Assembly: GCA_026398615.1 (NCBI GenBank)
Contig: JAPLSN010000008.1
Coordinates: forward strand, 1 to 64,000
Direction of reading: 5' to 3'
DNA length: 64,000 bases
DNA from: Spirochaetota bacterium
GTDB lineage: Bacteria > Spirochaetota > Spirochaetia > Treponematales > UBA12059
Both the position numbers and the translations under genes were made by a program. Of the stretch, positions 1-64,000 are shown one piece after another (position 1 is the first letter of the stretch; every line of letters begins with the position of its first letter). Under the pieces are notes generated by a model. That model was not told the DNA's origin and did no database searches. It worked only from the letters and a program-made list of their open reading frames with translations.

Positions 1-71
1 CGAACACGGAAGTTAAGCCCTTCAACGCCGATGGTACTGCCTTCGGGTGGGAGAGTAGGTCGTCGCCAGGC
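1..71 (+). rRNA. rrf: 5S ribosomal RNA, 3' part
   Basis: The first 71 bases match the 3' half of bacterial 5S rRNA: the CGAACACGGAAGTTAAGC core (loop C region), then GGGAGAGTAGGTCGTCGCCAGGC at the 3' end. The 5' part lies before the window, so an rRNA operon ends here. The 3' boundary is placed at the usual GGC end. Confidence 0.93.
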
Positions 72-90
72 TTTTTCTTTCCAAACCATG

Positions 91-118
91 CGCGCCCCCG
101 AACGGGGCGCGTTTCTTT
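91..118 (+). terminator. Terminator of the rRNA operon
   Basis: An 8-bp perfect GC stem (CGCGCCCC at 91-98, GGGGCGCG at 104-111) with a 5-base loop is followed by the T-rich tract TTTCTTTG. It lies 20 bases after the 5S end, as expected for an intrinsic rRNA operon terminator. Confidence 0.8.
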
Positions 119-150
119 GCCCTGATTCCGGCGCCGGGGGAGGGCGGGTC

Positions 151-180
151 ATTGCCTACCATGGGCGAACGTGCTACTCT
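151..180 (+). promoter_or_regulatory. Possible promoter of the potassium uptake operon
   Basis: TTGCCT at 151-156 and TACTCT at 175-180 are separated by 18 bp, directly after the rRNA terminator and 12 bp before the trkH start codon. Match to consensus is moderate and no SD is obvious before trkH. Confidence 0.35.
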
Positions 181-192
181 GGACGTAAATAT

Positions 193-1530
193 ATGAAGAT
201 GCGCCTATCGAGGGACAAAGTAATAATATTTTCATATTTTATCGGCATCATCCTTGCGGGTGCCCTGCTCCTGTCCTTGCCCTTTTCCTGGAACGGCGAG
301 AAACCACTCGCTTTCCTGGATGCACTGTTCACCGCCACGAGCGCGGTGTGCGTCACCGGCCTCGCCGTCGTGGATACTTCGCAGTATTCCGATTTCGGGT
401 TGACGGTCATCATGGCGCTCATCCAGCTGGGCGGGCTCGGCATCGTGGTTTTCGCCACCATCTATGTCACGTCGCCGAGGCGGAAGATATCCCTCGTCGG
501 GAGGGGGATGATCAAGGATCTCTACCTCGACGACGTCGAGACAAACCCCAAGAAGATAATCAGGACCATCCTGGTCGCTACCTTCGCGTTCGAGGGAACC
601 GGGGCATTGTTGCTCTACGCGCGGTTCCGGAGGGTCGCCGGGAATCGGGCGTTGTTCGTTTCGGCATTCCACGCCATAAGCGCCTTCTGCAACGCCGGTT
701 TTTCCACGTTTTCCTCGAATCTCGAGGATTTCGTGACGGATCCGGTCATCACCCTCACGATATCGACCCTGATAATCGCAGGCGGAATCGGATTCATGGT
801 ATTCCAGGATGTCGCCAGGTTGGTCCTCGGTCGACGCAGGCATCTCGCGTACCACACAAGGCTGGTATTGATGACCACCTTCGCGCTCATCATCGTGGGA
901 ACCGCGTTTTTTTACGTCGTGGAATACCGTGACGCATACCGGAGCTTGACGATACCCCAGAAGTTCCTGGCAGCCTTTTTCCAGGCGGTCACGCCGAGGA
1001 CTGCGGGTTTCGACACGGTGCCCCAGTTCTACCTTTCGCCCGCCAGCGTCATGTTCGTCATGGTTCTCATGTTCATCGGGGGATCCCCCGGATCGACGGC
1101 CGGCGGCATCAAGACGACGACCTTCCTCGTGGGCGTGTTGACGGCGTTCCGCCAGCCTGACGAGAAGAACAACATCAACGTCGTAAACCGCGCCATCCCC
1201 ACGGCCATCGTCCTCAAGAGCTTTTCCATCATCGGAAAGGCACTGACGATCATCGGTATATCAGCCTTCTCGGTGTTGCTGTTCGAAGGGAACCTGATTG
1301 CCGCGGACGCAGCCCGTTTCGTCCAGCTGATTTTCGAAACGATCTCCGCATTCGGTACCGTCGGCTTGTCTCTCGGCGTCACGTTCACGCTCACGGCAGG
1401 CTCCAAGATAGTCCTCATCCTCACGATGTTCGCGGGACGTGTGGGACTCTTCACCATGGTGCTCCCGAGTCGAAACCGGGAGATCGAGCGTTTCGCGGAT
1501 TTCCCCAGGGAAAATCTCTTGATCGGATAG
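193..1530 (+). CDS. ktrB: TrkH/KtrB-type potassium uptake channel subunit
   Basis: Integral membrane subunit that moves K+ into the cell, working with the RCK protein encoded next. The 445-residue product has the four-fold pore-loop pattern of the Trk/Ktr/HKT superfamily, each with its filter glycine: SAVCVTGL, SAFCNAGFS, TPRTAGFDT and SAFGTVGLS. The start ATG at 193 (MKMRLSRDK) is chosen because the reading frame before it runs through the 5S terminator; a basic N-terminus then leads straight into the first membrane helix. The pairing with a single-RCK partner of about 240 residues suggests KtrAB rather than TrkAH. Ion specificity (K+ alone or Na+-coupled) cannot be read from the sequence. 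Confidence 0.92.
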   Translation: MKMRLSRDKVIIFSYFIGIILAGALLLSLPFSWNGEKPLAFLDALFTATSAVCVTGLAVVDTSQYSDFGLTVIMALIQLGGLGIVVFATIYVTSPRRKISLVGRGMIKDLYLDDVETNPKKIIRTILVATFAFEGTGALLLYARFRRVAGNRALFVSAFHAISAFCNAGFSTFSSNLEDFVTDPVITLTISTLIIAGGIGFMVFQDVARLVLGRRRHLAYHTRLVLMTTFALIIVGTAFFYVVEYRDAYRSLTIPQKFLAAFFQAVTPRTAGFDTVPQFYLSPASVMFVMVLMFIGGSPGSTAGGIKTTTFLVGVLTAFRQPDEKNNINVVNRAIPTAIVLKSFSIIGKALTIIGISAFSVLLFEGNLIAADAARFVQLIFETISAFGTVGLSLGVTFTLTAGSKIVLILTMFAGRVGLFTMVLPSRNREIERFADFPRENLLIG

Positions 1531-1549
1531 ACAGCGGAGGATCAATACG

Positions 1550-2275
1550 ATGAAACGTCAGTTCGCGATACTCGGATTGGGCCGGTTCGGCGTGCGGGTA
1601 TTGGAAAAGCTCGCCGAGGTTACTGACGAGATCATCGTCGTCGACAAGGACGAGATGCTCATCGAAAAATGCAAAGACCTCGTGCGCAACGCGTACGTGG
1701 CGGATGCGGTGGACGAGCAGGTGATCCGGCGGATCATACCCGAAGGCATCGACGCAGCCATCGTGGACGTCGGCGGGTCCATCGAGGCTTCCATCCTCGT
1801 GACGAACAATCTCAAGAAAGTCGGCATACGGAACATCATCGTCAAGACCGATTCCGATGTCCGCGGGGAAATCCTGGAACTCGTCGGCGCCACCCGCGTC
1901 GTCTACCCGGACCGGGAAGCCGCTTCCCAGATCGTCCCCATGCTCGTGTCGCCCAACCTCTTCAGCTTCATGCCCATCAGCTCCACCCTCGCGCTGGCGG
2001 AGATCAAGATTCTCGAGGGTTTCGTCGGAAAGACACTGATCGAGGCGAATTTCCGGCAGCGTTACGGCATCAATATCGTCGCGATACGGAAGGAAAACAA
2101 CGACGAGTACCGTTATTTCCAGCCGGATTACCGCCTGCAGTCCGACGACGTAGTATTGGTGGCCGGTAAGGAGGGAGATATCACGGCCTTCACGGGCATC
2201 GAAGTCTCCATCCCCAAAGCGGCGTTTACCGACGTTCTTCGCGGGGTATTCAAGGGCCACAAACGGATCAACTGA
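1550..2275 (+). CDS. ktrA: TrkA/KtrA RCK-domain regulatory subunit
   Basis: Cytoplasmic ring-forming regulator that gates the membrane subunit encoded 19 bases upstream. The 241-residue product has one N-terminal Rossmann RCK domain (ILGLGRFGVRVLEKL, GxGxxG nucleotide loop; acidic strand end VVDKDE at about residues 32-37) and a C-terminal RCK_C domain. This is the KtrA size class; TrkA has two tandem copies. A GGAGG Shine-Dalgarno sequence precedes the ATG. KtrA-type rings usually bind ATP/ADP or NAD(H) and c-di-AMP; which of these applies here is not visible. Confidence 0.92.
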   Translation: MKRQFAILGLGRFGVRVLEKLAEVTDEIIVVDKDEMLIEKCKDLVRNAYVADAVDEQVIRRIIPEGIDAAIVDVGGSIEASILVTNNLKKVGIRNIIVKTDSDVRGEILELVGATRVVYPDREAASQIVPMLVSPNLFSFMPISSTLALAEIKILEGFVGKTLIEANFRQRYGINIVAIRKENNDEYRYFQPDYRLQSDDVVLVAGKEGDITAFTGIEVSIPKAAFTDVLRGVFKGHKRIN

Positions 2276-2873
2276 ACCGCTTTCCCATATTCGCAGTGGT
2301 CCTGTCGATATCGGTCCTGTCATGTTCCCCCGTGCAGCAACCACGGATGGAACGGCCTTTGACCCCAAGGCGGACTCAGGATCGGAGCCAGCGGTCACAG
2401 TCGGGCCTCCGGATCCGGACATACCCGCGCTCAAGGGCAGGGGCTTGGATTCCTCGACATTGGGAGGCAGGGAAATCCTGCTCAATTTCTGGGCTACCTG
2501 GTGTCCCCCCTGCAAGAAAGAGCCGCCCTCGATCGAAACCCTGCACAAGAAACTGCAGGATGAGCGATTCGATGTCGTGTCGATCAGCGTGCAGGAAAAG
2601 CGGGCCGCGGTGGAGGATTTCCCGGGTAAAACCCCATATACCTTTCCCGTCTACCTGGACGAGAGCGGCGCCGTGTCGGTCAACTGCATTTCCCGCGGAA
2701 TCCCGACGACCTTCTTTCTTGACGAGGATGCCAGGGTGATCGCCGCAGTCATCGGTTCCATCGAGTATGACAGCGCCGGAATGCCCCCGCGGCGCCTCAT
2801 TCTTCGAGTCCCACATCGGCGCCGGCCGCCGCGTTCCCGGATTCCCTTGTGGCTTCGGCGAGGAGCCGCATGA
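2272..2873 (+). CDS. TlpA/ResA-like thiol-disulfide oxidoreductase lipoprotein, frame interrupted
   Basis: Extracytoplasmic thioredoxin-fold protein. The active site WATWCPPCKK is near the start of the domain, and the cis-Pro loop RGIPTTFFLDED follows, as in TlpA/ResA redox lipoproteins. The lipoprotein signal (hydrophobic core FPIFAVVLSISVL, lipobox VLSC) is in one frame, and the thioredoxin domain is in another that opens at 2322. Adding one C to the C5 run at 2325-2329 joins them as ...SVLSCSPRAATTDG. The only start visible in the signal-peptide frame is CTG at 2272, overlapping the trkA stop as CTGA. The C-terminal tail runs 77 bases into the convergent minus-strand gene, so the natural end may also be disturbed. 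Function of the domain is secure; intactness is not. Confidence 0.7.
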
Positions 2874-3369
2874 ATTCGGAAAACATGGCGTTCATGGGCG
2901 CCGGGACCTTTGGATCAGACAGGTCGGGACGGCCTGTGGCCATGGCGGTACGGATCTCCGCGTCGTACTCGTCCACGAGCTGGACGATTCCCCGGAAGCA
3001 GCGGAGGAATTGTCGCTTGGTCACGGTACCGTCCTCGAGCGGGAACTCAATGATGCACCGGACTTCGCCGTCGGAATCGTCGTATTCGTACTCGATGAGC
3101 TTGGTTTTCCAGCACACCATGAGAAGCGTCTGCATGAGCGCGAGCTTGTTCGGGCCGTCCTTGTACGAGTAGAGGTTCGGCGCCATGAGCTTGAAATATT
3201 CGCCGTCCTCCTCGAGCCGCACGATGAGGGTCAACGCCTTGCCGCCGTCCCCCTTCGCGTAGTTGGCGGTAGCGCTTCCGGTGAGGATGATCGAGCGGTC
3301 TTCGTCCCACGAGTACTTGATGCCTTCCTCGCCAAGGTATTTCTTGATCTCTTCGTAGGTAACAGCCAT
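2797..3369 (-). CDS. YbjN/chaperone-fold-like protein of unknown function
   Basis: Soluble acidic 190-residue protein with no signal peptide. The pattern (short N-terminal helix TYEEIKKYLGEEG, then beta strands with YSWDEDRSIILTG and CIIEFPLEDGTVTKRQFLRCF, then a long helix) resembles YbjN or type-III-secretion-chaperone-like folds. This is recognition by general pattern only. It lies 24 bases after the clpA-like gene on the same strand with a GGGGGAA ribosome-binding sequence, so the two are probably co-transcribed. It could be an accessory or adaptor for the Clp ATPase, but nothing in its own sequence proves that. Confidence 0.6.
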   Translation of the reverse strand: MAVTYEEIKKYLGEEGIKYSWDEDRSIILTGSATANYAKGDGGKALTLIVRLEEDGEYFKLMAPNLYSYKDGPNKLALMQTLLMVCWKTKLIEYEYDDSDGEVRCIIEFPLEDGTVTKRQFLRCFRGIVQLVDEYDAEIRTAMATGRPDLSDPKVPAPMNAMFSEFMRLLAEATRESGNAAAGADVGLEE

Positions 3370-3393
3370 GGTTCCCCCGTTTGGTCCCGTTCG

Positions 3394-5574
3394 TCAGATA
3401 GAAACGCCTATGCTCAGGTTGCCGTCGTCAGTTCCGACTTCGATTCGCTTGTTCCTGATGTCACCGGATTTTTCCGTCACCGGCAGGAGTACGAGTTCCT
3501 GGAAGGTCCGGTGGAGGTTCCGCGCGCCGAATTCAGGCGAATAGCCGCGATCGGCGATAAGCCCGATCGCGGCGGCCGAAACGGACAGGATGGCCGCGTA
3601 CTCCCGTGCGATGCGTCCGCGGGCGTCCGGCACGATGATGTCGGACAGGATCGCGACGCAATCGGAGCGGTCGAGCGCGCGGAACGGTACGATCTCGTCG
3701 AAGCGATTGAGGAGTTCGGAAGTATACTCGGCCCTGAGTGCGTCCATGGGGAGTCCCGGCCCCCCGTCGGCCGCACCGTCGGCAAAACCGATGGGTTTCC
3801 GCGCCGAGGATCCGATATTGGTGGCGGCTACGAACGTGGCACGGCTGAAATCCAGCGTCTTCCCGTTGGCCAGGGTCGAGCGGCCGGAGTCGAATAATTG
3901 CAGGAACAGCTTGCGCACCCGTGGGTGCCCCTTTTCGAATTCGTCGAGGAGGATGACGCCGCCACCCGCGCGCTCGGCCGCCTCGGCGAGCGCGGGCATG
4001 TCGTCGTACCCGACGTAGCCGGGGGAGCTGCCCGTGAGCCGCGAGACGGAAATTTCCTCCGAGTATTCGGAGAAGTCGATCCGGTAGAACGCGTCCGTTC
4101 CCCCCGAAACCGCCTTCGCGAGTGATTCTGCCAGCACCGTCTTCCCGCAGCCGCTCGGTCCCACGAAAAGGAACACGCCATCCGGCCGCTCGGTCCGCAG
4201 GTCGAGCCTCCGCTTGCACAGGCGTATGATCGCGCAGACCGAGTCGATGGCCAGGTCCTGGCCCTTGACGCTTGCCCTGATGACCGATTCGAGCCGCGAG
4301 TATGCCTCGTCGAGCGACGCGGCGCCTTCCGCCACGGGGGACCCGACGATGTCGCTCAACGCTTCGAAGATCCGTTCCCTCCGCAGGATTTTCTCGCCAC
4401 GGACCGCCGAAAGGGCGCAGGCGCGGTCGAAGAGGTCGATGGCCTTGTCCGGGAAAAAGCGGCCGCGGATGAATGCGTCGGAGAGCCCGACGATCTCGCC
4501 GACAAGGGGGGGATCCACCGCGAGCCCGTGGTGGCGCTCCTCCCTGAGACGGATGGATTCGAGTATCGCGGCCGTCTCGTCCCTCGTGGGCTCGCGCACC
4601 CGCACGGTCTGGAACCGGCGCGTGAGGGCTTCGTCTCGGCCGAGGTACCTGAAGTAATCCTCGGGGGTGGTCGCCCCGATGCATGGGAAGGTCCCGCGCG
4701 CCAGCGAGGGTTTGAGGAGGTTGCCGAGCTGCTGGCTGTACTTTTCGTCCCCGATCAGGTGGAATTCGTCGATGAAGACGATGATGTCGCGGGCCTTCTC
4801 CACGATCTCCACGAGCTTCTTGATCCTCTCCTCGAAAGACCCCTTGAACTGGGTTCCCGCGTTTAGGTCGCCGATCCGCAGCTCGAAAACGCGCTTGCCC
4901 TTGAGCTTGTCGGGAACGCGCCCCGCGGCGACCCGCCGCGCGAAACCCTCCACGACTGCGGTCTTCCCGACGACCGGTTCGCCGAGAAGGAGGGGATTCG
5001 GCTTGAACAGCTTGAGGAGTATGGCCGACACCGACTCGATCTCCTCGTCGCGGCCCACGACCTCGCCGAGTCCCGGCCCGACGCCAAGCTCCCTGCCGAA
5101 TTGAAGCAGGAACTCGAGATCTTCCTTGGACAAAGGTTCCTTGGGGGGCAATGCCGCGTCCGCACTGTCCGGAAAGGAACACGGTTCCGCAGGAAGTTCG
5201 CGCGACAGTATGTCCGACAGCGTGGAGCGCAGCTCGTTCCATCCAGCGGAAAGCAGGTGCGACGGTTCCACGGGAGCCGAGCCCGCGAGCGTTTCCGCGT
5301 TGTCCAGCAGGGTCCTGAGTTCCGCCGACAGGGGGAGTTTGCCCCACTTGGCGCCCGCTGCCGTTTCCGCAAGTTTCTGCCTGATTTTCGCGCCGGCGGC
5401 TTCGTCCGGTCCCGGAACGGCGAGCATGCCGTTCATGCCGGCGGGCCAGGCCACGACCAGGGCGCCCGCCACGTCTGCCGGGGTACACGCACCCCGGCCG
5501 TTCGCCCGGGCGAGAACGCCGGCGGCCCTGAGGATCTCCCGAGACACCACGGTGTAACGTTCATATCGTGACAT
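3394..5574 (-). CDS. clpA: ClpA-like AAA+ unfoldase (Clp ATPase)
   Basis: ATP-dependent unfoldase of 726 residues with a Clp-N-like helical region (about 1-130) and two AAA+ modules. D1 has Walker A GEPVVGKTA and Walker B FIDEFHLIG. D2 has Walker A GPSGCGKTV, Walker B ILLDEFEKGHP and a sensor-2/D2-small region. A KPIGF tripeptide in the D2 loop before ELLNRFDE matches the IGL/IGF loop by which ClpA docks on ClpP, and a ClpP-like gene is found at 15450. There is no long middle coiled coil, so it is ClpA/ClpC-like rather than ClpB. D1 Walker A has Val where the family has Gly. GGAG precedes the ATG, and a good promoter lies about 80 bases upstream. Confidence 0.88.
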   Translation of the reverse strand: MSRYERYTVVSREILRAAGVLARANGRGACTPADVAGALVVAWPAGMNGMLAVPGPDEAAGAKIRQKLAETAAGAKWGKLPLSAELRTLLDNAETLAGSAPVEPSHLLSAGWNELRSTLSDILSRELPAEPCSFPDSADAALPPKEPLSKEDLEFLLQFGRELGVGPGLGEVVGRDEEIESVSAILLKLFKPNPLLLGEPVVGKTAVVEGFARRVAAGRVPDKLKGKRVFELRIGDLNAGTQFKGSFEERIKKLVEIVEKARDIIVFIDEFHLIGDEKYSQQLGNLLKPSLARGTFPCIGATTPEDYFRYLGRDEALTRRFQTVRVREPTRDETAAILESIRLREERHHGLAVDPPLVGEIVGLSDAFIRGRFFPDKAIDLFDRACALSAVRGEKILRRERIFEALSDIVGSPVAEGAASLDEAYSRLESVIRASVKGQDLAIDSVCAIIRLCKRRLDLRTERPDGVFLFVGPSGCGKTVLAESLAKAVSGGTDAFYRIDFSEYSEEISVSRLTGSSPGYVGYDDMPALAEAAERAGGGVILLDEFEKGHPRVRKLFLQLFDSGRSTLANGKTLDFSRATFVAATNIGSSARKPIGFADGAADGGPGLPMDALRAEYTSELLNRFDEIVPFRALDRSDCVAILSDIIVPDARGRIAREYAAILSVSAAAIGLIADRGYSPEFGARNLHRTFQELVLLPVTEKSGDIRNKRIEVGTDDGNLSIGVSI

Positions 5575-5655
5575 TGCCGGCTCCAGGGGGAGGATCGGGA
5601 CATGCCCGGACTGCGGCGCGGTGACGCGTCATCGTTTGCTCCGCCCAAGAATCCA

Positions 5656-5684
5656 ATGATACCTGAGGCGTGCAGGTCTGTAAA
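5656..5684 (-). promoter_or_regulatory. Promoter of clpA-ybjN-like operon
   Basis: On the minus strand TTTACA (5679-5684) and TATCAT (5656-5661) are separated by exactly 17 bp. Expected transcription start is about 75 bases before the clpA ATG. The promoter diverges from the EIIA promoter at 5728. Confidence 0.6.
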
Positions 5685-5727
5685 TGCGAAGAGGACGGCG
5701 GAGCTGCCGATTCGATTTTGGGCCAGC

Positions 5728-5756
5728 TTGCAATTCGGGAATCGGAAGGATAGAAT
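5728..5756 (+). promoter_or_regulatory. Promoter of the EIIA-type PTS gene
   Basis: TTGCAA (5728-5733) and TAGAAT (5751-5756) are 17 bp apart. The transcript would have a leader of about 100 bases before the EIIA start at 5863. Confidence 0.65.
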
Positions 5757-5862
5757 GGTGCGAATCGGATCAGCCTTCGAATCGGGCATCCACCCGCCGG
5801 ACCAACTCCCGGGCGTCTCCTTCCCGCGACGAAGATCCGTTCGATGTTTCGGAAGGAATCGT

Positions 5863-6339
5863 ATGCTTCTCCAGAAAGTTTTTACCTCCAGCCGCATCAA
5901 GACCGATCTTGAAAGTTCCGACAAGGACGAACTCTTCGAGGAAATGGTCGACCTGCTCGTTCGGAGCGAGGGACGCCAATTCCCGCGGGCAGCCGTGCTC
6001 GACGCCCTGCGCAACCGGGAACGCAAGATGACGACGGGGATCAAGAAGGGAATCGCCCTTCCGCACGGGAAGGCGGAGGGCGTCCAGGGACTGGTCGGCG
6101 CGATCGGATTGTCCAGGTCCGGCGTGGACTACGACGCGATGGATGGCGAACCGGTTTTCCTCGTCTGCATGCTGGTTTCATCCCCGAAGGATTCCGAACT
6201 CCACCTGCAGGCCCTCAAGAGCATCGCGCGGCTCCTCGGCGATCCGGATTTCTATACCGAACTTCTCGCGGCCGATACGCCGGAACGGGCGTTCGCGGTC
6301 ATCAAGAGCTTCGAGGACATGCTGAGCATGAGCACCTGA
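5863..6339 (+). CDS. PTS EIIA (fructose/nitrogen family) domain protein
   Basis: Single-domain EIIA protein of 158 residues, cytoplasmic. The family signature with the phosphorylated histidine is present: TGIKKGIALPHGKAEGV (His at about residue 66). The family accepts phosphate from HPr or NPr; stand-alone copies (PtsN-like) often act as regulators rather than in sugar uptake. No EIIB or EIIC gene is adjacent. ATG 5863 is chosen over upstream starts because GGAAGGA lies just before it and the protein then starts at the fold. Its position upstream of the V-ATPase operon, separated by 139 bases, may be incidental. Confidence 0.88.
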   Translation: MLLQKVFTSSRIKTDLESSDKDELFEEMVDLLVRSEGRQFPRAAVLDALRNRERKMTTGIKKGIALPHGKAEGVQGLVGAIGLSRSGVDYDAMDGEPVFLVCMLVSSPKDSELHLQALKSIARLLGDPDFYTELLAADTPERAFAVIKSFEDMLSMST

Positions 6340-6365
6340 CGCCGCCCGATCGATATTTGCCCGAA

Positions 6366-6381
6366 CCGGCATGGGTGCCGG
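6366..6381 (+). terminator. Weak hairpin between EIIA and the V-ATPase operon
   Basis: CCGGCA (6366-6371) pairs with TGCCGG (6376-6381) around a TGGG loop. No T tract follows, so termination is uncertain. A less GC-rich stretch at about 6401-6420, just downstream, could carry the V-ATPase operon promoter, but no convincing -35/-10 pair was found. Confidence 0.25.
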
Positions 6382-6478
6382 CTCGCGAACGGCAGCGCGC
6401 GTCTTTATTGCATATTTTCGGTTGCATGACGGCTCTCCTCGGAACGCGTGTCTGCGATGGAGCCGCCGGGAGCGTTCA

Positions 6479-6787
6479 ATGCCTTCTCGCGAAATCCTGG
6501 ACAGGCTCGTCGATGTCGAACGCAGGGCCGAAATTCTCGTGGATGAAGCCAGGGCGGAAGCCGACCGGAGGATCGGCGAGGCGAGGGATATCGCCGACGC
6601 GCGGTACAAGTCAGCCTATGAAAACGAAGCCAAACGCCTGGAAGCCGGGCGGAAGGCGGCACTCGCCTCGATCGACGAGGGAACTCGGGCCGAGATAGAC
6701 GGATACCGTGAGACCCTGGAGTCCGTCCCGTTCGACGAAACCGCGTTCAAGGCCGCCTGCGAGGCCTGGCTCTCGGGACTGACCTGA
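6479..6787 (+). CDS. V-type ATPase peripheral stalk subunit (G/H-like)
   Basis: Short coiled-coil protein of 102 residues. The stretch from about residue 5 to 60 is a continuous charged helix (VERRAEILVDEARAEADRRI..., YENEAKRLEAGRK), typical of the G/H (AtpH/NtpF) peripheral stalk helix that pairs with subunit E. It is the first gene of the V-ATPase operon and ends 2 bases before the next start. ATG 6479 follows CCGGGAGCG. The assignment rests on position and coiled-coil character because stalk subunits diverge strongly in sequence. Confidence 0.75.
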   Translation: MPSREILDRLVDVERRAEILVDEARAEADRRIGEARDIADARYKSAYENEAKRLEAGRKAALASIDEGTRAEIDGYRETLESVPFDETAFKAACEAWLSGLT

Positions 6788-6789
6788 AG

Positions 6790-7800
6790 ATGGCCGACGT
6801 TTTCGAGCTCGCGTACGTCTACGCGCGGGTGTGCGGGGCGCTGTCACGGGCATTCGTCGGTGAGCGTGCGGCCCAGGCCGCCAGGAGCGGCAAGCTCGCG
6901 GATCTCTGGCGTTCGGTTTTCGGGAATTCGGCGCCCGCGCTTCCGGAAGGAGCCCTCCTCAAGGAAGCCGAACGGAAGGCCGTCGCGGGCGCCTTCCGGG
7001 AATTCCAGGTGATGGCATCCGCGCTCGAGTCGCGCGAGCCGTTCTTCGAGGCGCTCAGGCGGAAGACCGAATTCTCGAGGGTAAAACGGATACTCGCGTG
7101 CGCACGCGATGGTTCCACGGAACTGCCGCCGGTTTTTGACACCGACCTGAAGCCGGAGATCGACGATTCGGGCTATCCCGACCCGCTCGCCATGTTCGGG
7201 CAGGGGCGCTACTCGTGGATCGACGGCGAAGCATTCACCGACCTTCCGGCCGCGGAAAACAGGCTGGACCGGCAGTTCTACGGGGAACTGTGGGAATCCC
7301 TCGGGACGGTTCCTGCACGCAGGCGAGGCGCCCTCGCCGATCTCGTCAAGCTGGAAATCGAACTGGAAAACGTGGTATGGGCGCTAAGGCTCAGGCGCTA
7401 CTACGGCATGGACGTCGAGCAGGTCGAGCCGCTTCTCGCGAAAGTCCGCGGCCCGGACGTCGTGAAACCGGCACTGCAAACCCTGTCGTACAGGATGGAT
7501 GCGCGAGGAGACTGGAGCGGATGGCGCTGGGAGCGGCTCCTTCGTGACTCGGGCCCCGTCGATACCGGATGGAAGCTGGACGTGCGGAAGGTCGAGACTG
7601 CCGCGAGGCGGTACCTCTACCGGGCCGTCCGGCACGCCCTCCACTTCAATCCGTTCACGTATACGCCCCTGTATTGCTTTTTCAAGATCAAGGAATTCGA
7701 GACGGCGGTGATCCTCGGTCTCTTCGAAGGCATTCATCTGGGAGCGCCATTCGAGGAAATCGCGGCGTACGCGTTCGCCGTCGTGGGGGACGAGCGATGA
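6790..7800 (+). CDS. atpC: V-type ATPase subunit C (V0D/AC39 family)
   Basis: Central-stalk socket subunit of 336 residues linking the rotor shaft (D/F) to the K ring. The all-helical sequence contains the family pattern of three related helical bundles; the RLDRQFYGEL and KLEIELENVVWALRLRRYYGMD stretches are typical of AC39/NtpC (paired helices with the E-x-x-N motif). The stop codon overlaps the ATG of subunit I (ATGA), implying translational coupling. In Enterococcus and Thermus operons this gene lies after E, so its place before I is unusual. Confidence 0.88.
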   Translation: MADVFELAYVYARVCGALSRAFVGERAAQAARSGKLADLWRSVFGNSAPALPEGALLKEAERKAVAGAFREFQVMASALESREPFFEALRRKTEFSRVKRILACARDGSTELPPVFDTDLKPEIDDSGYPDPLAMFGQGRYSWIDGEAFTDLPAAENRLDRQFYGELWESLGTVPARRRGALADLVKLEIELENVVWALRLRRYYGMDVEQVEPLLAKVRGPDVVKPALQTLSYRMDARGDWSGWRWERLLRDSGPVDTGWKLDVRKVETAARRYLYRAVRHALHFNPFTYTPLYCFFKIKEFETAVILGLFEGIHLGAPFEEIAAYAFAVVGDER

Positions 7801-9812
7801 GTCCGGTTACGATGCGCAAGATGGAGCTCCATGTCCTCAAGAGCGATGTGAACGTCGTGCTCGAACGCCTCGGCGATTCGCGCTGTTTCCAGATCGCGAG
7901 GGGAAACGAGAAATCCCCGAAGACGGCCGCGGATCGAAATGGGCCAGCCGGACCGCCCCCGGGCGGCGACATCGGCGCGTCCCTCGACAGGCTGGCTCTG
8001 ATCCGGGATTTCCTCGGATTTCCCGAGCCCCATCTGATCCCTGCAGGCACGCGCATGCCGGGGCCGGACGACGAAAGCCGCCTCGTGGAGCTTGCGAAGA
8101 AGTGCGACGAGCTTGCCTCCAAGGCGGGCGCCCTGGTCATCCGGCGGAATGCCGTCCGCGAGGCAAGGGACGAAGCCGGCGCGTTCGGCGGGCTTTCCCT
8201 GCCGTTCCGGGAGCTGGATCACCTTTCATTCCTCTCGGTGCGCGTCGGCTATGTCGACCCAGGCTCGATCTCCGACCTGGAGGGCAATCTCGGGGAACGC
8301 GCCCTGATCCTGTCTCTCGGGGATTCTGGGGAAATCGTCGCGGCGGCCTCGCGGAAGGGACGTTTCGCCCTGGACACGGAACTTTCCCGTTCCAAATTCA
8401 GGGCCAAGGAGTTCCCGCCAGAATTTACGGGGATTCCCCCGGAACTGGCAGCCGCCCTGGACAAGGAGCTTGCCCAGCTCGACGGGGAATTGGCCGGGCT
8501 GGAGGCCCATAAGGGCGAACTTGCGAAGGTCATGCGCGAGCCTTGGACCGTGCTGTCCGCATCGTTCGCCGTCGCGCAGGCGGTCGACGAGATCAAGGCC
8601 GACCTAGAGTCCACGGATTTCGTGTACCTGCTCGAAGGGTGGGTGCCCAGGGAAAGGGTCAAGACGCTTGCTTCGGATCTCGGGCAGGCTACGGGCGGCC
8701 GGGTCGCCGTCAGGGTTTTCTTGCCCGAGGAACTGCCATCGGTGCGTTCCGGCGAGGAACAGGTTCCGGTCCTCCTCAAGCGTCGCGTGTTCGTGTCCAG
8801 TTTCGAACGACTCGTTCTTTCCTATGGTGCCCCGCTCTACGGCACCGTGGACCCGACTCCCTTCGTGGCCTTCTTTTTCGTCCTCCTCTTTTCGATCATG
8901 TTCGGCGACACCGGGCAGGGACTTGTCATCCTGCTCGCGGGCCTTGTCCTCGGCCGCGGGGCTTTCGGCACGCCACCCGCGTGGAAGCAGTTCGGCCCGA
9001 TCCTCGTGGCCGTCGGTGCCGGGTCGATGGTGATGGGTTTCCTCGATGGATCGTTTTTCACGATCGATACCCTGTTCGTGCCCGCGACGCGCGCGCTTAC
9101 CGGGTACCTGTTCGGCAAGCCCGTCGACCACATCCTCGTCATGATGCCGACGGGAGGCATGGGGCGGCTGTTCGCGTTCTTCGGCTTCACCATCGGCGTC
9201 GGCGTCGTGATGAACTCCATAGGACTCGTCGTCAACATCGTCAACAAGCTCCGGCTCGGCAGGCGCGGCGACGCGCTGTTCTCCAAGACCGGGGTCGCGG
9301 GCGCGCTCTTCTTCTGGTGGGCGGTGGGGCTGGGCGTCCGCGTCATCCTCGGATCCGGACCCGCCTGGTTCGACATCCCCGGGTTCGGCATCCCGCTCGC
9401 CGCCATCTTCTTCGAGTCGACGCTCGCGCACCTCGTCGACGGCGGGCGCATGCACGGCGAGGAGGGCGCCTTCACCTTCATCGTGAAGGGGTTCGTGGAA
9501 GTGATCGAATCCCTTTCGTACTACATTTCCAACACTATGAGCTTCCTGCGCGTGGGCGCCTTTGCGCTCTCCCACGCCGTCCTTTCGTTCGTCGTGTTCA
9601 CGATGGCGGACCTGCTCCGCGAACGCGCGCCGGCGGGCGTCGTCTGGCAGCTGCTCATGCTCGTCGTCGGCAACCTGGTCATCATCGTCCTCGAGGGCAT
9701 GATCGTCACCATCCAGGTGGTGAGGCTGCAGTATTACGAATTCTTCTCTAAATTCTTCACGGAAACGGGGACAATCTTTTCACCGTTCCGATTCGAATAC
9801 CACAAGGAGTGA
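7797..9812 (+). CDS. atpI: V-type ATPase subunit I (a-subunit homologue)
   Basis: Membrane stator subunit of 671 residues that forms the ion half-channels against the K ring. The first half (about 1-350) is soluble with coiled coil (LAKKCDELASKAGALVIRRNAV). The second half has about seven or eight membrane helices beginning at YGTVDPTPFVAFFFVLLFSIMFGDTGQG, a family hallmark. The essential arginine lies in SFLRVGAFALSHAVLSF. The start ATG 7797 overlaps the previous stop as ATGA; the upstream extension of the frame is within the C-subunit gene and is not used. Confidence 0.93.
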   Translation: MSPVTMRKMELHVLKSDVNVVLERLGDSRCFQIARGNEKSPKTAADRNGPAGPPPGGDIGASLDRLALIRDFLGFPEPHLIPAGTRMPGPDDESRLVELAKKCDELASKAGALVIRRNAVREARDEAGAFGGLSLPFRELDHLSFLSVRVGYVDPGSISDLEGNLGERALILSLGDSGEIVAAASRKGRFALDTELSRSKFRAKEFPPEFTGIPPELAAALDKELAQLDGELAGLEAHKGELAKVMREPWTVLSASFAVAQAVDEIKADLESTDFVYLLEGWVPRERVKTLASDLGQATGGRVAVRVFLPEELPSVRSGEEQVPVLLKRRVFVSSFERLVLSYGAPLYGTVDPTPFVAFFFVLLFSIMFGDTGQGLVILLAGLVLGRGAFGTPPAWKQFGPILVAVGAGSMVMGFLDGSFFTIDTLFVPATRALTGYLFGKPVDHILVMMPTGGMGRLFAFFGFTIGVGVVMNSIGLVVNIVNKLRLGRRGDALFSKTGVAGALFFWWAVGLGVRVILGSGPAWFDIPGFGIPLAAIFFESTLAHLVDGGRMHGEEGAFTFIVKGFVEVIESLSYYISNTMSFLRVGAFALSHAVLSFVVFTMADLLRERAPAGVVWQLLMLVVGNLVIIVLEGMIVTIQVVRLQYYEFFSKFFTETGTIFSPFRFEYHKE

Positions 9813-9815
9813 TTC

Positions 9816-10121
9816 ATGCGAAAACGCATTGCGCTTGCGCTGTCCGTCGCCGTCGGCCTGGCCGTGGCCGTCGGAGCCCAGGAAACCGCCGCACAGGCGG
9901 CAGCTTCCTCCGGACTCATGTGGAAGTACATCGCCGCGGCGGTCGCGGTCGGTATCGGCTGCATTTCAGGCGGGCTTGCCGTGGGCAAGATCGGCGCGGC
10001 TGCCATGGGTGCCATGGCCGAGAACCCGGAACTGTCCGGGAAAGCCCTGCCGTATGTCGGCCTGGCCGAGGGCATCTGCCTCTGGGGTTTCCTGGTGGCG
10101 CTCCTCATCCTGCTGCTGTAG
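9816..10121 (+). CDS. atpK: V-type ATPase proteolipid subunit K
   Basis: Rotor ring protein of 101 residues. It has an N-terminal signal-like hydrophobic segment (residues 5-20, ending AVGAQ), then a two-helix hairpin with the ion-binding glutamate in the second helix (YVGLAEGICLWGFLVALLIL, Glu about residue 87). A single hairpin means a V-type ring of F-like monomers rather than the fused four-helix form. An AAGGAG Shine-Dalgarno precedes the ATG. No obvious Gln partner of the Na+ site is seen near the Glu, which mildly favours protons over sodium; this is an inference only. Confidence 0.92.
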   Translation: MRKRIALALSVAVGLAVAVGAQETAAQAAASSGLMWKYIAAAVAVGIGCISGGLAVGKIGAAAMGAMAENPELSGKALPYVGLAEGICLWGFLVALLILLL

Positions 10122-10125
10122 CAAG

Positions 10126-10497
10126 GTGTCCGACTTTTTCGTCATCGCTGAGGAAGAGCTCGTCGTGTCGTTCCGCCTTGCCGGTGTGGACGGGCGCGCG
10201 GTAGCCAACCGCGACGAGGCGCTGGAATCCTTTCTCCGTCACGTCGGCCAAGGCGGACCTTCGCCGGGCGGACCTTCGCCGGGCGCGGACGCCTCCGGCA
10301 AGCTCTACCCGAAGGGCGCCGGCAAGGTGCTCATCCTTTCCGAGGACATCGCCGACATGATCGAGGAACAAGTACTGGAATGGCAGATGGGCGGGGAGTA
10401 CCCGCTCATCGTCGAGGTGCCGAGCCCGGGCGGACGACGCGAGGGCAGGAAAAGCCTCGTGGACGCCGTCCGCGAGGCGGTGGGAATCAGCGTCTAG
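10126..10497 (+). CDS. atpF: V-type ATPase subunit F
   Basis: Small central-stalk subunit of 123 residues with the Rossmann-like fold of NtpG/Atp[24 protein letters not shown] at the N-terminus, and [20 protein letters not shown] plus [11 protein letters not shown] later. The start is GTG at 10126, 4 bases after the K stop, because no ATG occurs in frame at the fold start. An inserted Gly/Ser/Pro stretch (about residues 43-52) is encoded by a perfect 15-bp tandem duplication. Confidence 0.85.
10252..10281 (+). repeat. 15-bp tandem duplication within subunit F gene
   Basis: GGCGGACCTTCGCCG occurs twice head to tail (10252-10266 and 10267-10281), followed by a partial third copy (GGCG). It adds five residues (GGPSP) in frame to a surface loop. 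Slipped-strand mispairing could change copy number without breaking the frame. Confidence 0.95.
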
Positions 10498-10520
10498 CGC
10501 GCACCGAGGAGCAGAATCGA

Positions 10521-11126
10521 ATGGAAGAGATCGTCACGACCGACGCGCTGGAACGCGAAATACTCGAAGACGCCAGGAAGAAGGCCGCGGCCCTCCTCAA
10601 GGCAGCCGACGAGGAGGCGCGCCGCGTCGCCCAGGCCGGCGAGAAACGGACGAAAGCCGCGCTGGCAGGGCTCGGGAAAGAATCGACGGCGAGGATCGAA
10701 CGCCACCGTTCCGAGACGGAGGCGCGCATTCCCCTCGAGAAATCCCGCCTGAGGACCACCTACCTGGACGACGCGCTCAGGTCCGCGACCAGGAGCTACT
10801 TCGCCGCGCTCCCGGATTCCCGGATAGCGGAGATCGCGGCGGCACTCCTGTCGGACGCGAAGGAATTCCTCAAGGCGAAAGCCGTCAGCCTGCGGTGCCG
10901 CGGGCTCGGGGCGGAATCGATGCGCGCGTTGGGCGCCTCCATACCGTGGGCCGCGTCGGTGTCGGTATCGGAGGATCCTTCGCTTCCGGCGTCCGGCGCC
11001 GTGGCCGAGACCGGGGACGGTGCCGTGACCCTGCGCGCGACGATGGACGTCGTCGCCTCGGACCTGCTGCGCGAAAAGCGCGGCGAACTGGCAGCGGCGC
11101 TCTGCGGAAAGGCGACAGAGATATGA
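10521..11126 (+). CDS. atpE: V-type ATPase subunit E (peripheral stalk)
   Basis: Peripheral stalk subunit of 201 residues. The N-terminal half (about 1-85) is a long Ala/Glu/Arg coiled coil that would pair with the first operon gene, and the C-terminal half is an alpha/beta head that clamps subunit B. GAGGAG precedes ATG 10521. The stop overlaps the A-subunit ATG as ATGA. The sequence is diverged, so the call leans on position, length and the coiled-coil plus globular layout. Confidence 0.85.
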
Positions 11127-12889
11127 TCACGGGGTACATCACGCGGGTATCGGGCCCCGTCGTCACTGCCGGCGGTCTCGGCGGCGCCGGGCTCTACGAC
11201 GTCGTGGAAGTGGGCGAAGCCCGCCTGATCGGCGAGATCATCCGCATGGACCACGTGGGTGCGGTTATCCAGGTCTACGAGGAAAATACGGGAATGCGTC
11301 CCGGGGAGCCGGTGGTTTCCCTCGGGCGGCCGCTGTCGGTGGATCTCGGCCCCGGCCTGCTCGGGTCGATCTACGACGGCATCCAGCGCCCCCTGGTCCA
11401 GCTGAAAGCCGCGTCGGGTTCCTTTCTCGCGCCGGGGGTGAAGGGCGAGGCCCTCGACCGCGCCCGGACGTGGCGCTTCGTTCCCGTGCTCCGCTCCGGC
11501 GATCCGGTGGAGCCCGGGACCCTGGTCGGACTCGTGAAGGAGACCGAGCTCGTCGAGCACCGGATTCTGGCTCCTCCCCTGACGCAGCCCGGCAGGGCGA
11601 CGCGCGTATCTCCCGAGGGCGACTACATCCTGGACGAAATCGTCGCCGAAACGGATTCAGGCGCCAGGATAGGCCTTTCGCACGACTGGCCGGTGCGGCG
11701 TCCGAGGCCCTGCCGGAAGAGGCTTCCGCCGGACGAGCCGCTCATCACGGGCTTGCGCGTCATCGACGTCCTGTTCCCGATCTCGAAGGGAGGCTGCGCG
11801 GCCGTTCCCGGAGGTTTCGGCACCGGCAAGACGATGACGCAGCACGCGATCGCCAAATGGTGCGACGCCGACATCATCGTGTACGTGGGCTGCGGCGAGC
11901 GCGGCAACGAGATGACCGACGTCCTCACGGACTTCCCGAAGCTCGTGGATCCCCGGACGGGGCGATCCCTCATGGAACGCACGGTCCTCATCGCCAATAC
12001 GTCCAACATGCCGGTGGCCGCTCGCGAAGTGTCCATCTATACCGGCATCACGGTCGCCGAGTACTACCGCGACATGGGTTACGATGTGGCGGTGATGGCC
12101 GACTCGACCTCGCGTTGGGCCGAGGCGCTCCGCGAGCTTTCGGGCAGGCTCGAGGAGATGCCGGCCGAGGAAGGCTTTCCCGCCTACCTCCCTACCCGCC
12201 TCGCGGAGTTCTACGAGCGGGGCGGCCGCGTGCAGACCCTCCGCGGCAACCCGGGCTCGGTGTCGATCATCGGCGCCGTATCGCCCCCCGGCGGGGACTT
12301 TTCCGAGCCCGTGACCCAGCATACCAAACGCTTCATCCGCTGCTTCTGGGCCTTGGACCGCGACCTCGCGAATGCCCGCCACTACCCGGCAATCTCCTGG
12401 ATCGATTCGTACTCGGAATACTCGGACGAACTCCGCGACTGGTGGGACGGCGTCGACGCCGACTGGCGCGACGTGCGCACCCGGGCGTTCGAGCTCCTCA
12501 AGCGGGAACAGCGACTCGAGCAGATCGTGCGCCTCATCGGCCCCGACGCGCTCCCCGACGAACAGCGGCTCGTGCTCATATCGGCGGACATGATCAAGAA
12601 CGGTTTCCTCCAGCAGAATTCCTTCGACGAAGTCGACAAGTTCTGCGTTCCCGCCAAGCAGGTGCTCCTCCTCCGCTGCATCATGGAATTCCACCGGAGG
12701 GCGGAAGCGGCGATCAAGGCCGGCGCGCCGCTCCCGAGGATCGTGGGGCTGCCGATCCGCGAACGTCTCGCGCGCCTGAAGAGCATCGTGCCGAACGACA
12801 ATCTCGACGAGATCCGGGCCGCCGAGAAGGAGATCATCTCCTCGTTCGATGAACTTTCCCGTCAGTACCGCAAGGAGGAGGCCCGATGA
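11123..12889 (+). CDS. atpA: V-type ATPase catalytic subunit A
   Basis: Catalytic nucleotide-binding subunit, 588 residues (usual length 580-600). The N-terminal beta barrel [18 protein letters not shown] is followed by the A-specific insertion, the P-loop [17 protein letters not shown], the catalytic-Glu region [12 protein letters not shown], and [13 protein letters not shown], all hallmarks of A-type catalytic subunits. In cells it hydrolyses ATP to pump ions or runs in reverse to make ATP. It overlaps both neighbours by four bases. ATG 11123 is chosen because the upstream frame is antisense-like Arg-rich sequence inside atpE. Confidence 0.97.
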
Positions 12890-14271
12890 GGGGACTCGAG
12901 CATCGCGGGCTTCGCAAGGCCGAGGGGCCCATCGTCATCGCCGCCAGGACCGAATCCGCCGGATTCGGCGAACTGGTCTCGGTCAGGGACCGGAGCGGGG
13001 TCATGAGGACCGGCCGGGTGGTCGACGTCTCCGACACGGCGGTGGCCATCCAGCTCTTCGCCGACAACACGGGCATTTCCCTCGACGGCGTCGGCATCGA
13101 GTACCTCGGGAGGCCCCTCGAACTCCGTGTCGGGCCTGACCTCCTCGGGCGGGTCTTCGACGGGCTGGGGAGGCCCACCGACGGTTACCCGGAGATCGTC
13201 TCGTCCGACCTGCGCGACGTGAACGGCAGGCCGATCAACCCGGCCGCACGGGTCTACCCCAGGGATTTCATCCAGACCGGCGTTTCGGCCATCGACGGGA
13301 TGAACACCCTCATCCGCGGCCAGAAGCTCCCGATCTTCTCGGGGAACGGGCTCCCGCACAACCGGCTCGCCGCGCAGATCGTCCGCCAGGCCAGGGTGCT
13401 CAACCAGGGGGACAAGTTCGCCGTCGTCTTCGCCGGCATGGGGATCAAGTACGACGTGGCCAGGTTCTTCGTGGATTCGTTCGAACGTTCCGGCGTCCTC
13501 GCTCGCGTCGTCATGTTCCTGTCACTCGCCGACAGCCCCTCGATCGAGCGTCTCCTCACGCCGAGATCGGCGCTCACCGCCGCCGAGTACCTCGCCTTCG
13601 ACCTCGGGATGCACGTTCTCGTCGTGATGACCGACATGACCAACTACTGCGAAGCCTTGCGCGAAGTGTCCGCCGCCCGCGGGGAAGTCCCGTCGCGCAA
13701 GGGCTATCCGGGCTACCTCTACTCGGATCTCGCCGAGCTCTACGAGCGCGCGGGGCGCATCGAGGGCTCCAATGGTTCCATCACGCAGATCCCGATCCTC
13801 TCCATGCCGAACGACGACATTTCGCATCCCATCCCCGACCTGACCGGCTACATCACGGAAGGCCAGATCGTGCTGGAACGCGAACTTTTCCAGAAGGGCA
13901 TCTACCCGCCCGTCGCCGGACTGCCGTCGCTGTCGCGTCTCATGAAGGACGGGATCGGCGAGGGGATGACGCGCGAGGACCACAAGGACCTCTCGAGCCA
14001 GCTCTTCGCCGCCTACGCGCGCGTCAAGAGCATCCGCAACCTGGTGGCGATCATCGGGGAAGAGGAACTCTCGAAGCTCGACAAGCAGTACCTCCGTTTC
14101 GGCGAGCGCTTCGAAGCCGAATTCATGACCCAGGACGAGTTCGACGACCGCGGGATAGACCGGACCCTCGAACTCGGCTGGAAATGCCTCTCCTGGCTGC
14201 CGCGCGATGAACTGCTCCGCATTTCCCCAGCGCTCATCGCGAAATACCTTCCGGGCGGTTCACTCCCATGA
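12886..14271 (+). CDS. atpB: V-type ATPase regulatory subunit B
   Basis: Non-catalytic nucleotide-binding subunit, 461 residues. It shows the B-type replacement of the P-loop by [15 protein letters not shown], and the signatures [47 protein letters not shown] and [21 protein letters not shown]. It alternates with subunit A in the hexamer. ATGA overlaps occur at both ends, so A-B-D are translationally coupled. Confidence 0.97.
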
Positions 14272-14894
14272 GCGTCGTCAACGTAGCCCCGACCAAGTCG
14301 AACTTCCTGCGCGAGAAGGAACGGCTTTCCCTGGCCCTCGAAGGATACGAACTGCTCGAGCGGAAGCGGGAAATCCTGGTCATGGAGTTGATGCGGCGGA
14401 TCGACGAGGCGCGCATCCTCGAACGGGAGATCGAAAAGCGGGTGTCCACAGCCTATCCGACGATGCGGAGGATGCTCCTCGCGGTCGGGCGCGAACGCGC
14501 TTCATCCATCGCCGCGATCCGCGATGACTTCACGGTCAGCGAACGCCACGTCCAGGTGGCCGGGATCACCATCGCGACCGTGGAAGCGAACCTGCCGGGG
14601 CTCAAGCTCGGTTCGTCGTTCGTGAATTCCTTTGCCGACTCGGACGAGACCGTGGTAGAATTCACCCTGCTCCTCAGGTCGCTGGCGGACATGGCTGGTC
14701 TCAGGTCCATCGTCTGGCGCCTTGCGAAAGAAGTGCGGAAAACCCAGCGCAGGGTCAACGCCCTCGAGAAGATGGTCATCCCGGAATCGCGGGCCAGGAA
14801 GAAATTCATCGAAGCCTCCCTCGAGGAACGCGAACGGGAGGCGATATTCACGGGCAAGCTGCTCAAGGCGCGGAGAGGCGAGGACAGGGAATGA
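14268..14894 (+). CDS. atpD: V-type ATPase subunit D (central rotor shaft)
   Basis: Rotor axle subunit of 208 residues, made of two long antiparallel helices. The family start is clear: [36 protein letters not shown], with the C-terminal helix [36 protein letters not shown]. The stop overlaps the ATG of the UspA gene as ATGA, which ties that gene to the ATPase operon. Confidence 0.95.
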
Positions 14895-15373
14895 AAGGAC
14901 TTCTTTCGAACATCGTCACCGTCGTCAACGGCGCGGAATCCTCCATCGCCGCCGCCAAGCTCGCGATAGCCCTCAAGAAGCAGTACGGGAGCCGCGTCAT
15001 CGCCGTGTACGTCGTGGACACCGCCACCATCAGGAGCCTCGCGATGAGCCGGATCTTCGTGCCGGACGAGAGCGAGGAATACGAGCGGAGCCTGGAGGAC
15101 ACGGGAAACCGCTATCTCGCCTTCATCTCCGACCTGGCCAAGGCGAAACGCCTCAACATCGACACGAAGCTGCTCAAGGGCTCGGTCGCCGACGAGATCA
15201 GCAAGGTGGCCGAGGAGGAAGGTGCGGACTGCATCGTCCTCGGGGGATGGGGCGGCGACGCGGTGCACCGGGACATGGTCATCGAGGCGAACCGCGAGAT
15301 CATCGCGGCCGCGAAGTGCCCGGTGCTCGTCGTGAAGGGACCGCAGGCCGAACAGGTCTACAGGGCCCTCTGA
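14891..15373 (+). CDS. Universal stress protein (UspA family), last gene of V-ATPase operon
   Basis: Alpha/beta nucleotide-binding-fold protein of 160 residues: IVTVVNGAESSIAAAKLAIALKK at strand 1, VIAVYVVD at strand 2, then the C-terminal motif GADCIVLGGWGGDAVHRDMVIEANREIIAAAKCPVLVVKG. The Gly-rich turn only partly matches the ATP-binding G-2x-G-9x-G-S/T motif: the last S/T is replaced by the acidic/Asn loop, so ATP binding is uncertain. A four-base overlap with atpD means it is made together with the ATPase; a regulatory or stress-sensing link to the enzyme is an inference. Confidence 0.88.
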   Translation: MKGLLSNIVTVVNGAESSIAAAKLAIALKKQYGSRVIAVYVVDTATIRSLAMSRIFVPDESEEYERSLEDTGNRYLAFISDLAKAKRLNIDTKLLKGSVADEISKVAEEEGADCIVLGGWGGDAVHRDMVIEANREIIAAAKCPVLVVKGPQAEQVYRAL

Positions 15374-15407
15374 AGCCGTTTCCTAGCCGAAGGGCTTCCC
15401 GTTTCGG

Positions 15408-15413
15408 TATACT
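15408..15413 (+). promoter_or_regulatory. -10 element upstream of clpP
   Basis: TATACT lies 36 bases before the clpP ATG. No convincing -35 is seen. A GAGGAG Shine-Dalgarno (about 15436-15441) follows in the presumed leader. Confidence 0.4.
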
Positions 15414-15449
15414 ACACTCACCACCAACGAACGACGAGGAGTCATTCCC

Positions 15450-16067
15450 ATGAACGACGACAGCATACGGAACGTCCGCGCGCAGGAAGAGGACGATCCC
15501 GACAAGCCCGAGACCAGGGGACCGGATCCGCTCGCCGAGCGCTTCCTCAAGACCCGCACGATCATCCTCTCCGGCGAAGTGAACAAGGAACTGGCGGAGC
15601 GGGTCATCAAGCAGCTCATCCTCTTCGAGAGCGAGTCGGCGGAACCCGTGAGGGTCTTCATCGATTCACCGGGCGGCGACGTGGACGCGGGGTTCGCGAT
15701 CTTCGACATGGCCCGTTTCGTCAACGCGCCCGTGTACATGATCGGCATGGGCCTCGTGGCCAGCGCGGCCGCCCTCATCCTGCTCGCCGCGCCGAAGGAG
15801 CGCCGCATCGGCCTGCCCAACGGCCACTACCTGATCCACCAGCCGCTTTCCGGGATCAGGGGGGTGGCCACCGAGATCGAGATCCACGCCAGGGAAATCG
15901 AAAAGGCCAAGGAACGCATCAACAAGATCATCGCGGAAGCTTCGGGCCAACCCCTGGAGCGCGTCGTGAAGGATACGGACCGGGACTACTGGATGAACGC
16001 CGAGGAAGCCCTTTCCTACGGGCTCCTGTCCCGCATCGTCACGAAGCGGGAAGACCTGGGGTTCTGA
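15450..16067 (+). CDS. clpP: ATP-dependent Clp protease proteolytic subunit
   Basis: Serine protease of 205 residues. All three catalytic residues are present in family context: Ser in GLVASAAALILLAAP, His in YLIHQPLSGIRG, and Asp in the DTDRDYWMNAEEALSYGLLSRI segment. The oligomerization Gly-rich strand IDSPGGDVDAG is also present. The N-terminus (about 1-27) is acidic and variable, probably a propeptide. It is likely the partner of the ClpA-like unfoldase at 3394-5574, which carries an IGF loop. Bacteria with several clpP copies often have one diverged copy like this, and no clpX is next to it. A terminator follows. Confidence 0.92.
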   Translation: MNDDSIRNVRAQEEDDPDKPETRGPDPLAERFLKTRTIILSGEVNKELAERVIKQLILFESESAEPVRVFIDSPGGDVDAGFAIFDMARFVNAPVYMIGMGLVASAAALILLAAPKERRIGLPNGHYLIHQPLSGIRGVATEIEIHAREIEKAKERINKIIAEASGQPLERVVKDTDRDYWMNAEEALSYGLLSRIVTKREDLGF

Positions 16068-16104
16068 GCCGGCTGAACCTGCGATTTTCGCCTCTCCATC
16101 GAAG

Positions 16105-16129
16105 CGCGGCCGGCAAAGGGCCGCGTTTC
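16105..16129 (+). terminator. Intrinsic terminator after clpP
   Basis: CGCGGCC (16105-16111) pairs with GGCCGCG (16119-16125) across a 7-base loop; TTT follows. It sits 38 bases after the clpP stop. Confidence 0.55.
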
Positions 16130-16181
16130 ATGTTCCGGGCGAGTCGCCGGCCTCCCGGGGCGCGTCCTGTCGGAGGCGTCA

Positions 16182-17249
16182 ATGGCGAAAATTGCACTAT
16201 CGCTCGCGGTGGCCGGGATTTTTCTCGCCGCCGCCTGTTCCGGCGGGTTGGCGCAGCCGGAGCGGATCACCGTGATGGCCTACAACGTCGGTTCCCTTTT
16301 CGACGCGAAGGACGACGGCGGGGAATACCCGGAATTTTCGGTGAAAGCCGGAACCTGGGACGCGGAGCGTTACGCGATCCGTCTGGGAAGGCTGGCCGAG
16401 GTCGCGCTGCGGGCCGTTTCGGACGGTCCCGACGTCATCGCCCTCGCCGAGATAGAGAACGCGGGGGTGCTCGACGACCTCGTTTCGGGTGGACTCAAGG
16501 GCAAGGGCTACCGCTGGACCGTTGCCGCCCCGGATGACGGGTCCGCCATCCGCTGCGGGATCGTTTCGAAACTGCCGATACGGTCGGCGAAGGCGCACCG
16601 GGCATCCGGGCCGACGGTATCCGGCAGGGCGCCGCGCCTCGTGCTCGAGGTCGAGCTCGACTCGCGCGGCAGGAAACTGTACCTGCTTGCCTCGCACTGG
16701 AAGAGCAAGGTCGAAGGCGCGGCAGCCACCGAGCCTGAACGTATCGCGCAGGCTGCTGTCGTCGCGGAGCGGGTGCGCGCGATCCTCGATGACGATCCCG
16801 CGGCCGACCTGGCGGTCGTGGGCGACCTCAACGAAAATCCCGACGAATACGAGCAGGTCGGCCGCGCCTATCCCGTCGCGCTCATGCCGTTCGGAGGCGC
16901 TGCCCCTGCGCCGGGACTCTTCATCGCCGCCGAACGGGACGATGCCGGGCCGGGGCCGGACGGCGTCGCGCTCTGGAGTCCCTGGTTCGAAACGGAGGGC
17001 TGGTCGTATTCCTATAGGGGAAAGGAAGAACGCATCGATCACGCGCTCCTGGCCCCCGGCCTGTTCGACCCGGCGGGGTTCGCCTATGCCGGCTTCCGCG
17101 TCGTGGCGCCGGATTTCCTTTTCGGCGCCGACGGCCTCCCGGCGGGATGGGATAACCGGACCGGGGGCGGGTACTCCGATCATCTTCCCGTCGTGCTCGA
17201 GCTGACGCTCTGCGGGGAGGAAAGCGCCGTGATCGCGTCGCGGCGATGA
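16182..17249 (+). CDS. Endonuclease/exonuclease/phosphatase-family lipoprotein
   Basis: Secreted, lipid-anchored phosphodiesterase-fold protein of 355 residues. The signal peptide ends in the lipobox LAAAC (Cys at about residue 19). EEP-family residues follow in order: ITVMAYNVGSLFD, metal-binding Glu in ALAEIEN, LLASHWKSK, catalytic GDLNENP, and the terminal YSDHLPVVLEL His/Asp pair. Homologues act on nucleic acids, phospholipids or inositol phosphates; the substrate cannot be told here. GGAGGCG precedes the ATG. Confidence 0.85.
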   Translation: MAKIALSLAVAGIFLAAACSGGLAQPERITVMAYNVGSLFDAKDDGGEYPEFSVKAGTWDAERYAIRLGRLAEVALRAVSDGPDVIALAEIENAGVLDDLVSGGLKGKGYRWTVAAPDDGSAIRCGIVSKLPIRSAKAHRASGPTVSGRAPRLVLEVELDSRGRKLYLLASHWKSKVEGAAATEPERIAQAAVVAERVRAILDDDPAADLAVVGDLNENPDEYEQVGRAYPVALMPFGGAAPAPGLFIAAERDDAGPGPDGVALWSPWFETEGWSYSYRGKEERIDHALLAPGLFDPAGFAYAGFRVVAPDFLFGADGLPAGWDNRTGGGYSDHLPVVLELTLCGEESAVIASRR

Positions 17250-17261
17250 GCGGGCGCCCGT

Positions 17262-18209
17262 TCAGGTCCCGGGTAGGGACGAAATCCCTGCATCGCCCGA
17301 GTTGCGTTCGCGAAAGATCCCGTCGGCGAAGCCCTGGATGCGTCCGTTGGATTCCGCGAGTTCGAGCCGCCTGAGGGCTGTCAGGGCCCATTCCGGATCG
17401 ATCTCCACGCCCAGCCAGCGCCGACCGAGCTTTTTCGCCACGACGGCCGTGGTACCCGACCCGAGGAAGGGATCGAACACGAGTTCTCCCGGGCGCGTGC
17501 TGGCCAGGATCAGCTTGGCGACGAGCTTTTCCGGTTTCTGCGCGGGGTGGCCGGTGTTTTCCGGCATCGACCAATAGGGCACTGTGATGTCGGTCCACAG
17601 GTTCGAAGGGAAGGTGTCGCGGAATCCCCCGTCGGTCGTTTCGGTCCAATCCTTCGGGGAGCCGTCGGGTTCCCGGTACGGCGCCATGACGCGGCGCCTG
17701 AGTTTGACCGCCCCCGGATCGAAATGGTAGGTTCCGGAAACCGTCGCGAACCAGATATCCTCCGAAGCGTTCTTCCAGTTGCGCGCCGCGCCGCGCCCCT
17801 TTTCGCGTTCCCAGGTGATGCGGTTCCGCACGATGAAGCGCCGCGAAAGTTCGGCGTGGAGGACGGCGGAACTCCGCCAGTCGCCGCAGACGTAGACCGT
17901 CGCGGCGGGGGAGAGCAGTGGCGTCACCGCGTCGAGCCAGGCGGCGGTGTAGGCGGCGTAGTCCCCGTCGGATACCTTCCGGCCGCTCGCCGCCCCGAAG
18001 TCCTTGCGCAGGTTGTAGGGGGGGTCGGCGACGAGGAGGTCGACCGACGCGCGGGGAAGGCGGGGCGCGATCTCGAGGAGATCGCCGAGGATGACCCGTC
18101 CGGCAGCTGCGCCCGGCGTCAGTCCCACCCCGGATTCGAGCAGCCGCGGCATCAGTCGTGCACGGTCGGAATCCCCGAGTCTCAGGGTGCGGTTGCGGGA
18201 TGACGCCAT
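17262..18209 (-). CDS. Orphan DNA methyltransferase, beta-class (N6-adenine or N4-cytosine)
   Basis: S-adenosylmethionine-dependent DNA methyltransferase of 315 residues. The catalytic motif IV DPPYNLRKDFG precedes motif I DPFLGSGTTAVVAKKLGRRWLGVEID near the C-terminus, so the order is the beta class (like CcrM, HinfI and many orphan enzymes). A target recognition region lies between (about 100-200), with HPAQKPEKL before motif I. No restriction endonuclease gene is adjacent. It faces away from the XPB helicase operon across about 150 bases. A -10/-35 pair sits 6-8 bases before the ATG, so the transcript is predicted to be leaderless. Confidence 0.9.
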   Translation of the reverse strand: MASSRNRTLRLGDSDRARLMPRLLESGVGLTPGAAAGRVILGDLLEIAPRLPRASVDLLVADPPYNLRKDFGAASGRKVSDGDYAAYTAAWLDAVTPLLSPAATVYVCGDWRSSAVLHAELSRRFIVRNRITWEREKGRGAARNWKNASEDIWFATVSGTYHFDPGAVKLRRRVMAPYREPDGSPKDWTETTDGGFRDTFPSNLWTDITVPYWSMPENTGHPAQKPEKLVAKLILASTRPGELVFDPFLGSGTTAVVAKKLGRRWLGVEIDPEWALTALRRLELAESNGRIQGFADGIFRERNSGDAGISSLPGT

Positions 18210-18215
18210 GGCGCC

Positions 18216-18244
18216 AGTCTATACTTCCAGGGGCCGGGCGTAAA
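18216..18244 (-). promoter_or_regulatory. Leaderless-type promoter of the methyltransferase
   Basis: On the minus strand TTTACG (18239-18244), 17 bp, TAGACT (18216-18221), then 6 bases to the ATG at 18209. TATAGA at 18218-18223 is an alternative -10 register. Confidence 0.5.
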
Positions 18245-18349
18245 GCGCGATACAGTGAAGTAACGCCGATCCCGGCGGACGGACCGGCAAAACGCATCGG
18301 GCCCCGACGATTTCGGTCTGCGGAGAATGCAGAAGAGGGCAAAATTCGG

Positions 18350-18355
18350 TACACT
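18350..18355 (+). promoter_or_regulatory. -10-like element in front of the XPB helicase
   Basis: TACACT ends 3 bases before ATG 18359 and 9 bases before ATG 18365. There is no SD. If used, transcription would start at or between the two ATGs, favouring the second. No clear -35 was found. Confidence 0.3.
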
Positions 18356-18358
18356 TGA

Positions 18359-20041
18359 ATGGATATGGGCGGACCTCTCATCGTTCAAAGCGACATGACG
18401 ATACTCCTCGACGCGCACGATCCCCTGTTCGAGGAGGCTCGCGTCGCCCTGTCGCCCTTCGCCGTGCTGGAGAAGAGCCCCGAGCACATGCACACCTACC
18501 GGCTCACCCCGCTGTCCCTGTGGAACGCGGCGAGCGCGGGACTCGGCGCCGACGCGATCGAAAACGCCCTCGCGCGTTTTTCGCGCTACGAAGTGCCGTC
18601 GGGGGTGATCCATGCCGCCAGGGATTTCATCGCCCGGTTCGGAACCCTCGTCCTTCACGACGACCCGGACGCCGACTCGACGTCGGAACTCTTTCTCGAA
18701 TGCGCCGATCCCGCCGTGGCGGCGGAGATCGCGGCGTCCCGGCGCCTGGTCAAGTACCTCGTTCCGCGTCCCGGCGGCTTCGGCGTCCTGCTCGCCGACC
18801 GCGGCACCGTGAAGCAGGAGCTCATCCGCCTGGGCAGGCCGGTGCGCGACGAAGCCCGCCTCTCGCCGGGAGATCCCTTCACCGTATCCCTCCGTGACAC
18901 CGCGGCCTCGGGTTCGCCCTTCACCCTCAGGCCGTACCAGGACGACGCGGTGGCCGCCTTCATGGGAGGGAACACTCCCGGCAACGGCTACGGCGTGATC
19001 GTCCTACCCTGCGGCTCGGGAAAGACGGTGGTAGGCATGGCGGTCATGTCGGCAGTCGGGCGCAAGACATTGATCGTCACCACGAACATCGCGGCCGCCC
19101 ACCAGTGGATGGACGAGCTCCACGACAAGACGGCCGTCGCCCACGACGACATCGGGGAATACTCAGGCGAACGCAAGATCGTGAAACCCATCACCGTCGC
19201 CACCTACCAGATCCTGACCTGGCGGCAGGAGAAGGGCGAGGAATTCCCCCACTTCGACCTGTTCCGGAAACAGAAATGGGGTCTCGTCATCTTCGACGAA
19301 GTACACCTGCTCCCGGCGCCGGTATTCCGCGTCGTGGCGGAGATACAGGCGGTGCGGCGTCTCGGGCTCACGGCTACCCTCGTGCGCGAGGACGGCCATG
19401 AAGAAGACGTTTTCAGCCTCGTCGGACCCAAGCGCTGCGACGTGCCCTGGAAGGAACTGGAGCGGCGGGGCTTCATCGCGACGGCGGTCTGCCGCGAAGT
19501 GCGCATACCGCTGCCCCAACGGGACCAGATCCGGTACGCGGCCGCGGACCAGCGCGCCCGGATCAGGATAGCGGCGGAAAATTCCCGCAAGGTCGAGGCG
19601 GTCCTCGAACTCGTCGAGAACCACCCCGAGGACCGGATCCTCGTCATCGGGCAGTACCTCGACCAGCTCGGCGCGCTGGCGCAGGCGCTCAAGGCTCCCC
19701 TCATCACGGGAAAGATCCCGAACCCGGAGCGGGAACGGATCTACTCGGACTTCAAGTCCGGGAAGGAACGGATCATCGTGGTTTCCAAGGTGGCGAATTT
19801 CGCGGTCGACCTTCCCGACGCGTCGATGGCCATCCAGACTTCCGGCACCTTCGGTTCCCGTCAGGAGGAAGCCCAGCGACTGGGACGCATACTCAGGCCG
19901 AAAAAACGTAACTCTTACTTCTACTCGCTCGTTTCCCTCTACACCATCGAGGAAGAATTCTCCTCCAACCGGAGGAGATTCCTCACCGAGCAGGGATACC
20001 GGTACGCCATCGAGGCGTGGGACGAGGCGGAATGGAACTGA
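18359..20041 (+). CDS. XPB-type superfamily 2 DNA helicase
   Basis: DNA helicase/translocase of 560 residues. An N-terminal damage-recognition-like region (about 1-180) is followed by LRPYQDDAV (Q-like), Walker A PCGSGKT, DEVH box, motif III LTATLVRED (the RED motif characteristic of XPB/Rad25) and helicase domain 2 with VANFAVDLPDASMAIQTSGTFGSRQEEAQRLGRILRP. Bacterial XPB proteins are known in spirochaetes and actinobacteria; they unwind 3'-5' and are linked to repair. The last codons overlap the start of the next gene, whose product carries the XPB-N-associated domain. ATG 18365 (MGGP) is an alternative start. Confidence 0.92.
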   Translation: MDMGGPLIVQSDMTILLDAHDPLFEEARVALSPFAVLEKSPEHMHTYRLTPLSLWNAASAGLGADAIENALARFSRYEVPSGVIHAARDFIARFGTLVLHDDPDADSTSELFLECADPAVAAEIAASRRLVKYLVPRPGGFGVLLADRGTVKQELIRLGRPVRDEARLSPGDPFTVSLRDTAASGSPFTLRPYQDDAVAAFMGGNTPGNGYGVIVLPCGSGKTVVGMAVMSAVGRKTLIVTTNIAAAHQWMDELHDKTAVAHDDIGEYSGERKIVKPITVATYQILTWRQEKGEEFPHFDLFRKQKWGLVIFDEVHLLPAPVFRVVAEIQAVRRLGLTATLVREDGHEEDVFSLVGPKRCDVPWKELERRGFIATAVCREVRIPLPQRDQIRYAAADQRARIRIAAENSRKVEAVLELVENHPEDRILVIGQYLDQLGALAQALKAPLITGKIPNPERERIYSDFKSGKERIIVVSKVANFAVDLPDASMAIQTSGTFGSRQEEAQRLGRILRPKKRNSYFYSLVSLYTIEEEFSSNRRRFLTEQGYRYAIEAWDEAEWN

Positions 20042-22110
20042 AACGGCCAGCGGTCGAAGACTGGCGCGACGCGCTTGTCGCGGGCGATACCAACTCCTTC
20101 CTCCTCCTCGTCCGGAATTACCTCGGCGCGGTCAAGACGCCGTACAACAAGCACGAGCTCGTGTCCAGGCTCGAAGCTTTCATGCAGGCGCCCGAGAACG
20201 CCGCCGCGATCATCGGATTCCTCTCCGATGACGAGCTGGCGGTCGTGGCCGCGGTCGAATTGCTCGGGCCGTCGGCCCCGACGGCGCTCGTGGAACTCTT
20301 CGCGTACCGGATGAAGCCCGAAACCCTCGACGCCGTGGTGGCCTCCCTCGTCGACCGGCTCGTGCTGTTCCGCTGCCCTGCGGCCGATTACGCGCTCGCG
20401 GTGGCGCCCCCGCTCCGGGATGCGGCGCTGGCCGTGGTGGATTTCGGGCGTTTTTTCGAGACCGTTCCGGCGAAAACCGCTCCGGAACCCGCCTGGCTGA
20501 CGGGCGACCTCATTTGCACGGTTTTTTCGTTCCTGTTCCACGGCAGGAAACAGTTCCGCAAGAACGGTCTCCTTACCAAGAAGGCGCAGGAAGCCCTCGT
20601 GGCCCTGGCGCCCGAACTCGTGCATTCGCAGATGCCCCAGCTCGAGACTCGCTACTCCGACGTGATGGAGTGCTTCAGGAACACCGGCGTGATCGAGGGG
20701 GTCGAAGATCCGTCCGTCAACGCGGACGCCTTCGGCGCCGTTTTCGACCGCGCCGACACGGGCCTCGTGTTCGAGTTCGCCGCCGCGCGCCATTGCGAGG
20801 TTTCGGAGGACGGCTCGTCCCGTTCCTTCGTCGTCGACGCCAAGCTCCTGCGCAACGTATTCGAGGCGATCCCGTCGGAAGTCACCTTCGGCGGGATGGG
20901 CTTGTGGCGCTACGTGAAGTACGTGGCGACGTCGTGCGGCTGCGGCCAACTCACCGACTTCATCGTCGACCTTCTCGTCAGATTCGGCTTCGTGCATGCC
21001 ACGAAACAGGGCTACTCGAAGCCTTCCGGGGACGCAAGCGACGCGAAGCGGAGCGCAAAGACCCCGAAGGCGAAAAAGGCCGATGCGGCTCCACGGGCGA
21101 CGCCCACGGTCATCGTCGACGGTTCGCATGTCGTTAAGGTGCTGCCCGAAGCCGACGACGATGCCCGCCGCTTCGTCGCGGTAGCGGCCCGTCCGGAGCG
21201 GCGCGACGTGGTCCTGTCCGCGATCGTGGACCGCGACAGCGCCTTCGATGCTTTCGACGCCGGCATCGGTGCGGATACCCTGTCCAGGCGGCTCGCGGAG
21301 CTGTCGGGCGGCCCCCTTCCGCAAAGCCTCCTATTCTCCTTCGAATCGTGGGAGAAGGAGTACCAGTCGGTCCGGCTCTACTTCGGGTTCACGATCGTGG
21401 CGAAGGGGCCGAGCGCGATGGCCATGGAGCATTCCCCGGCCATGAAGCGCCTGGATGTCCGCAAGCTCGGGGACGGCATCTACTTCGTCGCCACCGACGC
21501 CCGCGCCGACATCGAGTCGGCCCTCGTCAAGGCCGGTCTGCGTCTGCCCTCGCGCGTCACGGGCGCGACTCCCGGTTCTCGCGTGCGCGTCAGGAAGGCC
21601 GCGCACCCGAAGGCGCTGGACCCGGCGAGCTGCCGAGCGGTTCTCGAGGCGAAACCGGGGAAGGCGCGGCCCAACGACGGCGACAGGCGGATCGCGGCGC
21701 TCCACAGGGCGCTCAAGAAGCTGGACCGCAAGGATTGGGAGCTACGCGAACTCGAAGCGCGGATCAACAAGAAGATCGTACTGAACGAAGCCCAGCTGAA
21801 GGTCGCCGACTTTCCCTCCGTCGGGCGGCTCGAGGCGGGATCGCTGGATTTTCTCGGCAAGGCCCGCGTGGCCGAGGACGCGATCGCGTCCGGGGGCGCC
21901 GAGCTGGACATCCAGTACAAGCCGAAGGGCGGCGACGTGATCCGGGTTCTCGTCGTCCCCGTCGAGCTCAGGAAGGAAACCGAGGGCCTCGTGCTGGTCG
22001 CGAGGATATCGGGAACGGACAAGGGGATCGAGATCCCGATCAGCGCCGTTTCCAAAATACGACGCCTGAGAAAAGGCTTTTTCGGAGACAGACGACATGA
22101 ACAACATTGA
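20032..22110 (+). CDS. XPB/Ssl2 N-terminal-domain (Helicase_C_3) protein, partner of XPB
   Basis: Protein of 692 residues without helicase motifs of its own. The C-terminal half has the helicase-associated XPB/Ssl2 N-terminal-like domain: LPQSLLFSFESWEKEYQSVRLYFGFTIVAKG, then a region predicting the pattern known from XPB N-termini (ALVKAGLRLPSRV). The N-terminal half is helical (TPYNKHELVSRLEAFMQAPENAAAIIGFLSDDELAVVAAVELLG), winged-helix-like. The start codon lies inside the XPB gene's last codons (ATG 20032, preceded by GAGGCGG), and its end overlaps the NYN gene by 14 bases. It probably forms a complex with XPB, supplying in trans a domain that eukaryotic XPB carries in cis. Confidence 0.75.
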   Translation: MELKRPAVEDWRDALVAGDTNSFLLLVRNYLGAVKTPYNKHELVSRLEAFMQAPENAAAIIGFLSDDELAVVAAVELLGPSAPTALVELFAYRMKPETLDAVVASLVDRLVLFRCPAADYALAVAPPLRDAALAVVDFGRFFETVPAKTAPEPAWLTGDLICTVFSFLFHGRKQFRKNGLLTKKAQEALVALAPELVHSQMPQLETRYSDVMECFRNTGVIEGVEDPSVNADAFGAVFDRADTGLVFEFAAARHCEVSEDGSSRSFVVDAKLLRNVFEAIPSEVTFGGMGLWRYVKYVATSCGCGQLTDFIVDLLVRFGFVHATKQGYSKPSGDASDAKRSAKTPKAKKADAAPRATPTVIVDGSHVVKVLPEADDDARRFVAVAARPERRDVVLSAIVDRDSAFDAFDAGIGADTLSRRLAELSGGPLPQSLLFSFESWEKEYQSVRLYFGFTIVAKGPSAMAMEHSPAMKRLDVRKLGDGIYFVATDARADIESALVKAGLRLPSRVTGATPGSRVRVRKAAHPKALDPASCRAVLEAKPGKARPNDGDRRIAALHRALKKLDRKDWELRELEARINKKIVLNEAQLKVADFPSVGRLEAGSLDFLGKARVAEDAIASGGAELDIQYKPKGGDVIRVLVVPVELRKETEGLVLVARISGTDKGIEIPISAVSKIRRLRKGFFGDRRHEQH

Positions 22111-22858
22111 AAACGTGGAAAGCCGGCAGCGGAAGCTCGCCGTGCTCATCGACGCCGACAACACGCAGGCCGCCATCATGGACGGCCTCCTCGCCGAAAT
22201 CGCGGCCTACGGCATCGCCAGCGTCAAGCGCATCTTCGGCGACTGGACGACGACCAACCTGAAGCACTGGAAGGAAAAGCTGCTCGACTACGCGATACAG
22301 CCCATCCAGCAGTTCGCGTACACTAGCGGGAAGAATTCCACCGACAGCGCGCTCATCATCGACGCGATGGATCTTCTCTACACCGAGAAGCTTGACGGTT
22401 TCTGCATCGTGTCGAGCGACAGCGATTTCACGAAGCTCGCGATGCGCCTCCGCGAGGCAGGGAAGCTGGTCATCGGCTTCGGCGAGCGGAAGACGCCCAA
22501 GGCTTTCGTGTCGGCCTGCGACCGCTTCGTGTTCACCGAGATCCTGCGCGAAGTGGAGGACAGTTCCGATCGCCAGGAAACGCGCGACAGGAAGCCGACC
22601 GAGTTCAAGCCCGACCGCAAGATGAAAGCCCTGCTCCTCAACTCCGCGGAGGACGCGGCAGATGATTCCGGATGGGCCTACCTCGGCGCGGTGGGGCAGT
22701 TCGTCGCCAACCGTCAGGCGGAATTCGATCCGCGCAATTTCGGCTTCCGGAAACTCGGCGACCTCATCCGCACCTGCGGCCTCTTCGATATCGAGGAGCG
22801 CCCGGACCGGTCGGGTTCGGGAAAGCAAGTCTACGTGAAACCCAAGCGCGGAAGATAG
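22097..22858 (+). CDS. NYN-domain RNase-like protein with C-terminal OST-HTH/LOTUS domain
   Basis: Protein of 253 residues. The N-terminal NYN (PIN-like) nuclease domain has its acidic residues in place: VLIDADNTQ, GKNSTDSALIIDAMDLL and FCIVSSDSDFTKLAMRLREAG. The C-terminal segment (about 180-253: WAYLGAVGQFVANRQAEFDPRNFGFRKLGDLIRTCGLFDIEE) matches the OST-HTH/LOTUS RNA- or G4-binding module. LabA/MARF1-like proteins with this layout cleave or bind RNA. It is the third gene of the XPB operon, overlapping the previous gene, so it should act with the helicase pair. Confidence 0.87.
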   Translation: MNNIENVESRQRKLAVLIDADNTQAAIMDGLLAEIAAYGIASVKRIFGDWTTTNLKHWKEKLLDYAIQPIQQFAYTSGKNSTDSALIIDAMDLLYTEKLDGFCIVSSDSDFTKLAMRLREAGKLVIGFGERKTPKAFVSACDRFVFTEILREVEDSSDRQETRDRKPTEFKPDRKMKALLLNSAEDAADDSGWAYLGAVGQFVANRQAEFDPRNFGFRKLGDLIRTCGLFDIEERPDRSGSGKQVYVKPKRGR

Positions 22859-22941
22859 GCGCCAGATCGCGCCGGGCGGCCGGGGTCGTTGCGATACCCC
22901 GTCCGCCCCATCTCCCGGTTGCCGCGGGCCTGAGAAAAAAC

Positions 22942-22970
22942 TTGCGCCGCGGTCCGGGAAGCCGTATCCT
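22942..22970 (+). promoter_or_regulatory. Leaderless-type promoter of DinB-like gene
   Basis: TTGCGC (22942-22947), 17 bp, TATCCT (22965-22970), then 7 bases to ATG 22978. No Shine-Dalgarno is possible between them. Confidence 0.65.
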
Positions 22971-22977
22971 GTAGATC

Positions 22978-23469
22978 ATGAGCCAGCCCTATGATGCATT
23001 GATGGATCTCGCGGACGCCGAGTTCGACGGCCGCTCCTTCAACGGAAAACCCCTCATGAAGACGCTCGACGCCCTGCCGGCGCGAGCCGCGGCATCGACT
23101 GAAACCTTCGAAGGCTACAGCGCCTGGGAAGTCGCCCTCCACTGCCTCTACTACAAGTACTTCGCGGCCGATGCCCTTGGCGCTGCCGGTCCCCTCGAAC
23201 CCTATCCTTATCCCAAGGGGAACTTCGTCCCGCCGCCGGCCACGACCGAAGCCGACTGGACTGAATTCCGCGCTTACCTCAGGACGGCGCACGCGGTCTG
23301 CGGTGCGGCCGTCCGGAATGCCTCTCCCGAGGCGCTCGACGCCCTCATCCCCGACTGGAAGCTTCCCGTTCGCGCCATCGTCCCCTGGCTCGCCTCGCAC
23401 GACAGCTACCACGTCGCGCAGATCCGCAGCATGGGAGTCCCGGGACTGAAGGAACCCAAGGCTACCTGA
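22978..23469 (+). CDS. DinB-superfamily metal-binding protein
   Basis: Four-helix-bundle protein of 163 residues of the DinB/YfiT type. It has the histidine ligand pattern at VALHCLYYKYF in helix 2 and SHDSYHVAQIRSM near the C-terminus, which in the family bind a divalent metal. Members include thiol-transferase-like enzymes (mycothiol, bacillithiol) and many of unknown role; no function can be assigned. It has its own leaderless promoter, so it is not part of the XPB operon. Confidence 0.82.
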   Translation: MSQPYDALMDLADAEFDGRSFNGKPLMKTLDALPARAAASTETFEGYSAWEVALHCLYYKYFAADALGAAGPLEPYPYPKGNFVPPPATTEADWTEFRAYLRTAHAVCGAAVRNASPEALDALIPDWKLPVRAIVPWLASHDSYHVAQIRSMGVPGLKEPKAT

Positions 23470-23476
23470 GCCGGAC

Positions 23477-23505
23477 TTGTGGCGCGGCGGGTTTGCCGAT
23501 ATCCT
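23477..23505 (+). promoter_or_regulatory. Leaderless-type promoter of the phosphoribosyltransferase
   Basis: TTGTGG (23477-23482), 17 bp, TATCCT (23500-23505), then 6 bases to ATG 23512. Confidence 0.6.
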
Positions 23506-23511
23506 CGATCC

Positions 23512-24039
23512 ATGGACAAGTACTGGTTCACGTACGACGACATACACAGGACGGTCAGGGATCTGGCCGGACGCGTGAAGGCTTCGGGGTTCGAAACCGA
23601 TGCGATCGTGGCGATCGGATCGGGCGGCTACATCCCCGCGAGGATCCTGCGGACCTACATCAACAAGCCGATCTGGGCCGTCGGGATTTCCTATTACGAC
23701 GAAAACGACAATCCGACCGACAACCCGCGCAAGATGCAGTGGATCGACGAGGTGGAGCGCAAGCTCGCGGGTAAACGCATCCTCCTCGTGGACGAAGTCG
23801 ACGATTCACGGACGACGCTCGAATATTGCATTCGCGAACTCCTGTCGCACAAACCCGCCGAAGTCGCCGTCGCGGTGCTCCACAACAAGCGAAAGGAAAA
23901 GCGCGGCACACTCCCGCCCGAGGTGACGCGCTATTTTACCGGCCTCGACATCGAGGACCGGTGGGTGAAGTATCCCTGGGACGCGGTCGACATCGACGAG
24001 CAGGACGCGAACGCCGCCGCGGCCAGGACGCGCGCCTGA
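23512..24039 (+). CDS. Purine-type phosphoribosyltransferase (Xpt1/hypoxanthine-xanthine-like)
   Basis: PRPP-dependent phosphoribosyltransferase of 175 residues. The PRPP-binding loop RILLVDEVDDSRTTL is the DEVDD-T/S-R-TTL form found in yeast Xpt1-like and archaeal purine PRTases. The Gly-rich loop VAIGSGGYIPARIL and the C-terminal DRWVKYPWD segment (purine stacking Trp) fit salvage of xanthine, hypoxanthine or guanine to the nucleotide. The upstream extension of the frame is discarded because the promoter -10 lies in it. The stop overlaps the presumed start of the next gene (CTGA). Confidence 0.85.
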   Translation: MDKYWFTYDDIHRTVRDLAGRVKASGFETDAIVAIGSGGYIPARILRTYINKPIWAVGISYYDENDNPTDNPRKMQWIDEVERKLAGKRILLVDEVDDSRTTLEYCIRELLSHKPAEVAVAVLHNKRKEKRGTLPPEVTRYFTGLDIEDRWVKYPWDAVDIDEQDANAAAARTRA

Positions 24040-24674
24040 ATCCCGGGGACAAGGCGGAAGCCCGTGCCGCCGCCCGATCCCTGCTCCGGGCGCTGCCGGA
24101 GGCCGAACGGGCCTTCTTGAGCGCGCGCGCGTCCGCCGAGGCTTTCAAGCTGGCGGAGCGGATGGGTCCGCGGCGGGTTCTCGCGTTCCTGTCCATGCGG
24201 CGCGAGATAGACACGGCGCCCTTCATCGACGCGGCATTCAGCCAAGGTTGGCCGGTGGCCGTGCCGCGGATTTCGGGCGGGGAACTCGTTTTCACGGAAT
24301 TGGGACGCACCTGGAACTCGTGGCCCCTCGACGGCCTCGGTATTCCCGAGCCGCCCGTCGACCTCCCGATGGTCGCCGACCGCGAAATCGCCGCAGGCCC
24401 GACCTTTGCCCTGATCCCTGGACTGCTCTTCGACGGGAAGGGCCGGCGGCTCGGCAGGGGCAAGGGTTACTACGACCGCTTTCTCGCCCGGATTGCCGTC
24501 GCGCAGGAAGCTTGCGCTGGTATCGCAGGCATACGGCCGGAGCCTGCGGACTTCGCGAGGGTGGGGTTCTGCTTTTCCTTCCAGGTTGTCGAAGGAGTCC
24601 CCTATGACGGCAACGATGCTCCGATGGACCTGATCGTGACGGAGAACGGGACGATCAGGCCGGGAAACGGATGA
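24036..24674 (+). CDS. 5-formyltetrahydrofolate cyclo-ligase
   Basis: Converts 5-formyl-THF to 5,10-methenyl-THF with ATP hydrolysis. The product of about 212 residues carries the family signature FALIPGLLFDGKGRRLGRGKGYYDRFL near the C-terminal third and the N-terminal basic helix KAEARAAARSLLRALPEAERAFLSARA. No ATG, GTG or TTG fits the N-terminus; the CTG at 24036 overlapping the previous stop (CTGA) gives the right family start. It belongs with the formate-THF ligase at 61469 in one-carbon metabolism, though they are far apart. Confidence 0.85.
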   Translation: MNPGDKAEARAAARSLLRALPEAERAFLSARASAEAFKLAERMGPRRVLAFLSMRREIDTAPFIDAAFSQGWPVAVPRISGGELVFTELGRTWNSWPLDGLGIPEPPVDLPMVADREIAAGPTFALIPGLLFDGKGRRLGRGKGYYDRFLARIAVAQEACAGIAGIRPEPADFARVGFCFSFQVVEGVPYDGNDAPMDLIVTENGTIRPGNG

Positions 24675-26541
24675 CGACGCAGGTGCCGGTGCCGCAGGCC
24701 GCGTCGGGTTCCGGCATCCGGCCCCGGAGCTGGGCGACGAGGGATTCGACGAGGTGGGAGCCTATCCCCGCGGGCTCGTTCCCGCGGTCAGCCAGGGCGT
24801 TGAGCTTGCCGATTCCGTCGTCAGACACCGTGAGTACAAGGTCCCCGCCGTCCCGTTCCATGCAGACCAGAATCCGGCCCCGGCGGCCGCCGGGAAAGGC
24901 GTGCCTGATCGAGTTCATCACGAGCTCGTTGACGATGAGGCCGCAGGGTATGGACTTGTCGAGCGACAGCGATATCCCCGCGGCGTTCACGTCCATCTCG
25001 ATGCCCTCGGTCCCGAAGGACTTCGCCCAGCGGACGGAGTCGCATATCTTCCCGAAGTACGACTGCATCTCGATCTCGGAGAAGGATCCCGACTGGTAGA
25101 TGTCCTCGTGGACGTAGGCCATGGCCTGGATGCGCTCCTGGCAGACTTCGAACGCGGCGATGACCCTGTCGTCCTCCATCTCGGACGCCTGGAGGTTCAG
25201 GATGCTCGCGATGATCTGGAGGTTGTTCTTGACGCGGTGGTGGACTTCCCTGAGGAGCACTTCCTTTTCCGCGATGGACGCGTTGAGCGACGCGAAGCTC
25301 CCGTCGAGACGTTTGCCCATGTCGGAGAAGGCTTCCGCGAGGCCGCCGATCTCGTCCTTCCGCGTCGCGAGTTCCGCGATGACGTCGGCGTAGCCGGCTT
25401 CGTTCCCGCCCGGTTCGAGGGCCCGCACCGCCGAGCGGAGGCGCCGCAAGGGCGCCGTTATCCGGTCCACGGTGACCCATCCGATGGCGAGAGTCGCGGC
25501 CAGGGTCAGGAAGAGGATGAGGGCGGTGCCCTTGTCCGTCGCGGCCAGGGTCTGGAGGAAGGCCGTCTTGTCCACGAGGATGAAGACGCGCCAATCGGGA
25601 TACAGCTTCGTGTCGAGCCGCCACGCCGTCCCGACCCAGTCGTCTTCCATGACCTGCATGAAATCCGTCCGGGCCGTCCCGCCGAGGAGGAGCTTCGCCG
25701 AACGCGCGATGGACGGGTCGGGCGACGTGGAAGCCTCGTAGCGGCTTCCGTCCGCCGGGTTCGAGATGGGGGAGCCGTTGGACGCCGCGATGAGGCGGCC
25801 CTCCGCATCCACGATGCCGATCACGCCGTAGCGGGCTTCGGGAAATGCCGCGAGGGAATCCCCGAGGCCGCCCAGGTCCACGGTCACGGAGCAGACGCCC
25901 TGGAGCGCCCGGTCATCCGCGTAGAAAGGCACGCTCGCGGAGATGGCCAGGTCCCCGTTGGAGACGTAGGAGTAGATCGCCGACCATCCCGCTTCCCCGC
26001 GTTCGACGGCCGCCAGGTACCAGGGGCGTTTCCTGGGATCGTAGTCAGGGCGTGACAGTGCGGGGGTCAGGGGATACCCGTTCGCGTCGGCGTTCCAGAG
26101 CTCGAGCGCGCCGCGCGTCGACTTTCCCGCGAGTCCCGTACGTATCGTACCGTCCTCGAGGCGCTGGGCTTCCGCGTAGTCGCCGGTTTCGAAGCCGGCG
26201 GAGACGATGCCGATTTCGCGGAAGCTACCTATCTGATGATGGAAGGATCGCCTGAGCGCGGAGAGGGATCCGGCCGGATCGGCAAGGGTCCGGAGGTAGC
26301 CGGCCTCGGTGAGGGCCATGGACCGGGCAGTGCCGAGGATGTGCTCCGTCCTTGCCGCGATGCGTTCCGAGACCACGGCGACGAGCCGTTGGACCACGTC
26401 TTCCACCGCGCGCCGCGACGAGGTGAGGTACAGCATCCAGGAAAAGGAAAAGCCGAGCACGGTGACGATGAAGATCGGCGTCACGATGGTGCGTTTGAGC
26501 TGTCCGATCTTTCCGGGCGATCCGGTCGCGGTTTCCTTCAT
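24655..26541 (-). CDS. Membrane sensor histidine kinase (Cache-HAMP-HisKA_2-HATPase)
   Basis: Two-component sensor of about 628 residues. TM1 (about 17-38) and TM2 (about 333-352) flank a 290-residue extracytoplasmic region that reads as a double Cache sensor (KRPWYLAAVERGEAGWSAIYSYV, SASVPFYADD). HAMP follows (RITAPLRRLRSAVRALEPG), then HisKA_2 with the phosphorylated His in LREVHHRVKNNLQIIASILNLQ, and the HATPase domain with N box IVNELVMNSIRHAFPGG. The type usually phosphorylates stand-alone regulators; none is adjacent. It converges with the cyclo-ligase (20-base tail overlap). ATG 26541 is 8 bases after a -10; TTG 26550 is the alternative. Confidence 0.88.
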   Translation of the reverse strand: MKETATGSPGKIGQLKRTIVTPIFIVTVLGFSFSWMLYLTSSRRAVEDVVQRLVAVVSERIAARTEHILGTARSMALTEAGYLRTLADPAGSLSALRRSFHHQIGSFREIGIVSAGFETGDYAEAQRLEDGTIRTGLAGKSTRGALELWNADANGYPLTPALSRPDYDPRKRPWYLAAVERGEAGWSAIYSYVSNGDLAISASVPFYADDRALQGVCSVTVDLGGLGDSLAAFPEARYGVIGIVDAEGRLIAASNGSPISNPADGSRYEASTSPDPSIARSAKLLLGGTARTDFMQVMEDDWVGTAWRLDTKLYPDWRVFILVDKTAFLQTLAATDKGTALILFLTLAATLAIGWVTVDRITAPLRRLRSAVRALEPGGNEAGYADVIAELATRKDEIGGLAEAFSDMGKRLDGSFASLNASIAEKEVLLREVHHRVKNNLQIIASILNLQASEMEDDRVIAAFEVCQERIQAMAYVHEDIYQSGSFSEIEMQSYFGKICDSVRWAKSFGTEGIEMDVNAAGISLSLDKSIPCGLIVNELVMNSIRHAFPGGRRGRILVCMERDGGDLVLTVSDDGIGKLNALADRGNEPAGIGSHLVESLVAQLRGRMPEPDAACGTGTCVVIRFPA

Positions 26542-26549
26542 GTTCCCCA

Positions 26550-26578
26550 ACTATAGGATCAAATCCGGTTTCTGTCAC
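26550..26578 (-). promoter_or_regulatory. Leaderless-type promoter of the sensor kinase
   Basis: Minus strand GTGACA (26573-26578), 17 bp, TATAGT (26550-26555), then 8 bases to ATG 26541. Confidence 0.55.
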
Positions 26579-26605
26579 AGGCCAATGCAGGGGGAAACGC
26601 CGGGC

Positions 26606-26634
26606 TTTACCCGTTTCGTTCCCCGTCGTATTGT
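26606..26634 (+). promoter_or_regulatory. Leaderless-type promoter of thiF-thiS
   Basis: TTTACC (26606-26611), 17 bp, TATTGT (26629-26634), then 6 bases to ATG 26641. Confidence 0.5.
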
Positions 26635-26640
26635 GGGGGC

Positions 26641-27246
26641 ATGGACAGGGAAACCATGAGGATGATCCTTGCGGGAAAGAAAGTCGGCATCGCGGGAGCG
26701 GGGGGGCTGGGTTCGAACTGCGCCGCGGCCCTCGTCCGCGCCGGCGTCGGGACGCTCGTGATCGCCGACTTCGACAGCGTCGCGGAATCCAACCTGGACC
26801 GGCAGTTCTACTTCGCCGACCAGGTGGGCCGGCTCAAGGTGGAAGCGCTCCGCGACAATCTCGAGCGGATCGACCCCGGCGTCCGGACGGAAATCCATCC
26901 CGTTCGCCTGGATCCGGAATCCGCGGCTGCGATCTTCGCCGCCTGCGACGTCGTCGTGGAGGCCTTCGATTCGGCGGAGGCCAAGGCCATGCTCATCGAG
27001 ACGGTCCTCGGGCGGATGACGGGCATGCCGATCATCGCGGCGAGCGGACTCTCGGGCTACGGCAGGACGGACTCTATGCGCGTCCTCCGTTCGGGCCGCG
27101 TGCGCGTCGTCGGCGACCTCGAATCCGAGGTGTCCGTGGAACAGCCTCCCGTCGCGCCCCGGGTCGGGATCGCCGCCAACATGGAAGCCAACGAAGCGCT
27201 CGAGATCCTGCTCGGTGAAGACGCAGGATGGAGGAGGCGAGGATGA
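26641..27246 (+). CDS. thiF: ThiF-family E1-like adenylyltransferase
   Basis: Short ThiF-type protein of 201 residues that should adenylate the C-terminal Gly of the ThiS protein encoded next. The Rossmann loop VGIAGAGGLGSNCAAAL, acidic ADFDSV, and SNLDRQFYFADQVGRLK (Arg and metal/ATP contacts) are typical. The short form ends without the second catalytic Cys region of larger E1 enzymes. Its stop overlaps the ThiS start (ATGA). No thiG, thiH or thiE is near, so use in thiazole synthesis or in another sulfur-transfer route cannot be decided. Confidence 0.87.
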   Translation: MDRETMRMILAGKKVGIAGAGGLGSNCAAALVRAGVGTLVIADFDSVAESNLDRQFYFADQVGRLKVEALRDNLERIDPGVRTEIHPVRLDPESAAAIFAACDVVVEAFDSAEAKAMLIETVLGRMTGMPIIAASGLSGYGRTDSMRVLRSGRVRVVGDLESEVSVEQPPVAPRVGIAANMEANEALEILLGEDAGWRRRG

Positions 27247-27446
27247 CGATATCGGTGAACGGCGAAAGCGAATCGTACCCGGAGGACGGGATGACCGTCA
27301 GTGACCTGCTTCGAAAGAAACGCTATTCCTTTCCCCTCATCATCATCAGGATAGACGGCGTCCTTGTGGCTCGCGCGCGCTACGACGATACCGCGGTCCG
27401 GGACGGGAATTCGGTCGACCTGTACCACCTCGTATCGGGCGGCTAG
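27243..27446 (+). CDS. thiS: ThiS-like sulfur carrier protein
   Basis: Ubiquitin-fold sulfur carrier of 67 residues: MTISVNGESE start, ISVNG/VSDLLRKKRYSF core, and the C-terminal Gly-Gly (LVSGG) that is adenylated by ThiF and then made into a thiocarboxylate. It is coupled to thiF by ATGA. A longer frame opening at 27228 is less likely because 27243 gives the canonical N-terminus. Confidence 0.85.
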   Translation: MTISVNGESESYPEDGMTVSDLLRKKRYSFPLIIIRIDGVLVARARYDDTAVRDGNSVDLYHLVSGG

Positions 27447-27464
27447 GGCGCACAAGGGATCCGG

Positions 27465-28355
27465 TCAGAGGCCGAAAGCGGTTTCGAATGCGGCCCGGAT
27501 CTCGGCAGGCTCCATCTCGAAGACCTCGGAGGCGAAGACCTGGTGCCGCTGGAGATCGAAGGCCGCGCCGAGTTTTTCGCGTTCCCTGGACTCCATCCTG
27601 TTGATGGTGACCATCCGGCGGTTGACCTCGTGCTTTTCGATCGCATGGTCGCTGGAGAGGAAGGCCGGGTATTCCGCCGGGTTCTTCCCCTCGAGGTCCG
27701 CTTCGAGGAAGCGGAGGTACGCGGTATTGTGCGCCAGCAGTCCGGCCGGTACGACGCCATCGTGGCCGGCCGTCAGGATGTCCGCCCCGTACGAGGCGAT
27801 CCGCGCCAGGGAATCCGCGAACACGTCCGGCGAAACCGAGTCGACGGAGGGGATGGGGCGTTCCAGCGCGTCTCCCGTGAACATCACCGAGTCCGGGCGC
27901 GAAAAGACGGAGATGGAATCCTCCGTGTGGCCGGGCGTGTGGAACAGCTCGACGCCATCGTCGAGGAACGCGAGCCGGTCGGAAAATACGAGGGTCGGCG
28001 GCGTCATGACGATGTCGCCGCGCCGGGAATCGCCGTACTCGGCGGTGGATCGTCTCCACCACGTGCGCATGAGGGCGGGGCAGCGCTCGTGGGCGACGAT
28101 CGTCTCGCCGATAAAGGCGCAGTTTCCCCAGACATGGTCCCAGTGAGCATGAGTGTTGACGACGACGAGCGGCTTGCCGGGGTTCCGCGCCTGCGCGAAG
28201 TCCCTGACGCGGGAGGCCGTCTCGGGACCGAGGTGGGTGTCGACGATGTACGTGCGGTTTTCCCCGAATACCAGGAACAGGCAGATGGGGAAGGGTTTCG
28301 CGAACGCGGCGAGACCGCAGCGCGTGCCGACGGATTCGAATTCGAAAGACGGCAT
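27465..28355 (-). CDS. Metallo-beta-lactamase fold hydrolase
   Basis: Cytoplasmic MBL-fold protein of 296 residues. Metal ligands: NTHAHWDHVWGN (HxHxDH), FHTPGHTEDSIS (His), MFTGDALE (bridging Asp) and a final His in TAGHDG. The pattern fits the glyoxalase-II-like or SNM/quinoprotein-relative group; substrate unknown. ATG 28355 is preceded by AAAGGAG, so the longer frame is rejected. It follows osmC on the same strand after 43 bases and may share its transcript. Confidence 0.85.
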   Translation of the reverse strand: MPSFEFESVGTRCGLAAFAKPFPICLFLVFGENRTYIVDTHLGPETASRVRDFAQARNPGKPLVVVNTHAHWDHVWGNCAFIGETIVAHERCPALMRTWWRRSTAEYGDSRRGDIVMTPPTLVFSDRLAFLDDGVELFHTPGHTEDSISVFSRPDSVMFTGDALERPIPSVDSVSPDVFADSLARIASYGADILTAGHDGVVPAGLLAHNTAYLRFLEADLEGKNPAEYPAFLSSDHAIEKHEVNRRMVTINRMESREREKLGAAFDLQRHQVFASEVFEMEPAEIRAAFETAFGL

Positions 28356-28398
28356 CTTCAGCTCCTTTCCGGCATTTCCGGCCCGGGTTCCCGCTGTC

Positions 28399-28803
28399 TC
28401 ACGCCCGTTCGTAGCTCTCGACGATCTCGACGACATCGCCGAGGGTGAGCCTGACGGGGCATGTCTTTCCCGCGGCCATGATCTTCCGGAAATCGGCGTC
28501 GGAGCAGGAACCGCGGATCCGGAACGCGACGGTGAGTCTGGCTATCTTCCGCGGCGGAGGGGACATCTCCTTGATCACCTCGAATTCGATGCCGTCGACG
28601 GGCATGCCCTTGTCCGCGGCGAACATGCTCATGATGGTGACCGCGCAGGCGCCAAGGGACGCGGCGCAGAGGTCGGTCGGCGAAAATCCCGATCCGTCGC
28701 CGCCGTTGTCCTTCGGCGCGGTCGTCCGTATCGTCGCCCCGGATTCATGGACGAGTTCCACCGTCGTGCGGCCTGTGGAACGGCCATTGATCGTTACTGC
28801 CAT
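28399..28803 (-). CDS. OsmC-family peroxidase-like protein
   Basis: Thiol peroxidase family protein of 134 residues. Both redox cysteines are present: the first in AASLGACAVTIMSMFA and the second in AGKTCPVRLTL. Family members reduce organic hydroperoxides with a lipoyl or thiol donor. The ATG at 28803 has a GGAGG SD and a promoter 15 bases upstream. Useful in an anaerobe meeting oxygen; specificity is unknown. Confidence 0.87.
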   Translation of the reverse strand: MAVTINGRSTGRTTVELVHESGATIRTTAPKDNGGDGSGFSPTDLCAASLGACAVTIMSMFAADKGMPVDGIEFEVIKEMSPPPRKIARLTVAFRIRGSCSDADFRKIMAAGKTCPVRLTLGDVVEIVESYERA

Positions 28804-28819
28804 GATGCCTCCGCCAGAC

Positions 28820-28847
28820 AGTATAGCCCAATCCCGCGGGGCGACAA
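28820..28847 (-). promoter_or_regulatory. Promoter of osmC
   Basis: Minus strand TTGTCG (28842-28847), 16 bp, TATACT (28820-28825). It gives a short leader of about 10 bases containing GGAGG. Confidence 0.5.
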
Positions 28848-28883
28848 CGGAAAACACGCCGCTTTCCGGCACATCCCGCCGCA

Positions 28884-28913
28884 TTGACTCGGGGGAAACG
28901 CCCCGGCTAGAGT
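28884..28913 (+). promoter_or_regulatory. Leaderless-type promoter of murA
   Basis: TTGACT (28884-28889), 18 bp, TAGAGT (28908-28913), then 6 bases to ATG 28920. No SD lies between the -10 and the ATG. Confidence 0.6.
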
Positions 28914-28919
28914 AACGCC

Positions 28920-30203
28920 ATGTACAAGTATCGCATCGAGGGAGGCTTTCCCCTCAAAGGCAGGATCCGAGCCAGCGGCAACAAGAACGCCGCGCTCCCC
29001 TGTATCGCGGCCAGCCTCCTCGCGTCAGGTCCCGTCACCCTGCGGAACATCCCCGAAATCGAGGATGTTCTCGTCATGTTCGAGATAATCGGCTCTCTCG
29101 GCGCGAGCGTCGAGCGCCTGGGGCGCAGCGAGTGGCGGGTGGACCCCGCCAAGGCGGACAGGACGGAGATATCTTCCGACCACGCGGGGAAGGTCCGCGC
29201 GTCCATCCTCTTCGCGGGTCCGATGCTGGCCCGTTTCGGCCGCGTCACCCTGCCGCCCCCGGGCGGCGACGTCATCGGCCGGCGCCGCATCGATACCCAC
29301 CTCCTCGCGCTCGAGGAACTCGGCGTCCGCATCGAGATCGACGGCGTGTTCCGGTTCACCGCCAACAAGCTCGTCGGTGCCGACATATTCCTCGATGAAG
29401 CGTCGGTCACGGGTACCGAGAACGCCGTCATGGCGGCCTCCATGGCCGAGGGACGGACGGTCCTGCGGAACGCCGCGAGCGAGCCCCATGTCCAGGACCT
29501 CTGCCGCATGCTCAACTCGATGGGCGCGCGGATCTCCGGGATAGGGTCGAACATCCTGGTGATCGACGGTGTCGGCAAGCTCTCGGGCACCGATTTCTCG
29601 ATCGGGCCCGACTTCATGGAGATCGGATCATTCATCGGGCTGGCCGCGGTAACCCGCGGCGAACTCGTGGTCGAAGGCGTGGAGCCGGACGACCTGCGCA
29701 TGATGAAGCTGGCTTTCGCCAAGCTCGGCATCCGGTGGACCGTCGACGGCGGCAACCTGACCGTCTCGGCGGGCCAGGCGATGAAGGTGCAGGCCGACCT
29801 GGGCGGGCAGATCCCCAAGATCGATGACGCCCCGTGGCCGGGTTTTCCGCCCGACCTCACGTCCATCATGACCGTCGTGGCCACGCAGGTGGAGGGCATC
29901 GTGCTGATCCACGAGAAGATGTTCGAATCGCGGATGTTCTTCGTGGACAAGCTCATCGGAATGGGAGCGCGCATCGTGCTTTGCGATCCGCACCGCGCCG
30001 TCGTCTCCGGCCCGTCGCGGCTTTCGGGCTCCGAACTCGTCTCCCCGGACGTGCGCGCCGGCATGGCCATGGTCATCGCCGCGCTCTGCGCCGAAGGGGT
30101 GAGCACCATCAAGAACGTCTACCAGATCGAACGGGGTTACGAAGGCCTTTCGGACCGGCTCAGGATCCTCGGCGCCCGCATCGAGCGCCTCGAGGACTGC
30201 TGA
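28920..30203 (+). CDS. murA: UDP-N-acetylglucosamine 1-carboxyvinyltransferase
   Basis: First committed enzyme of peptidoglycan synthesis, 427 residues: transfers enolpyruvate from PEP to UDP-GlcNAc in the cytoplasm. It shows the inside-out alpha/beta barrel repeats, with [15 protein letters not shown] (substrate-binding Lys/Asn) and [15 protein letters not shown]. The loop normally reading PGGCxIG here reads PPGGDVIG, so the residue that fosfomycin alkylates is Asp117. Enzymes with Asp at this place (Mycobacterium, Chlamydia, Borrelia) are active and intrinsically fosfomycin-resistant. Transcription is predicted to begin at the ATG. Confidence 0.96.
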
Positions 30204-30231
30204 CCGGCCGGATTTTTCACCGGAGGATCCG

Positions 30232-30687
30232 GTGCGATGGATCATCTTTCTCGCCGCGGCAGCGGCGTCCTCGTGGACCGCGGTGTACCGGGTTCCGTCT
30301 CCCTCCAACGGGCTCGTCGTGGGCCTCATGACCGCGGTGGATTTCGCCCCCATGCTCCTCGCGCGGAAGCGGGTTTCCATCGGCGCGATGGAGGCGAGCG
30401 TCACGAACTGGCTCGCCGACGAACGGCTCGGCGGACGCTACGAGTTAGACAAGGTGTTCATCAACGATATCCCGGCCCGGCTCGAGATGATCCGGCAGGG
30501 AAAGATCGACATGGCCTGCGTACCCGAACCGATGGCGTCGATGGGCCAGCTCTCCGGCCTCGAAAAACGGGTCATCGGGAGCGCGGATGATTTCTGCCCG
30601 GACGTCATGGTATTCACCGCAGTCGCCGCGAAGGCCAAGGCCGACGGGATCAGGCGTTTCAGCGCCGCCTGCGGGATGACCCGGTGA
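30232..30687 (+). pseudogene. Remnant of an NMT1/SsuA-like periplasmic binding protein, internally deleted
   Basis: Open frame of 151 residues starting at GTG 30232 after a strong GGAGG. The N-terminal signal and first strand (GLVVGLMTAVDFAPMLLA) jump directly to the hinge and second domain (VSIGAMEASVTNWLADERLGG, VFINDIPARLEMIRQGKIDMACVPEP). The intervening 70-80 residues that normally hold the first ligand lobe are missing, and the C-terminal helices are lost too. Family members are about 310 residues, and no ABC permease or ATPase is nearby. It could be a small functional leftover, but it cannot form the usual two-lobe ligand site. Its end overlaps the herA-like gene on the other strand. 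Confidence 0.6.
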
Positions 30688-32275
30688 GGTTCCCGAGGAT
30701 GCCCCGAACGACCTGGCGGCCCAATTCCCGCCCCGCGAAGCGGAGCAGGTCCTCGCCGACATCGGTGGCGGCGTTCCGGGGCCTGCGCTCCGGGGCGGAT
30801 GTGCGGCGGGAGGGCGTCGCACGGGGAGCTGGCGTCCCATGCTCCGGCGACGTCGCATACCCGGGAGACGGATACGCGTCGGGGGCGGGGCGGACGGGGA
30901 GCTCGCCGCGGAGTTCCGCTTCGATTTCCTCGATGTTCGGCTCGCCCGCCGCGGAGACTGGAGATGCGGGGGCGGGAGAGCCGGCGGGGCGCGGGGCGGC
31001 CTTCTTCCCGAGCGTTTCGTACGCCGATACGCGGTCGACCGGCGTATCGTACCTGGAACCCATGGGCGACGCCTTCAAGGCCGCCGCGCGCTCGCCGGGA
31101 GCGAGGGGGCCGACTCGCGACCCGGGCGGGACTATCCTCACGCGTTCGACCGGGGAGGGGCGCCCCTCGTCGTCCAGGAACGAGACGAGGGCTTCACCGA
31201 CCCCGAGCTCGACGACGGCCGCGGCGGGATCCACCCGGGGATTGGGCCTGAAAGTTTCCGCGACGGCCTGAACCGCCTTCCTGTCCTTCGGGGTGAAGGC
31301 GCGCAACGCGTGCTGCACGCGGTTGCCCAGCTGCCCCAGGACGTCCTCGGGGACGTCCGTCGGGAGCTGCGTGACGAACCACACGCCGACGCCCTTGGAC
31401 CTCACGAGCCGGACGACGCGCTCCACGCGTTCCAGGAGGGCTTTCGGGGCGTCGTCGAAGAGCAGATGGGCTTCGTCGAAGAAGAACACGAGCTTCGGCC
31501 TGTCGAGGTCCCCCGCCTCCGGCAGCTCCTCGAAGAGTTCCGAGAGGAGCCACAGGAGGAAGGTGGAGTAGAGGAGGGGAGATTCGACGATCTCGTCGGC
31601 GGCGAGCACGTTGACGACTCCCCTGCCGTCGGGGGCGGTCCGCATGAGGTCGCGGATGTCGAGTGCCGGCTCGCCGAAGAATCCCGCCCCGCCCTGGTCT
31701 TCCAGCACGAGAAGGGAGCGCTGGACGGCGGCGATGCTCGCGGCGCTCATGAGGCCATAGGCGGCCTGGAGGGTCTTCGCGTCGGAGGACGCGTACGCGA
31801 GAAGGGCCCGGAGATCCTTCAGGTCGAGAAGGAGCAAGCCCCTGTCGTCAGCCAGGCGGAAAAGGACGGAGAGCACCGCCTGTTGGACCTCCGAAAGCCC
31901 GAGTATCCGTCCCATGAGGAGCGGGCCCATGTCCGAGACGGTGGCGCGGACGGGATGGCCCCTTTTCCCGAGTATATCCCAGAATGCCACGGGGGACGCC
32001 CGCCAGGCGGGTTCGGGCAGGCCCAGTTTCCCGAACGCCGCCGCGATCCGCTCGTTTCCGCCGCCCGGGGCGCCCAGGCCGGAAAGGTCGCCCTTCACGT
32101 CGGAGGCGAAGACGGGCACGCCGGCTTCGGAGAGTCGCTCGGCGAGGGCTTGCAGCGTGACGGTCTTGCCCGTGCCGGTGGCCCCGGCGACCAGGCCGTG
32201 ACGGTTGGCCATGGCGAGGGAGAGGAACGCGTCGCCGCCGTCTCCGCGGCCCACGAGAATGGGATCGGTGTTCAT
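30659..32275 (-). CDS. HerA-like ATPase of the DUF853/YjgR family
   Basis: Hexameric-type P-loop ATPase of 538 residues. Walker A GLVAGATGTGKTVTLQALAERLSEAG opens the protein, KGDLSGLGAPG follows, and Walker B LVFFFDEAHLLFDDAP is at about residue 290. The arginine-rich C-terminal part (about 390-538) is low complexity and Pro/Arg-rich. DUF853 proteins are HerA/FtsK relatives of unknown role, sometimes linked with nucleases. ATG 32275 (MNTDPILVG) is selected because a -10 ends 6 bases before it; upstream codons overlap that promoter. Confidence 0.87.
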   Translation of the reverse strand: MNTDPILVGRGDGGDAFLSLAMANRHGLVAGATGTGKTVTLQALAERLSEAGVPVFASDVKGDLSGLGAPGGGNERIAAAFGKLGLPEPAWRASPVAFWDILGKRGHPVRATVSDMGPLLMGRILGLSEVQQAVLSVLFRLADDRGLLLLDLKDLRALLAYASSDAKTLQAAYGLMSAASIAAVQRSLLVLEDQGGAGFFGEPALDIRDLMRTAPDGRGVVNVLAADEIVESPLLYSTFLLWLLSELFEELPEAGDLDRPKLVFFFDEAHLLFDDAPKALLERVERVVRLVRSKGVGVWFVTQLPTDVPEDVLGQLGNRVQHALRAFTPKDRKAVQAVAETFRPNPRVDPAAAVVELGVGEALVSFLDDEGRPSPVERVRIVPPGSRVGPLAPGERAAALKASPMGSRYDTPVDRVSAYETLGKKAAPRPAGSPAPASPVSAAGEPNIEEIEAELRGELPVRPAPDAYPSPGYATSPEHGTPAPRATPSRRTSAPERRPRNAATDVGEDLLRFAGRELGRQVVRGILGNLTGSSRRRR

Positions 32276-32281
32276 GCAGAC

Positions 32282-32311
32282 AGCATAAGCGCCGCCGCCC
32301 GGCGAGATCAA
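32282..32311 (-). promoter_or_regulatory. Leaderless-type promoter of the HerA-like gene
   Basis: Minus strand TTGATC (32306-32311), 18 bp, TATGCT (32282-32287), then 6 bases to ATG 32275. Confidence 0.6.
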
Positions 32312-32353
32312 GCGCCACCGTGGACCGGGCCGGTGCCCGATACAGCAGCCGTT

Positions 32354-34714
32354 TCAGAATCCGGTTTGCGCCGTGCGGGAGATGATCTCCTCCTGGTGGT
32401 TCCCGTCGAGGTCGACGAAGTAGTCCGAATATCCGGCCACGCGGACGAGGAGGTCCCGGTGGGCTTCCGGCCGCCGTTGTGCATCGCGCAACGTGTCAGA
32501 ATCCACAACGTTGAACTGGACGTGGTGGCCGCCGAGGCGGAAGTAGGTGCGCACGAGGGAGGACAGCCGGCCGATGCCTTCTTCGCCCGAGAGCGCCGCC
32601 GGGAGGAAGCGCTGGTTAAGGAGCGTGCCGCCCGAGCGCGCGTGGTCCAGCTTCGAAAGGGATTTCATGACCGCCGTCGGGCCGTTGCGGTCGGCTCCCT
32701 GGGACGGCGACGCGCCGTCGGATTCAGGCGCCCGCGCGAAGCGTCCGTCGGGTGTGGCGCCCGTGCGCAGGCCGAAGTAGACGTGGCAGGTGGTCGAGAG
32801 GACGTTCATGCGCCAGCTCCCCCCCCGCGGCGAACCGTGCCCCTCGATGGCGCCGGCGACGCTGCCGAAGACGCGGACGGCGAGGGCGTCGGCCCGGTCG
32901 TCGTCGTTGCCGAATTTTGGGGTCTTGTTCGAAATGAGCAGGCGGAGCGCGTCCCTTTCCTTCCAGTTGGAAGCCAGCGCCTCGAGAAACTCCCTCATGG
33001 TCAGCCGGCCGCCTTCGAAAACATGCATCTTCAGCGCCGACAGCGAGTCGGTCGTCGTGCCGAGGCCGCAGAACTGGATGTAATCCGTGTTGTAGCGGGC
33101 GCCGCCGTCGTAGTAATCCTTCCCCCGCCCGATGCAGTCGGCTATCGCGACCGAGAGGAAGGGAGCGGGCATGTACTGGGCAAACATCCGGTCAAGCCGG
33201 TCGGAAAACCGGATCTTGAGCCCGACGACGTGGCGCAGCTGGGTTTCGAAGGCGGCATACAGTTCATCGAACGACGAAAAACGCCCCGGATCGCCCGAGG
33301 GGATCGAGACGCGCAGACCGGTCGCCGGGTCGATGCCGTCGTTCAACGCGAGTTCCAGGACCTTCGGGACGTTCAGGTAGCCGTGGAGGAGGTAGGCTTC
33401 CTTGCCGAAACAGCCGGTCTCCACGCAGCCAGACACGCCGCCTTCCCGGGCGTCGCCGAGTTCCTTCCCCATGCCGACCTGGGCCATGATCACTTCCTCG
33501 GCATTGAAGAGCGAGGGGTAGCCCGCGCCTTTCCGGATGACCCGGCACGCGGCTTCGAGGAGCCGGCCGGGCGTCTTCGCCGAAACCTGGAGGTTGGCCT
33601 GGGGCTGGAGGAGCCGGAGTTCGTCGAGGGTTTCGAGCACGAGGTACGAAACCTCGTTGGACGCGTCGGACCCGTCGCGGGTGAGGCCGCCGAGGTCGAT
33701 GTTCGTGAAGTCATTGTAGGTGCCGCTCTCCGCCGCGGTGACGCCCACCTTCGGGGGCGCCGGCGTGTTGTTCACCTTGATCCAGAAGCAGGCGAGGAGT
33801 TCCTTCGCGCTCTCGCGGTCGAGCCTGCCTTCCGCGATATCCTGCGTATAGAAGGGCCGGAGGTGGAGGTCGAGGCGGCCGGGGCTCATGGCGTCCCAGC
33901 CGTTGAGCTCGGTGATCGTGCCGAGGTGGACGAACCAGTAGGTCTGGAGGGCTTCCCGGAAGTCGCGCGGCGCCCTTGCGGGAACGCGGCGGCAGGTTTC
34001 GGCGATGACGCGGAGCTCGGCGGCGCGGACCGGATCGCTTTCGCCCGCGGCCATCGTTTCCGCGAGCGCGGCGTGGCGCTCCGCGAAAACGATGGCGCCG
34101 TCGCAGGCGACGTCCATGGCGGCGAGCTCGTCGTCCTTGCGAAGCGCATCGGGATCGGAAGCCCAGTCGAGCGACGCCCTCGATCGCGCGATATCGGCCT
34201 TGAAGTCCAGCATGCCCTTCCGGTAGATCGTCCCGTCGAGCGCCGTGTGGCCCGGGGCGCGCTGCTCCATGAACTCGGTGAACAGTCCGGCTTCGTAGAG
34301 CGCCTTCCAGTCCGCCGGTGCCTCGGCGAAGGCGCGTTCGCGCATGCTGCGTCCCGTCCAGTACGGGATGACGACATCCCGGTAGACCGACAGGTCCGCT
34401 TCGGACACGGCATAGCCGGTCATCGGGCGGGTATCGAGGACGCGCAAGTCGTCCAGCGAGTGGCAGGTGAGTTCGGGATATGAGGAGACCGCCTTGGGTC
34501 GCGGCCCGCGTTCGCCGACGATGAGTTCGCCCTGTCCGATCCAGATCGATTTTCGCTCGCAGAGCCGCCTGAAGGCCATGGCGCGGAGCACGGGAACCGA
34601 CGCCTTCCCCTCCCATTCGCGGTAGAACTCCGTGATGATCGTCGCGCGTTCCGCGGAAAAGGACGGCCGCGACGAGAAGCTCTCGTCCCTGAGACGGCGT
34701 ATGCGTTCGTTCAT
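32354..34714 (-). CDS. hypD: Glycyl-radical dehydratase, HypD type (trans-4-hydroxy-L-proline dehydratase)
   Basis: Oxygen-sensitive glycyl-radical enzyme of 786 residues. The thiyl cysteine and catalytic glutamate lie in SGCVETGCFGKEAY, and the glycyl radical site is Gly at about 761 in VRVAGYSDYF. The motifs YWFVHLGTITELNGWDAMSPGRLD, NNTPAPPKVGVT, YNDFTNIDLGG and SNKTPKFGNDDD match my memory of Clostridioides HypD very closely, which dehydrates 4-hydroxyproline to pyrroline-5-carboxylate. Its ATG overlaps the activase stop as ATGA. The next pathway step (P5C reductase, proC) is not in the window. Other diol/glycerol-type dehydratases remain possible but are less similar. Confidence 0.88.
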   Translation of the reverse strand: MNERIRRLRDESFSSRPSFSAERATIITEFYREWEGKASVPVLRAMAFRRLCERKSIWIGQGELIVGERGPRPKAVSSYPELTCHSLDDLRVLDTRPMTGYAVSEADLSVYRDVVIPYWTGRSMRERAFAEAPADWKALYEAGLFTEFMEQRAPGHTALDGTIYRKGMLDFKADIARSRASLDWASDPDALRKDDELAAMDVACDGAIVFAERHAALAETMAAGESDPVRAAELRVIAETCRRVPARAPRDFREALQTYWFVHLGTITELNGWDAMSPGRLDLHLRPFYTQDIAEGRLDRESAKELLACFWIKVNNTPAPPKVGVTAAESGTYNDFTNIDLGGLTRDGSDASNEVSYLVLETLDELRLLQPQANLQVSAKTPGRLLEAACRVIRKGAGYPSLFNAEEVIMAQVGMGKELGDAREGGVSGCVETGCFGKEAYLLHGYLNVPKVLELALNDGIDPATGLRVSIPSGDPGRFSSFDELYAAFETQLRHVVGLKIRFSDRLDRMFAQYMPAPFLSVAIADCIGRGKDYYDGGARYNTDYIQFCGLGTTTDSLSALKMHVFEGGRLTMREFLEALASNWKERDALRLLISNKTPKFGNDDDRADALAVRVFGSVAGAIEGHGSPRGGSWRMNVLSTTCHVYFGLRTGATPDGRFARAPESDGASPSQGADRNGPTAVMKSLSKLDHARSGGTLLNQRFLPAALSGEEGIGRLSSLVRTYFRLGGHHVQFNVVDSDTLRDAQRRPEAHRDLLVRVAGYSDYFVDLDGNHQEEIISRTAQTGF

Positions 34715-35604
34715 GATGCGCCTCCGATGGTTACCTGGATGCCAGCGGCCCGCAGTCGCGCGGCGATGTTTTCCATGCGGGCAAGGTCCGGGGGAAGGAT
34801 CCCCGCGAGGGGGTACGTCCCTCCCCGCGAGCGGTACTTGGCTTCGGCCGAATCGTGGTAGGGGAGGAGTTCGACCGGCCATCCCGCCCCGAGCCCCCCG
34901 ACGAACGCGGCCAGGGCTTCGATGTCGGCATCCGCGTCGTTCATGCCCGGTACGACGGGCGTCCTGATCCTGACCGCCGCGCCGAGCCGTGCGAGGATGC
35001 GCAGGTTATCCAGGATGAGCGCGTTGTGCGCCCCGGTCATGGCGCGGTGCTTTCCGCCGTCGACGATCTTGAGGTCGCAGAGCAGGAGGTCGGCGAGGGC
35101 GGCCGTCCTGGCAACGACGTCCCAGGGAGCGAAAAGCGAGGTTTCCACGGCCGTCCGGATGCCTTGTTCGCGGCAGGTACCGAGAATGGCGAGGAGGAAG
35201 TCGGGGCTCGCAAGGGGTTCCCCGCCGGAGAAGGTCGCGCCCCCGCCCGTTTCCTCGTAGAATGGCCGGTCCTTCTCGATCTCGGCCATGACCGCGGCCA
35301 CGGTCATGGGGATGCCGACCCTGCGGCGGGCTTCCGCCGGGCATACGTCCGCGCAGGCGCCGCAGGCGATGCATCCGGTTCCCGCAGGATCGGACGCCGC
35401 GCCCGTCGGGCAGACGTTCGCGCAGGCTCCGCAGCCGATGCAGCGTTCCGCTCGGATCGACAGCTCCGGCTCGGGCGACCGGCCCTCGGGATTGTGGCAC
35501 CATGCGCAGTCGAGGGGGCAGCCTTTCAGGAAGACCGTCGTCCGCAAGCCCGGACCGTCGTGCCAGCAGGACTTGCGGATGTCGAACACGATGCCCCGGT
35601 TCAC
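34711..35604 (-). CDS. Glycyl-radical enzyme activating enzyme (radical SAM activase)
   Basis: Activase of 297 residues that installs the glycyl radical on the dehydratase encoded next. The radical SAM motif is GCPLDCAWCHNPEG (CX3CX2C), preceded by SCWHDGPGLRTTVFLKG. An inserted ferredoxin-like segment has two clusters (CIGCGACANVCPTGA and CIACGACADVCPAEA), standard for the PflA-relatives of HypD, CutC and glycerol dehydratases. GATFSGGEPLASPDFL (GGE motif) binds SAM. The start is GTG 35604 with GGGAGGGGCG before it; the long upstream frame lies antisense-like in gntR. Confidence 0.93.
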   Translation of the reverse strand: MNRGIVFDIRKSCWHDGPGLRTTVFLKGCPLDCAWCHNPEGRSPEPELSIRAERCIGCGACANVCPTGAASDPAGTGCIACGACADVCPAEARRRVGIPMTVAAVMAEIEKDRPFYEETGGGATFSGGEPLASPDFLLAILGTCREQGIRTAVETSLFAPWDVVARTAALADLLLCDLKIVDGGKHRAMTGAHNALILDNLRILARLGAAVRIRTPVVPGMNDADADIEALAAFVGGLGAGWPVELLPYHDSAEAKYRSRGGTYPLAGILPPDLARMENIAARLRAAGIQVTIGGAS

Positions 35605-36284
35605 CGCCCCTCCCGATCGCGCCCGAGGGCGAAATAGTATCGCGTCACGAATGGTTCCTGGACCGCGAAGGACCAGTGGACGTCGCGGACATACGCCGCC
35701 GCCGCGGGGCCGTCGCCGGATTCGAGGAGGCGGACCAGTTCGGCGTGCTCGCCGCACGAAGCCGCTTCCCATTCGCGGACGTAGGCCTTCCTGCGGGGGA
35801 AGTCGTACAGGCGCTCTTTCATGGTCCGGACCGTCCGGAGCAGTTCGCCGTTTCCCGACCGTTCGAGGTAGATGTCGTGGAAGCGGAGGTTGTCATCGTA
35901 GTAGCGGGAGAAATCGTCGTCGTCCAGGGCGCGCCGCATGGACGCGTCCAGCTCGCGCATCCGCGCGATCCCCTCCTTCCCGAGCCCGGGCAGCGCGGAC
36001 AGGACGGCTTGGGCTTCCAGGGCTCCGATAACTTCGTAGAGGTCGCGGATGTCGCCCAGCTCGAGCGCGTTCACCAGGACGCCGCGGCGGGGGAAGACGG
36101 TCACGAAACCCTCGGCTTCGAGGCGAATGAGGGCGTCGCGGAGGGGTGTCCGGCTCATCCCGAGTTCCGCGCCCAGGACGTTCAGGTCCATGAATTGCCC
36201 GGGCCGGAGTTTGCCGTCGTTGAGCAGGTTTTTCAGGCGTTCGTAGACGAGCCGGCTCATGGTTTGGTCGCTGTCGGATTTCAT
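35601..36284 (-). CDS. GntR-family regulator (FadR/FCD subgroup) of the glycyl-radical operon
   Basis: Transcription factor of about 227 residues. The N-terminal winged helix (LRPGQFMDLNVLGAELGMSRTPLRDALIRLEAEGFVTVFPRRGVLV) is GntR type. The C-terminal FCD ligand domain has its conserved His/Asp positions (LRFHDIYLERSGN, EHAELVRLLESGDGPAAAAYVRDVHW), which usually bind a metal and a carboxylate ligand. It is the first gene of the operon and overlaps the activase start by four bases, so it probably senses the substrate or a related acid and controls its own operon. ATG 36284 is placed 8 bases after an extended -10; GTG 36317 and ATG 36290 are alternatives. Confidence 0.88.
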   Translation of the reverse strand: MKSDSDQTMSRLVYERLKNLLNDGKLRPGQFMDLNVLGAELGMSRTPLRDALIRLEAEGFVTVFPRRGVLVNALELGDIRDLYEVIGALEAQAVLSALPGLGKEGIARMRELDASMRRALDDDDFSRYYDDNLRFHDIYLERSGNGELLRTVRTMKERLYDFPRRKAYVREWEAASCGEHAELVRLLESGDGPAAAAYVRDVHWSFAVQEPFVTRYYFALGRDREGR

Positions 36285-36292
36285 TATCATGT

Positions 36293-36312
36293 AATATATC
36301 ACAGATATATCA
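36293..36312 (-). promoter_or_regulatory. AT-rich promoter with direct repeats before gntR
   Basis: Read on the minus strand, TGATATAT occurs twice, 11 bp apart (36305-36312 and 36294-36301). The inner copy forms an extended -10 (TG-A-TATATT) ending 8 bases before ATG 36284. One-turn-spaced repeats over a -10 are a plausible operator for the GntR protein itself. Confidence 0.45.
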
Positions 36313-36348
36313 GACACTCGAAGAGAAATTCACGGGAAACGGGCGCTT

Positions 36349-36377
36349 TTGCTTTTTTCTTCCGAGTGGCATATACT
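36349..36377 (+). promoter_or_regulatory. Promoter of the small basic protein gene
   Basis: TTGCTT (36349-36354), 17 bp, TATACT (36372-36377). The transcript would have a leader of about 133 bases before ATG 36517. Confidence 0.65.
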
Positions 36378-36516
36378 CGACTTTACACCCATACAAGCGG
36401 CTTGGCGCCGCCGTCGCACCCGGCATTCGAAAGGGCACGTGCGACGCGCGTTCCGGCGCGAATCCGAGAAACGCGGATTCGCGAGGGATGCATCGTCGAA
36501 CCGGAAAGGAGCGCGT

Positions 36517-36633
36517 ATGAAAGAAAAGAGCAAGCAAGTCAAGGAACCCAAAAAGAAACCGCAGAAAACCCTCAAGGAAAAGCGAAAGGAAAAGCACGAA
36601 AAGGAAGCGCAGAAGAGAACCGACGCGGTATAG
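36517..36633 (+). CDS. Small lysine-rich protein
   Basis: Protein of 38 residues beginning MKEKSKQVKEPKKKPQ. More than a third of its residues are lysine, with Glu, Gln and Arg making most of the rest; no hydrophobic core, signal or Cys. A strong GGAAAGGA SD precedes the ATG, and a well-formed promoter lies upstream, so it is probably expressed. A strong hairpin follows at 36670. It could bind nucleic acid or ribosomes by charge, but no family is recognised. The A-rich codons differ from the GC-rich neighbours. Confidence 0.65.
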   Translation: MKEKSKQVKEPKKKPQKTLKEKRKEKHEKEAQKRTDAV

Positions 36634-36669
36634 CGGGTTTTCTGTCCGGTTTTCCGATTGGCCCGGGCT

Positions 36670-36695
36670 GACCGGGGAGCTTGGGCTTCCCGGTC
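36670..36695 (+). terminator. Hairpin after the small basic protein gene
   Basis: GACCGGGGAGC (36670-36680) pairs with GCTTCCCGGTC (36685-36695), 11 bp with one G-T wobble, loop TTGG. The following bases are only moderately T-rich (GGTTGTCGTTTCC). Confidence 0.4.
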
Positions 36696-36783
36696 GGTCC
36701 GGTTGTCGTTTCCTGAGGAGCGTCCGTTCGCCGTGGGGAACGGCTCCGGCCGGCGTGTCTCGCGGAGGGAACGGGGCGTGCGC

Positions 36784-37674
36784 ATGAAACGGAGCGTATC
36801 GTTCGTCATGATCGCCGCCATGGCGGTCTCGTCGGTTGCCGCCGAGCTGGCCAGACCCATCACCATGAGCCCGCTTCCGGTGTTCACGCCCGAAGTCGAG
36901 TTGTTTCCCTCATTTTCGTCCGCCATCGACGGATGGCAGGGCTTGGACCAGGCGGGAGCCCCCCTGTTCGCGCACGGACTCGAAACCAGCGCGGCGTTCG
37001 ATTTCGTTTCGTCCCCGCGCGTCGTCGTCTCGGGCTTTTCGCGCGAGATCTTCGGCTTCAAGGCCAACCCGGACGGCCCCTTCATGTTCAGGTCCCGCGA
37101 TCTCGTCACCGCGCTCGGCCTTCGCGCCTGGTTCCTGGCCGGGCCCGTCGTGCTCGGGGCGAGCTACCGCCACGACTGCAAGCATGACATCTACGAGGAT
37201 TTCGGACGGGATCTCGTGCACGACGCCTTCGGCGCCGCGGTCCGCCAGGCGAAGCCTTTCCGCTTCGACGCGATCGGGGGGCGGGGATCGGCGGACGCGG
37301 CCCTGGAGTTCGAGGCGAACGTTCCGCCGCTCTTCCAGCAGGCGTCCTTCGACGTCGACCGCTTCCGGTTTTCGGCCGAGGCGCTCGCGGTTCCCGTCCT
37401 GTTCGGAACAACCCTTCGCCTGTCGGCCGAAGGACGGATCTCGGCCATCGGCAGGTCGGGGTCGGCGGGCGTGGCCGTGCCCGATGGCATATCGTGGGAC
37501 TGGAGGCTGGCTGCCGGCATTGAAGCCGTCGGGGAGGCGGGGACGGTCAGGCTCTACGCCTCGATCGAGCGGATCACGGATACCTGGCGAAACGCGGCTC
37601 CCGAACCCGTCCTCGTGCCCGCCGCCGGGCTGACCTTCGCCTTCGGCGAAGGCTTCACGCGAAGAAATCCCTGA
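36784..37674 (+). CDS. Exported protein, possible outer-membrane or periplasmic protein
   Basis: Protein of 296 residues with a Sec signal peptide (MKRSVSFVMIAAMAVSSVAAE, cleavage probably after VAA). The rest alternates hydrophobic and polar residues in short strands with many Phe/Leu/Arg (LRAWFLAGPVVLGASYRHD, PVLFGTTLRLSAEGRIS) and ends AAGLTFAFGEGFTRRNP, consistent with a small beta-barrel or beta-rich envelope protein. No family is recognised. ATG 36784 starts the signal peptide; earlier in-frame codons read as Arg-rich non-coding sequence. Confidence 0.65.
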   Translation: MKRSVSFVMIAAMAVSSVAAELARPITMSPLPVFTPEVELFPSFSSAIDGWQGLDQAGAPLFAHGLETSAAFDFVSSPRVVVSGFSREIFGFKANPDGPFMFRSRDLVTALGLRAWFLAGPVVLGASYRHDCKHDIYEDFGRDLVHDAFGAAVRQAKPFRFDAIGGRGSADAALEFEANVPPLFQQASFDVDRFRFSAEALAVPVLFGTTLRLSAEGRISAIGRSGSAGVAVPDGISWDWRLAAGIEAVGEAGTVRLYASIERITDTWRNAAPEPVLVPAAGLTFAFGEGFTRRNP

Positions 37675-38029
37675 TGATCCCCAGCTCGAAGCCGTATTCC
37701 ATGGCGAACACGCGCATGTGGGGGCAGCCGCTCGTCGCCATGAGGAGGCCGAGGAGGGACTGGAGCCACGACTGGATGTCGGTTTCCCTCGGGCAGCACC
37801 GGACCATGGCCACCGAGCACTTGGCTGTTTTTCCGGATCGAGGGGGCAGTGCCCGCAGCGGTGGTAGCCTAGATCCGTCCACGATTCTTCCGTGGCGGGC
37901 CCGAAGTCGGTGGAAACGACGGTATGGGTTCCCTTGTCGACGACGATAGAATAGCCTTCCCGCTTCCCGTCCTCGAAGGTGAAGCTGCAGGCGAAACGGG
38001 CCAGTTTCTGGTTTTTTTGCGTGCGGCAT
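37655..38029 (-). CDS. Cys-rich conserved protein (DUF6901-like), frame disrupted at two homopolymers
   Basis: The 124-codon open frame from ATG 38029 (SD GAAGGA) ends with a convincing C-terminus: KCSVAMVRCC and LMATSGCPHMRVFAMEYGFELG. The middle is convincing only in a second frame, which reads FTFEDGKREGYSIVVDKGT, then WTDLGYHRCGHCPLDPEK. Removing one T from the T7 run at 38012-38018 and adding one to the T5 run at 37828-37832 joins all parts into one protein of about 124 residues. The Cys pairs (CGHC, KCSV, RCC, SGCPH) suggest metal binding. I recognise the C-x2-C-P-L-D-P and ATSGCPH pattern as a DUF6901-type family, but from memory only. Confidence 0.5.
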   Translation of the reverse strand: MPHAKKPETGPFRLQLHLRGREAGRLFYRRRQGNPYRRFHRLRARHGRIVDGSRLPPLRALPPRSGKTAKCSVAMVRCCPRETDIQSWLQSLLGLLMATSGCPHMRVFAMEYGFELGIIRDFFA

Positions 38030-38055
38030 CCGGATTCCTTCGGCTCAGGCGGTCG

Positions 38056-39090
38056 TCAACCTCCCGGGAACAGGCCTTTCAGCGCGTCCAGCGCGGCTTC
38101 CGCGGCGCGGCCGATGCCTTCACCCACGCCCGCCGCGACCTTCCCGAATTCCTCGCCAACTGACTTGACGGCATGCCCGAAGGGATCGGCGCTCTTTTCG
38201 AATTCGGAGCGGTAGAAGTCGAACCCGACCTTCACGTCGTCGGCCGGTTGCCCCTTCGCCATGCTTCGCTTGAGGTAGAAACCGTCCATGATGGTCCGGT
38301 AGTGGCCCGCCTGGGCCCAGTTGCGGAGCTCGCTGAGCCTGACCACCGGGTAGGGGTGGGTGATGAATGCCGTGTTCAGCACCTTGTAGAGGTTGTCGAG
38401 GACCGAGTTGGATTCCTCATACTCCGCGGCCTGCTCGAAGAAGTCGTTCAGGTTCATTTGCGAGACGTCATCGCCTCCGGCCATCTTCATGAGCAGGGCG
38501 TAGCAGGGATCCTCGGACTGCAGGGCGAGAAGCCCGGCACGGTCGGCGGTGAGTTCGCTGCGGCGGTCCCATTCGGCGAGCGCCAGGATCAGCGGCAGGA
38601 TCACGAGCTCGCCCCCGGGAATGATGTTGGTGGCCAGGTTCGAGAGGAGCCAGAGGAGGGTCTTGTAGAGGGAGTGGCCGCTCATGATGTGGCCCATTTC
38701 GTGCGCGATCACGGCCTTCAGCTCCTCGTCGGTCAGGACGGCGACGGCCGAGCTGTTCATGACGATGAAGGGCCTGTCGACGCCGTAGACGCCGGCGTTG
38801 AAGAACGGGCTCCGCGTGACGAAGACATCGGGGCGGTAGGGCCAGTCGAAGGTCAGGGCGATCTCGGTGACCATGGCATGGAGCCTGGCGAACTGCCTCG
38901 GGGTGGCCTTGACCGACGAAGCCGTGTGGATGAGCCTCATCGAGCGTTCGGCGGTGGCGCCCTGGAGGACCCGGAAGACATCGTCGAGGCCCTTGACCCC
39001 GCGGATGGCCGCCAGCGTGGCCCGGTCGGCCGGGTGTTCCCAGGATTTCGGGTCGATGTCCGGGAATGTCTTCCTGCGTTCGACGATCAT
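38056..39090 (-). CDS. M48-family zinc metallopeptidase
   Basis: Peptidase of 344 residues. The zinc motif is VIAHEMGHIMSGHSLYK (HExxH) with the third ligand in ELTADRAGLLAL. A hydrophobic pair (LLWLLSNLATNIIPGGELVILPLILALAEW, about 155-185) just after the active site marks membrane association as in HtpX/YhfN relatives, but without the N-terminal transmembrane helices of HtpX. The C-terminus (about 290-344) is amphipathic and Gly/Ala-rich. AAGGAGAGGAAC precedes the ATG. Likely role is protein quality control; the substrate is unknown. Confidence 0.88.
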   Translation of the reverse strand: MIVERRKTFPDIDPKSWEHPADRATLAAIRGVKGLDDVFRVLQGATAERSMRLIHTASSVKATPRQFARLHAMVTEIALTFDWPYRPDVFVTRSPFFNAGVYGVDRPFIVMNSSAVAVLTDEELKAVIAHEMGHIMSGHSLYKTLLWLLSNLATNIIPGGELVILPLILALAEWDRRSELTADRAGLLALQSEDPCYALLMKMAGGDDVSQMNLNDFFEQAAEYEESNSVLDNLYKVLNTAFITHPYPVVRLSELRNWAQAGHYRTIMDGFYLKRSMAKGQPADDVKVGFDFYRSEFEKSADPFGHAVKSVGEEFGKVAAGVGEGIGRAAEAALDALKGLFPGG

Positions 39091-39146
39091 TCGTTCCTCT
39101 CCTTGTCTCCATCGGCGGGGAATTTCCTCTCCGTGCCGCGGTGCGA

Positions 39147-39175
39147 AGTATAATGTATCGTCGTCATTCGCGCAA
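39147..39175 (-). promoter_or_regulatory. Promoter of the M48 peptidase
   Basis: Minus strand TTGCGC (39170-39175), 17 bp, TATACT (39147-39152), with a leader of about 50 bases that ends in an SD. Confidence 0.6.
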
Positions 39176-39208
39176 AAACGTGCGACCCGGCCTTTCCCTT
39201 GCCTCCGC

Positions 39209-41458
39209 TCACACGACGACGAGTCCCCTGCGGCGCAAGCCTTCGAAGGCTTGCGCGGGTATCCCCGGCAAGGCGGGCAGCCCGGCGAACGGAAGCCCGT
39301 CCGGGGTGGCTGCCAGGCTCCGCAGGGCAGCTGCGAGTCGTCGCAAGGCTTCCGGTCCTCCGGCGGCATCGGCCGCGAGCAGTTCCGGCTCCCCCCGGAA
39401 TTCCCAGGACAGTGCCGGGTCGCTGTCGCCACGACGATGCCCGGCCTTGGCTGCCGACGGCGTCGACCCGAGCCAGTACGCGCGGCCGCCTTTTTTCGGC
39501 GGAAGGCTCTTGAGTTCGGCATCGGCCGATCCGGCGAGCCGCGCGACGAGGTCGGGCGGCACCGAGGGCTTCGGGAAGCCCTTCGGCAGGAAGGACGAAA
39601 CGGGCCCGTCGGTTTCGCGTGCATCCATCCACGCGGAAAGGGCGCTGTCCAGCGGCGCCGTCCACCGGTCGAAGCGCTCCCCTCCCTCGAAGCCGAGATC
39701 GTTCGACGCGAAAGGCGCCGCCAGGTCCACGGGCACGAGTTCCGGGCGTTCACCGCACGCCCATTCCCGGTACATCCGGGAGTGGCGCGTCAGGGTGAAA
39801 CGGTGCCAGTAGGCGGAGTCCACGAGTCCGGCGGCGAAGAATTGCCGCACGACGTCCATGGAATCGGCGATGTCCGCGTCGGTCTGGCCCGGGAATCCGT
39901 AGATGAGGTAGGCGTGGACGAGTATTCCCGAGCGGCCGAGCGCAAGGAGCGAGCGCGCCAGGACCGCGAGCGTGATGCCCTTGTCCGTCATGCCCAGCCC
40001 GCGCTCCGTGGCGATCTCGATTCCGCCGGAGACCGCCACGAGGCCGGAGTCAGCCAGGAAGGCGCAGACCTCGTCGTTCCAGAAGCGGTCGAAACGCACG
40101 TTGCCCCAGAATGAGAAAGGTTTCCGCCGCGTCCGGTTCAGGCGCGCGAAAGCGAGCATGGAGGGCAGCGGCATGGCTTCGTCGACGAAGTGGATCCCGG
40201 ACAGGCCGGTCCGTTCGGCCGCGGCCGATGCCGCGCTCATGAGCCGTCCGACGTCGGAGGGCACGTAATGGCCGACGTAATCCAGCCCGACGTCGCAGAA
40301 AGCGCACTTGCGCCAGTAGCAGCCATGTGCCAGGCGGTACTTGAGCCAGGGTGCGTCGTTCCAGAGGCGGTGCATGGGATTCGTGGAGTCCGCGACGCGC
40401 GGCAGCCGGCCGAAGTCCGCGTGGCGGTAGTCGGGAAAGGTTTCGCGGAGCGCCCGTTCGTCGATCGCCGCGAATCGCACGGCGTCCCGGCAGGCGACGA
40501 TGCCCGACCGCGGCGCCGCGTCCTCCGGCATCGCGCAGCGCTCCACGGAGCCGTCGGCGGCTGCCCGCATGACCCGGTAGAGGCCTCCTGAGCCGCCTTC
40601 GAGTTCCTCCACGACCGAAGCCAGCCCACCGTAGCCCGAGTCGAAGACGAGGCGGTCGAAGTCGCGGAAGATCGCGCCGTCGCGGAGCAGCCTGAGCTCG
40701 GTGGTGACGTAGCCGCCGCCCGCGGCGATCCTGACCGAGTCGCCCAACGCGCGTCTGGCCTCTCCCGCCGCGGCTATCGCGCCGACCAGGCAACCGGGGA
40801 ATGGGATGGAGATCCCCACGAGCGCAGGCGCCTTTCCGGGGCCCGTCCGGGATGCGAAAAAGCCGCGGAGCCAGGGCCGGTAGAAGCGTTCCATGAGCCA
40901 GCCGTCCGCGGCGGCCCGCGCGTCGGCGTAGGAGCCGCGGCCGGACGCGATCCGCTCGGCGTAGCGGACCGTCCCGAATTCCGGGTCCAGGGCATACGAC
41001 ACGAAGTCGCCGAGGTCGTCGAGGATCCGGGTGGCGGCGGCCCGGGCGAAGTCGGTGCCCGTCGGACCGCCTTCGGCGGAGAGCAGGGCGTCGAGCCGGG
41101 AGCCGCGGGGCAGGAGGCGTTCGTTGGCCAGGAAGTGCGCGACGGCCGGATCCCCGTCGCAGAGGAAATCCATGATCCCGTCGGCGAGCGCCAGGTAGCG
41201 TTCCCGATGGGCGAAGTAGCGCTCGAGCGCGGCGGCCGTGGCTCCGTCCGGGGCGGGACGGCCGGAGAGAGCGATTTCGGCGTCGGCGAAGACGCGCTCG
41301 AGGCCTGCGCGGCAGAAAATCGCGCGGTAGAGTCCGGCGGCGTGGTCCGAGGCTTCGACCTCGTGGCCGCCTTCGCGGAGGAAGGCTTCCAGGTAATGGA
41401 TGGCCGGGTAGGGGGAATTGAACTGGACGAAGGGCGGCTGGACAAGCAGGATGCGCAT
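39209..41458 (-). CDS. B12-binding-domain radical SAM protein
   Basis: Protein of 749 residues. The N-terminal region (ILLVQPPFVQFNSPYPAIHYLEAFLREGGHEV) is the cobalamin-binding-like Rossmann domain common in this superfamily. The radical SAM core begins at about residue 380 with GCYWRKCAFC, followed by IHFVDEAM, GGIEIATERGLGMTDKG and YLIYGFPGQT. The cluster motif is spaced C-X4-C-X2-C instead of the usual C-X3-C-X2-C. Related enzymes methylate or rearrange unactivated carbons; no substrate can be named. A -10 sits 8 bases before the ATG. It stands alone between two unrelated units. Confidence 0.85.
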   Translation of the reverse strand: MRILLVQPPFVQFNSPYPAIHYLEAFLREGGHEVEASDHAAGLYRAIFCRAGLERVFADAEIALSGRPAPDGATAAALERYFAHRERYLALADGIMDFLCDGDPAVAHFLANERLLPRGSRLDALLSAEGGPTGTDFARAAATRILDDLGDFVSYALDPEFGTVRYAERIASGRGSYADARAAADGWLMERFYRPWLRGFFASRTGPGKAPALVGISIPFPGCLVGAIAAAGEARRALGDSVRIAAGGGYVTTELRLLRDGAIFRDFDRLVFDSGYGGLASVVEELEGGSGGLYRVMRAAADGSVERCAMPEDAAPRSGIVACRDAVRFAAIDERALRETFPDYRHADFGRLPRVADSTNPMHRLWNDAPWLKYRLAHGCYWRKCAFCDVGLDYVGHYVPSDVGRLMSAASAAAERTGLSGIHFVDEAMPLPSMLAFARLNRTRRKPFSFWGNVRFDRFWNDEVCAFLADSGLVAVSGGIEIATERGLGMTDKGITLAVLARSLLALGRSGILVHAYLIYGFPGQTDADIADSMDVVRQFFAAGLVDSAYWHRFTLTRHSRMYREWACGERPELVPVDLAAPFASNDLGFEGGERFDRWTAPLDSALSAWMDARETDGPVSSFLPKGFPKPSVPPDLVARLAGSADAELKSLPPKKGGRAYWLGSTPSAAKAGHRRGDSDPALSWEFRGEPELLAADAAGGPEALRRLAAALRSLAATPDGLPFAGLPALPGIPAQAFEGLRRRGLVVV

Positions 41459-41466
41459 CGCCGGCC

Positions 41467-41472
41467 AGTATA
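41467..41472 (-). promoter_or_regulatory. -10 element of the radical SAM gene
   Basis: Minus strand TATACT ends 8 bases before ATG 41458. No good -35 is visible. Confidence 0.35.
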
Positions 41473-41648
41473 ATCGAAGCCCGTCCCTTCGTCGCCGTCA
41501 AAGCGGTCTGAAAGGGACCAGGGGGAATTCCGCCACGGAGAGGAGGAGGCCGCAGGGGAATACCGGGAGGGATGGAATTATCCCGGTTCTCCAAATCCAT
41601 GGAATGCGATTGCCTGGCCGTGGGGCTCACTCTAATCTTCCCGGTATC

Positions 41649-42490
41649 ATGGAAAACAGCGCGAGAACGCTCCTCCTCGTGGAAGATGAAAGGATCATCG
41701 CCGCCGCCCGGGCGCGCGCCCTCGAATCCCGGGGATTCACGGTCGTCCTCGCGCTATCGGGAGCGGCGGCCGTGGAGACGGTCCGGCGGCGGAGACGATC
41801 AAGTCCCGGGAAGCTCTCGTGCATCCCGGGGTCATGCCCCTCACGAGAGAACGCCTCGACGCCCATATCGATGGACGGGTTCCGCTCTTCGAAGTCGAAC
41901 AGCGCCTCAGGACGAAGGCCAGCCGCCGCTCCTGGCCGGGTTCACCATGTACATAACCGAACGCAGGCGCGTCGAAGCGGGACTTCGGGAGGTGATCGGG
42001 GAAAAGGGAGTCCTGTTCGCCGAGCTCGGGAACCGCGTCAGCGGAAGCTTCGGGTGGATCGCGTCGCCCCTCGCGCTCGAGATGGATTCCCCGGCCGCGG
42101 AGGGAGAGCGCGAAATCCTCATGGAAACGAAGTCCCGCATCGAAGTGATGGAGACGGCGTACGATCGCATTTTTGGCTAGAAGGGCATGGACACGGTGGA
42201 GATGGGACCTTACCTGGCCGAACTGGCGTCTTCCCTCGTCGCCAACCAGGCTCCGAACGGCGAGTGCCGCATCGTCACCTCGCTCGCGGGCCTCGTCCTC
42301 GATACAGCCAGGGCCGTGTCCGTCGGCCTCGTGGTCAACGAACTCTTCACGAACGCCATCAAGTACGGCTGCCGGCCGGGGGTGCCCGCGGAGATTCGGC
42401 TCGAACTGACCGATTCCGGCGGCGACATCGCGCCTGCCGTTGATGCACTCCCGCTGACAGGACGGAAAGGGGCCGGGTATCGTGAGCCTC
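41649..42490 (+). pseudogene. Decayed response-regulator/PAS/HisKA_2 hybrid kinase
   Basis: Four pieces of one signalling protein lie in order but in different frames. Frame 3 (41649-about 41800) has the receiver start MENSARTLLLVEDERIIAAA and ends near residue 50, before the phosphorylated Asp. Frame 2 (about 41804-41920) has PAS-like ALVHPGVMPLTRERLDAHIDG and FEVEQRLRTK. Frame 1 (about 41938-42177) has FTMYITERRRVEAGLREV and a HisKA_2-like stretch, closed by TAG at 42178. The same frame then resumes with GMDTVEMGPYLAELASSLVA and the N box GLVVNELFTNAIKYG before losing the ATP-binding G boxes. At least two frameshifts, one stop and deletions make it non-functional. Confidence 0.8.
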
Positions 42491-42559
42491 CTCGCGGGTC
42501 TTTTCGCCATTTTCCACGGCGTTGGCGTCGGCGGCAGAAAACGCTATCATGGAAACGAC

Positions 42560-42574
42560 GGGGGACTGTCCCCC
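42560..42574. repeat. Perfect GC palindrome upstream of aminotransferase
   Basis: GGGGGAC-T-GTCCCCC, a 7-bp inverted repeat around one T, lies between the kinase remnant and the aminotransferase gene. Only one copy was seen in this window. It may be a scattered genomic palindrome or an operator; there is no T tract after it. Confidence 0.5.
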
Positions 42575-42692
42575 GGAGGATACCCAGCTTGGTTTTTCTT
42601 TCCCTTTTCAATCATTTCCCCTTCTTTTCGACAGTGCCTCCGTGTTCCCGGTGCCTCCGTGGTTCTTCTTGGACCGGTCCCCGGGGGGAACC

Positions 42693-43814
42693 ATGAGCAT
42701 GCGTCCGTTCGCGCTCGAACGCTATTTTTCGCGCTACGAATTCAGCGCTCGCTATTTATTGGGTTCCAGCGATCCGGAATCCATGTCCGTGGAGGAACTC
42801 CTCGCCTTCGAGCCGGGTTCGGAGGAAGGGTTGAAGCGGGTCTGGCTCGGTTATACCGAGTACCTCGGAGACCCGGGCCTGCGCGGGGAAATCTCCGCCC
42901 GCTACGACAGCGTCGCTTCCGGCCAGGTGGTCGTGTTCTCGGGCGCGGAAGAACCCATTTTCACCTTCATGAACGCGGTCCTGGAACCGGGAGACCACCT
43001 CATCGTCCATTTCCCGTCCTACCAGTCCCACTATTCCGTCGCGGAGTCCAGGGGCATCCAGGTATCGCGCTGGGCGGGACGCCCGGAGGACGGGTGGGCG
43101 CCCGATCCCGCGGAGCTCCGCGCCCTGGTCGGGCCAAGGACGAAGGCCATCCTCGTCTGCACGCCGCACAACCCCACGGGGTACCACTTCGACGGAGCGT
43201 CCCTGCGCGAGGTCGTCTCCATCGCGCGGGAGAACGGACTCATCCTGTTTTCCGACGAAGTGTACCGCGGGACGGAGCATGACCCGAAGGACCGCCTGCC
43301 GAACGTCGCCGACCTCTACGAACGCGGGATTTCGCTCAACGGCCTGAGCAAGAACTGCGGGCTCGCGGGCTTGAGGCTCGGCTGGGTGGCGACGAGGGAC
43401 GCCGCCGCATTCGGCGCCATGGCCGCGTTCAAGGACTACCTCACCATTTCCAACAGCGCCCCGGGCGAATACCTGGCCCGGATAGCGGTCCGGAACATGG
43501 ATGCGTTGTGCGAGCGAAGCCGGCGCCTGGTCGCGGGGAACCTGGACCTCCTGGAAGCCTTTTTCCTCAGGCAGGAACGCCTCTTCCGCTGGCGAAGGCC
43601 GGCGGCGGGCACCACGGTCTTTCCCGAATTCCTCGGCGGGAGCTCACTGTCGTTCTGCGACAGGCTTGTAGCGGAGACGGGCATCATGCTCGTTCCCGGG
43701 ACTTTCTTCGAGCTTGAAGGGGAATATATCCGCTTCGGGTACGGCCGCGCGAACTTCCGGGAAGTGCTGCCCATGCTCGAATCGTACCTGGACAGAAATA
43801 AAACCACAGCCTGA
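42693..43814 (+). CDS. PLP-dependent class I/II aminotransferase
   Basis: Fold-type I aminotransferase of 373 residues. The PLP lysine is in SLNGLSKNCGLAGLRLGW, with ILVCTPHNPTGYHFD (Asn-Pro-Thr-Gly) and LILFSDEVYRG (PLP Asp/Tyr) before it. The start RYFSRYEFSARYLLGSSDPESMSVEELLAFEP is shorter than AspC and resembles a group related to capreomycidine-synthase/methionine-type aminotransferases; amino acid specificity is open. ATG 42693 is chosen for the GGGGGGAACC before it; the upstream frame is not protein-like. A hairpin terminator follows. Confidence 0.88.
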   Translation: MSMRPFALERYFSRYEFSARYLLGSSDPESMSVEELLAFEPGSEEGLKRVWLGYTEYLGDPGLRGEISARYDSVASGQVVVFSGAEEPIFTFMNAVLEPGDHLIVHFPSYQSHYSVAESRGIQVSRWAGRPEDGWAPDPAELRALVGPRTKAILVCTPHNPTGYHFDGASLREVVSIARENGLILFSDEVYRGTEHDPKDRLPNVADLYERGISLNGLSKNCGLAGLRLGWVATRDAAAFGAMAAFKDYLTISNSAPGEYLARIAVRNMDALCERSRRLVAGNLDLLEAFFLRQERLFRWRRPAAGTTVFPEFLGGSSLSFCDRLVAETGIMLVPGTFFELEGEYIRFGYGRANFREVLPMLESYLDRNKTTA

Positions 43815-43840
43815 AAGAGAATCGCGGCGCGCAGTCCGCA

Positions 43841-43868
43841 CACCGCCGGGTTTGCGTTCCCGGCGGTG
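43841..43868 (+). terminator. Perfect 10-bp hairpin after aminotransferase, abutting the next promoter
   Basis: CACCGCCGGG (43841-43850) pairs with CCCGGCGGTG (43859-43868) over an 8-base loop. Its last bases TG are also the extended -10 TG of the promoter that follows (TATACT at 43870), so termination and initiation elements overlap. Confidence 0.55.
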
Positions 43869-43875
43869 ATATACT
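43867..43875 (+). promoter_or_regulatory. Extended -10 promoter of the GGDEF gene
   Basis: TG-A-TATACT (43867-43875). No -35 at normal spacing, as allowed for extended -10 promoters. A 5' leader of about 70 bases follows. Confidence 0.45.
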
Positions 43876-43886
43876 GTTGAAGATGC

Positions 43887-43911
43887 CGGGAAACCGAAGG
43901 CGGCTTTCCCG
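43887..43911 (+). promoter_or_regulatory. Leader hairpin before the GGDEF gene
   Basis: CGGGAAA (43887-43893) pairs with TTTCCCG (43905-43911), extended inward by CCG/CGG (43894-43896 / 43901-43903) with one bulged C. It lies between the promoter and the SD at 43937, so it would form in the mRNA leader. Confidence 0.4.
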
Positions 43912-43950
43912 ACATCTCCATGATGTCTGCAGTACCAAGGAGAAAAGGCC

Positions 43951-45162
43951 ACGAACTCGCCGCGACGTCCGCACATAGCCAGGCTGCTCGTAATGTTCGC
44001 GCCGGTGTCCGTCGCCGGCGTCCTGCTCGTCGCCGCGGTCCGGGCAGGTCCGGCGGTGCACACGATCGCCCTGTTCGCGTTCGTCCTGGCCGCCCAGCTT
44101 TTCGCCGCCATCGTGTTCCACTTCGACGCCGACAGGAAGAACTCGCGCAACAGGAACCTCGTGGAATTTACCGCCGAGACGAACCGCGCCATCCTCCTCA
44201 ACGAGGGCGAGGGAAAAATCTTCGAAGCCATCCTCGATTACGGATTGCGCATCCTGGACAAGGCGAACCTGGGTACCGTGCTCACCTTCGACGAAACGGG
44301 TGCGCTCGTCATCGCCGCGTCCCGCGGCTTCGACGAGGACTTCATACGCGATTTCCGGCTTCCGCTCGAGGAAAGCTTCATATACCGGCAGACCGGGGGG
44401 ATGATCTCCGGGCCCGTCATCATCTCGATGGATACCATCAGGAGCCCCTCGACGCGCTTCGAGCCGAAAATATGGAAATTCAAGTCCATCATCAGCGCGC
44501 CCATCTTCGTCGACGGCAAGCTCCACGGATTGATCAACTTCGACTCCGACAGGAGGGGCACCTTCGACGACGAGGATCTCGAGGCGGTCAGGAAGTTCAG
44601 CGCCCAGATCGAGGTGAGCATCCTGGCGCGGAAACGCTTCGAGACGACAATAGCGGAATCGCGCGTCGACCGGCTTACCGGCTTTTTCACGAGAACCCGC
44701 TTCGAGGAACTCTTCGAACTTGCCGCCGAACGTGCCCAGCGCTACGGCGAGGGCTTCGTTCTCGGGATGTTCGACGTGGACGAACTCAAGAAAGTCAACG
44801 ACGGGTACGGGCACCTGGCCGGCGACCGGCTTCTCAAGTCGGTCGCCGATGCCATCAGGAACGCTTCGAGGAAATCCGACCTCCTCGGACGTTTCGGCGG
44901 GGACGAATTCGTGGGCCTTTTTTCCAGGGCGGACATCGAGTTCATCCGTTCGCGCGCGGACGCCCTTCTCGCTTCCTTCCGCGATGCGCCCCTCGACCTT
45001 GGCGGCACGACCCTCGTACCGCGTTTTTCCTGCGGTTTCGCATCGTACCCGGAGGATGGGCGAACGCTCGAGGCGCTCATGTCCGCGGCCGACAACCGCC
45101 TCTATGTCGTGAAGGCTTCCCATCGTTCGGACGTTTCCCCGGAAGCAGATCCGCCGGCGTGA
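43951..45162 (+). CDS. Membrane-anchored GAF-GGDEF diguanylate cyclase
   Basis: Predicted c-di-GMP synthase of about 403 residues: two N-terminal membrane helices (LLVMFAPVSVAGVLLVAAV and TIALFAFVLAAQLFAAIVF), a GAF sensor domain (about 75-230) and a GGDEF domain. The active site is GRFGGDEFVGLF, and the product-inhibition I-site RKSD lies just before it, so the enzyme should be active and feedback-inhibited. Start: AAGGAG at 43937-43942 is followed 8 bases later by ACG (43951), which would give xNSPRRPHIARLLVMF; the first true ATG is 43993, inside the first helix and without SD. Confidence 0.88.
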   Translation, partial: TNSPRRPHIARLLVMFAPVSVAGVLLVAAVRAGPAVHTIALFAFVLAAQLFAAIVFHFDADRKNSRNRNLVEFTAETNRAILLNEGEGKIFEAILDYGLRILDKANLGTVLTFDETGALVIAASRGFDEDFIRDFRLPLEESFIYRQTGGMISGPVIISMDTIRSPSTRFEPKIWKFKSIISAPIFVDGKLHGLINFDSDRRGTFDDEDLEAVRKFSAQIEVSILARKRFETTIAESRVDRLTGFFTRTRFEELFELAAERAQRYGEGFVLGMFDVDELKKVNDGYGHLAGDRLLKSVADAIRNASRKSDLLGRFGGDEFVGLFSRADIEFIRSRADALLASFRDAPLDLGGTTLVPRFSCGFASYPEDGRTLEALMSAADNRLYVVKASHRSDVSPEADPPA

Positions 45163-45222
45163 AAGCGGGAGCGCTTGCCGGGAGGAGTCGGTTTCCCCGG
45201 CGACGGCATCCTGAGTTCCGCG

Positions 45223-45228
45223 TATAAT
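45223..45228 (+). promoter_or_regulatory. Leaderless-type -10 of the YjbQ gene
   Basis: A perfect TATAAT ends 6 bases before ATG 45235. No clear -35. Confidence 0.5.
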
Positions 45229-45234
45229 GGTTTC

Positions 45235-45651
45235 ATGAAAACCCTGACGAAGGAACTCTGGTTCCAGACGGCGAAACGCTACGAGTTCATCAACATAACC
45301 CCGACAGTGGAAGCACTCGTGGCCGAAAGCGGGGTGCGCGAGGGACTTTGCCTCGTGAACGCCATGCACATCACGGCCAGCGTCTTCATCAACGACGACG
45401 AGCCCGGGCTCCACGCCGACTTTCTCGACTGGCTCGAACGGCAGGCGCCCCACGAACCGGTATCGGGCTACCGGCACAACCGGGGCGAGGACAACGCTGA
45501 CGCCCACCTGAAGCGCCAGATATTCGGGCGGGAGGTCGTCATCGCCATCACGGAAGGGAAGCTCCACTTCGGCCCGTGGGAGCAGGTGTTCTACGGCGAA
45601 TTCGACGGGAAGCGGAGGAAGCGGGTGCTCGTGAAGGTCATCGGGGAGTAA
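45235..45651 (+). CDS. YjbQ/UPF0047 family protein
   Basis: Protein of 138 residues of the YjbQ (UPF0047) family: [41 protein letters not shown], the [47 protein letters not shown] core with conserved His/Asp/Glu, and RVLVKVIGE at the end. Family members have a weak thiamine phosphate synthase-like activity and a metal site, with no agreed role in cells. ATG 45235 is directly preceded by the -10, so the message is probably leaderless. Confidence 0.92.
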
Positions 45652-45788
45652 ACGGATGACCGCGCGGGGGCGGAAACCCGGGCCAAGGCCCGGCGCAATC
45701 CCCTGAATCGGCGCAGCGGAAACGCCGATGATCGAAACAGGATCATCCCCGGACGCGAGGGCGCATGGACGGAGAAAGGGCCGGCGGA

Positions 45789-45794
45789 TACAAT
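45789..45794 (+). promoter_or_regulatory. -10-like element before the 45804 gene
   Basis: TACAAT ends 9 bases before ATG 45804; GGAG lies within this short gap. No -35 was identified. Confidence 0.3.
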
Positions 45795-45803
45795 CGGAGC
45801 GAC

Positions 45804-46790
45804 ATGCAGAGAACCAATTTCGAGCGCGAGGCCGGTCGGCTCTTCCGCGCCATGCTCGGCGAACTGGCTTCCCGCGCGGGCGACCGCGACCGTTCGACCC
45901 ACGGCCTCGCCCGGCGGACCGCGGTCGCCGCGTTTTTCGCCGGGGATATCGGCGGCGCGCGCATGCTCTGGAGGGCTGGTTCGAACCCCGGCGCGACGTT
46001 CGTCCAGCCAGCCGCCGATGCCGGCGTGCCGGACGGCGTCACCCCCTTCGGGCTCATCGACGGAAAGCTCAAGGCGCCGCTGTCGGCGATCGCGGGGCTC
46101 CCGCAGGGCTCCCTCAGGCTGGCCATCGCCAGCTTCGATGCGAACGGTCTCCGTACGGGGCTCGAATCCGTCATTTCCCGCGCCTGCGCCCTGCTCGCGG
46201 ACGGTTCCATCCGTTTCATGGCCTTCAAGCCGGGCGACGGGCGCCAGCCGCCGGAATTTCACCTCCTCGTAGCGTCCTCCGATCCGAAAGGGCTCTTTTC
46301 AGTCCTCCCGGCGCCCCTGCGGCTCGAAGCCCTGCCATGGCCCGAAGTACCACGGGATCCCGCAGCTCGCATCGCCATGCACGCTCCTGCCAACCATCGA
46401 ACCGGCGACGAAGCTTCGTCGGCAAGGATCTTTTCCCCGGACAAGATTCCCCGAGCGGCGCCGCCGGAGGCGCCATCGCAAGATGAGGCATCGCCAGAAG
46501 TGGTATCGCAAGAGTCATCGCAAGAAGAGCTGTATCCGGAAATTGCCGATGAGATCCTTTCATTGCCGCCCGAAGCCACCGACCGTATTCCCGTTCAGGG
46601 TGAACCGGAGGTGGCAGCTCCGGCCGTGACGGAAACGTTTCCGGCCGATGCCCGGCCATCCTTCGAGGAGGACATGGCGGAACTCCTCGCCGGGCTCGCC
46701 TTCGAAGGCGACGGAATCCTCCCGGTACAAGCCCAGGACCGGGCGCCCGCGACCCGGACGGAAACGATATCCCCCCCGGCGGGAGGGTAA
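45804..46790 (+). CDS. Hypothetical protein, spirochaete-type, unknown function
   Basis: Protein of 328 residues with no recognised domain. The first 190 residues are well-mixed alpha/beta (RLFRAMLGELASRAGDRDRSTHGLARRTAVAAFFAGDIGGARMLW, SLRLAIASFDANGLRTGLESVISRACALLADGSIRFMAFK). The rest (about 210-328) is acidic and Pro/Ser/Glu-rich, probably disordered, and includes three TCGCAAGA-containing micro-repeats near 46478-46525. No signal peptide or membrane helix. ATG 45804 is 9 bases after a -10-like element; 45765 is a possible longer start. Likely cytoplasmic. Confidence 0.6.
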   Translation: MQRTNFEREAGRLFRAMLGELASRAGDRDRSTHGLARRTAVAAFFAGDIGGARMLWRAGSNPGATFVQPAADAGVPDGVTPFGLIDGKLKAPLSAIAGLPQGSLRLAIASFDANGLRTGLESVISRACALLADGSIRFMAFKPGDGRQPPEFHLLVASSDPKGLFSVLPAPLRLEALPWPEVPRDPAARIAMHAPANHRTGDEASSARIFSPDKIPRAAPPEAPSQDEASPEVVSQESSQEELYPEIADEILSLPPEATDRIPVQGEPEVAAPAVTETFPADARPSFEEDMAELLAGLAFEGDGILPVQAQDRAPATRTETISPPAGG

Positions 46791-46968
46791 GTTCCCGGGG
46801 ACATCGAGCTGACCGCGGGATACTCGCTCCCGGTTGGGAAAACGCGGGAGAAGGCGGCGGATCGTCCTTGACGAGGAATGCGCCGATGTCGGTACGGCTG
46901 TCCGGGCCGCAGGAGGCGAGCGAGGCTGCGAGTACAAGGAAAAATGCCGGGGGCAGGATTCGTTTCAT
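46225..46968 (-). CDS. Putative lipoprotein, probably truncated or frame-broken
   Basis: The N-terminus from ATG 46968 is a clear lipoprotein signal: MKRILPPAFFLVLAASLASC (lipobox LASC, Cys20). The next 40 residues (DSRTDIGAFLVKDDPPPSPAFSQ) look like a linker, but after that the frame becomes Pro/Arg-rich and runs antisense through the convergent gene at 45804-46790 without a stop until 46225. The true end is therefore doubtful, and only the first 60 residues are supported. It may be a short lipoprotein that lost its stop, or a remnant. Confidence 0.35.
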   Translation of the reverse strand: MKRILPPAFFLVLAASLASCGPDSRTDIGAFLVKDDPPPSPAFSQPGASIPRSARCPRELTLPPGGISFPSGSRAPGPGLVPGGFRRLRRRARRGVPPCPPRRMAGHRPETFPSRPELPPPVHPEREYGRWLRAAMKGSHRQFPDTALLAMTLAIPLLAMPHLAMAPPAAPLGESCPGKRSLPTKLRRRFDGWQERAWRCELRDPVVLRAMAGLRAAGAPGGLKRALSDRRTLRGGEIPAAGARRPA

Positions 46969-47033
46969 GATGGCAGTTTTATCGCAGCAAAAAGGCCCCA
47001 ATCCATCACGTCCGGGGGCGGCGCCATGCGTTT

Positions 47034-47891
47034 TCAGGGAAAGGAATACGGCTCCCACTGCCTGACGAAACCAGCGAACCCGAGTTCCGAGGCCCGATCG
47101 ATCTGGGTTTCCGCCGAATCCTGGTAATGCATGAGCATGGTCTTGCGCTTGATGGCCACGGGGAGGGCCGAGAGCTCGTCCATGGAGGAGTGGACGCCTC
47201 CGGTAAAGAGCTGGCAATCGTGGAAGATGGCCTTGAGGCCGAATTCCCCGTCGAAGCCGACGACCATCTCCGGGTCGAAGCGCGTATCGCTCGTGTAGAG
47301 TATGGAACGGTCGATGACCAGCCCGTAGCTCAGGGACGAGTCGCGCCAGGACTTCGACGAATCGGGGATATGCTTCGTCCGGAAGAAGATCACTTCGATG
47401 CCCCCGATCTTCGCGATGCAGCGTTTGCGGTCGGCCCCCTTCACGGCGACGGGGCGGATGACGTTCCAGAAATCGGAAAATCCCAGGTTCTTTTCATCAT
47501 GTTCTTCATTGAAAGACGCGCCGCCCCTGAGCGACATGCCCCAGAGGAGCCGTTCGTAGGCTTTCGTGATGACGATCGTCGGCTTTTTCTTGGGACCGTA
47601 GCGGTTGACGAGCATCACTTCTTCTAGGCCGCCAATGTGGTCGGCGTGGGAATGCGTGATGAGGTAGTTCTGCACGTGCGTGACGGAAAGGCCGAGCTTG
47701 GACAGGGCTTCCGGGGTGCGCGTCCCGCAATCCACGAGGAGGTGGTCCTGTCCCTTGACGATGAGGAGGTTGTTCTGGAAGAATTTCTTGGAAAAGGCGC
47801 TTCCGGCTCCGATGAACGTGAGCGTCAGGACTCCTTCGTTGGCCAGCGAGAAAGGTGTCGGTGTTTCGGGAAGTAGCGAGGGCTGATCCAT
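47034..47891 (-). CDS. MBL-fold RNase Z-like hydrolase
   Basis: Metallo-beta-lactamase protein of 285 residues, RNase Z/ElaC type: LTFIGAGSAFSKKFFQNNLLIV at the first strands, ITHSHADHIGGLEEVMLV (HxHxDH), LYTSDTRFDPE (bridging Asp), IFHDCQLF and the final His in LMHYQDS. It lacks the long exosite arm of tRNA-maturing RNase Z, so tRNA 3' processing is uncertain. ATG 47891 (MDQPSLLP) sits 7 bases after a good promoter; the upstream frame (MNIGSLSNKATP...) passes through that promoter and is rejected. Base composition is slightly less GC-rich than its neighbours. Confidence 0.87.
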   Translation of the reverse strand: MDQPSLLPETPTPFSLANEGVLTLTFIGAGSAFSKKFFQNNLLIVKGQDHLLVDCGTRTPEALSKLGLSVTHVQNYLITHSHADHIGGLEEVMLVNRYGPKKKPTIVITKAYERLLWGMSLRGGASFNEEHDEKNLGFSDFWNVIRPVAVKGADRKRCIAKIGGIEVIFFRTKHIPDSSKSWRDSSLSYGLVIDRSILYTSDTRFDPEMVVGFDGEFGLKAIFHDCQLFTGGVHSSMDELSALPVAIKRKTMLMHYQDSAETQIDRASELGFAGFVRQWEPYSFP

Positions 47892-47898
47892 CGGAATA

Positions 47899-47926
47899 AC
47901 TATACCGTATGGCCGTTTTTTTTCAA
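47899..47926 (-). promoter_or_regulatory. Leaderless-type promoter of the RNase Z-like gene
   Basis: Minus strand TTGAAA (47921-47926), 16 bp, TATAGT (47899-47904), then 7 bases to ATG 47891. Confidence 0.6.
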
Positions 47927-47998
47927 TGGATTCGTTTTCGGGAATGTCCGATATTGACGTTGTGGAATTCTCCCGCAAGGCGTGGGGCGTGGCTTTGT

Positions 47999-48026
47999 TT
48001 GACAGGCTGCCGATATTCATGATAGT
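47999..48026 (+). promoter_or_regulatory. Probable promoter of the M23 peptidase operon
   Basis: TTGACA (47999-48004), 16 bp, GATAGT (48021-48026). TATAAA at 48026-48031 is an alternative -10 with 21 bp spacing. Confidence 0.4.
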
Positions 48027-48065
48027 ATAAAATGACGTTTTATGCTTGCGGGCAAGGAGCCGTGC

Positions 48066-49103
48066 GTGTCCAAGCTCAATCGATACAAGAAGCTCGAAAA
48101 CAGCCTTGCCCGACGTCTCGGGGGAGCCCTATTCGCGTTCTTTTCGGGCATCAAGGCATTCTTCGGCCGGTTGATCAAGCTTGGGAAGCAGCGCCTGACG
48201 ATAATGTTCGTTCCGCACAGCGAAAAACGCATCATCAACGTGCAAATCAGCATTTTCACCTTGGTCGGATTCGCGGCCGTCGCCGTGATCGCTTTCGGGG
48301 CGTTCACCTTCTTCACCGCGCGCTATGCCGATACCGCCCGGGTCCTCGCCGGCAAGTCGCAAGATCTCCGGGACACCAGGAGCGATCTCGACTCCATCCG
48401 GGATGAAACCACCAATCTCGTGAAAGCCGCCAGGAACTTTGAAACCGTCCTGTCCCAGACCCTGTCGCGCATCGGGATCCACCGGGCCGATGCCTCGTCG
48501 GGCGGCGCCACCGGGGACCTCGCCACCTTCTATGACATGGAAGAGACCGCCACGGGTTCTGTCCGCGAGGCGGGCGAGATCAGGAACGTGACCCGCTACC
48601 TGGAACGGACCACCGAGCCGCTCAAGGAACTGGGCTCGCTCGTGGCGTCCCAGAGCGGCGTCCTGAGCGAGATACCCAACCTGTGGCCCATCCAGGGCGG
48701 CATCGGCCATATTTCGATGTATTACGGCCAGAACGAAAACCCGTTCTACGGCTCCTGGTACCTACACAAGGGGCTGGACATCTCGACCTTCCGCTCCGGT
48801 GACTCCATCGTCGCGACGGCGGACGGCAAGGTCGCGTCGGTCGGCTACGACAGCGGGTACGGCAACAACGTCATCATCGAACACAAGCATGGCTTCATCA
48901 CGCGCTACTGCCACCTGTCCTCGTACCGAGTCCAGAAAGGCGACAAGATCCAGCAGGGCGAGGTGATCGGGTATATCGGCAGCACCGGCATCTCGACCGG
49001 CCCGCACCTCCACTACGAAGTCCATCTCGGGACGGAAACGATCGACCCCTTGCGCTTCCTCAACATCAGGTCGAGCGTCGCCCTGAACGTGGGCACCCGG
49101 TAA
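48066..49103 (+). CDS. M23-family (LytM) cell-wall peptidase
   Basis: Envelope protein of 345 residues. A cytoplasmic basic N-terminus, one membrane helix (IFTLVGFAAVAVIAFGAFTFF, about 62-82), a coiled coil (TARVLAGKSQDLRDTRSDLDSIRDETTNL) and a C-terminal M23 domain with all zinc and catalytic residues: HKGLDIS (HxxxD), RYCHLS and HLHYEVH. It should cut peptidoglycan cross-bridges or activate amidases. The start is GTG 48066 with AAGGAG 6 bases before; ATG 48042 upstream lacks an SD. It is followed by bactofilin, a common pairing in cell-shape control. Confidence 0.92.
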   Translation: MSKLNRYKKLENSLARRLGGALFAFFSGIKAFFGRLIKLGKQRLTIMFVPHSEKRIINVQISIFTLVGFAAVAVIAFGAFTFFTARYADTARVLAGKSQDLRDTRSDLDSIRDETTNLVKAARNFETVLSQTLSRIGIHRADASSGGATGDLATFYDMEETATGSVREAGEIRNVTRYLERTTEPLKELGSLVASQSGVLSEIPNLWPIQGGIGHISMYYGQNENPFYGSWYLHKGLDISTFRSGDSIVATADGKVASVGYDSGYGNNVIIEHKHGFITRYCHLSSYRVQKGDKIQQGEVIGYIGSTGISTGPHLHYEVHLGTETIDPLRFLNIRSSVALNVGTR

Positions 49104-49119
49104 AGCGCCGGATTCCAGA

Positions 49120-49572
49120 ATGGCGAACCCCCGCGATTCCCTCGTCAACAGCCTCATAGGCCCGGATGCCGCCGTCCGGGGAGACATTTTCGTGGAGGGT
49201 TTCCTGCGGATCGACGGGTCGGTGTCGGGCTCCATCCGCGCCACCGGCAAGGTCGTCATCGGGGAACATGGCCGCTGCGCGGCGTCCATCCAGGCCAGGT
49301 CGGCCATCATCGGAGGCATGGTCCGGGGCGACGTGTGCGTGCTGGAACATCTTGCCATACTGCCCGGCGGGGTCATCTGCGGCAACGTCTTCGCGCCGAG
49401 GCTGGATGCCGACGCGGACGTGGTCATCCATGGGGACGTCATGGTGAGCGGCGCGCGCGACAAGGCCGAGGAAGCCATGCTCGATTTCATCCGCAGGCAC
49501 GGGACGAAGGTGCCCGGCGATCCCCAGACGCTCCTCCAGCCGGGCGGCCCCGGCGGCGTATGGCCAAGGTAG
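49120..49572 (+). CDS. Bactofilin
   Basis: Polymer-forming cytoskeletal protein of 150 residues with the right-handed beta-helix DUF583 core: SLIGPDAAVRGDIFVEGFLRIDGSVSGSIRATGKVVIGEHGRCAASI, then GDVCVLEHLAILPGGVICGNVFAPRLDADADVVIHGDVMVSG. In other spirochaetes and Helicobacter bactofilins localise M23 peptidases for cell shape. Here an M23 gene is 16 bases upstream. The end overlaps the yaaR-like start by 13 bases. Confidence 0.92.
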   Translation: MANPRDSLVNSLIGPDAAVRGDIFVEGFLRIDGSVSGSIRATGKVVIGEHGRCAASIQARSAIIGGMVRGDVCVLEHLAILPGGVICGNVFAPRLDADADVVIHGDVMVSGARDKAEEAMLDFIRRHGTKVPGDPQTLLQPGGPGGVWPR

Positions 49573-50057
49573 AGCTTCCGGACAACCTCGTGGCCGGGCT
49601 CATCCCCGGGCTGTTCGGAAGGAAACCGGCGGACGGCAAGAAGGTCGCCAAGGGGAAGGGCGCCTTCAGGACGACTTTCCGCGACGCGGAACGGGCGGAG
49701 ATCGAGGCTCGATCCCTCGGCAGCGAACCTTTCGTCGAAACCGAACTGGGCGACATGCTCGACGGCGTCTACGGCGCGGGCGATGATTTGAAGCGGAACC
49801 CGACCGCGGACAACATACTCGCCTACAAGCGCTCGGTCCGCAACTTCGTCCACTTCGTCGTCGAGCGGGCCTATCGCCTCGAGGAGCGTTCGTCGTCGCG
49901 CGACATCCTGAAACGGAAGAAATTCTCGTCGCTTTCGGTCATCGACGAGAAGCTGGAACGATTGGCGGCCGAAGTCATTTCGACGCAGAGGAATCAGCTC
50001 GAGATCCTCAGGCGCGTCGACGAGATCAACGGCCTCCTCGTCGACCTGACGACGTGA
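49560..50057 (+). CDS. YaaR family protein (DUF327)
   Basis: Protein of 165 residues of the YaaR family: FVETELGDMLDGVYGAGDDLKRNPTADNILAYKRSVRNFVHFVVERAYRLEERSS, and ...SLSVIDEKLERLAAEVISTQRNQLEILRRVDEINGLLVDL. Helical; the function is unknown in Bacillus too, where yaaR also lies near ricT (yaaT). ATG 49560 is inside the bactofilin gene, so the two are translationally coupled. Confidence 0.83.
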   Translation: MAKVELPDNLVAGLIPGLFGRKPADGKKVAKGKGAFRTTFRDAERAEIEARSLGSEPFVETELGDMLDGVYGAGDDLKRNPTADNILAYKRSVRNFVHFVVERAYRLEERSSSRDILKRKKFSSLSVIDEKLERLAAEVISTQRNQLEILRRVDEINGLLVDLTT

Positions 50058-50091
50058 GCGCGGAAGGCCGGAGCACACGCGAAGGACGGGT

Positions 50092-51051
50092 ATGGCAGAC
50101 TATTTCGACCATGAAAATAGCGAAGACGATCTCATGCATCTCGAGGACGAGGGTGAGGAACTCCAGCGCCCCGCTCCTCCCGTCGACAAGTCCCGGCCCC
50201 AGCAGCTCCCCGAGCCGCTGTACCGGATCCAGGTGGAACACTCGCATGAAACCCATTACGCATGGTCCGAGGCCGAGCCCGGTGCCGAGCCCGACACCGG
50301 GCATCTTCCGGAGCGCTCGCAGGTCGTCGCCCTGACGCGCTACGGTCGGGATCTCTGCCTGCTGCTCGGCGTCGTCAGGAACCCCGGTTACATCGACCCG
50401 AGCGAGCTCATCAGGATCGAACGGGCCGCGACGGCCGAAGACCTCGAACGGAGGGCGTCGCACGAGGAGCGGGAAGAGCACGCGTTTTCCGTCTGCCAGG
50501 ACAAGATCATGACCCACGGGCTTCCGATGAAGCTCATCTCCGCCCATTTTCTCCTCGAAGAACCCAAGGTCCTGTTCTTTTTCACCGCGGATTCCCGGGT
50601 GGACTTCCGCGAGCTGGTGAAGGACCTCGTGTCCATCTTCAAGATGAGGATAGAACTCAGGCAGATCGGGGTACGCGACGAAGCCCGCGTGACCGGGGGC
50701 TGCGGCATCTGCGGCCGGATCCTCTGCTGCCACGGTCTCACCGACAAGCTCGTCCCCGTCTCGATCAAGATGGCCAAGGACCAGAACCTTTCGCTCAATT
50801 CCATGAAGATCTCGGGACCCTGCGGCCGGCTTCTTTGCTGCCTGGCCTACGAGTACGGCTTCTACCGGGAAAACAGGCGGAAGATGCCCAACGAGGGAAC
50901 GAGGTTCAATTACGACGGCGCCGTGTTCCGCGTCGTCGAGGTCAACGTGCCCGCGGAGCGGCTCAGGCTCTCCGGTGACGACGGGCGATCGCTCGAGCTT
51001 ACGGCCGACAAGTTCGCCTTCGTCGACGGACGCTGGACGATCAAGCCCTGA
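50092..51051 (+). CDS. ricT: RicT/YaaT PSP1-domain protein
   Basis: PSP1-domain protein of 319 residues, homologous to Bacillus RicT (YaaT), part of the RicA-F-T complex that binds an Fe-S cluster and modulates RNase Y and phosphorelays. The Cys-rich signature is intact: GGCGICGRILCCHGL and GPCGRLLCCLAYEYGFY. DFRELVKDLVSIFKMRIELRQIGVRDEA is the family core. The acidic N-terminus (about 1-60) is spirochaete-specific. GAAGG precedes the ATG. RicA and RicF are not in the window. A bidirectional terminator follows. Confidence 0.92.
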   Translation: MADYFDHENSEDDLMHLEDEGEELQRPAPPVDKSRPQQLPEPLYRIQVEHSHETHYAWSEAEPGAEPDTGHLPERSQVVALTRYGRDLCLLLGVVRNPGYIDPSELIRIERAATAEDLERRASHEEREEHAFSVCQDKIMTHGLPMKLISAHFLLEEPKVLFFFTADSRVDFRELVKDLVSIFKMRIELRQIGVRDEARVTGGCGICGRILCCHGLTDKLVPVSIKMAKDQNLSLNSMKISGPCGRLLCCLAYEYGFYRENRRKMPNEGTRFNYDGAVFRVVEVNVPAERLRLSGDDGRSLELTADKFAFVDGRWTIKP

Positions 51052-51069
51052 CGGCTGCCAGTCACGGCA

Positions 51070-51103
51070 AAAAAACGCCGGCCATCGCGGCCGGCGTTTT
51101 TTT
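51070..51103. terminator. Bidirectional terminator between ricT and the small membrane protein gene
   Basis: CGCCGGCC (51076-51083) pairs with GGCCGGCG (51089-51096) over a 5-base loop. An A7 run precedes the stem and a T7 run follows, so it can stop both convergent transcripts. Confidence 0.9.
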
Positions 51104-51120
51104 CGGAAGACCTTGATGGA

Positions 51121-51402
51121 TTACCACCAGCCGAAGGCGGTTCCGCAGCGGGTCAAGAACCATACGAACGCGATGGCGGCGAGAACGGAATAGGCCCTGT
51201 ACCAGAGCGCGAGGCCCTCGCCTTCGCGGGCCGACAGCATCCCGTTGTAGAGTGAGGCTCCGATGCAGGCGATAAAGCCGATGATCGCGAGCACGCCATA
51301 GGTTGCGTTCGGGGTGCCGAGCGCGTCGAGGCAAAAGACGAACGCGAAGACGAACAGAAGGATCATGAGACCGAAGGTGACGAGACCGTTTCTTGTATCC
51401 AT
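51121..51402 (-). CDS. Small membrane protein of unknown function
   Basis: Protein of 93 residues with three predicted membrane helices (LVTFGLMILLFVFAFVFCLDAL, TYGVLAIIGFIACIGASLY, RAYSVLAAIAFVWFLTRCG). No motif recognised. AAGGAG precedes the ATG, and a good promoter lies upstream, so it is likely expressed. Confidence 0.75.
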   Translation of the reverse strand: MDTRNGLVTFGLMILLFVFAFVFCLDALGTPNATYGVLAIIGFIACIGASLYNGMLSAREGEGLALWYRAYSVLAAIAFVWFLTRCGTAFGWW

Positions 51403-51446
51403 GGCAATCGACTCCTTACCCGTAACTGTCGTGGCGATATCGGGAA

Positions 51447-51475
51447 ATTATAATCCCACAATCTAAAAATGTCCA
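51447..51475 (-). promoter_or_regulatory. Promoter of the small membrane protein gene
   Basis: Minus strand TGGACA (51470-51475), 17 bp, TATAAT (51447-51452); leader of about 40 bases with an SD. Confidence 0.55.
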
Positions 51476-51623
51476 TGCAGGGCGTTTTCCGCGTCCTTTT
51501 CCCCCGTTTTCCCTTCCAACCGGCCCGTTTCCCGGAGGGGCGCCGTCCCGCGACGCTGACGTCATTGCGGAAAGCCCTTCCCCCGGCTAGGATGATCCCG
51601 GCAGGGAAATCGAGGAGGACGAA

Positions 51624-52421
51624 ATGCTCACCCGCAAGCTCGACGAGGCCAGGAACGCATGGAAAGACAGGAACATGGATGCTTCGCGAGCCGCCCACGA
51701 GGCGGGCCAGCGCGCCGATGCCGTCGAAACCCACCGGAACGCCCAGGGGAAATACCTCAAGAGCATCGTGTACGGCGGCATGGACGGCATCGTAACCACC
51801 TTCGCCGCGGTGGCGGGCGTGTCGGGCGCCAATCTCGGCCCCGGCATCGTCCTCATCATGGGCTTCGCCAACCTGATTGCGGACGGGCTTTCCATGTCCA
51901 TCGGCGACTTCCTCTCCTCCAAGAGCGAAGCGGAGTACGAAGCTGCCGAACGCGAACGGGAAAGCTGGGAAGTCGACAACTACCCCGAGGGCGAAAAGCG
52001 GGAACTCCGCGAGCTCTACGTGGCCAAGGGCATGGCGGGGGCGGACGCGGAGGGGGTCGTGGAACTTGTCGCACGGAACAGGAAAGCCTGGGTGGACATC
52101 ATGATGGTGGAAGAGCTCGGCATCGTCCCGGAGGACAGTTCGCCGTTGGGAAGCGCCCTGGCCACCTTCTTCTCGTTCGGCGCCTTCGGATTCCTGCCGC
52201 TCCTGGCGTACGTGACCGCGCTTTTCGTCCCGGCCCTGGCCGGAAGCCAGTTCCCCGCGGCCGTCACCCTGACTGCCTGTACCCTGTTCGCGCTCGGCGC
52301 TTTCAAGACGCGCCTGACCGGCAAAAACTGGATCGTTTCGGGGCTCGAAACCCTCGTCGTCGGCGGTTTGGCGGCATCCGCCGCCTACCTGGTCGGCGCC
52401 CTCCTCGGCGGGCTGGCCTGA
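51624..52421 (+). CDS. VIT1/CCC1-family metal transporter
   Basis: Membrane protein of 265 residues with the VIT family layout: KYLKSIVYGGMDGIVTTFAAVAGVSGANLGPGIVLIMGFANLIADGLSMSIGDFLSSKSEAEYE (helices 1-2 and the start of the cytoplasmic metal-binding helix with its acidic residues), then three more helices (about 165-265). Family members move Fe2+ or Mn2+ by proton antiport. The soluble N-terminal 45 residues are unusually long. SD-like GAGGACGA precedes the ATG. Confidence 0.88.
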   Translation: MLTRKLDEARNAWKDRNMDASRAAHEAGQRADAVETHRNAQGKYLKSIVYGGMDGIVTTFAAVAGVSGANLGPGIVLIMGFANLIADGLSMSIGDFLSSKSEAEYEAAERERESWEVDNYPEGEKRELRELYVAKGMAGADAEGVVELVARNRKAWVDIMMVEELGIVPEDSSPLGSALATFFSFGAFGFLPLLAYVTALFVPALAGSQFPAAVTLTACTLFALGAFKTRLTGKNWIVSGLETLVVGGLAASAAYLVGALLGGLA

Positions 52422-52442
52422 GGGCGCGGCCTCCATTACACT
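52414..52442 (+). promoter_or_regulatory. Leaderless-type promoter of prsW-like gene
   Basis: TGGCCT (52414-52419), 17 bp, TACACT (52437-52442), then 6 bases to ATG 52449. The -35 is weak. Confidence 0.45.
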
Positions 52443-52448
52443 CTTTCC

Positions 52449-53270
52449 ATGATCGCAGATATCGCGAAACTCGTCGGACTGGCGGCGCTGCCGGCCGTGG
52501 TCCTCCTCGCCTGGTTCAACCGCATGGACCGCAAGCGCCCCGAACCCATCGGGATGATAGGGCGCAGCGTGCTGTTCGGGTTCGTGGCCGTCATCCCGGC
52601 CGTCATCCTCGAGATCGTCCTGGAGCAGTTCAACCCGGGCGGCCTCCCCGGGGCCGTCTTCTCCGCCTTCGTGGTGGCGGCTTTCGTCGAGGAGGGGGTG
52701 AAATTCCTCTTCGTGCGGTTTTTCATATGGAAGATCCGCGAATTCGACGAGGTGATGGACGGCATCGTCTACACGATCTGCGTGAGCCTCGGCTTCGCCT
52801 TCGTGGAAAACGTGTTCTACGGGCTGAATGACGCCCGCGTGCTCTACCTGCGCGCCTTCACGGCGGTGCCGCTGCACGCGGTGGCGTCGGGCGTCATGGG
52901 ATACTGCATCGGGAAAGCCAAGATCACCGGAATGAAGAACCCCGGCGCGTTCGAGCGCAGGGGCCTGCTGTGGGCCGTCATCATCCACGGATTTTACGAT
53001 GTCTTCCTCTTCGCCCATCCCCTTTTGTGGCCGTTCTCGATCCTGACCCTGGCCTCCGGGGCTTTAGCGCTGTACTGCTGCGTGCAGGCGGCGAAAAAGC
53101 TGGACGCGGGGCGGGTCTACCCGCCGAAGGCCGCGGACGCGCTTCCGGCCGGGGAGCCAGGGTCGCCCGGCGACATGGCGGTCGCGGAAAAGGCCTGGTC
53201 ACCCATCGAGGTCGGGACGGAAGGGGCTGGCGGTGCGGCCGTTGCCCGACGCCCCGAGGATCTCGGATAG
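52449..53270 (+). CDS. PrsW-family intramembrane protease
   Basis: Integral membrane protein of 273 residues of the PrsW/CPBP-like superfamily. The glutamate motif is in FVEEGVKFLFVR (EExxK), with LHAVASGVMGYCIG and IIHGFYDVFLF giving the histidine and Asp positions typical of PrsW. Bacillus PrsW starts the degradation of an anti-sigma factor; no sigma/anti-sigma pair is next to this gene. The C-terminal 50 residues are soluble. Confidence 0.83.
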   Translation: MIADIAKLVGLAALPAVVLLAWFNRMDRKRPEPIGMIGRSVLFGFVAVIPAVILEIVLEQFNPGGLPGAVFSAFVVAAFVEEGVKFLFVRFFIWKIREFDEVMDGIVYTICVSLGFAFVENVFYGLNDARVLYLRAFTAVPLHAVASGVMGYCIGKAKITGMKNPGAFERRGLLWAVIIHGFYDVFLFAHPLLWPFSILTLASGALALYCCVQAAKKLDAGRVYPPKAADALPAGEPGSPGDMAVAEKAWSPIEVGTEGAGGAAVARRPEDLG

Positions 53271-53344
53271 ATTTCGGGGATCAAGAAAAAAAACAGAGGC
53301 TCATGCGACAGGTTCGACCCGCGACGGTCAAGCCGTACCGGCCT

Positions 53345-55294
53345 TCATTCGAGTCCTTCGACCTCCGGGCTCACCAGTTCCCATTCTTCGGAAAGGTCCG
53401 CGGCTTCCGCGTCCAGCGCGTCCACGGCGTCCTGGAGCCTCCGCATCCTCGAACCGTCGATGTAGTTTTCCTCGAGGCCCATGTCGTGCTGGGCACGGCG
53501 CTTTTCGCCGTCGATCGCCTCCAGCCGCTTGAGGATATCGTCTTCCCGTTTCCTGAGCTTCCTCGCCCGGGCTTTACGTTCCTTTTCCTCTTCGTAACTT
53601 CGAACCGCCTGGGTCTTGGGGGCTTCCGGTTCGCCCTTCGCCGCAGCCTGGAACCGCGGCGCATCGTCGGTTGTCGCGGCGTCGCGGGCTTTTTTTTCGA
53701 GATAATAGGCGTAGTCGCCGGGGTAGAGCCGGGGCGTGGCACCGCAGGACAGCTCGAGGACGCGATCGGCGAGGCCTTCGATGAAAAAGCGGTCGTGGGA
53801 AACGAAGAGGACGGTGCCCTCGAATCGTTTCAGGGCGTCGAGGAGCACGTCCTTGGAATCCAGGTCCAGGTGGTTCGTGGGTTCGTCCAGCACGAGGAGG
53901 TTGGCAGGCTTGAGGAGCATCTTGACGAGTGCGAGTCGGGAACGCTCCCCGCCCGAGAGGATGCGGACGCTCTTTCCCACGTCGTCGCCGTGGAACAGGA
54001 AAGCGCCCAACAGGTTGCGAAGCTTCGGTATGAGCCCCGTGGGGCAGACGGAAGCGGCTTCTTCCTCGACCGTCCGCGAACCGTCGAGGGACTCGGCCAC
54101 GTCCTGCGCGAAGTACCCGGTCGTGATGCCGGTCCCGAGGCGCACCGTGCCCGAGTAGTCTGCGTCGACGCCGGCGATGATGCGCATGAGCGTGGATTTG
54201 CCGGCTCCGTTCGGCCCGACGAAAGCCACCTTCATCCCCGAGTCCAGGCAGAGGGAGAGGTCGCGGACGACGCCGAGGCTGCCATAGGATTTCGAGAGAC
54301 CTTCCAGGGTCAGGGCTATCCGGCCGCACCTGGGGGCCGGCGGGAAGCTGAAGTGGATGCGTTTCATGCCCTCGGGAATCTCGATGGGTTCGATCGCGGC
54401 GAGCTGCTTCACCCTCGACTGGACGAGCGACGCCTTGGACGCGTTGTACCTGAACCTCCGGATGAAATCCTCTATGCGGGCGATCTCCTCCTGCTGGCGC
54501 TCCCAGGCTTCGAACAGCGAATCGAGTTCGCGCGCCCGGTTACGCTCGTACGCGGAGTAGGTCCCGGAATACCGGCTCAGCTTCCCGCTCCATACTTCGT
54601 AGATTTCGCTCACCGAGGAATCGAGGAAGGAACGGTCGTGGGAGACCACGAGGAAGCCGCCCTTGAAGGCGCGCAGGTAGTCCTCGAGCCAGTTCCTCGC
54701 TTCGAGGTCGAGGTAGTTAGTCGGTTCGTCGAGGAGCATGATGTCGGGGTTTTCCAGGATCACCTTGGCGAGGGCGAGCCGCATCTGCCAGCCGCCGGAG
54801 AATTCCTCGACGCGCCGCTCCTGGTCGCCGGGGACGAACCCGAGGCCTTCCAGCACTTCCCGTATTCGGTCCCTGCGGCGCCAGTAGCCCGAGTCCCCGA
54901 TCGTCTCGTGGAGGGCATGATAGGTTTCGACGAGGGCGAGGGTTTTCGGATCGTCGGACACCGAACTTTCGAGGCGGGCGCCGACCGCGTCGCGCTCGCG
55001 GATCAGGGCTTCGATGGCGGCGTACGCCAGCTCGGCTTCTTCCTCCACGGTGGCGGACGCGTACGCGATGCCTGATTGCGGCAGGTAGGATATACGCGTG
55101 CCTTTCTGGATCGCCCGCTCGCCTGAATCCGGGGCGAGGGCGCCGGCCACTATCTTCATGAGCGTGGACTTGCCCGCGCCGTTCGGCCCGCAGAGCGCCG
55201 CCTTCGTGCCGGAGGCGAGGTTGAGGTTGACCGACTTGAGTATGTCCCGCGCGCCGAACGCCAGCGAGACCTCGGAGAATTGCACGAAGGCCAT
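53345..55294 (-). CDS. ABC-F family ATPase
   Basis: Soluble ABC protein of 649 residues with two nucleotide-binding domains and no membrane part. Walker A GPNGAGKSTL occurs twice; the signatures are EFSGGWQMRLALAK and LSGGERSRLALVK; Walker B is LLDEPTNYLDL and LVLDEPTNHLDL. The inter-domain linker is helical (about 230-300), and the C-terminus (about 550-649) is a coiled coil (KARARKLRKREDDILKRLEAIDGEK), as in Uup/YdiF-type ABC-F ribosome factors. The ATG is 3 bases after the lipoprotein stop, so both genes share a transcript. Confidence 0.93.
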   Translation of the reverse strand: MAFVQFSEVSLAFGARDILKSVNLNLASGTKAALCGPNGAGKSTLMKIVAGALAPDSGERAIQKGTRISYLPQSGIAYASATVEEEAELAYAAIEALIRERDAVGARLESSVSDDPKTLALVETYHALHETIGDSGYWRRRDRIREVLEGLGFVPGDQERRVEEFSGGWQMRLALAKVILENPDIMLLDEPTNYLDLEARNWLEDYLRAFKGGFLVVSHDRSFLDSSVSEIYEVWSGKLSRYSGTYSAYERNRARELDSLFEAWERQQEEIARIEDFIRRFRYNASKASLVQSRVKQLAAIEPIEIPEGMKRIHFSFPPAPRCGRIALTLEGLSKSYGSLGVVRDLSLCLDSGMKVAFVGPNGAGKSTLMRIIAGVDADYSGTVRLGTGITTGYFAQDVAESLDGSRTVEEEAASVCPTGLIPKLRNLLGAFLFHGDDVGKSVRILSGGERSRLALVKMLLKPANLLVLDEPTNHLDLDSKDVLLDALKRFEGTVLFVSHDRFFIEGLADRVLELSCGATPRLYPGDYAYYLEKKARDAATTDDAPRFQAAAKGEPEAPKTQAVRSYEEEKERKARARKLRKREDDILKRLEAIDGEKRRAQHDMGLEENYIDGSRMRRLQDAVDALDAEAADLSEEWELVSPEVEGLE

Positions 55295-55297
55295 GCG

Positions 55298-56641
55298 TCA
55301 GTTCTGGAACGCGCGGAATTCGACCGGCGAACCGGGAGCGGCCATCGCGATGGCGCCGCTCAGGTCGCCTTCCGCGAGGGGCGAAAGCGTCAGCTTCGTG
55401 CCTTCGATCCTGTAGAGCCAGTGCGCGATCGCGTCCCGGCCGTCGTACTTCAGGCTGAACCCGCCGTTCCAAGACCCGTCCAGCGCGTCCGACACGAAGA
55501 TGTCAAGTTCGATCGACCCCTCCCCGGCGGTCAGTGCGGGATCCTCCGACGGCGCGGCCGCCGTGAAGCGCTTCGCCCGCGTGACGGTGAAGGTCGTCCC
55601 GTCATCCGATCCGCAGGGCGAAACCCGGACGATGCCCGCGAGGGCGGTCATCCGCCTGAGTTCTTCCGTCTGGACGATGACGCGGATGTCGCCCGGGAAG
55701 AGGGAGAAGCTCCGGGAATCAGGCGCATCTTCCTTTTCGAAAGTGACGGTCACCCGATCCTTGCCGTTGAAGGCGAGGACGACGGGCTGGTCGTCGAAGC
55801 GCCATGAACCGTTCTTCTGCCTCGTGATTGCCTCGTACTTCACGATCCTCGAGAGGTCGGGCAACTCGATCCTGATGGTCTTGCGCACCGCGTCGGGGAA
55901 CAGGCCGAAACGGAGGTCGAAGCGCGAGAGGTCGATCCTGCCGGACTCTGCCATCGTCGGAAACCAGTCCGGCCTCCAGGTCCTGCCGAAGAGCTGGGAC
56001 ACCTGGTCCGATCCCGCCGCGGCCGCATCCTCGAGCACGGGCCTGTCTTCCTTCGTTTCGTCGTACATCCTCAGCTGGTTGGAAAACACGTAACCGCGGG
56101 TGCCGTCCGTCGCGAGAGCCAGGTACCAGTCGCCCTCGAGGGGCTTGCCGCCGGTCATGACGACCTGTCCTTCGACCTTTTCGAGGAGCTTGACCGGTTC
56201 GGAGAACTTCAGGCGGTAAACCTGCTTTTCGAGGTTGGACGGCGCCTTCCTGAGGGCGAGGCCGTCACGGAGCGTGAGGCCGTATATACGCGCGAGGGCG
56301 CGGAAAGCTTGCGCGTAGCGTTCGGCTGCGGACTTGTTCGCAAAGGGTTCGATGCGCCAGAGCGGCACTTCGACATTTTCGCGCGTCCCGGGCGCTTCGA
56401 CGACGAAGACGTGGTTGATGTTGGACTTGATGCGGATCGGGACCACGGCGCCGCCCGGGATAGGCAGGTCTTTCGACGCGGGCGTCCCCTCGGCCACGTT
56501 CGTCCCCGTTCCCGCTTCCGCGGCCGCGGAGGGGTCGAAGGTCCACAGGACGACGCCCCAGCCGAACAAGCCCGAACAGCCCGACATGGAAGCGGCCGCG
56601 AAGGCCAGGACCATGGCCGGGAGGAAACGGCGCGATTTCAT
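55298..56641 (-). CDS. Lipoprotein with SH3-like segment, function unknown
   Basis: Lipid-anchored protein of 447 residues. The signal ends in the lipobox MSGC (Cys about 22). The first half includes an SH3-like stretch (EPVKLLEKVEGQVVMTGGKPLEGDWYLALATDGTRGYVFSNQLRMYDE); the second half is beta-rich (TIRIELPDLSRIVKYEAITRQKNGSWRFD, DIRVIVQTEELRRMTALAGIVRVS) and may bind a ligand or the cell wall. No enzyme motif. A -10 7 bases before the ATG suggests a leaderless message, and the ABC-F gene follows. Confidence 0.75.
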   Translation of the reverse strand: MKSRRFLPAMVLAFAAASMSGCSGLFGWGVVLWTFDPSAAAEAGTGTNVAEGTPASKDLPIPGGAVVPIRIKSNINHVFVVEAPGTRENVEVPLWRIEPFANKSAAERYAQAFRALARIYGLTLRDGLALRKAPSNLEKQVYRLKFSEPVKLLEKVEGQVVMTGGKPLEGDWYLALATDGTRGYVFSNQLRMYDETKEDRPVLEDAAAAGSDQVSQLFGRTWRPDWFPTMAESGRIDLSRFDLRFGLFPDAVRKTIRIELPDLSRIVKYEAITRQKNGSWRFDDQPVVLAFNGKDRVTVTFEKEDAPDSRSFSLFPGDIRVIVQTEELRRMTALAGIVRVSPCGSDDGTTFTVTRAKRFTAAAPSEDPALTAGEGSIELDIFVSDALDGSWNGGFSLKYDGRDAIAHWLYRIEGTKLTLSPLAEGDLSGAIAMAAPGSPVEFRAFQN

Positions 56642-56648
56642 GGGCGGA

Positions 56649-56678
56649 AGTCTACACCGCTCCGGGCGATTTCCGCAA
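56649..56678 (-). promoter_or_regulatory. Leaderless-type promoter of the lipoprotein/ABC-F operon
   Basis: Minus strand TTGCGG (56673-56678), 18 bp, TAGACT (56649-56654), then 7 bases to ATG 56641. Confidence 0.55.
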
Positions 56679-56787
56679 CACGGTCGGAACGGGCGAGCCG
56701 GCTCCCGGGCGGTCGCTTGTAATCCGCCGCGTCGGGAATTATCCTGATATCTCGGCATATCCGCAGCTTGTTTTTCGGGAGAGGCCC

Positions 56788-57771
56788 ATGGCGCACGGCA
56801 AGGAATATTCCCTCGGCATCGACATCGGCGGCACGAAGGTTCTCGCGACCGTGTTCGACGAAGGGATGCGGCCGGTCGCGACCAGCAAGGAACGGACGCC
56901 GACGGGCCACCCTGCTTCCGAGTTCGCGCGCATGGTTCATTCCGTCGGCGAGGCCGCCGCGAGGAAAACCGGGATGCCCCTGTCCGGGTTCAGGGCGATC
57001 GGCGCCGCCGTGGCGGCGCCCCTGGACCGGAAGCGCGGCTACGTGATCGAGGCGCCCAACATGGGGCTTTCCGACTACCCCTTGCGCGACGAATTGTCGA
57101 GACTCTTCGACCGGCCCGTCGTCCTCGAGAACGACGCGCAGGCAGGTGTCCTCGGGGAGCTCCGCGCGGGCGCCCTGAAAGGCTGCCGCACCGCGGCCGG
57201 GCTCTTCATCGGCACGGGGATAGGCGGCGGTATCGTCATCGACGGGCAGCTGTACCGCGGCTCGACGGGGTCCGCGGGCGAGTTCGGCCACATGACACTC
57301 CTCGAAGGCGGCCCGTCCTGCGGCTGCGGCGGCTACGGACATCTGGAAGCCCTCGCCTCGAGGACCTCCATGGCCAAGGACGCCGCGGCCGCCGCACTCG
57401 CGGGCAAGACGCCCGAGGCTTTCGCGGAGGCGGGAACCGACCTGGGAAAATTCAGGAGTTCCGTGTTCGAGAAATCGGTGGGCGCGGGGGAAACGGTGAC
57501 CAGGCGCATCGTCGAGCGTTCCGCGCTGTGGGTGGGCGTCGCGCTCGCGAACATCGTCGTCGCGCTGAACCCGGAAGCGATCGTGCTGGGCGGCGGCGTG
57601 GTCATGAGGTTCGGGGAAAGCTACCGGCGCGCGGCCGAACGCGCGATGGAGGAGCGCCTCATGCCGGGACTCGCGGCGACGGTGAGGATCCTGCTGTCGG
57701 TCCTGGGCGACGACGCCGTCGCCGCGGGCGCCGCGGCCGCGGCCATCGAGGCGGAAGGGGGCGGGGCGTGA
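56788..57771 (+). CDS. ROK-family sugar kinase
   Basis: Sugar kinase of 327 residues: phosphate-1 motif LGIDIGGTKVLATVFD, catalytic Asp in LENDAQAGVLGEL, and adenosine/phosphate-2 FIGTGIGGGIVIDG. The ROK zinc motif CXCGXXGCXE is changed to SCGCGGYGHLEAL, with His for the last Cys. No helix-turn-helix, so it is a kinase and not a repressor. Its stop overlaps the ppx start (GTGA), and ppk follows, so a polyphosphate-using glucokinase is a reasonable hypothesis. GGGAGAGG precedes the ATG. Confidence 0.88.
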   Translation: MAHGKEYSLGIDIGGTKVLATVFDEGMRPVATSKERTPTGHPASEFARMVHSVGEAAARKTGMPLSGFRAIGAAVAAPLDRKRGYVIEAPNMGLSDYPLRDELSRLFDRPVVLENDAQAGVLGELRAGALKGCRTAAGLFIGTGIGGGIVIDGQLYRGSTGSAGEFGHMTLLEGGPSCGCGGYGHLEALASRTSMAKDAAAAALAGKTPEAFAEAGTDLGKFRSSVFEKSVGAGETVTRRIVERSALWVGVALANIVVALNPEAIVLGGGVVMRFGESYRRAAERAMEERLMPGLAATVRILLSVLGDDAVAAGAAAAAIEAEGGGA

Positions 57772-59303
57772 GCGCGGGAACGGTGGCGGTCATAGAGATC
57801 GGTTCGACGGGCGTGCGCGCGGTGATCGCCGAGATCGATCCCGACGGGGCGTACCGGATCATCGACCGTGCCGAGAAGCCGGTCGCCTTCGGGCGGGACG
57901 TATTCAATTCGGGCGCCGTCAGCCGCGAGACGACCGGGCAGGCCATCGCGGTCCTGCGCGGCATGCGCGAGCTTCTCAGGTCGTACGGAATCGAGCCGAA
58001 AGACGCGCGCGTCATAGCGACGAGCGCGCTCAGGGAAGCGTCGAACCGGGACACCTTCGCGGACCGCGTCTTCCTGCGGACCGGATTTTCGGTGGACGTC
58101 ATCGAAGCCATCGAGGAAAACCACCTCATGTACCTAGCCGTGCGGCGGGCGCTCGGCGACGATTACCGGCAGATCGCCCGCTCCAATTCCGTGATCCTCG
58201 ACGTTGGCGGCGGTTCGACCGAAATTATGCTGCTGCGGAGGGGCAAGATGGCCGCCGCACACTCGCTGCGCATCGGTACGGTGCGGATCGACGAGCAGAT
58301 GAGGGCCGCGAGCGGCGTCGCCGATTACCTCTCACGCTACCTGTCGGACAACGTGCGCACGACCTGCGACATGCTCGACGCCGACCTGCCGCTTTCGAGC
58401 GTAAGAACCTTCATCGTGCTCGGCGGCGACGCCAGGACCGTGGCGCGCGCGGTGGGGCAGGCGACGGAGCGGGAGTACGCGGTCGTGACGAGGGCGAATT
58501 TCATCCGTTTCGTCGACGCTCTCGCCGGCCTCTCGCCCGAGGACATCGTCGAGCGCTTCAGGCTGCGCTACGACGAGGCGGAAGCCTTCGCCCCGGGGCT
58601 CACCGTGGCCAGGCTGTTCCTGGAGCGCACGAGCGCGGAAGACCTCGTCGTTCCGCTCGCCTCCATGCGGGACGGACTCCTCGTGGACCTGGCGGGCGGT
58701 CCCGACTCCAAATTCAGGAAGACCCTGGACGCGCAGGTTCTCGCGTCGGCAGTCAGCCTCGGGAGGAAATACCGCTTCGACGAAGCGCATTCGAAGCACG
58801 TCGCATCCCTCGCCGCGACGATTTTCGACCGCCTGGCTTCGGAACATGGCCTGGGCAGGCGGGAGCGCCTTCTCCTCGAGGCCGCGGCCATTTTGCACGA
58901 CGTCGGAACCTTCATACGCTCCGGCGGCCACCACCGCCACTCCGAGTACATCGTGCTCAACAGCGAGCTGTTCGGCCTCCATCTCGACGACCAGGTCATC
59001 GTGGCCAATTGCGTCCGCTACCACCGGAAGGCCGGGCCCAATTCGAGCCACCCAAATTTCATGGGGCTCTCGCGCGAAGACCGCACGATAGTCCGGAAGC
59101 TGGCGGCCATACTGCGCGTCGCCGACTCGCTCGACCGCGGGCACTCGCAATCCGTTTCGATCACGGGCGCGGAACTCAGGGAAGACCGGCTGGTACTGGC
59201 GACGGAATCCCGGGGCGGTGACCTGTCCCTGGAACGCGTGTCGCTCGCCGAAAAGGGCGACATGTTCGAGGATGTCTTCGGCCTCAAGGTGATGCTCTCA
59301 TGA
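57768..59303 (+). CDS. ppx: Ppx/GppA phosphatase with HD domain
   Basis: Exopolyphosphatase/pppGpp phosphatase of 511 residues: VAVIEIGSTGVRAVIAEI, ATSALREASNRDTF (second phosphate loop) and SVILDVGGGSTEIMLL. The C-terminal third (about 330-511) is an HD domain (AAAILHDVGTFIRSGGHHRHSEYIV with the His-Asp pair), as in E. coli Ppx. GTG 57768 overlaps the ROK stop, and its own stop overlaps ppk (ATGA). Confidence 0.92.
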   Translation: MSAGTVAVIEIGSTGVRAVIAEIDPDGAYRIIDRAEKPVAFGRDVFNSGAVSRETTGQAIAVLRGMRELLRSYGIEPKDARVIATSALREASNRDTFADRVFLRTGFSVDVIEAIEENHLMYLAVRRALGDDYRQIARSNSVILDVGGGSTEIMLLRRGKMAAAHSLRIGTVRIDEQMRAASGVADYLSRYLSDNVRTTCDMLDADLPLSSVRTFIVLGGDARTVARAVGQATEREYAVVTRANFIRFVDALAGLSPEDIVERFRLRYDEAEAFAPGLTVARLFLERTSAEDLVVPLASMRDGLLVDLAGGPDSKFRKTLDAQVLASAVSLGRKYRFDEAHSKHVASLAATIFDRLASEHGLGRRERLLLEAAAILHDVGTFIRSGGHHRHSEYIVLNSELFGLHLDDQVIVANCVRYHRKAGPNSSHPNFMGLSREDRTIVRKLAAILRVADSLDRGHSQSVSITGAELREDRLVLATESRGGDLSLERVSLAEKGDMFEDVFGLKVMLS

Positions 59304-61438
59304 AGCGCGGCCGGGGTGGAGGATCGATGAAGGATCAGGTCAGGCTGTTCAACCGGGAGCTGTCCTGGGTGGAATTCAACGCGCGCGTGCTCGAGGAGGC
59401 CCTCGACCGTTCGAACCCTCCGCTGGAACGGCTCAAGTTCATCTCGATCGTCGGCTCGAATTTCGACGAATTCTTCATGGTCAGGGTCGCCGCCATCAAG
59501 GCCGCGATACGTTCCGGGGAAGCGATGCCCGACGCTGCCGGGATGACCCCGGAAGCCCTGCTCGCGGCGATCGGGCACAGGGTCCGCGAGCTGACGGCGA
59601 AAGCCAACGAGTGCATGGCGAACGACATCCTGCCTGAGCTTGCCGGGGCCGGACTCGTCGTCCTGCGTCCCGCGGCCTGGACGCCTTCCCAGATGATGAA
59701 CCTCGGGGAGTTCTACCGCAACCGCGTCGTACCGACCCTCACCCCGCTTTCCGTCGGACACGAGTGCGGCTTCCCGAGCACGGGGAACCTGCGTATCCAC
59801 GCAGCCTTCCTCCTCGAGCCCGACGACGGAATCGGGGATCCGGCCGGCAGGCGGCTCGCGATCGTCCAGGTGCCGCACAACGTGGAGCGTTTCGTGCCGG
59901 TGGCCTCCGACGACGGGACGACCCGCGTGGCGCTGCTCGACGATATCGTCCTCGCGTTCGGGCATTCGCTGTTTCCCGGCTATTCGGCGCGGGAGCGCAT
60001 CCTCTTCAAGGTCACCCGCGACGCCGATATCGGCGTGGACGAGGACCGCGACGACGACTTCGTGGCGGCCATGGAGGAAGTCCTCGTGAACCGGCAGAAC
60101 TCCTGGCCGGTCTGCCTCGCCGTCTCCGAAGGTTCCGCGGAGCTCCGCGACATGCTGCGGGATGCCGTCGGGCTCTCCGAAGGCGACGTCTACGGGATGG
60201 CGGGGCAGATCGACCTCCGTTCCTTCATGGAGCTGTCCCAGGTGAAGGGATTCGACTCCCTGCGGTTCCCGCCCGCCAAGCCCGCAGAAACCGGGGCTTT
60301 CTCCGGGGAGCGATCCGTCTGGGACGAGATCCTGAAGCGTGACATCCTCCTCCACGTGCCCTACGAGTCGTTTTCCCCAGTCATCCGTTTCGTGGAGGAA
60401 GCCGCCTTCGACCCCGCCGTCCTCGCCATCAAGATGACCCTCTACAGGACCTCCGGCGATTCCCCGGTGGTGAAAGCCCTCACCGCCGCCGCCCGGAACG
60501 GCAAGCAGGTGACGGTCGTCGTGGAGCTCAAGGCCAGGTTCGACGAAGCCCGCAACATCGCCTGGGCCGGCCGGCTCGAGCAGGCCGGCGCCATCGTCGT
60601 CTATGGGCTCGCGAGGCTCAAGGTCCACGCGAAGGCCATCCTCGTGATCCGCCGGGAGGACGACGGCTCGATTCTCAGGTACGCGCACCTGTCGACGGGC
60701 AACTACAACGACAGGACGGCCAGGCTCTACGCCGACCTCTCCCTGTTCACGGTGAACGAGGCGGTCTGCTACGACGTCGGGCTCTTCTTCAACGCGATCA
60801 CCGGGGTCTCCGACATGAGGGAATTCAGGACCATCGCGGTGGCTCCCTTCGGGCTCAAGCGCCGGATCATCTCGATGATAGACCGGGAAGCGGAGCGCAG
60901 CACCCGGGAAAACCCGGGGCTCATCATGGCGAAAATGAACGCGTTGGCTGACGTCGACGTGGTGGAAGCCCTCTACCGCGCGTCCTCGCGGGGCGTACGG
61001 GTGCTCCTCAACGTGCGCGGGGTCTGCGTCCTCGTCCCGGGCGTCCCGGGGTTGTCGGAAAACGTCACGGTGGTCTCGGTGGTGGGCCGGGTGCTCGAGC
61101 ACGCGCGCGCGTTCCACTTCAGGAACGGCGGCGCTGGGGAAACCTACCTCTCGTCGGCGGACTGGATGCCGCGCAACCTGGACCGCAGGATCGAACTCCT
61201 GTTCCCCGTGTTCGACGAACGGGCGCGCGCCAGGGTCCGGGACGTGCTCGAATCCTATTTCAGGGACACGAGGAAAGCCCGCGTCCTGATGCCGTCGGGC
61301 GAATGGCGGAAGGCGAAGCCGGCGGACGGGGCGGAACCCTTTTCCGCCCAGGACAGCTTGCGGCAGCGGGCCGAATCCCTCGTCGCCGGGGTCGACGAAG
61401 ACAGCCGGGATTCCCTCGTCGTGCGCCGCAAGCCCTGA
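59300..61438 (+). CDS. ppk: Polyphosphate kinase 1
   Basis: Makes long-chain polyphosphate from ATP, 712 residues. The N-terminal domain FNRELSWVEFNARVLEEALD and the two catalytic histidines are present: LKVHAKAILVIRRE (phosphorylated His) and RYAHLSTGNYNDRTARLYADLSLFT. It is coupled to ppx by ATGA, giving synthesis and breakdown of polyphosphate from one message. ATG 59327 (MKDQVRLF) is an alternative start nearer the usual N-terminus. Confidence 0.96.
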   Translation: MKRGRGGGSMKDQVRLFNRELSWVEFNARVLEEALDRSNPPLERLKFISIVGSNFDEFFMVRVAAIKAAIRSGEAMPDAAGMTPEALLAAIGHRVRELTAKANECMANDILPELAGAGLVVLRPAAWTPSQMMNLGEFYRNRVVPTLTPLSVGHECGFPSTGNLRIHAAFLLEPDDGIGDPAGRRLAIVQVPHNVERFVPVASDDGTTRVALLDDIVLAFGHSLFPGYSARERILFKVTRDADIGVDEDRDDDFVAAMEEVLVNRQNSWPVCLAVSEGSAELRDMLRDAVGLSEGDVYGMAGQIDLRSFMELSQVKGFDSLRFPPAKPAETGAFSGERSVWDEILKRDILLHVPYESFSPVIRFVEEAAFDPAVLAIKMTLYRTSGDSPVVKALTAAARNGKQVTVVVELKARFDEARNIAWAGRLEQAGAIVVYGLARLKVHAKAILVIRREDDGSILRYAHLSTGNYNDRTARLYADLSLFTVNEAVCYDVGLFFNAITGVSDMREFRTIAVAPFGLKRRIISMIDREAERSTRENPGLIMAKMNALADVDVVEALYRASSRGVRVLLNVRGVCVLVPGVPGLSENVTVVSVVGRVLEHARAFHFRNGGAGETYLSSADWMPRNLDRRIELLFPVFDERARARVRDVLESYFRDTRKARVLMPSGEWRKAKPADGAEPFSAQDSLRQRAESLVAGVDEDSRDSLVVRRKP

Positions 61439-61468
61439 ACGGGACGCGCGGCGCACGGAGGAAACCGG

Positions 61469-63232
61469 TCAGGAGAGCCCGGTGATCTTTCCCGTTTCGG
61501 TATCGATGTCCATTCCCATGAAGGCGGGTTTCGAGGAGAGGCCCGGCATGGTGCTGATTTCGCCCGAGATCGGGTAGATGAAGCCGGCGCCCGCCGCCAG
61601 GCGGATGTTGGTCACGGGGAAGACGAAGCCTTTCGGCGCTCCCTTGACCGACGGGTCGTGCGACAGCGAGTACTGGGTCTTGGCCATGCAGATCGGGAGT
61701 CCCGCGCAGCCGATGTCGGTGTAGGTGGCGATGGACGCTTCCGCTTCAGCCGTGTAGGTGACCGATCCCGCGCCGTAGACTTCGCGGGCGATGCGCTCGA
61801 TCTTCTCCTTGATCGTGAGCTCGAGCGGGTAGAAGGGCTTCACGTCGTGCGGCGTGGAAGCCGCCCTGTCGACGGCCTTCGCGAGTTCCACCGCGCCGTC
61901 GCCGCCCTGCGCCCAGTTGTGGACGACCACGGCGTCCGCGGCCCCGGCCTTCACGGCAGCCTCGCGGACCAGGTCCCACTCGGCCGGGGAATCGCTCGGG
62001 AACGCGTTGATGGCCACCACCGCCGGGATTCCGAACATTCTGACGATGCGCAGGTGCTCGACGAGGTTGGGCACTCCCTTGCGGACGAGTTCGGCGTTTT
62101 CTTCCTTGTATTCCCTGGCCAGCGGCTTGCCGGGGACGACCTTGGGGCCGCCGCCGTGCATCTTGAGGGCGCGGATCGTGGCCACCACGACCGCGGCGTC
62201 CGGGTACAGTCCGCTCGTCCTGCACTTGATGTCCAGGAATTTCTCGAGCCCCATGTCGGCGCCGAATCCGCTTTCCGTGATGACGTAATCCGAGATGCGC
62301 GTCGCGGCTATGTCCGCGAGGATGGAACTGTTCCCGTGGGCGATATTCGCGAACGGGCCCGCGTGGACGAACGCCAGCTGTTCCTCGAGGGTCTGGAGGA
62401 TGTTGGGCTGGAGGGCGTCCTTGAGGAGTATCGTCATCGCGCCCGCGACGCCCATGTCCTCGGTGGTGATGGCCTTGCCGGAGCGGTCGACGCCGACCAC
62501 GATACGGCCTATCCGCTCCCGGAGGTCGCGGAGGCTCTTCGCCAGCGCGAGGATCGCCATGACCTCGCTCGCGACGGCGATGTCGAACCCGGATTCCCGC
62601 AAGGGGGCGTTGTCGAGGCCGCCGACGCCGAGGATGATCTTGCGCAGGACCCTGTCGTTGATGTCGACGACGCGGCGCCACCAGATGTTGTACTGGTCGA
62701 AATTGAGCTTTTTCAGCCCCTGCTTTTCGAAATACGCGTCGCTCCAGCGGCTCTCGTGGTAGACGCGGGCGTCGAGCGCCGCCGCGCACAGGTTGTGGGC
62801 CGCCGCGACGGCGTGGATATCCCCCGTGAGGTGGAGGTTGAAGTCTTCCATGGGGACTATCTGGCTGTAGCCGCCGCCGGCCGCGCCACCCTTGATGCCG
62901 AAGGTCGGGCCCATCGAGGGCTGGCGGATGGCGCAGGAGGCTTTCTTCCCGATCTTCCCGAGTCCCTGCGCAAGGCCGACGGTCGTGGTCGTCTTGCCCT
63001 CCCCGAGCGGGGTCGGCGTGATGGCGGTGACGTCGATATACCGGGCACGCACCGGTTTCTTTTCGAGTTCCCTGATGAATGCGAGACGGACCTTGGCCTT
63101 GTACCTGCCGAACAGGTCGATGTCGTCCGGACCGATGCCGTACCCGGCGGCGATCTCGGAAATGGGGCGGATCCTGGCTTCCTGGGCGATCACGATGTCG
63201 CTTGGAACGGGGCTGCGTTTCTCTATGGACAT
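61469..63232 (-). CDS. fhs: Formate-tetrahydrofolate ligase
   Basis: ATP-dependent 10-formyl-THF synthetase of 587 residues (usual about 555-560). ATP loop TPTPLGEGKTTTTVGLAQGL, FGIKGGAAGGGYSQIVPMEDFNLHLTGD, and the TESGFGADMGLEKFLDIKCR stretch are diagnostic. It feeds formate into the one-carbon pool, typical of anaerobes. A GAGGAGG SD and a good promoter precede it. The 5-formyl-THF cyclo-ligase at 24036 works in the same pool. Confidence 0.97.
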   Translation of the reverse strand: MSIEKRSPVPSDIVIAQEARIRPISEIAAGYGIGPDDIDLFGRYKAKVRLAFIRELEKKPVRARYIDVTAITPTPLGEGKTTTTVGLAQGLGKIGKKASCAIRQPSMGPTFGIKGGAAGGGYSQIVPMEDFNLHLTGDIHAVAAAHNLCAAALDARVYHESRWSDAYFEKQGLKKLNFDQYNIWWRRVVDINDRVLRKIILGVGGLDNAPLRESGFDIAVASEVMAILALAKSLRDLRERIGRIVVGVDRSGKAITTEDMGVAGAMTILLKDALQPNILQTLEEQLAFVHAGPFANIAHGNSSILADIAATRISDYVITESGFGADMGLEKFLDIKCRTSGLYPDAAVVVATIRALKMHGGGPKVVPGKPLAREYKEENAELVRKGVPNLVEHLRIVRMFGIPAVVAINAFPSDSPAEWDLVREAAVKAGAADAVVVHNWAQGGDGAVELAKAVDRAASTPHDVKPFYPLELTIKEKIERIAREVYGAGSVTYTAEAEASIATYTDIGCAGLPICMAKTQYSLSHDPSVKGAPKGFVFPVTNIRLAAGAGFIYPISGEISTMPGLSSKPAFMGMDIDTETGKITGLS

Positions 63233-63265
63233 GATTCCTCCTCGATCCGGAATATGGCGAAGGTA

Positions 63266-63294
63266 AAGCTACAACGGCTTGCCGGACAGGTCAA
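63266..63294 (-). promoter_or_regulatory. Promoter of the formate-THF ligase gene
   Basis: Minus strand TTGACC (63289-63294), 17 bp, TAGCTT (63266-63271), with a leader of about 27 bases containing GAGGAGG. Confidence 0.55.
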
Positions 63295-63318
63295 TCGGCA
63301 AAAAACCGGCAGGGCTGA

Positions 63319-64000
63319 TCAGGCGAAGACGATGCCGGCCCGGGCGACGGCCGTATCCCCGCGCCTGAGTTCGGTGACGACGCGGCCATCCACGATTTCG
63401 GAAGAGCACGCGGTCAGCTCGTCGCCGGGCAGGACTTCCGCGCGGAACTCCACCTTGAGTTCACGGAGCGCCGGTTCGTCGGAGCCGCGAGCTGCGGCTG
63501 CGGACGCGGCATCGACGAGCCAGTCCACGAGGTGGGCATTGTTGACGTGGCCGTTGTGGTCCACGTGCCTCGGCCGCGCCCGCTGGGAAAAGGAGGGGGA
63601 CCGGGCGCCCATCGGGGGGACAGAAAAGTCGAGGTCGGGCACGGGCGAAGGTTCGTCGCAGCGCAGGTCGACGGGTACGACGCGTTCCGGCCGGACGGGG
63701 CGCCGCGCCGCGACGTCGACGACGAGGTAGGCGTAGACGGCGCGCACGAGGACATTCCCGTCCGTCCCGAGCATCCTGAAACAGCGCAGGGCGAAGAGCC
63801 GGTCGAGGCCTGCTGGCCAGGTTTCCACGACCACGCGGTCGCCGGAAACGGGCAACGCGTCCACCCTGATGTCGGTTTTCGAGATCATCCAGGTCATGCC
63901 GCTTTCCATGAGGCGCCCCACGCCCAGCCCGAGGGCCGCGGCGTGTTCCCCGGCGGCTTCCTGCAGCCAGTTCGTCAGCGTCATGGCCCTGAACGGCCCG
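63319..64000 (-). CDS. Acyl-ACP thioesterase, 5' end outside the window
   Basis: Fatty acyl-ACP thioesterase family protein; 221 residues from the first ATG plus five more codons to the window edge. Double hotdog fold: LTNWLQEAAGEHAAALGLGVGRLMESGMTWMISKTDIRV, then RPRHVDHNGHVNNAHLVDWLVDA with the catalytic Asn/His region (DHNGHVNNAHY-like). Full-length relatives start 10-15 residues before MTLTNWLQEAAG, and the frame stays open to base 64000, so the true start lies beyond. It releases fatty acids from ACP. Confidence 0.85.
   Translation of the reverse strand, partial: GPFRAMTLTNWLQEAAGEHAAALGLGVGRLMESGMTWMISKTDIRVDALPVSGDRVVVETWPAGLDRLFALRCFRMLGTDGNVLVRAVYAYLVVDVAARRPVRPERVVPVDLRCDEPSPVPDLDFSVPPMGARSPSFSQRARPRHVDHNGHVNNAHLVDWLVDAASAAAARGSDEPALRELKVEFRAEVLPGDELTACSSEIVDGRVVTELRRGDTAVARAGIVFA

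Follow-up and report, generated by a model that had tools for sequence, protein, structure and literature searches.

Is a sugar kinase that is encoded in one row with the enzymes of polyphosphate metabolism also driven by polyphosphate? This question is raised by a ROK-family kinase gene found upstream of an exopolyphosphatase gene with an HD domain (ppx) and of polyphosphate kinase 1 (ppk1), in a Spirochaetota bacterium. An earlier note on this DNA had proposed a polyphosphate glucokinase unit.

Layout of the gene row

The window, meaning the whole stretch of 64,000 nucleotides that was analysed, has the ROK kinase, ppx and ppk1 genes head to tail, all on the + strand. The three proteins score well above the cut-offs of their own Pfam families. 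The features are the following:

56788..57771, + strand: ROK-family sugar kinase, 327 residues; PF00480 at 194.7 bits (gathering cut-off 22.9)
57289..57348, + strand: zinc-site region of the ROK kinase, residues 168-187 (H168, C178, C180, H185)
57768..59303, + strand: Ppx/GppA-type exopolyphosphatase with domain III/HD, 511 residues; PF02541, PF21447 and HD domain PF01966
59300 or 59327 to 61438, + strand: polyphosphate kinase 1 (ppk1); TIGR03705 at 756.7 bits, above cut-off
55298..56758, − strand: divergent gene with a weak SH3_3 domain (Pfam match)

The earlier note had the three genes joined by GTGA and ATGA overlaps. The first is confirmed, with GTGA at 57768-57771 being the ROK stop that overlaps the GTG start of ppx. 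The ATGA at 59300-59303 is also present, but an ATG at 59327, with GGAGG 4 nt upstream, rivals it as the start of ppk1. At the loci L038, L043 and L044, the longest ppk reading frames likewise overlap ppx by 4 nt. ROK and ppx are probably co-translated, since the stop of one overlaps the start of the other. By gene position, ppx and ppk1 form a ppx-ppk operon, being adjacent and on the same strand (57768-61438). On the − strand, convergent to the operon, lie a formate-tetrahydrofolate ligase gene (61469-63232) and an acyl-ACP thioesterase-like gene (63319-63984).

Linkage of the kinase gene to ppx and ppk

A search of 194 genomes of the order returned a sharp group of 15 orthologues, including the window's own, with at least 283 bits and the next match at 151. 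All 15 have ppx directly downstream, and ppk follows ppx in 12. In G015, contig ends lie beside ppx and beside ppk. For G003 and G048, ppk is on another contig and is absent from the 8.7 and 2.8 kb read past ppx; ROK remains paired with ppx despite this.

The class-level search matched 47 of 394 genomes at E 1e-52, four of them already among the 15 order orthologues. Of the other 43 relatives, 42 have ppx directly downstream, and the last one (L240) ends 327 bases past the kinase gene. The synteny that the earlier note proposed to check in relatives is real and wide: of the 58 class orthologues, 57 are followed directly by ppx and the remaining one is cut by a contig end. As for ppk in the class relatives, it was read from 13 longer stretches, the flanks of the other 30 being too short, and it is visible in 12; the 13th is L240. 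Within flanks of at most 1.5 kb, 15 further ROK loci from the order and the five other ROK loci of the window's own genome all lack ppx. Judged by gene order, the ROK-ppx-ppk linkage is more than chance.

Seen from the side of ppx, the order search gave 30 loci, with ROK upstream in 14 and no ROK in 16, two of the latter (L092 and L108) having less than 0.3 kb of upstream sequence. A relative of the window's divergent gene (55298-56758) directly adjoins ppx in 10 of these 16 ROK-less loci. The ROK gene thus comes and goes as one piece, with ppx-ppk remaining in place. Among 30 ppk loci, 26 have ppx within 1.5 kb upstream, and two of the other four are cut by contig ends. At one locus (L047, 2318-4336) ppx is split over two reading frames with an internal stop, which is either a broken gene or a sequence error.

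In the rest of the phylum, ppx comes directly after ROK in 6 of 11 loci (L196-L206). A further scan of named genomes was done by ROK sequence alone, with neighbours ignored, and the best 80 of 472 relatives were considered. In these best 80, ppx lies directly after ROK in 26, nine of them order members, leaving 17 of the 71 others. Still within the best 80 of 472, the pair was found, among others, in an Omnitrophota bin (L131), in Verrucomicrobiota (L120, L122, L125-L127, L129, L151, L157, L161, L171 and L185) and in Thermotogota (L144 and L172). Pfam assigned Ppx/GppA to all nine neighbours checked (L120, L122, L126, L131, L144, L151, L172, L185 and L198).

Some variations of this arrangement were found. 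A Chloroflexota bin has the order ppx-ROK-ppk (L128, 4774-8000), with Ala at the second zinc Cys of its ROK, and L134, L179 and L190 have a convergent ppk gene at a distance of 0.1 to 0.6 kb from ROK. Some Verrucomicrobiota, for example L122 and L127, have the ROK-ppx pair with no ppk within the stretch read. A bond of ROK tighter with ppx than with ppk is seen in these, as in G003 and G048, but it is not a general rule, since ppk is nearer to ROK in L134, L179 and L190.

Some neighbouring genes can be mentioned here. In two Verrucomicrobiota bins, the gene after ROK-ppx-ppk encodes a protein that combines Ppx domain III with a CHAD domain (L151, 10855-12345; L161, 10778-12262). In the ROK-ppx-ppk locus of L120, a gluconolactonase-type gene (10618-11475) overlaps the end of ppk.

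A quick method was used to build a tree of 116 ROKs, from rows picked for their likeness to the window protein and in some cases with flanks of only 1.5 kb. The window's ROK falls in a 23-row branch in which all 23 are ppx-linked (SH-aLRT 97). The ppx label changes 7 times on this tree, against an average of 35 when shuffled, and the starred branches force at least five changes of linkage. The near-identical ROK-ppx loci of L122, L123 and L124, labelled Akkermansia, Klebsiella and Proteobacteria, group with Verrucomicrobiota, and from this placement their bin labels look wrong.

Family, fold and zinc site of the kinase

PF00480 is the single Pfam domain above cut-off in the window's ROK. A ROK repressor is unlikely, given the lack of a second Pfam domain above cut-off and a phosphate motif that starts close to residue 9. 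In terms of NCBIfam models, the ROK glucokinase model TIGR00744 comes first, at 173.1 bits, below its curated cut-off of 260.35. This is also the best model for all ten kin scanned one by one; its cut-off is reached by only one of the ten (L156, not ppx-linked) and by none of the six ppx-linked kin scanned. Since the window's ROK and these six kin miss this cut-off, the sugar may not be glucose. When the 15 order members were scanned, with bits taken for the window protein only, all 15 matched the same 13 families at E 0.001, including TIGR00744 and the polyphosphate-glucose phosphotransferase model. The models of N-acetylmannosamine, allose and N-acetylglucosamine kinases match all 15 as well, the window protein being below all their cut-offs.

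The polyphosphate-glucose phosphotransferase model itself (NF045942) gives the window's ROK 35.3 bits for a cut-off of 250, with a weak match to the N-terminal half (residues 8-171). In the genome search with this model, the window's ROK had 33.9 bits and another ROK of the same genome 41.1. No polyphosphate glucokinase above cut-off was found in the 116 genomes of the order. On the curated score, we reject membership in the known polyphosphate glucokinase family.

The AlphaFold2 model of the window's ROK has a pLDDT of 88.9 and a pTM of 0.89. Its nearest folds, by Foldseek and VIA, are the glucokinases 3vgk and 2qm1 and the ROK hexokinase 3vov, with the best VIA match at Z 34.8 over 320 residues. 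The polyphosphate/ATP glucomannokinase 1woq appears at rank 48 in Foldseek and at rank 22 in VIA (Z 28.3 over 248 residues). Thus the polyphosphate glucokinase suggested by the earlier note gains no family support from either scores or folds.

Next, the sugar and catalytic residues (N115, D116, E165, H168 and E187) and the phosphate residues (D12, T16, K17 and T143) are all present. N115, E165, H168 and D12 are conserved in 116 of 116 aligned ROKs and D116 in 115, and E187 is kept in all 43 ppx-linked rows of this alignment. All 43 class relatives have N115, D116, E165, H168 and E187; over the nine catalytic places read, only two of these relatives depart: L238 has Ser instead of T16, and L251, cut short by a contig end, lacks D12. 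With a residue mapping made in the present analysis, these places correspond to residues that were observed or mutated in NagK, a GlcNAc kinase, in the available part of PMC10031466. Because the catalytic and sugar residues are kept, the window's ROK should be an active hexose kinase.

It would be a second kinase, since an ordinary Glk (group A glucokinase, PF02685) is also present. This was found in every one of the 14 orthologue genomes that belong to the 116-genome set (the 15th, G154, lies outside it), including the window's own genome (C35:117566-118570, 211.7 bits), and the ROK as the only glucose kinase of the cell is rejected on this count. The hexokinase PF03727 is found in 1 of the 14 orthologue genomes and in 63 of 102 others, both traits following the families of the order.

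Lastly, the zinc motif SCGCGGYGHLEAL is present in the window's ROK, with His185 in place of the usual last Cys. It reads C-G-C-G-G-Y-G-H-L-E against C-x-C-G-x2-G-C-x-E, so that one of the three Cys is His, a residue itself able to bind zinc. The earlier note was right about this His, but not in taking it to set the protein apart from ordinary ROK glucokinases. The full motif with the last Cys is found in all 14 other order orthologues, which have the same neighbour. The 43 class relatives comprise 36 with H-C-C-C, six with H-C-C-H and one (L194) lacking all three Cys. The His is no clear marker, because it occurs in 6 of 43 class relatives and in none of the 14 nearer orthologues. We reject it as a functional marker because orthologues that have the same neighbour differ at this place, and the one substitution in the window's ROK is no clear sign of polyphosphate use. 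The polyphosphate glucokinases of methanotrophs are reported without CXCGXXGCXE (available part of PMC6406325); the window's ROK deviates from this motif at one residue and its nearest orthologues at none. L194 is a ppx-linked ROK where the three zinc Cys are lost at the places aligned to 178-185, and the catalytic residues read are still there.

Among the 116 ROKs, changes at 178, 180 or 185 were found in 5 of 43 ppx-linked rows (four with His, and L194 with all three lost) versus 1 of 73 others. The single row of the latter kind is L128 (C180 to Ala), itself a ppx-ROK-ppk locus. Over the 116 ROKs and the 43 class relatives, changes of zinc ligands are confined to ROKs beside polyphosphate genes, in a comparison that is post hoc and made on rows related to each other. 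The CGCG pattern used in the named-genome scan biases it towards loci where the first half of the motif is intact. Rows L111-L119 and L197 duplicate the sequences of retained rows and were dropped before the 116 were counted.

Readings of the operon and known systems

PPK1 synthesises polyphosphate from ATP, in a reaction that is reversible, and Ppx breaks the polymer down by hydrolysis. The explanation that we favour, with moderate confidence, is a polyphosphate operon with a built-in ROK hexose kinase that is ATP-dependent, co-translated with Ppx and second beside Glk. By descent, the kinase is most likely ATP-dependent. The ROK gene would make a hexose 6-kinase, for which the catalytic residues are all observed, and this enzyme would use ATP. 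One hexose kinase would be made whenever the polyphosphate enzymes are made, and through this joint production sugar phosphorylation and the polyphosphate store, both drawing on the same ATP and phosphate, would be set together. Some points speak against this explanation. With ATP as the donor, it is not directly evident why the kinase should be linked so strictly to an exopolyphosphatase, and a second plain ATP-glucokinase beside the ordinary Glk looks redundant. Furthermore, in the sequences compared, zinc ligands change only in ROKs beside polyphosphate genes, and the link as read from gene order is weaker outside the class (6 of 11 phylum loci, and 17 of 71 others in the best 80 of 472).

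Alternatively, polyphosphate may be a donor for ROK, either the only one or together with ATP, and this ability would have arisen outside the known polyphosphate glucokinase family; the operon would then make, trim and spend polyphosphate, with Glk using ATP. This is unlikely, and it stays alive because of the strict class-wide ROK-ppx pair and the separate Glk. All 14 genomes have a further glucokinase, from a different family, and in this they resemble Methylomonas sp. 12, which has one ATP and one polyphosphate enzyme according to the available part of PMC6406325. The pair also recurs in other phyla and in different gene orders, and the changes at 178, 180 and 185 only beside polyphosphate genes, with L194 lacking all three Cys, agree with polyphosphate use. 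Such a donor is harder to reconcile with a score of 35 out of 250 bits, with the retained C-x-C-G part of the zinc motif, with a protein longer than the 267-residue chain of 1woq and with the low fold ranks of the latter (48 and 22). It is similarly doubtful that these proteins would be a second, independent polyphosphate-using ROK line, locked to ppx across the Spirochaetota class and with kin in other phyla, in which some zinc sites were loosened or lost in parallel with the known polyphosphate glucokinases.

An ATP-dependent kinase acting on another sugar (mannose, N-acetyl-mannosamine/-glucosamine, allose or another), in an operon that serves an envelope or stress need, is improbable too. 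The existence of an ordinary Glk and the matches of all 15 order members to the N-acetylmannosamine, allose and N-acetylglucosamine kinase models would fit it, but the window protein and all ten kin get their highest score from the glucokinase model. Moreover, no gene of such a sugar pathway was found among the four window neighbours scanned, and the gene overlapping ppk in L120 is of gluconolactonase type.

Finally, it is very improbable that the pair is kept only through inheritance and its place in the operon, the kinase having no metabolic connection with polyphosphate: the ppx label does follow the ROK tree (7 changes against 35), close relatives keep ppx-ppk without a ROK gene, so that the polyphosphate enzymes do not need it, and many kin outside the class in the best 80 of 472 have no ppx at ROK, but the pair persists where ppk lies elsewhere, at least five linkage changes are forced, and the same partners occur in other arrangements in L128, L134, L179 and L190.

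So strict a pairing of ROK with ppx suggests that sugar phosphorylation and polyphosphate are connected; no description of such a connection was found in one open-access library, searched mostly at listing level. If the kinase uses ATP, as in the explanation we favour, the operon is an example of how carbon use can be coupled to the polyphosphate store. If it spends polyphosphate, this trait arose more than once within the ROK family. As for the gene row ROK-ppx-ppk, the available parts of PMC6406325, PMC5932413, PMC4252912, PMC10031466, PMC6864096, PMC3163519 and PMC5728499 hold no description of it.

Compared with the ROK glucokinases and hexokinase (TIGR00744; 3vgk, 3vov and 2qm1), the window's ROK shares the fold, the length, the catalytic and sugar residues and most of the zinc motif. 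It differs in its score (173 of 260 bits), in its place beside ppx and ppk and in the His for the last zinc Cys. With the polyphosphate glucokinase/glucomannokinase (NF045942; 1woq) it has the ROK fold in common, at Z 28.3 over 248 residues, and is 60 residues longer than the 1woq chain, with C-x-C-G kept. The phosphate-3 motif is a proposed polyphosphate site in the available part of PMC4252912. The likeness to the polyphosphate enzyme of Methylomonas sp. 12, as far as the source is available, is that of a second kinase beside another glucokinase. Adjacent ppx and ppk1 are shared with the E. coli type ppk-ppx operon (available parts of PMC5932413 and PMC3163519). In the window, ppx comes first, whereas in E. 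coli it is downstream of ppk (PMC3163519, same part), and, unlike in the E. coli type, a ROK kinase precedes ppx in 14 of 30 ppx loci.
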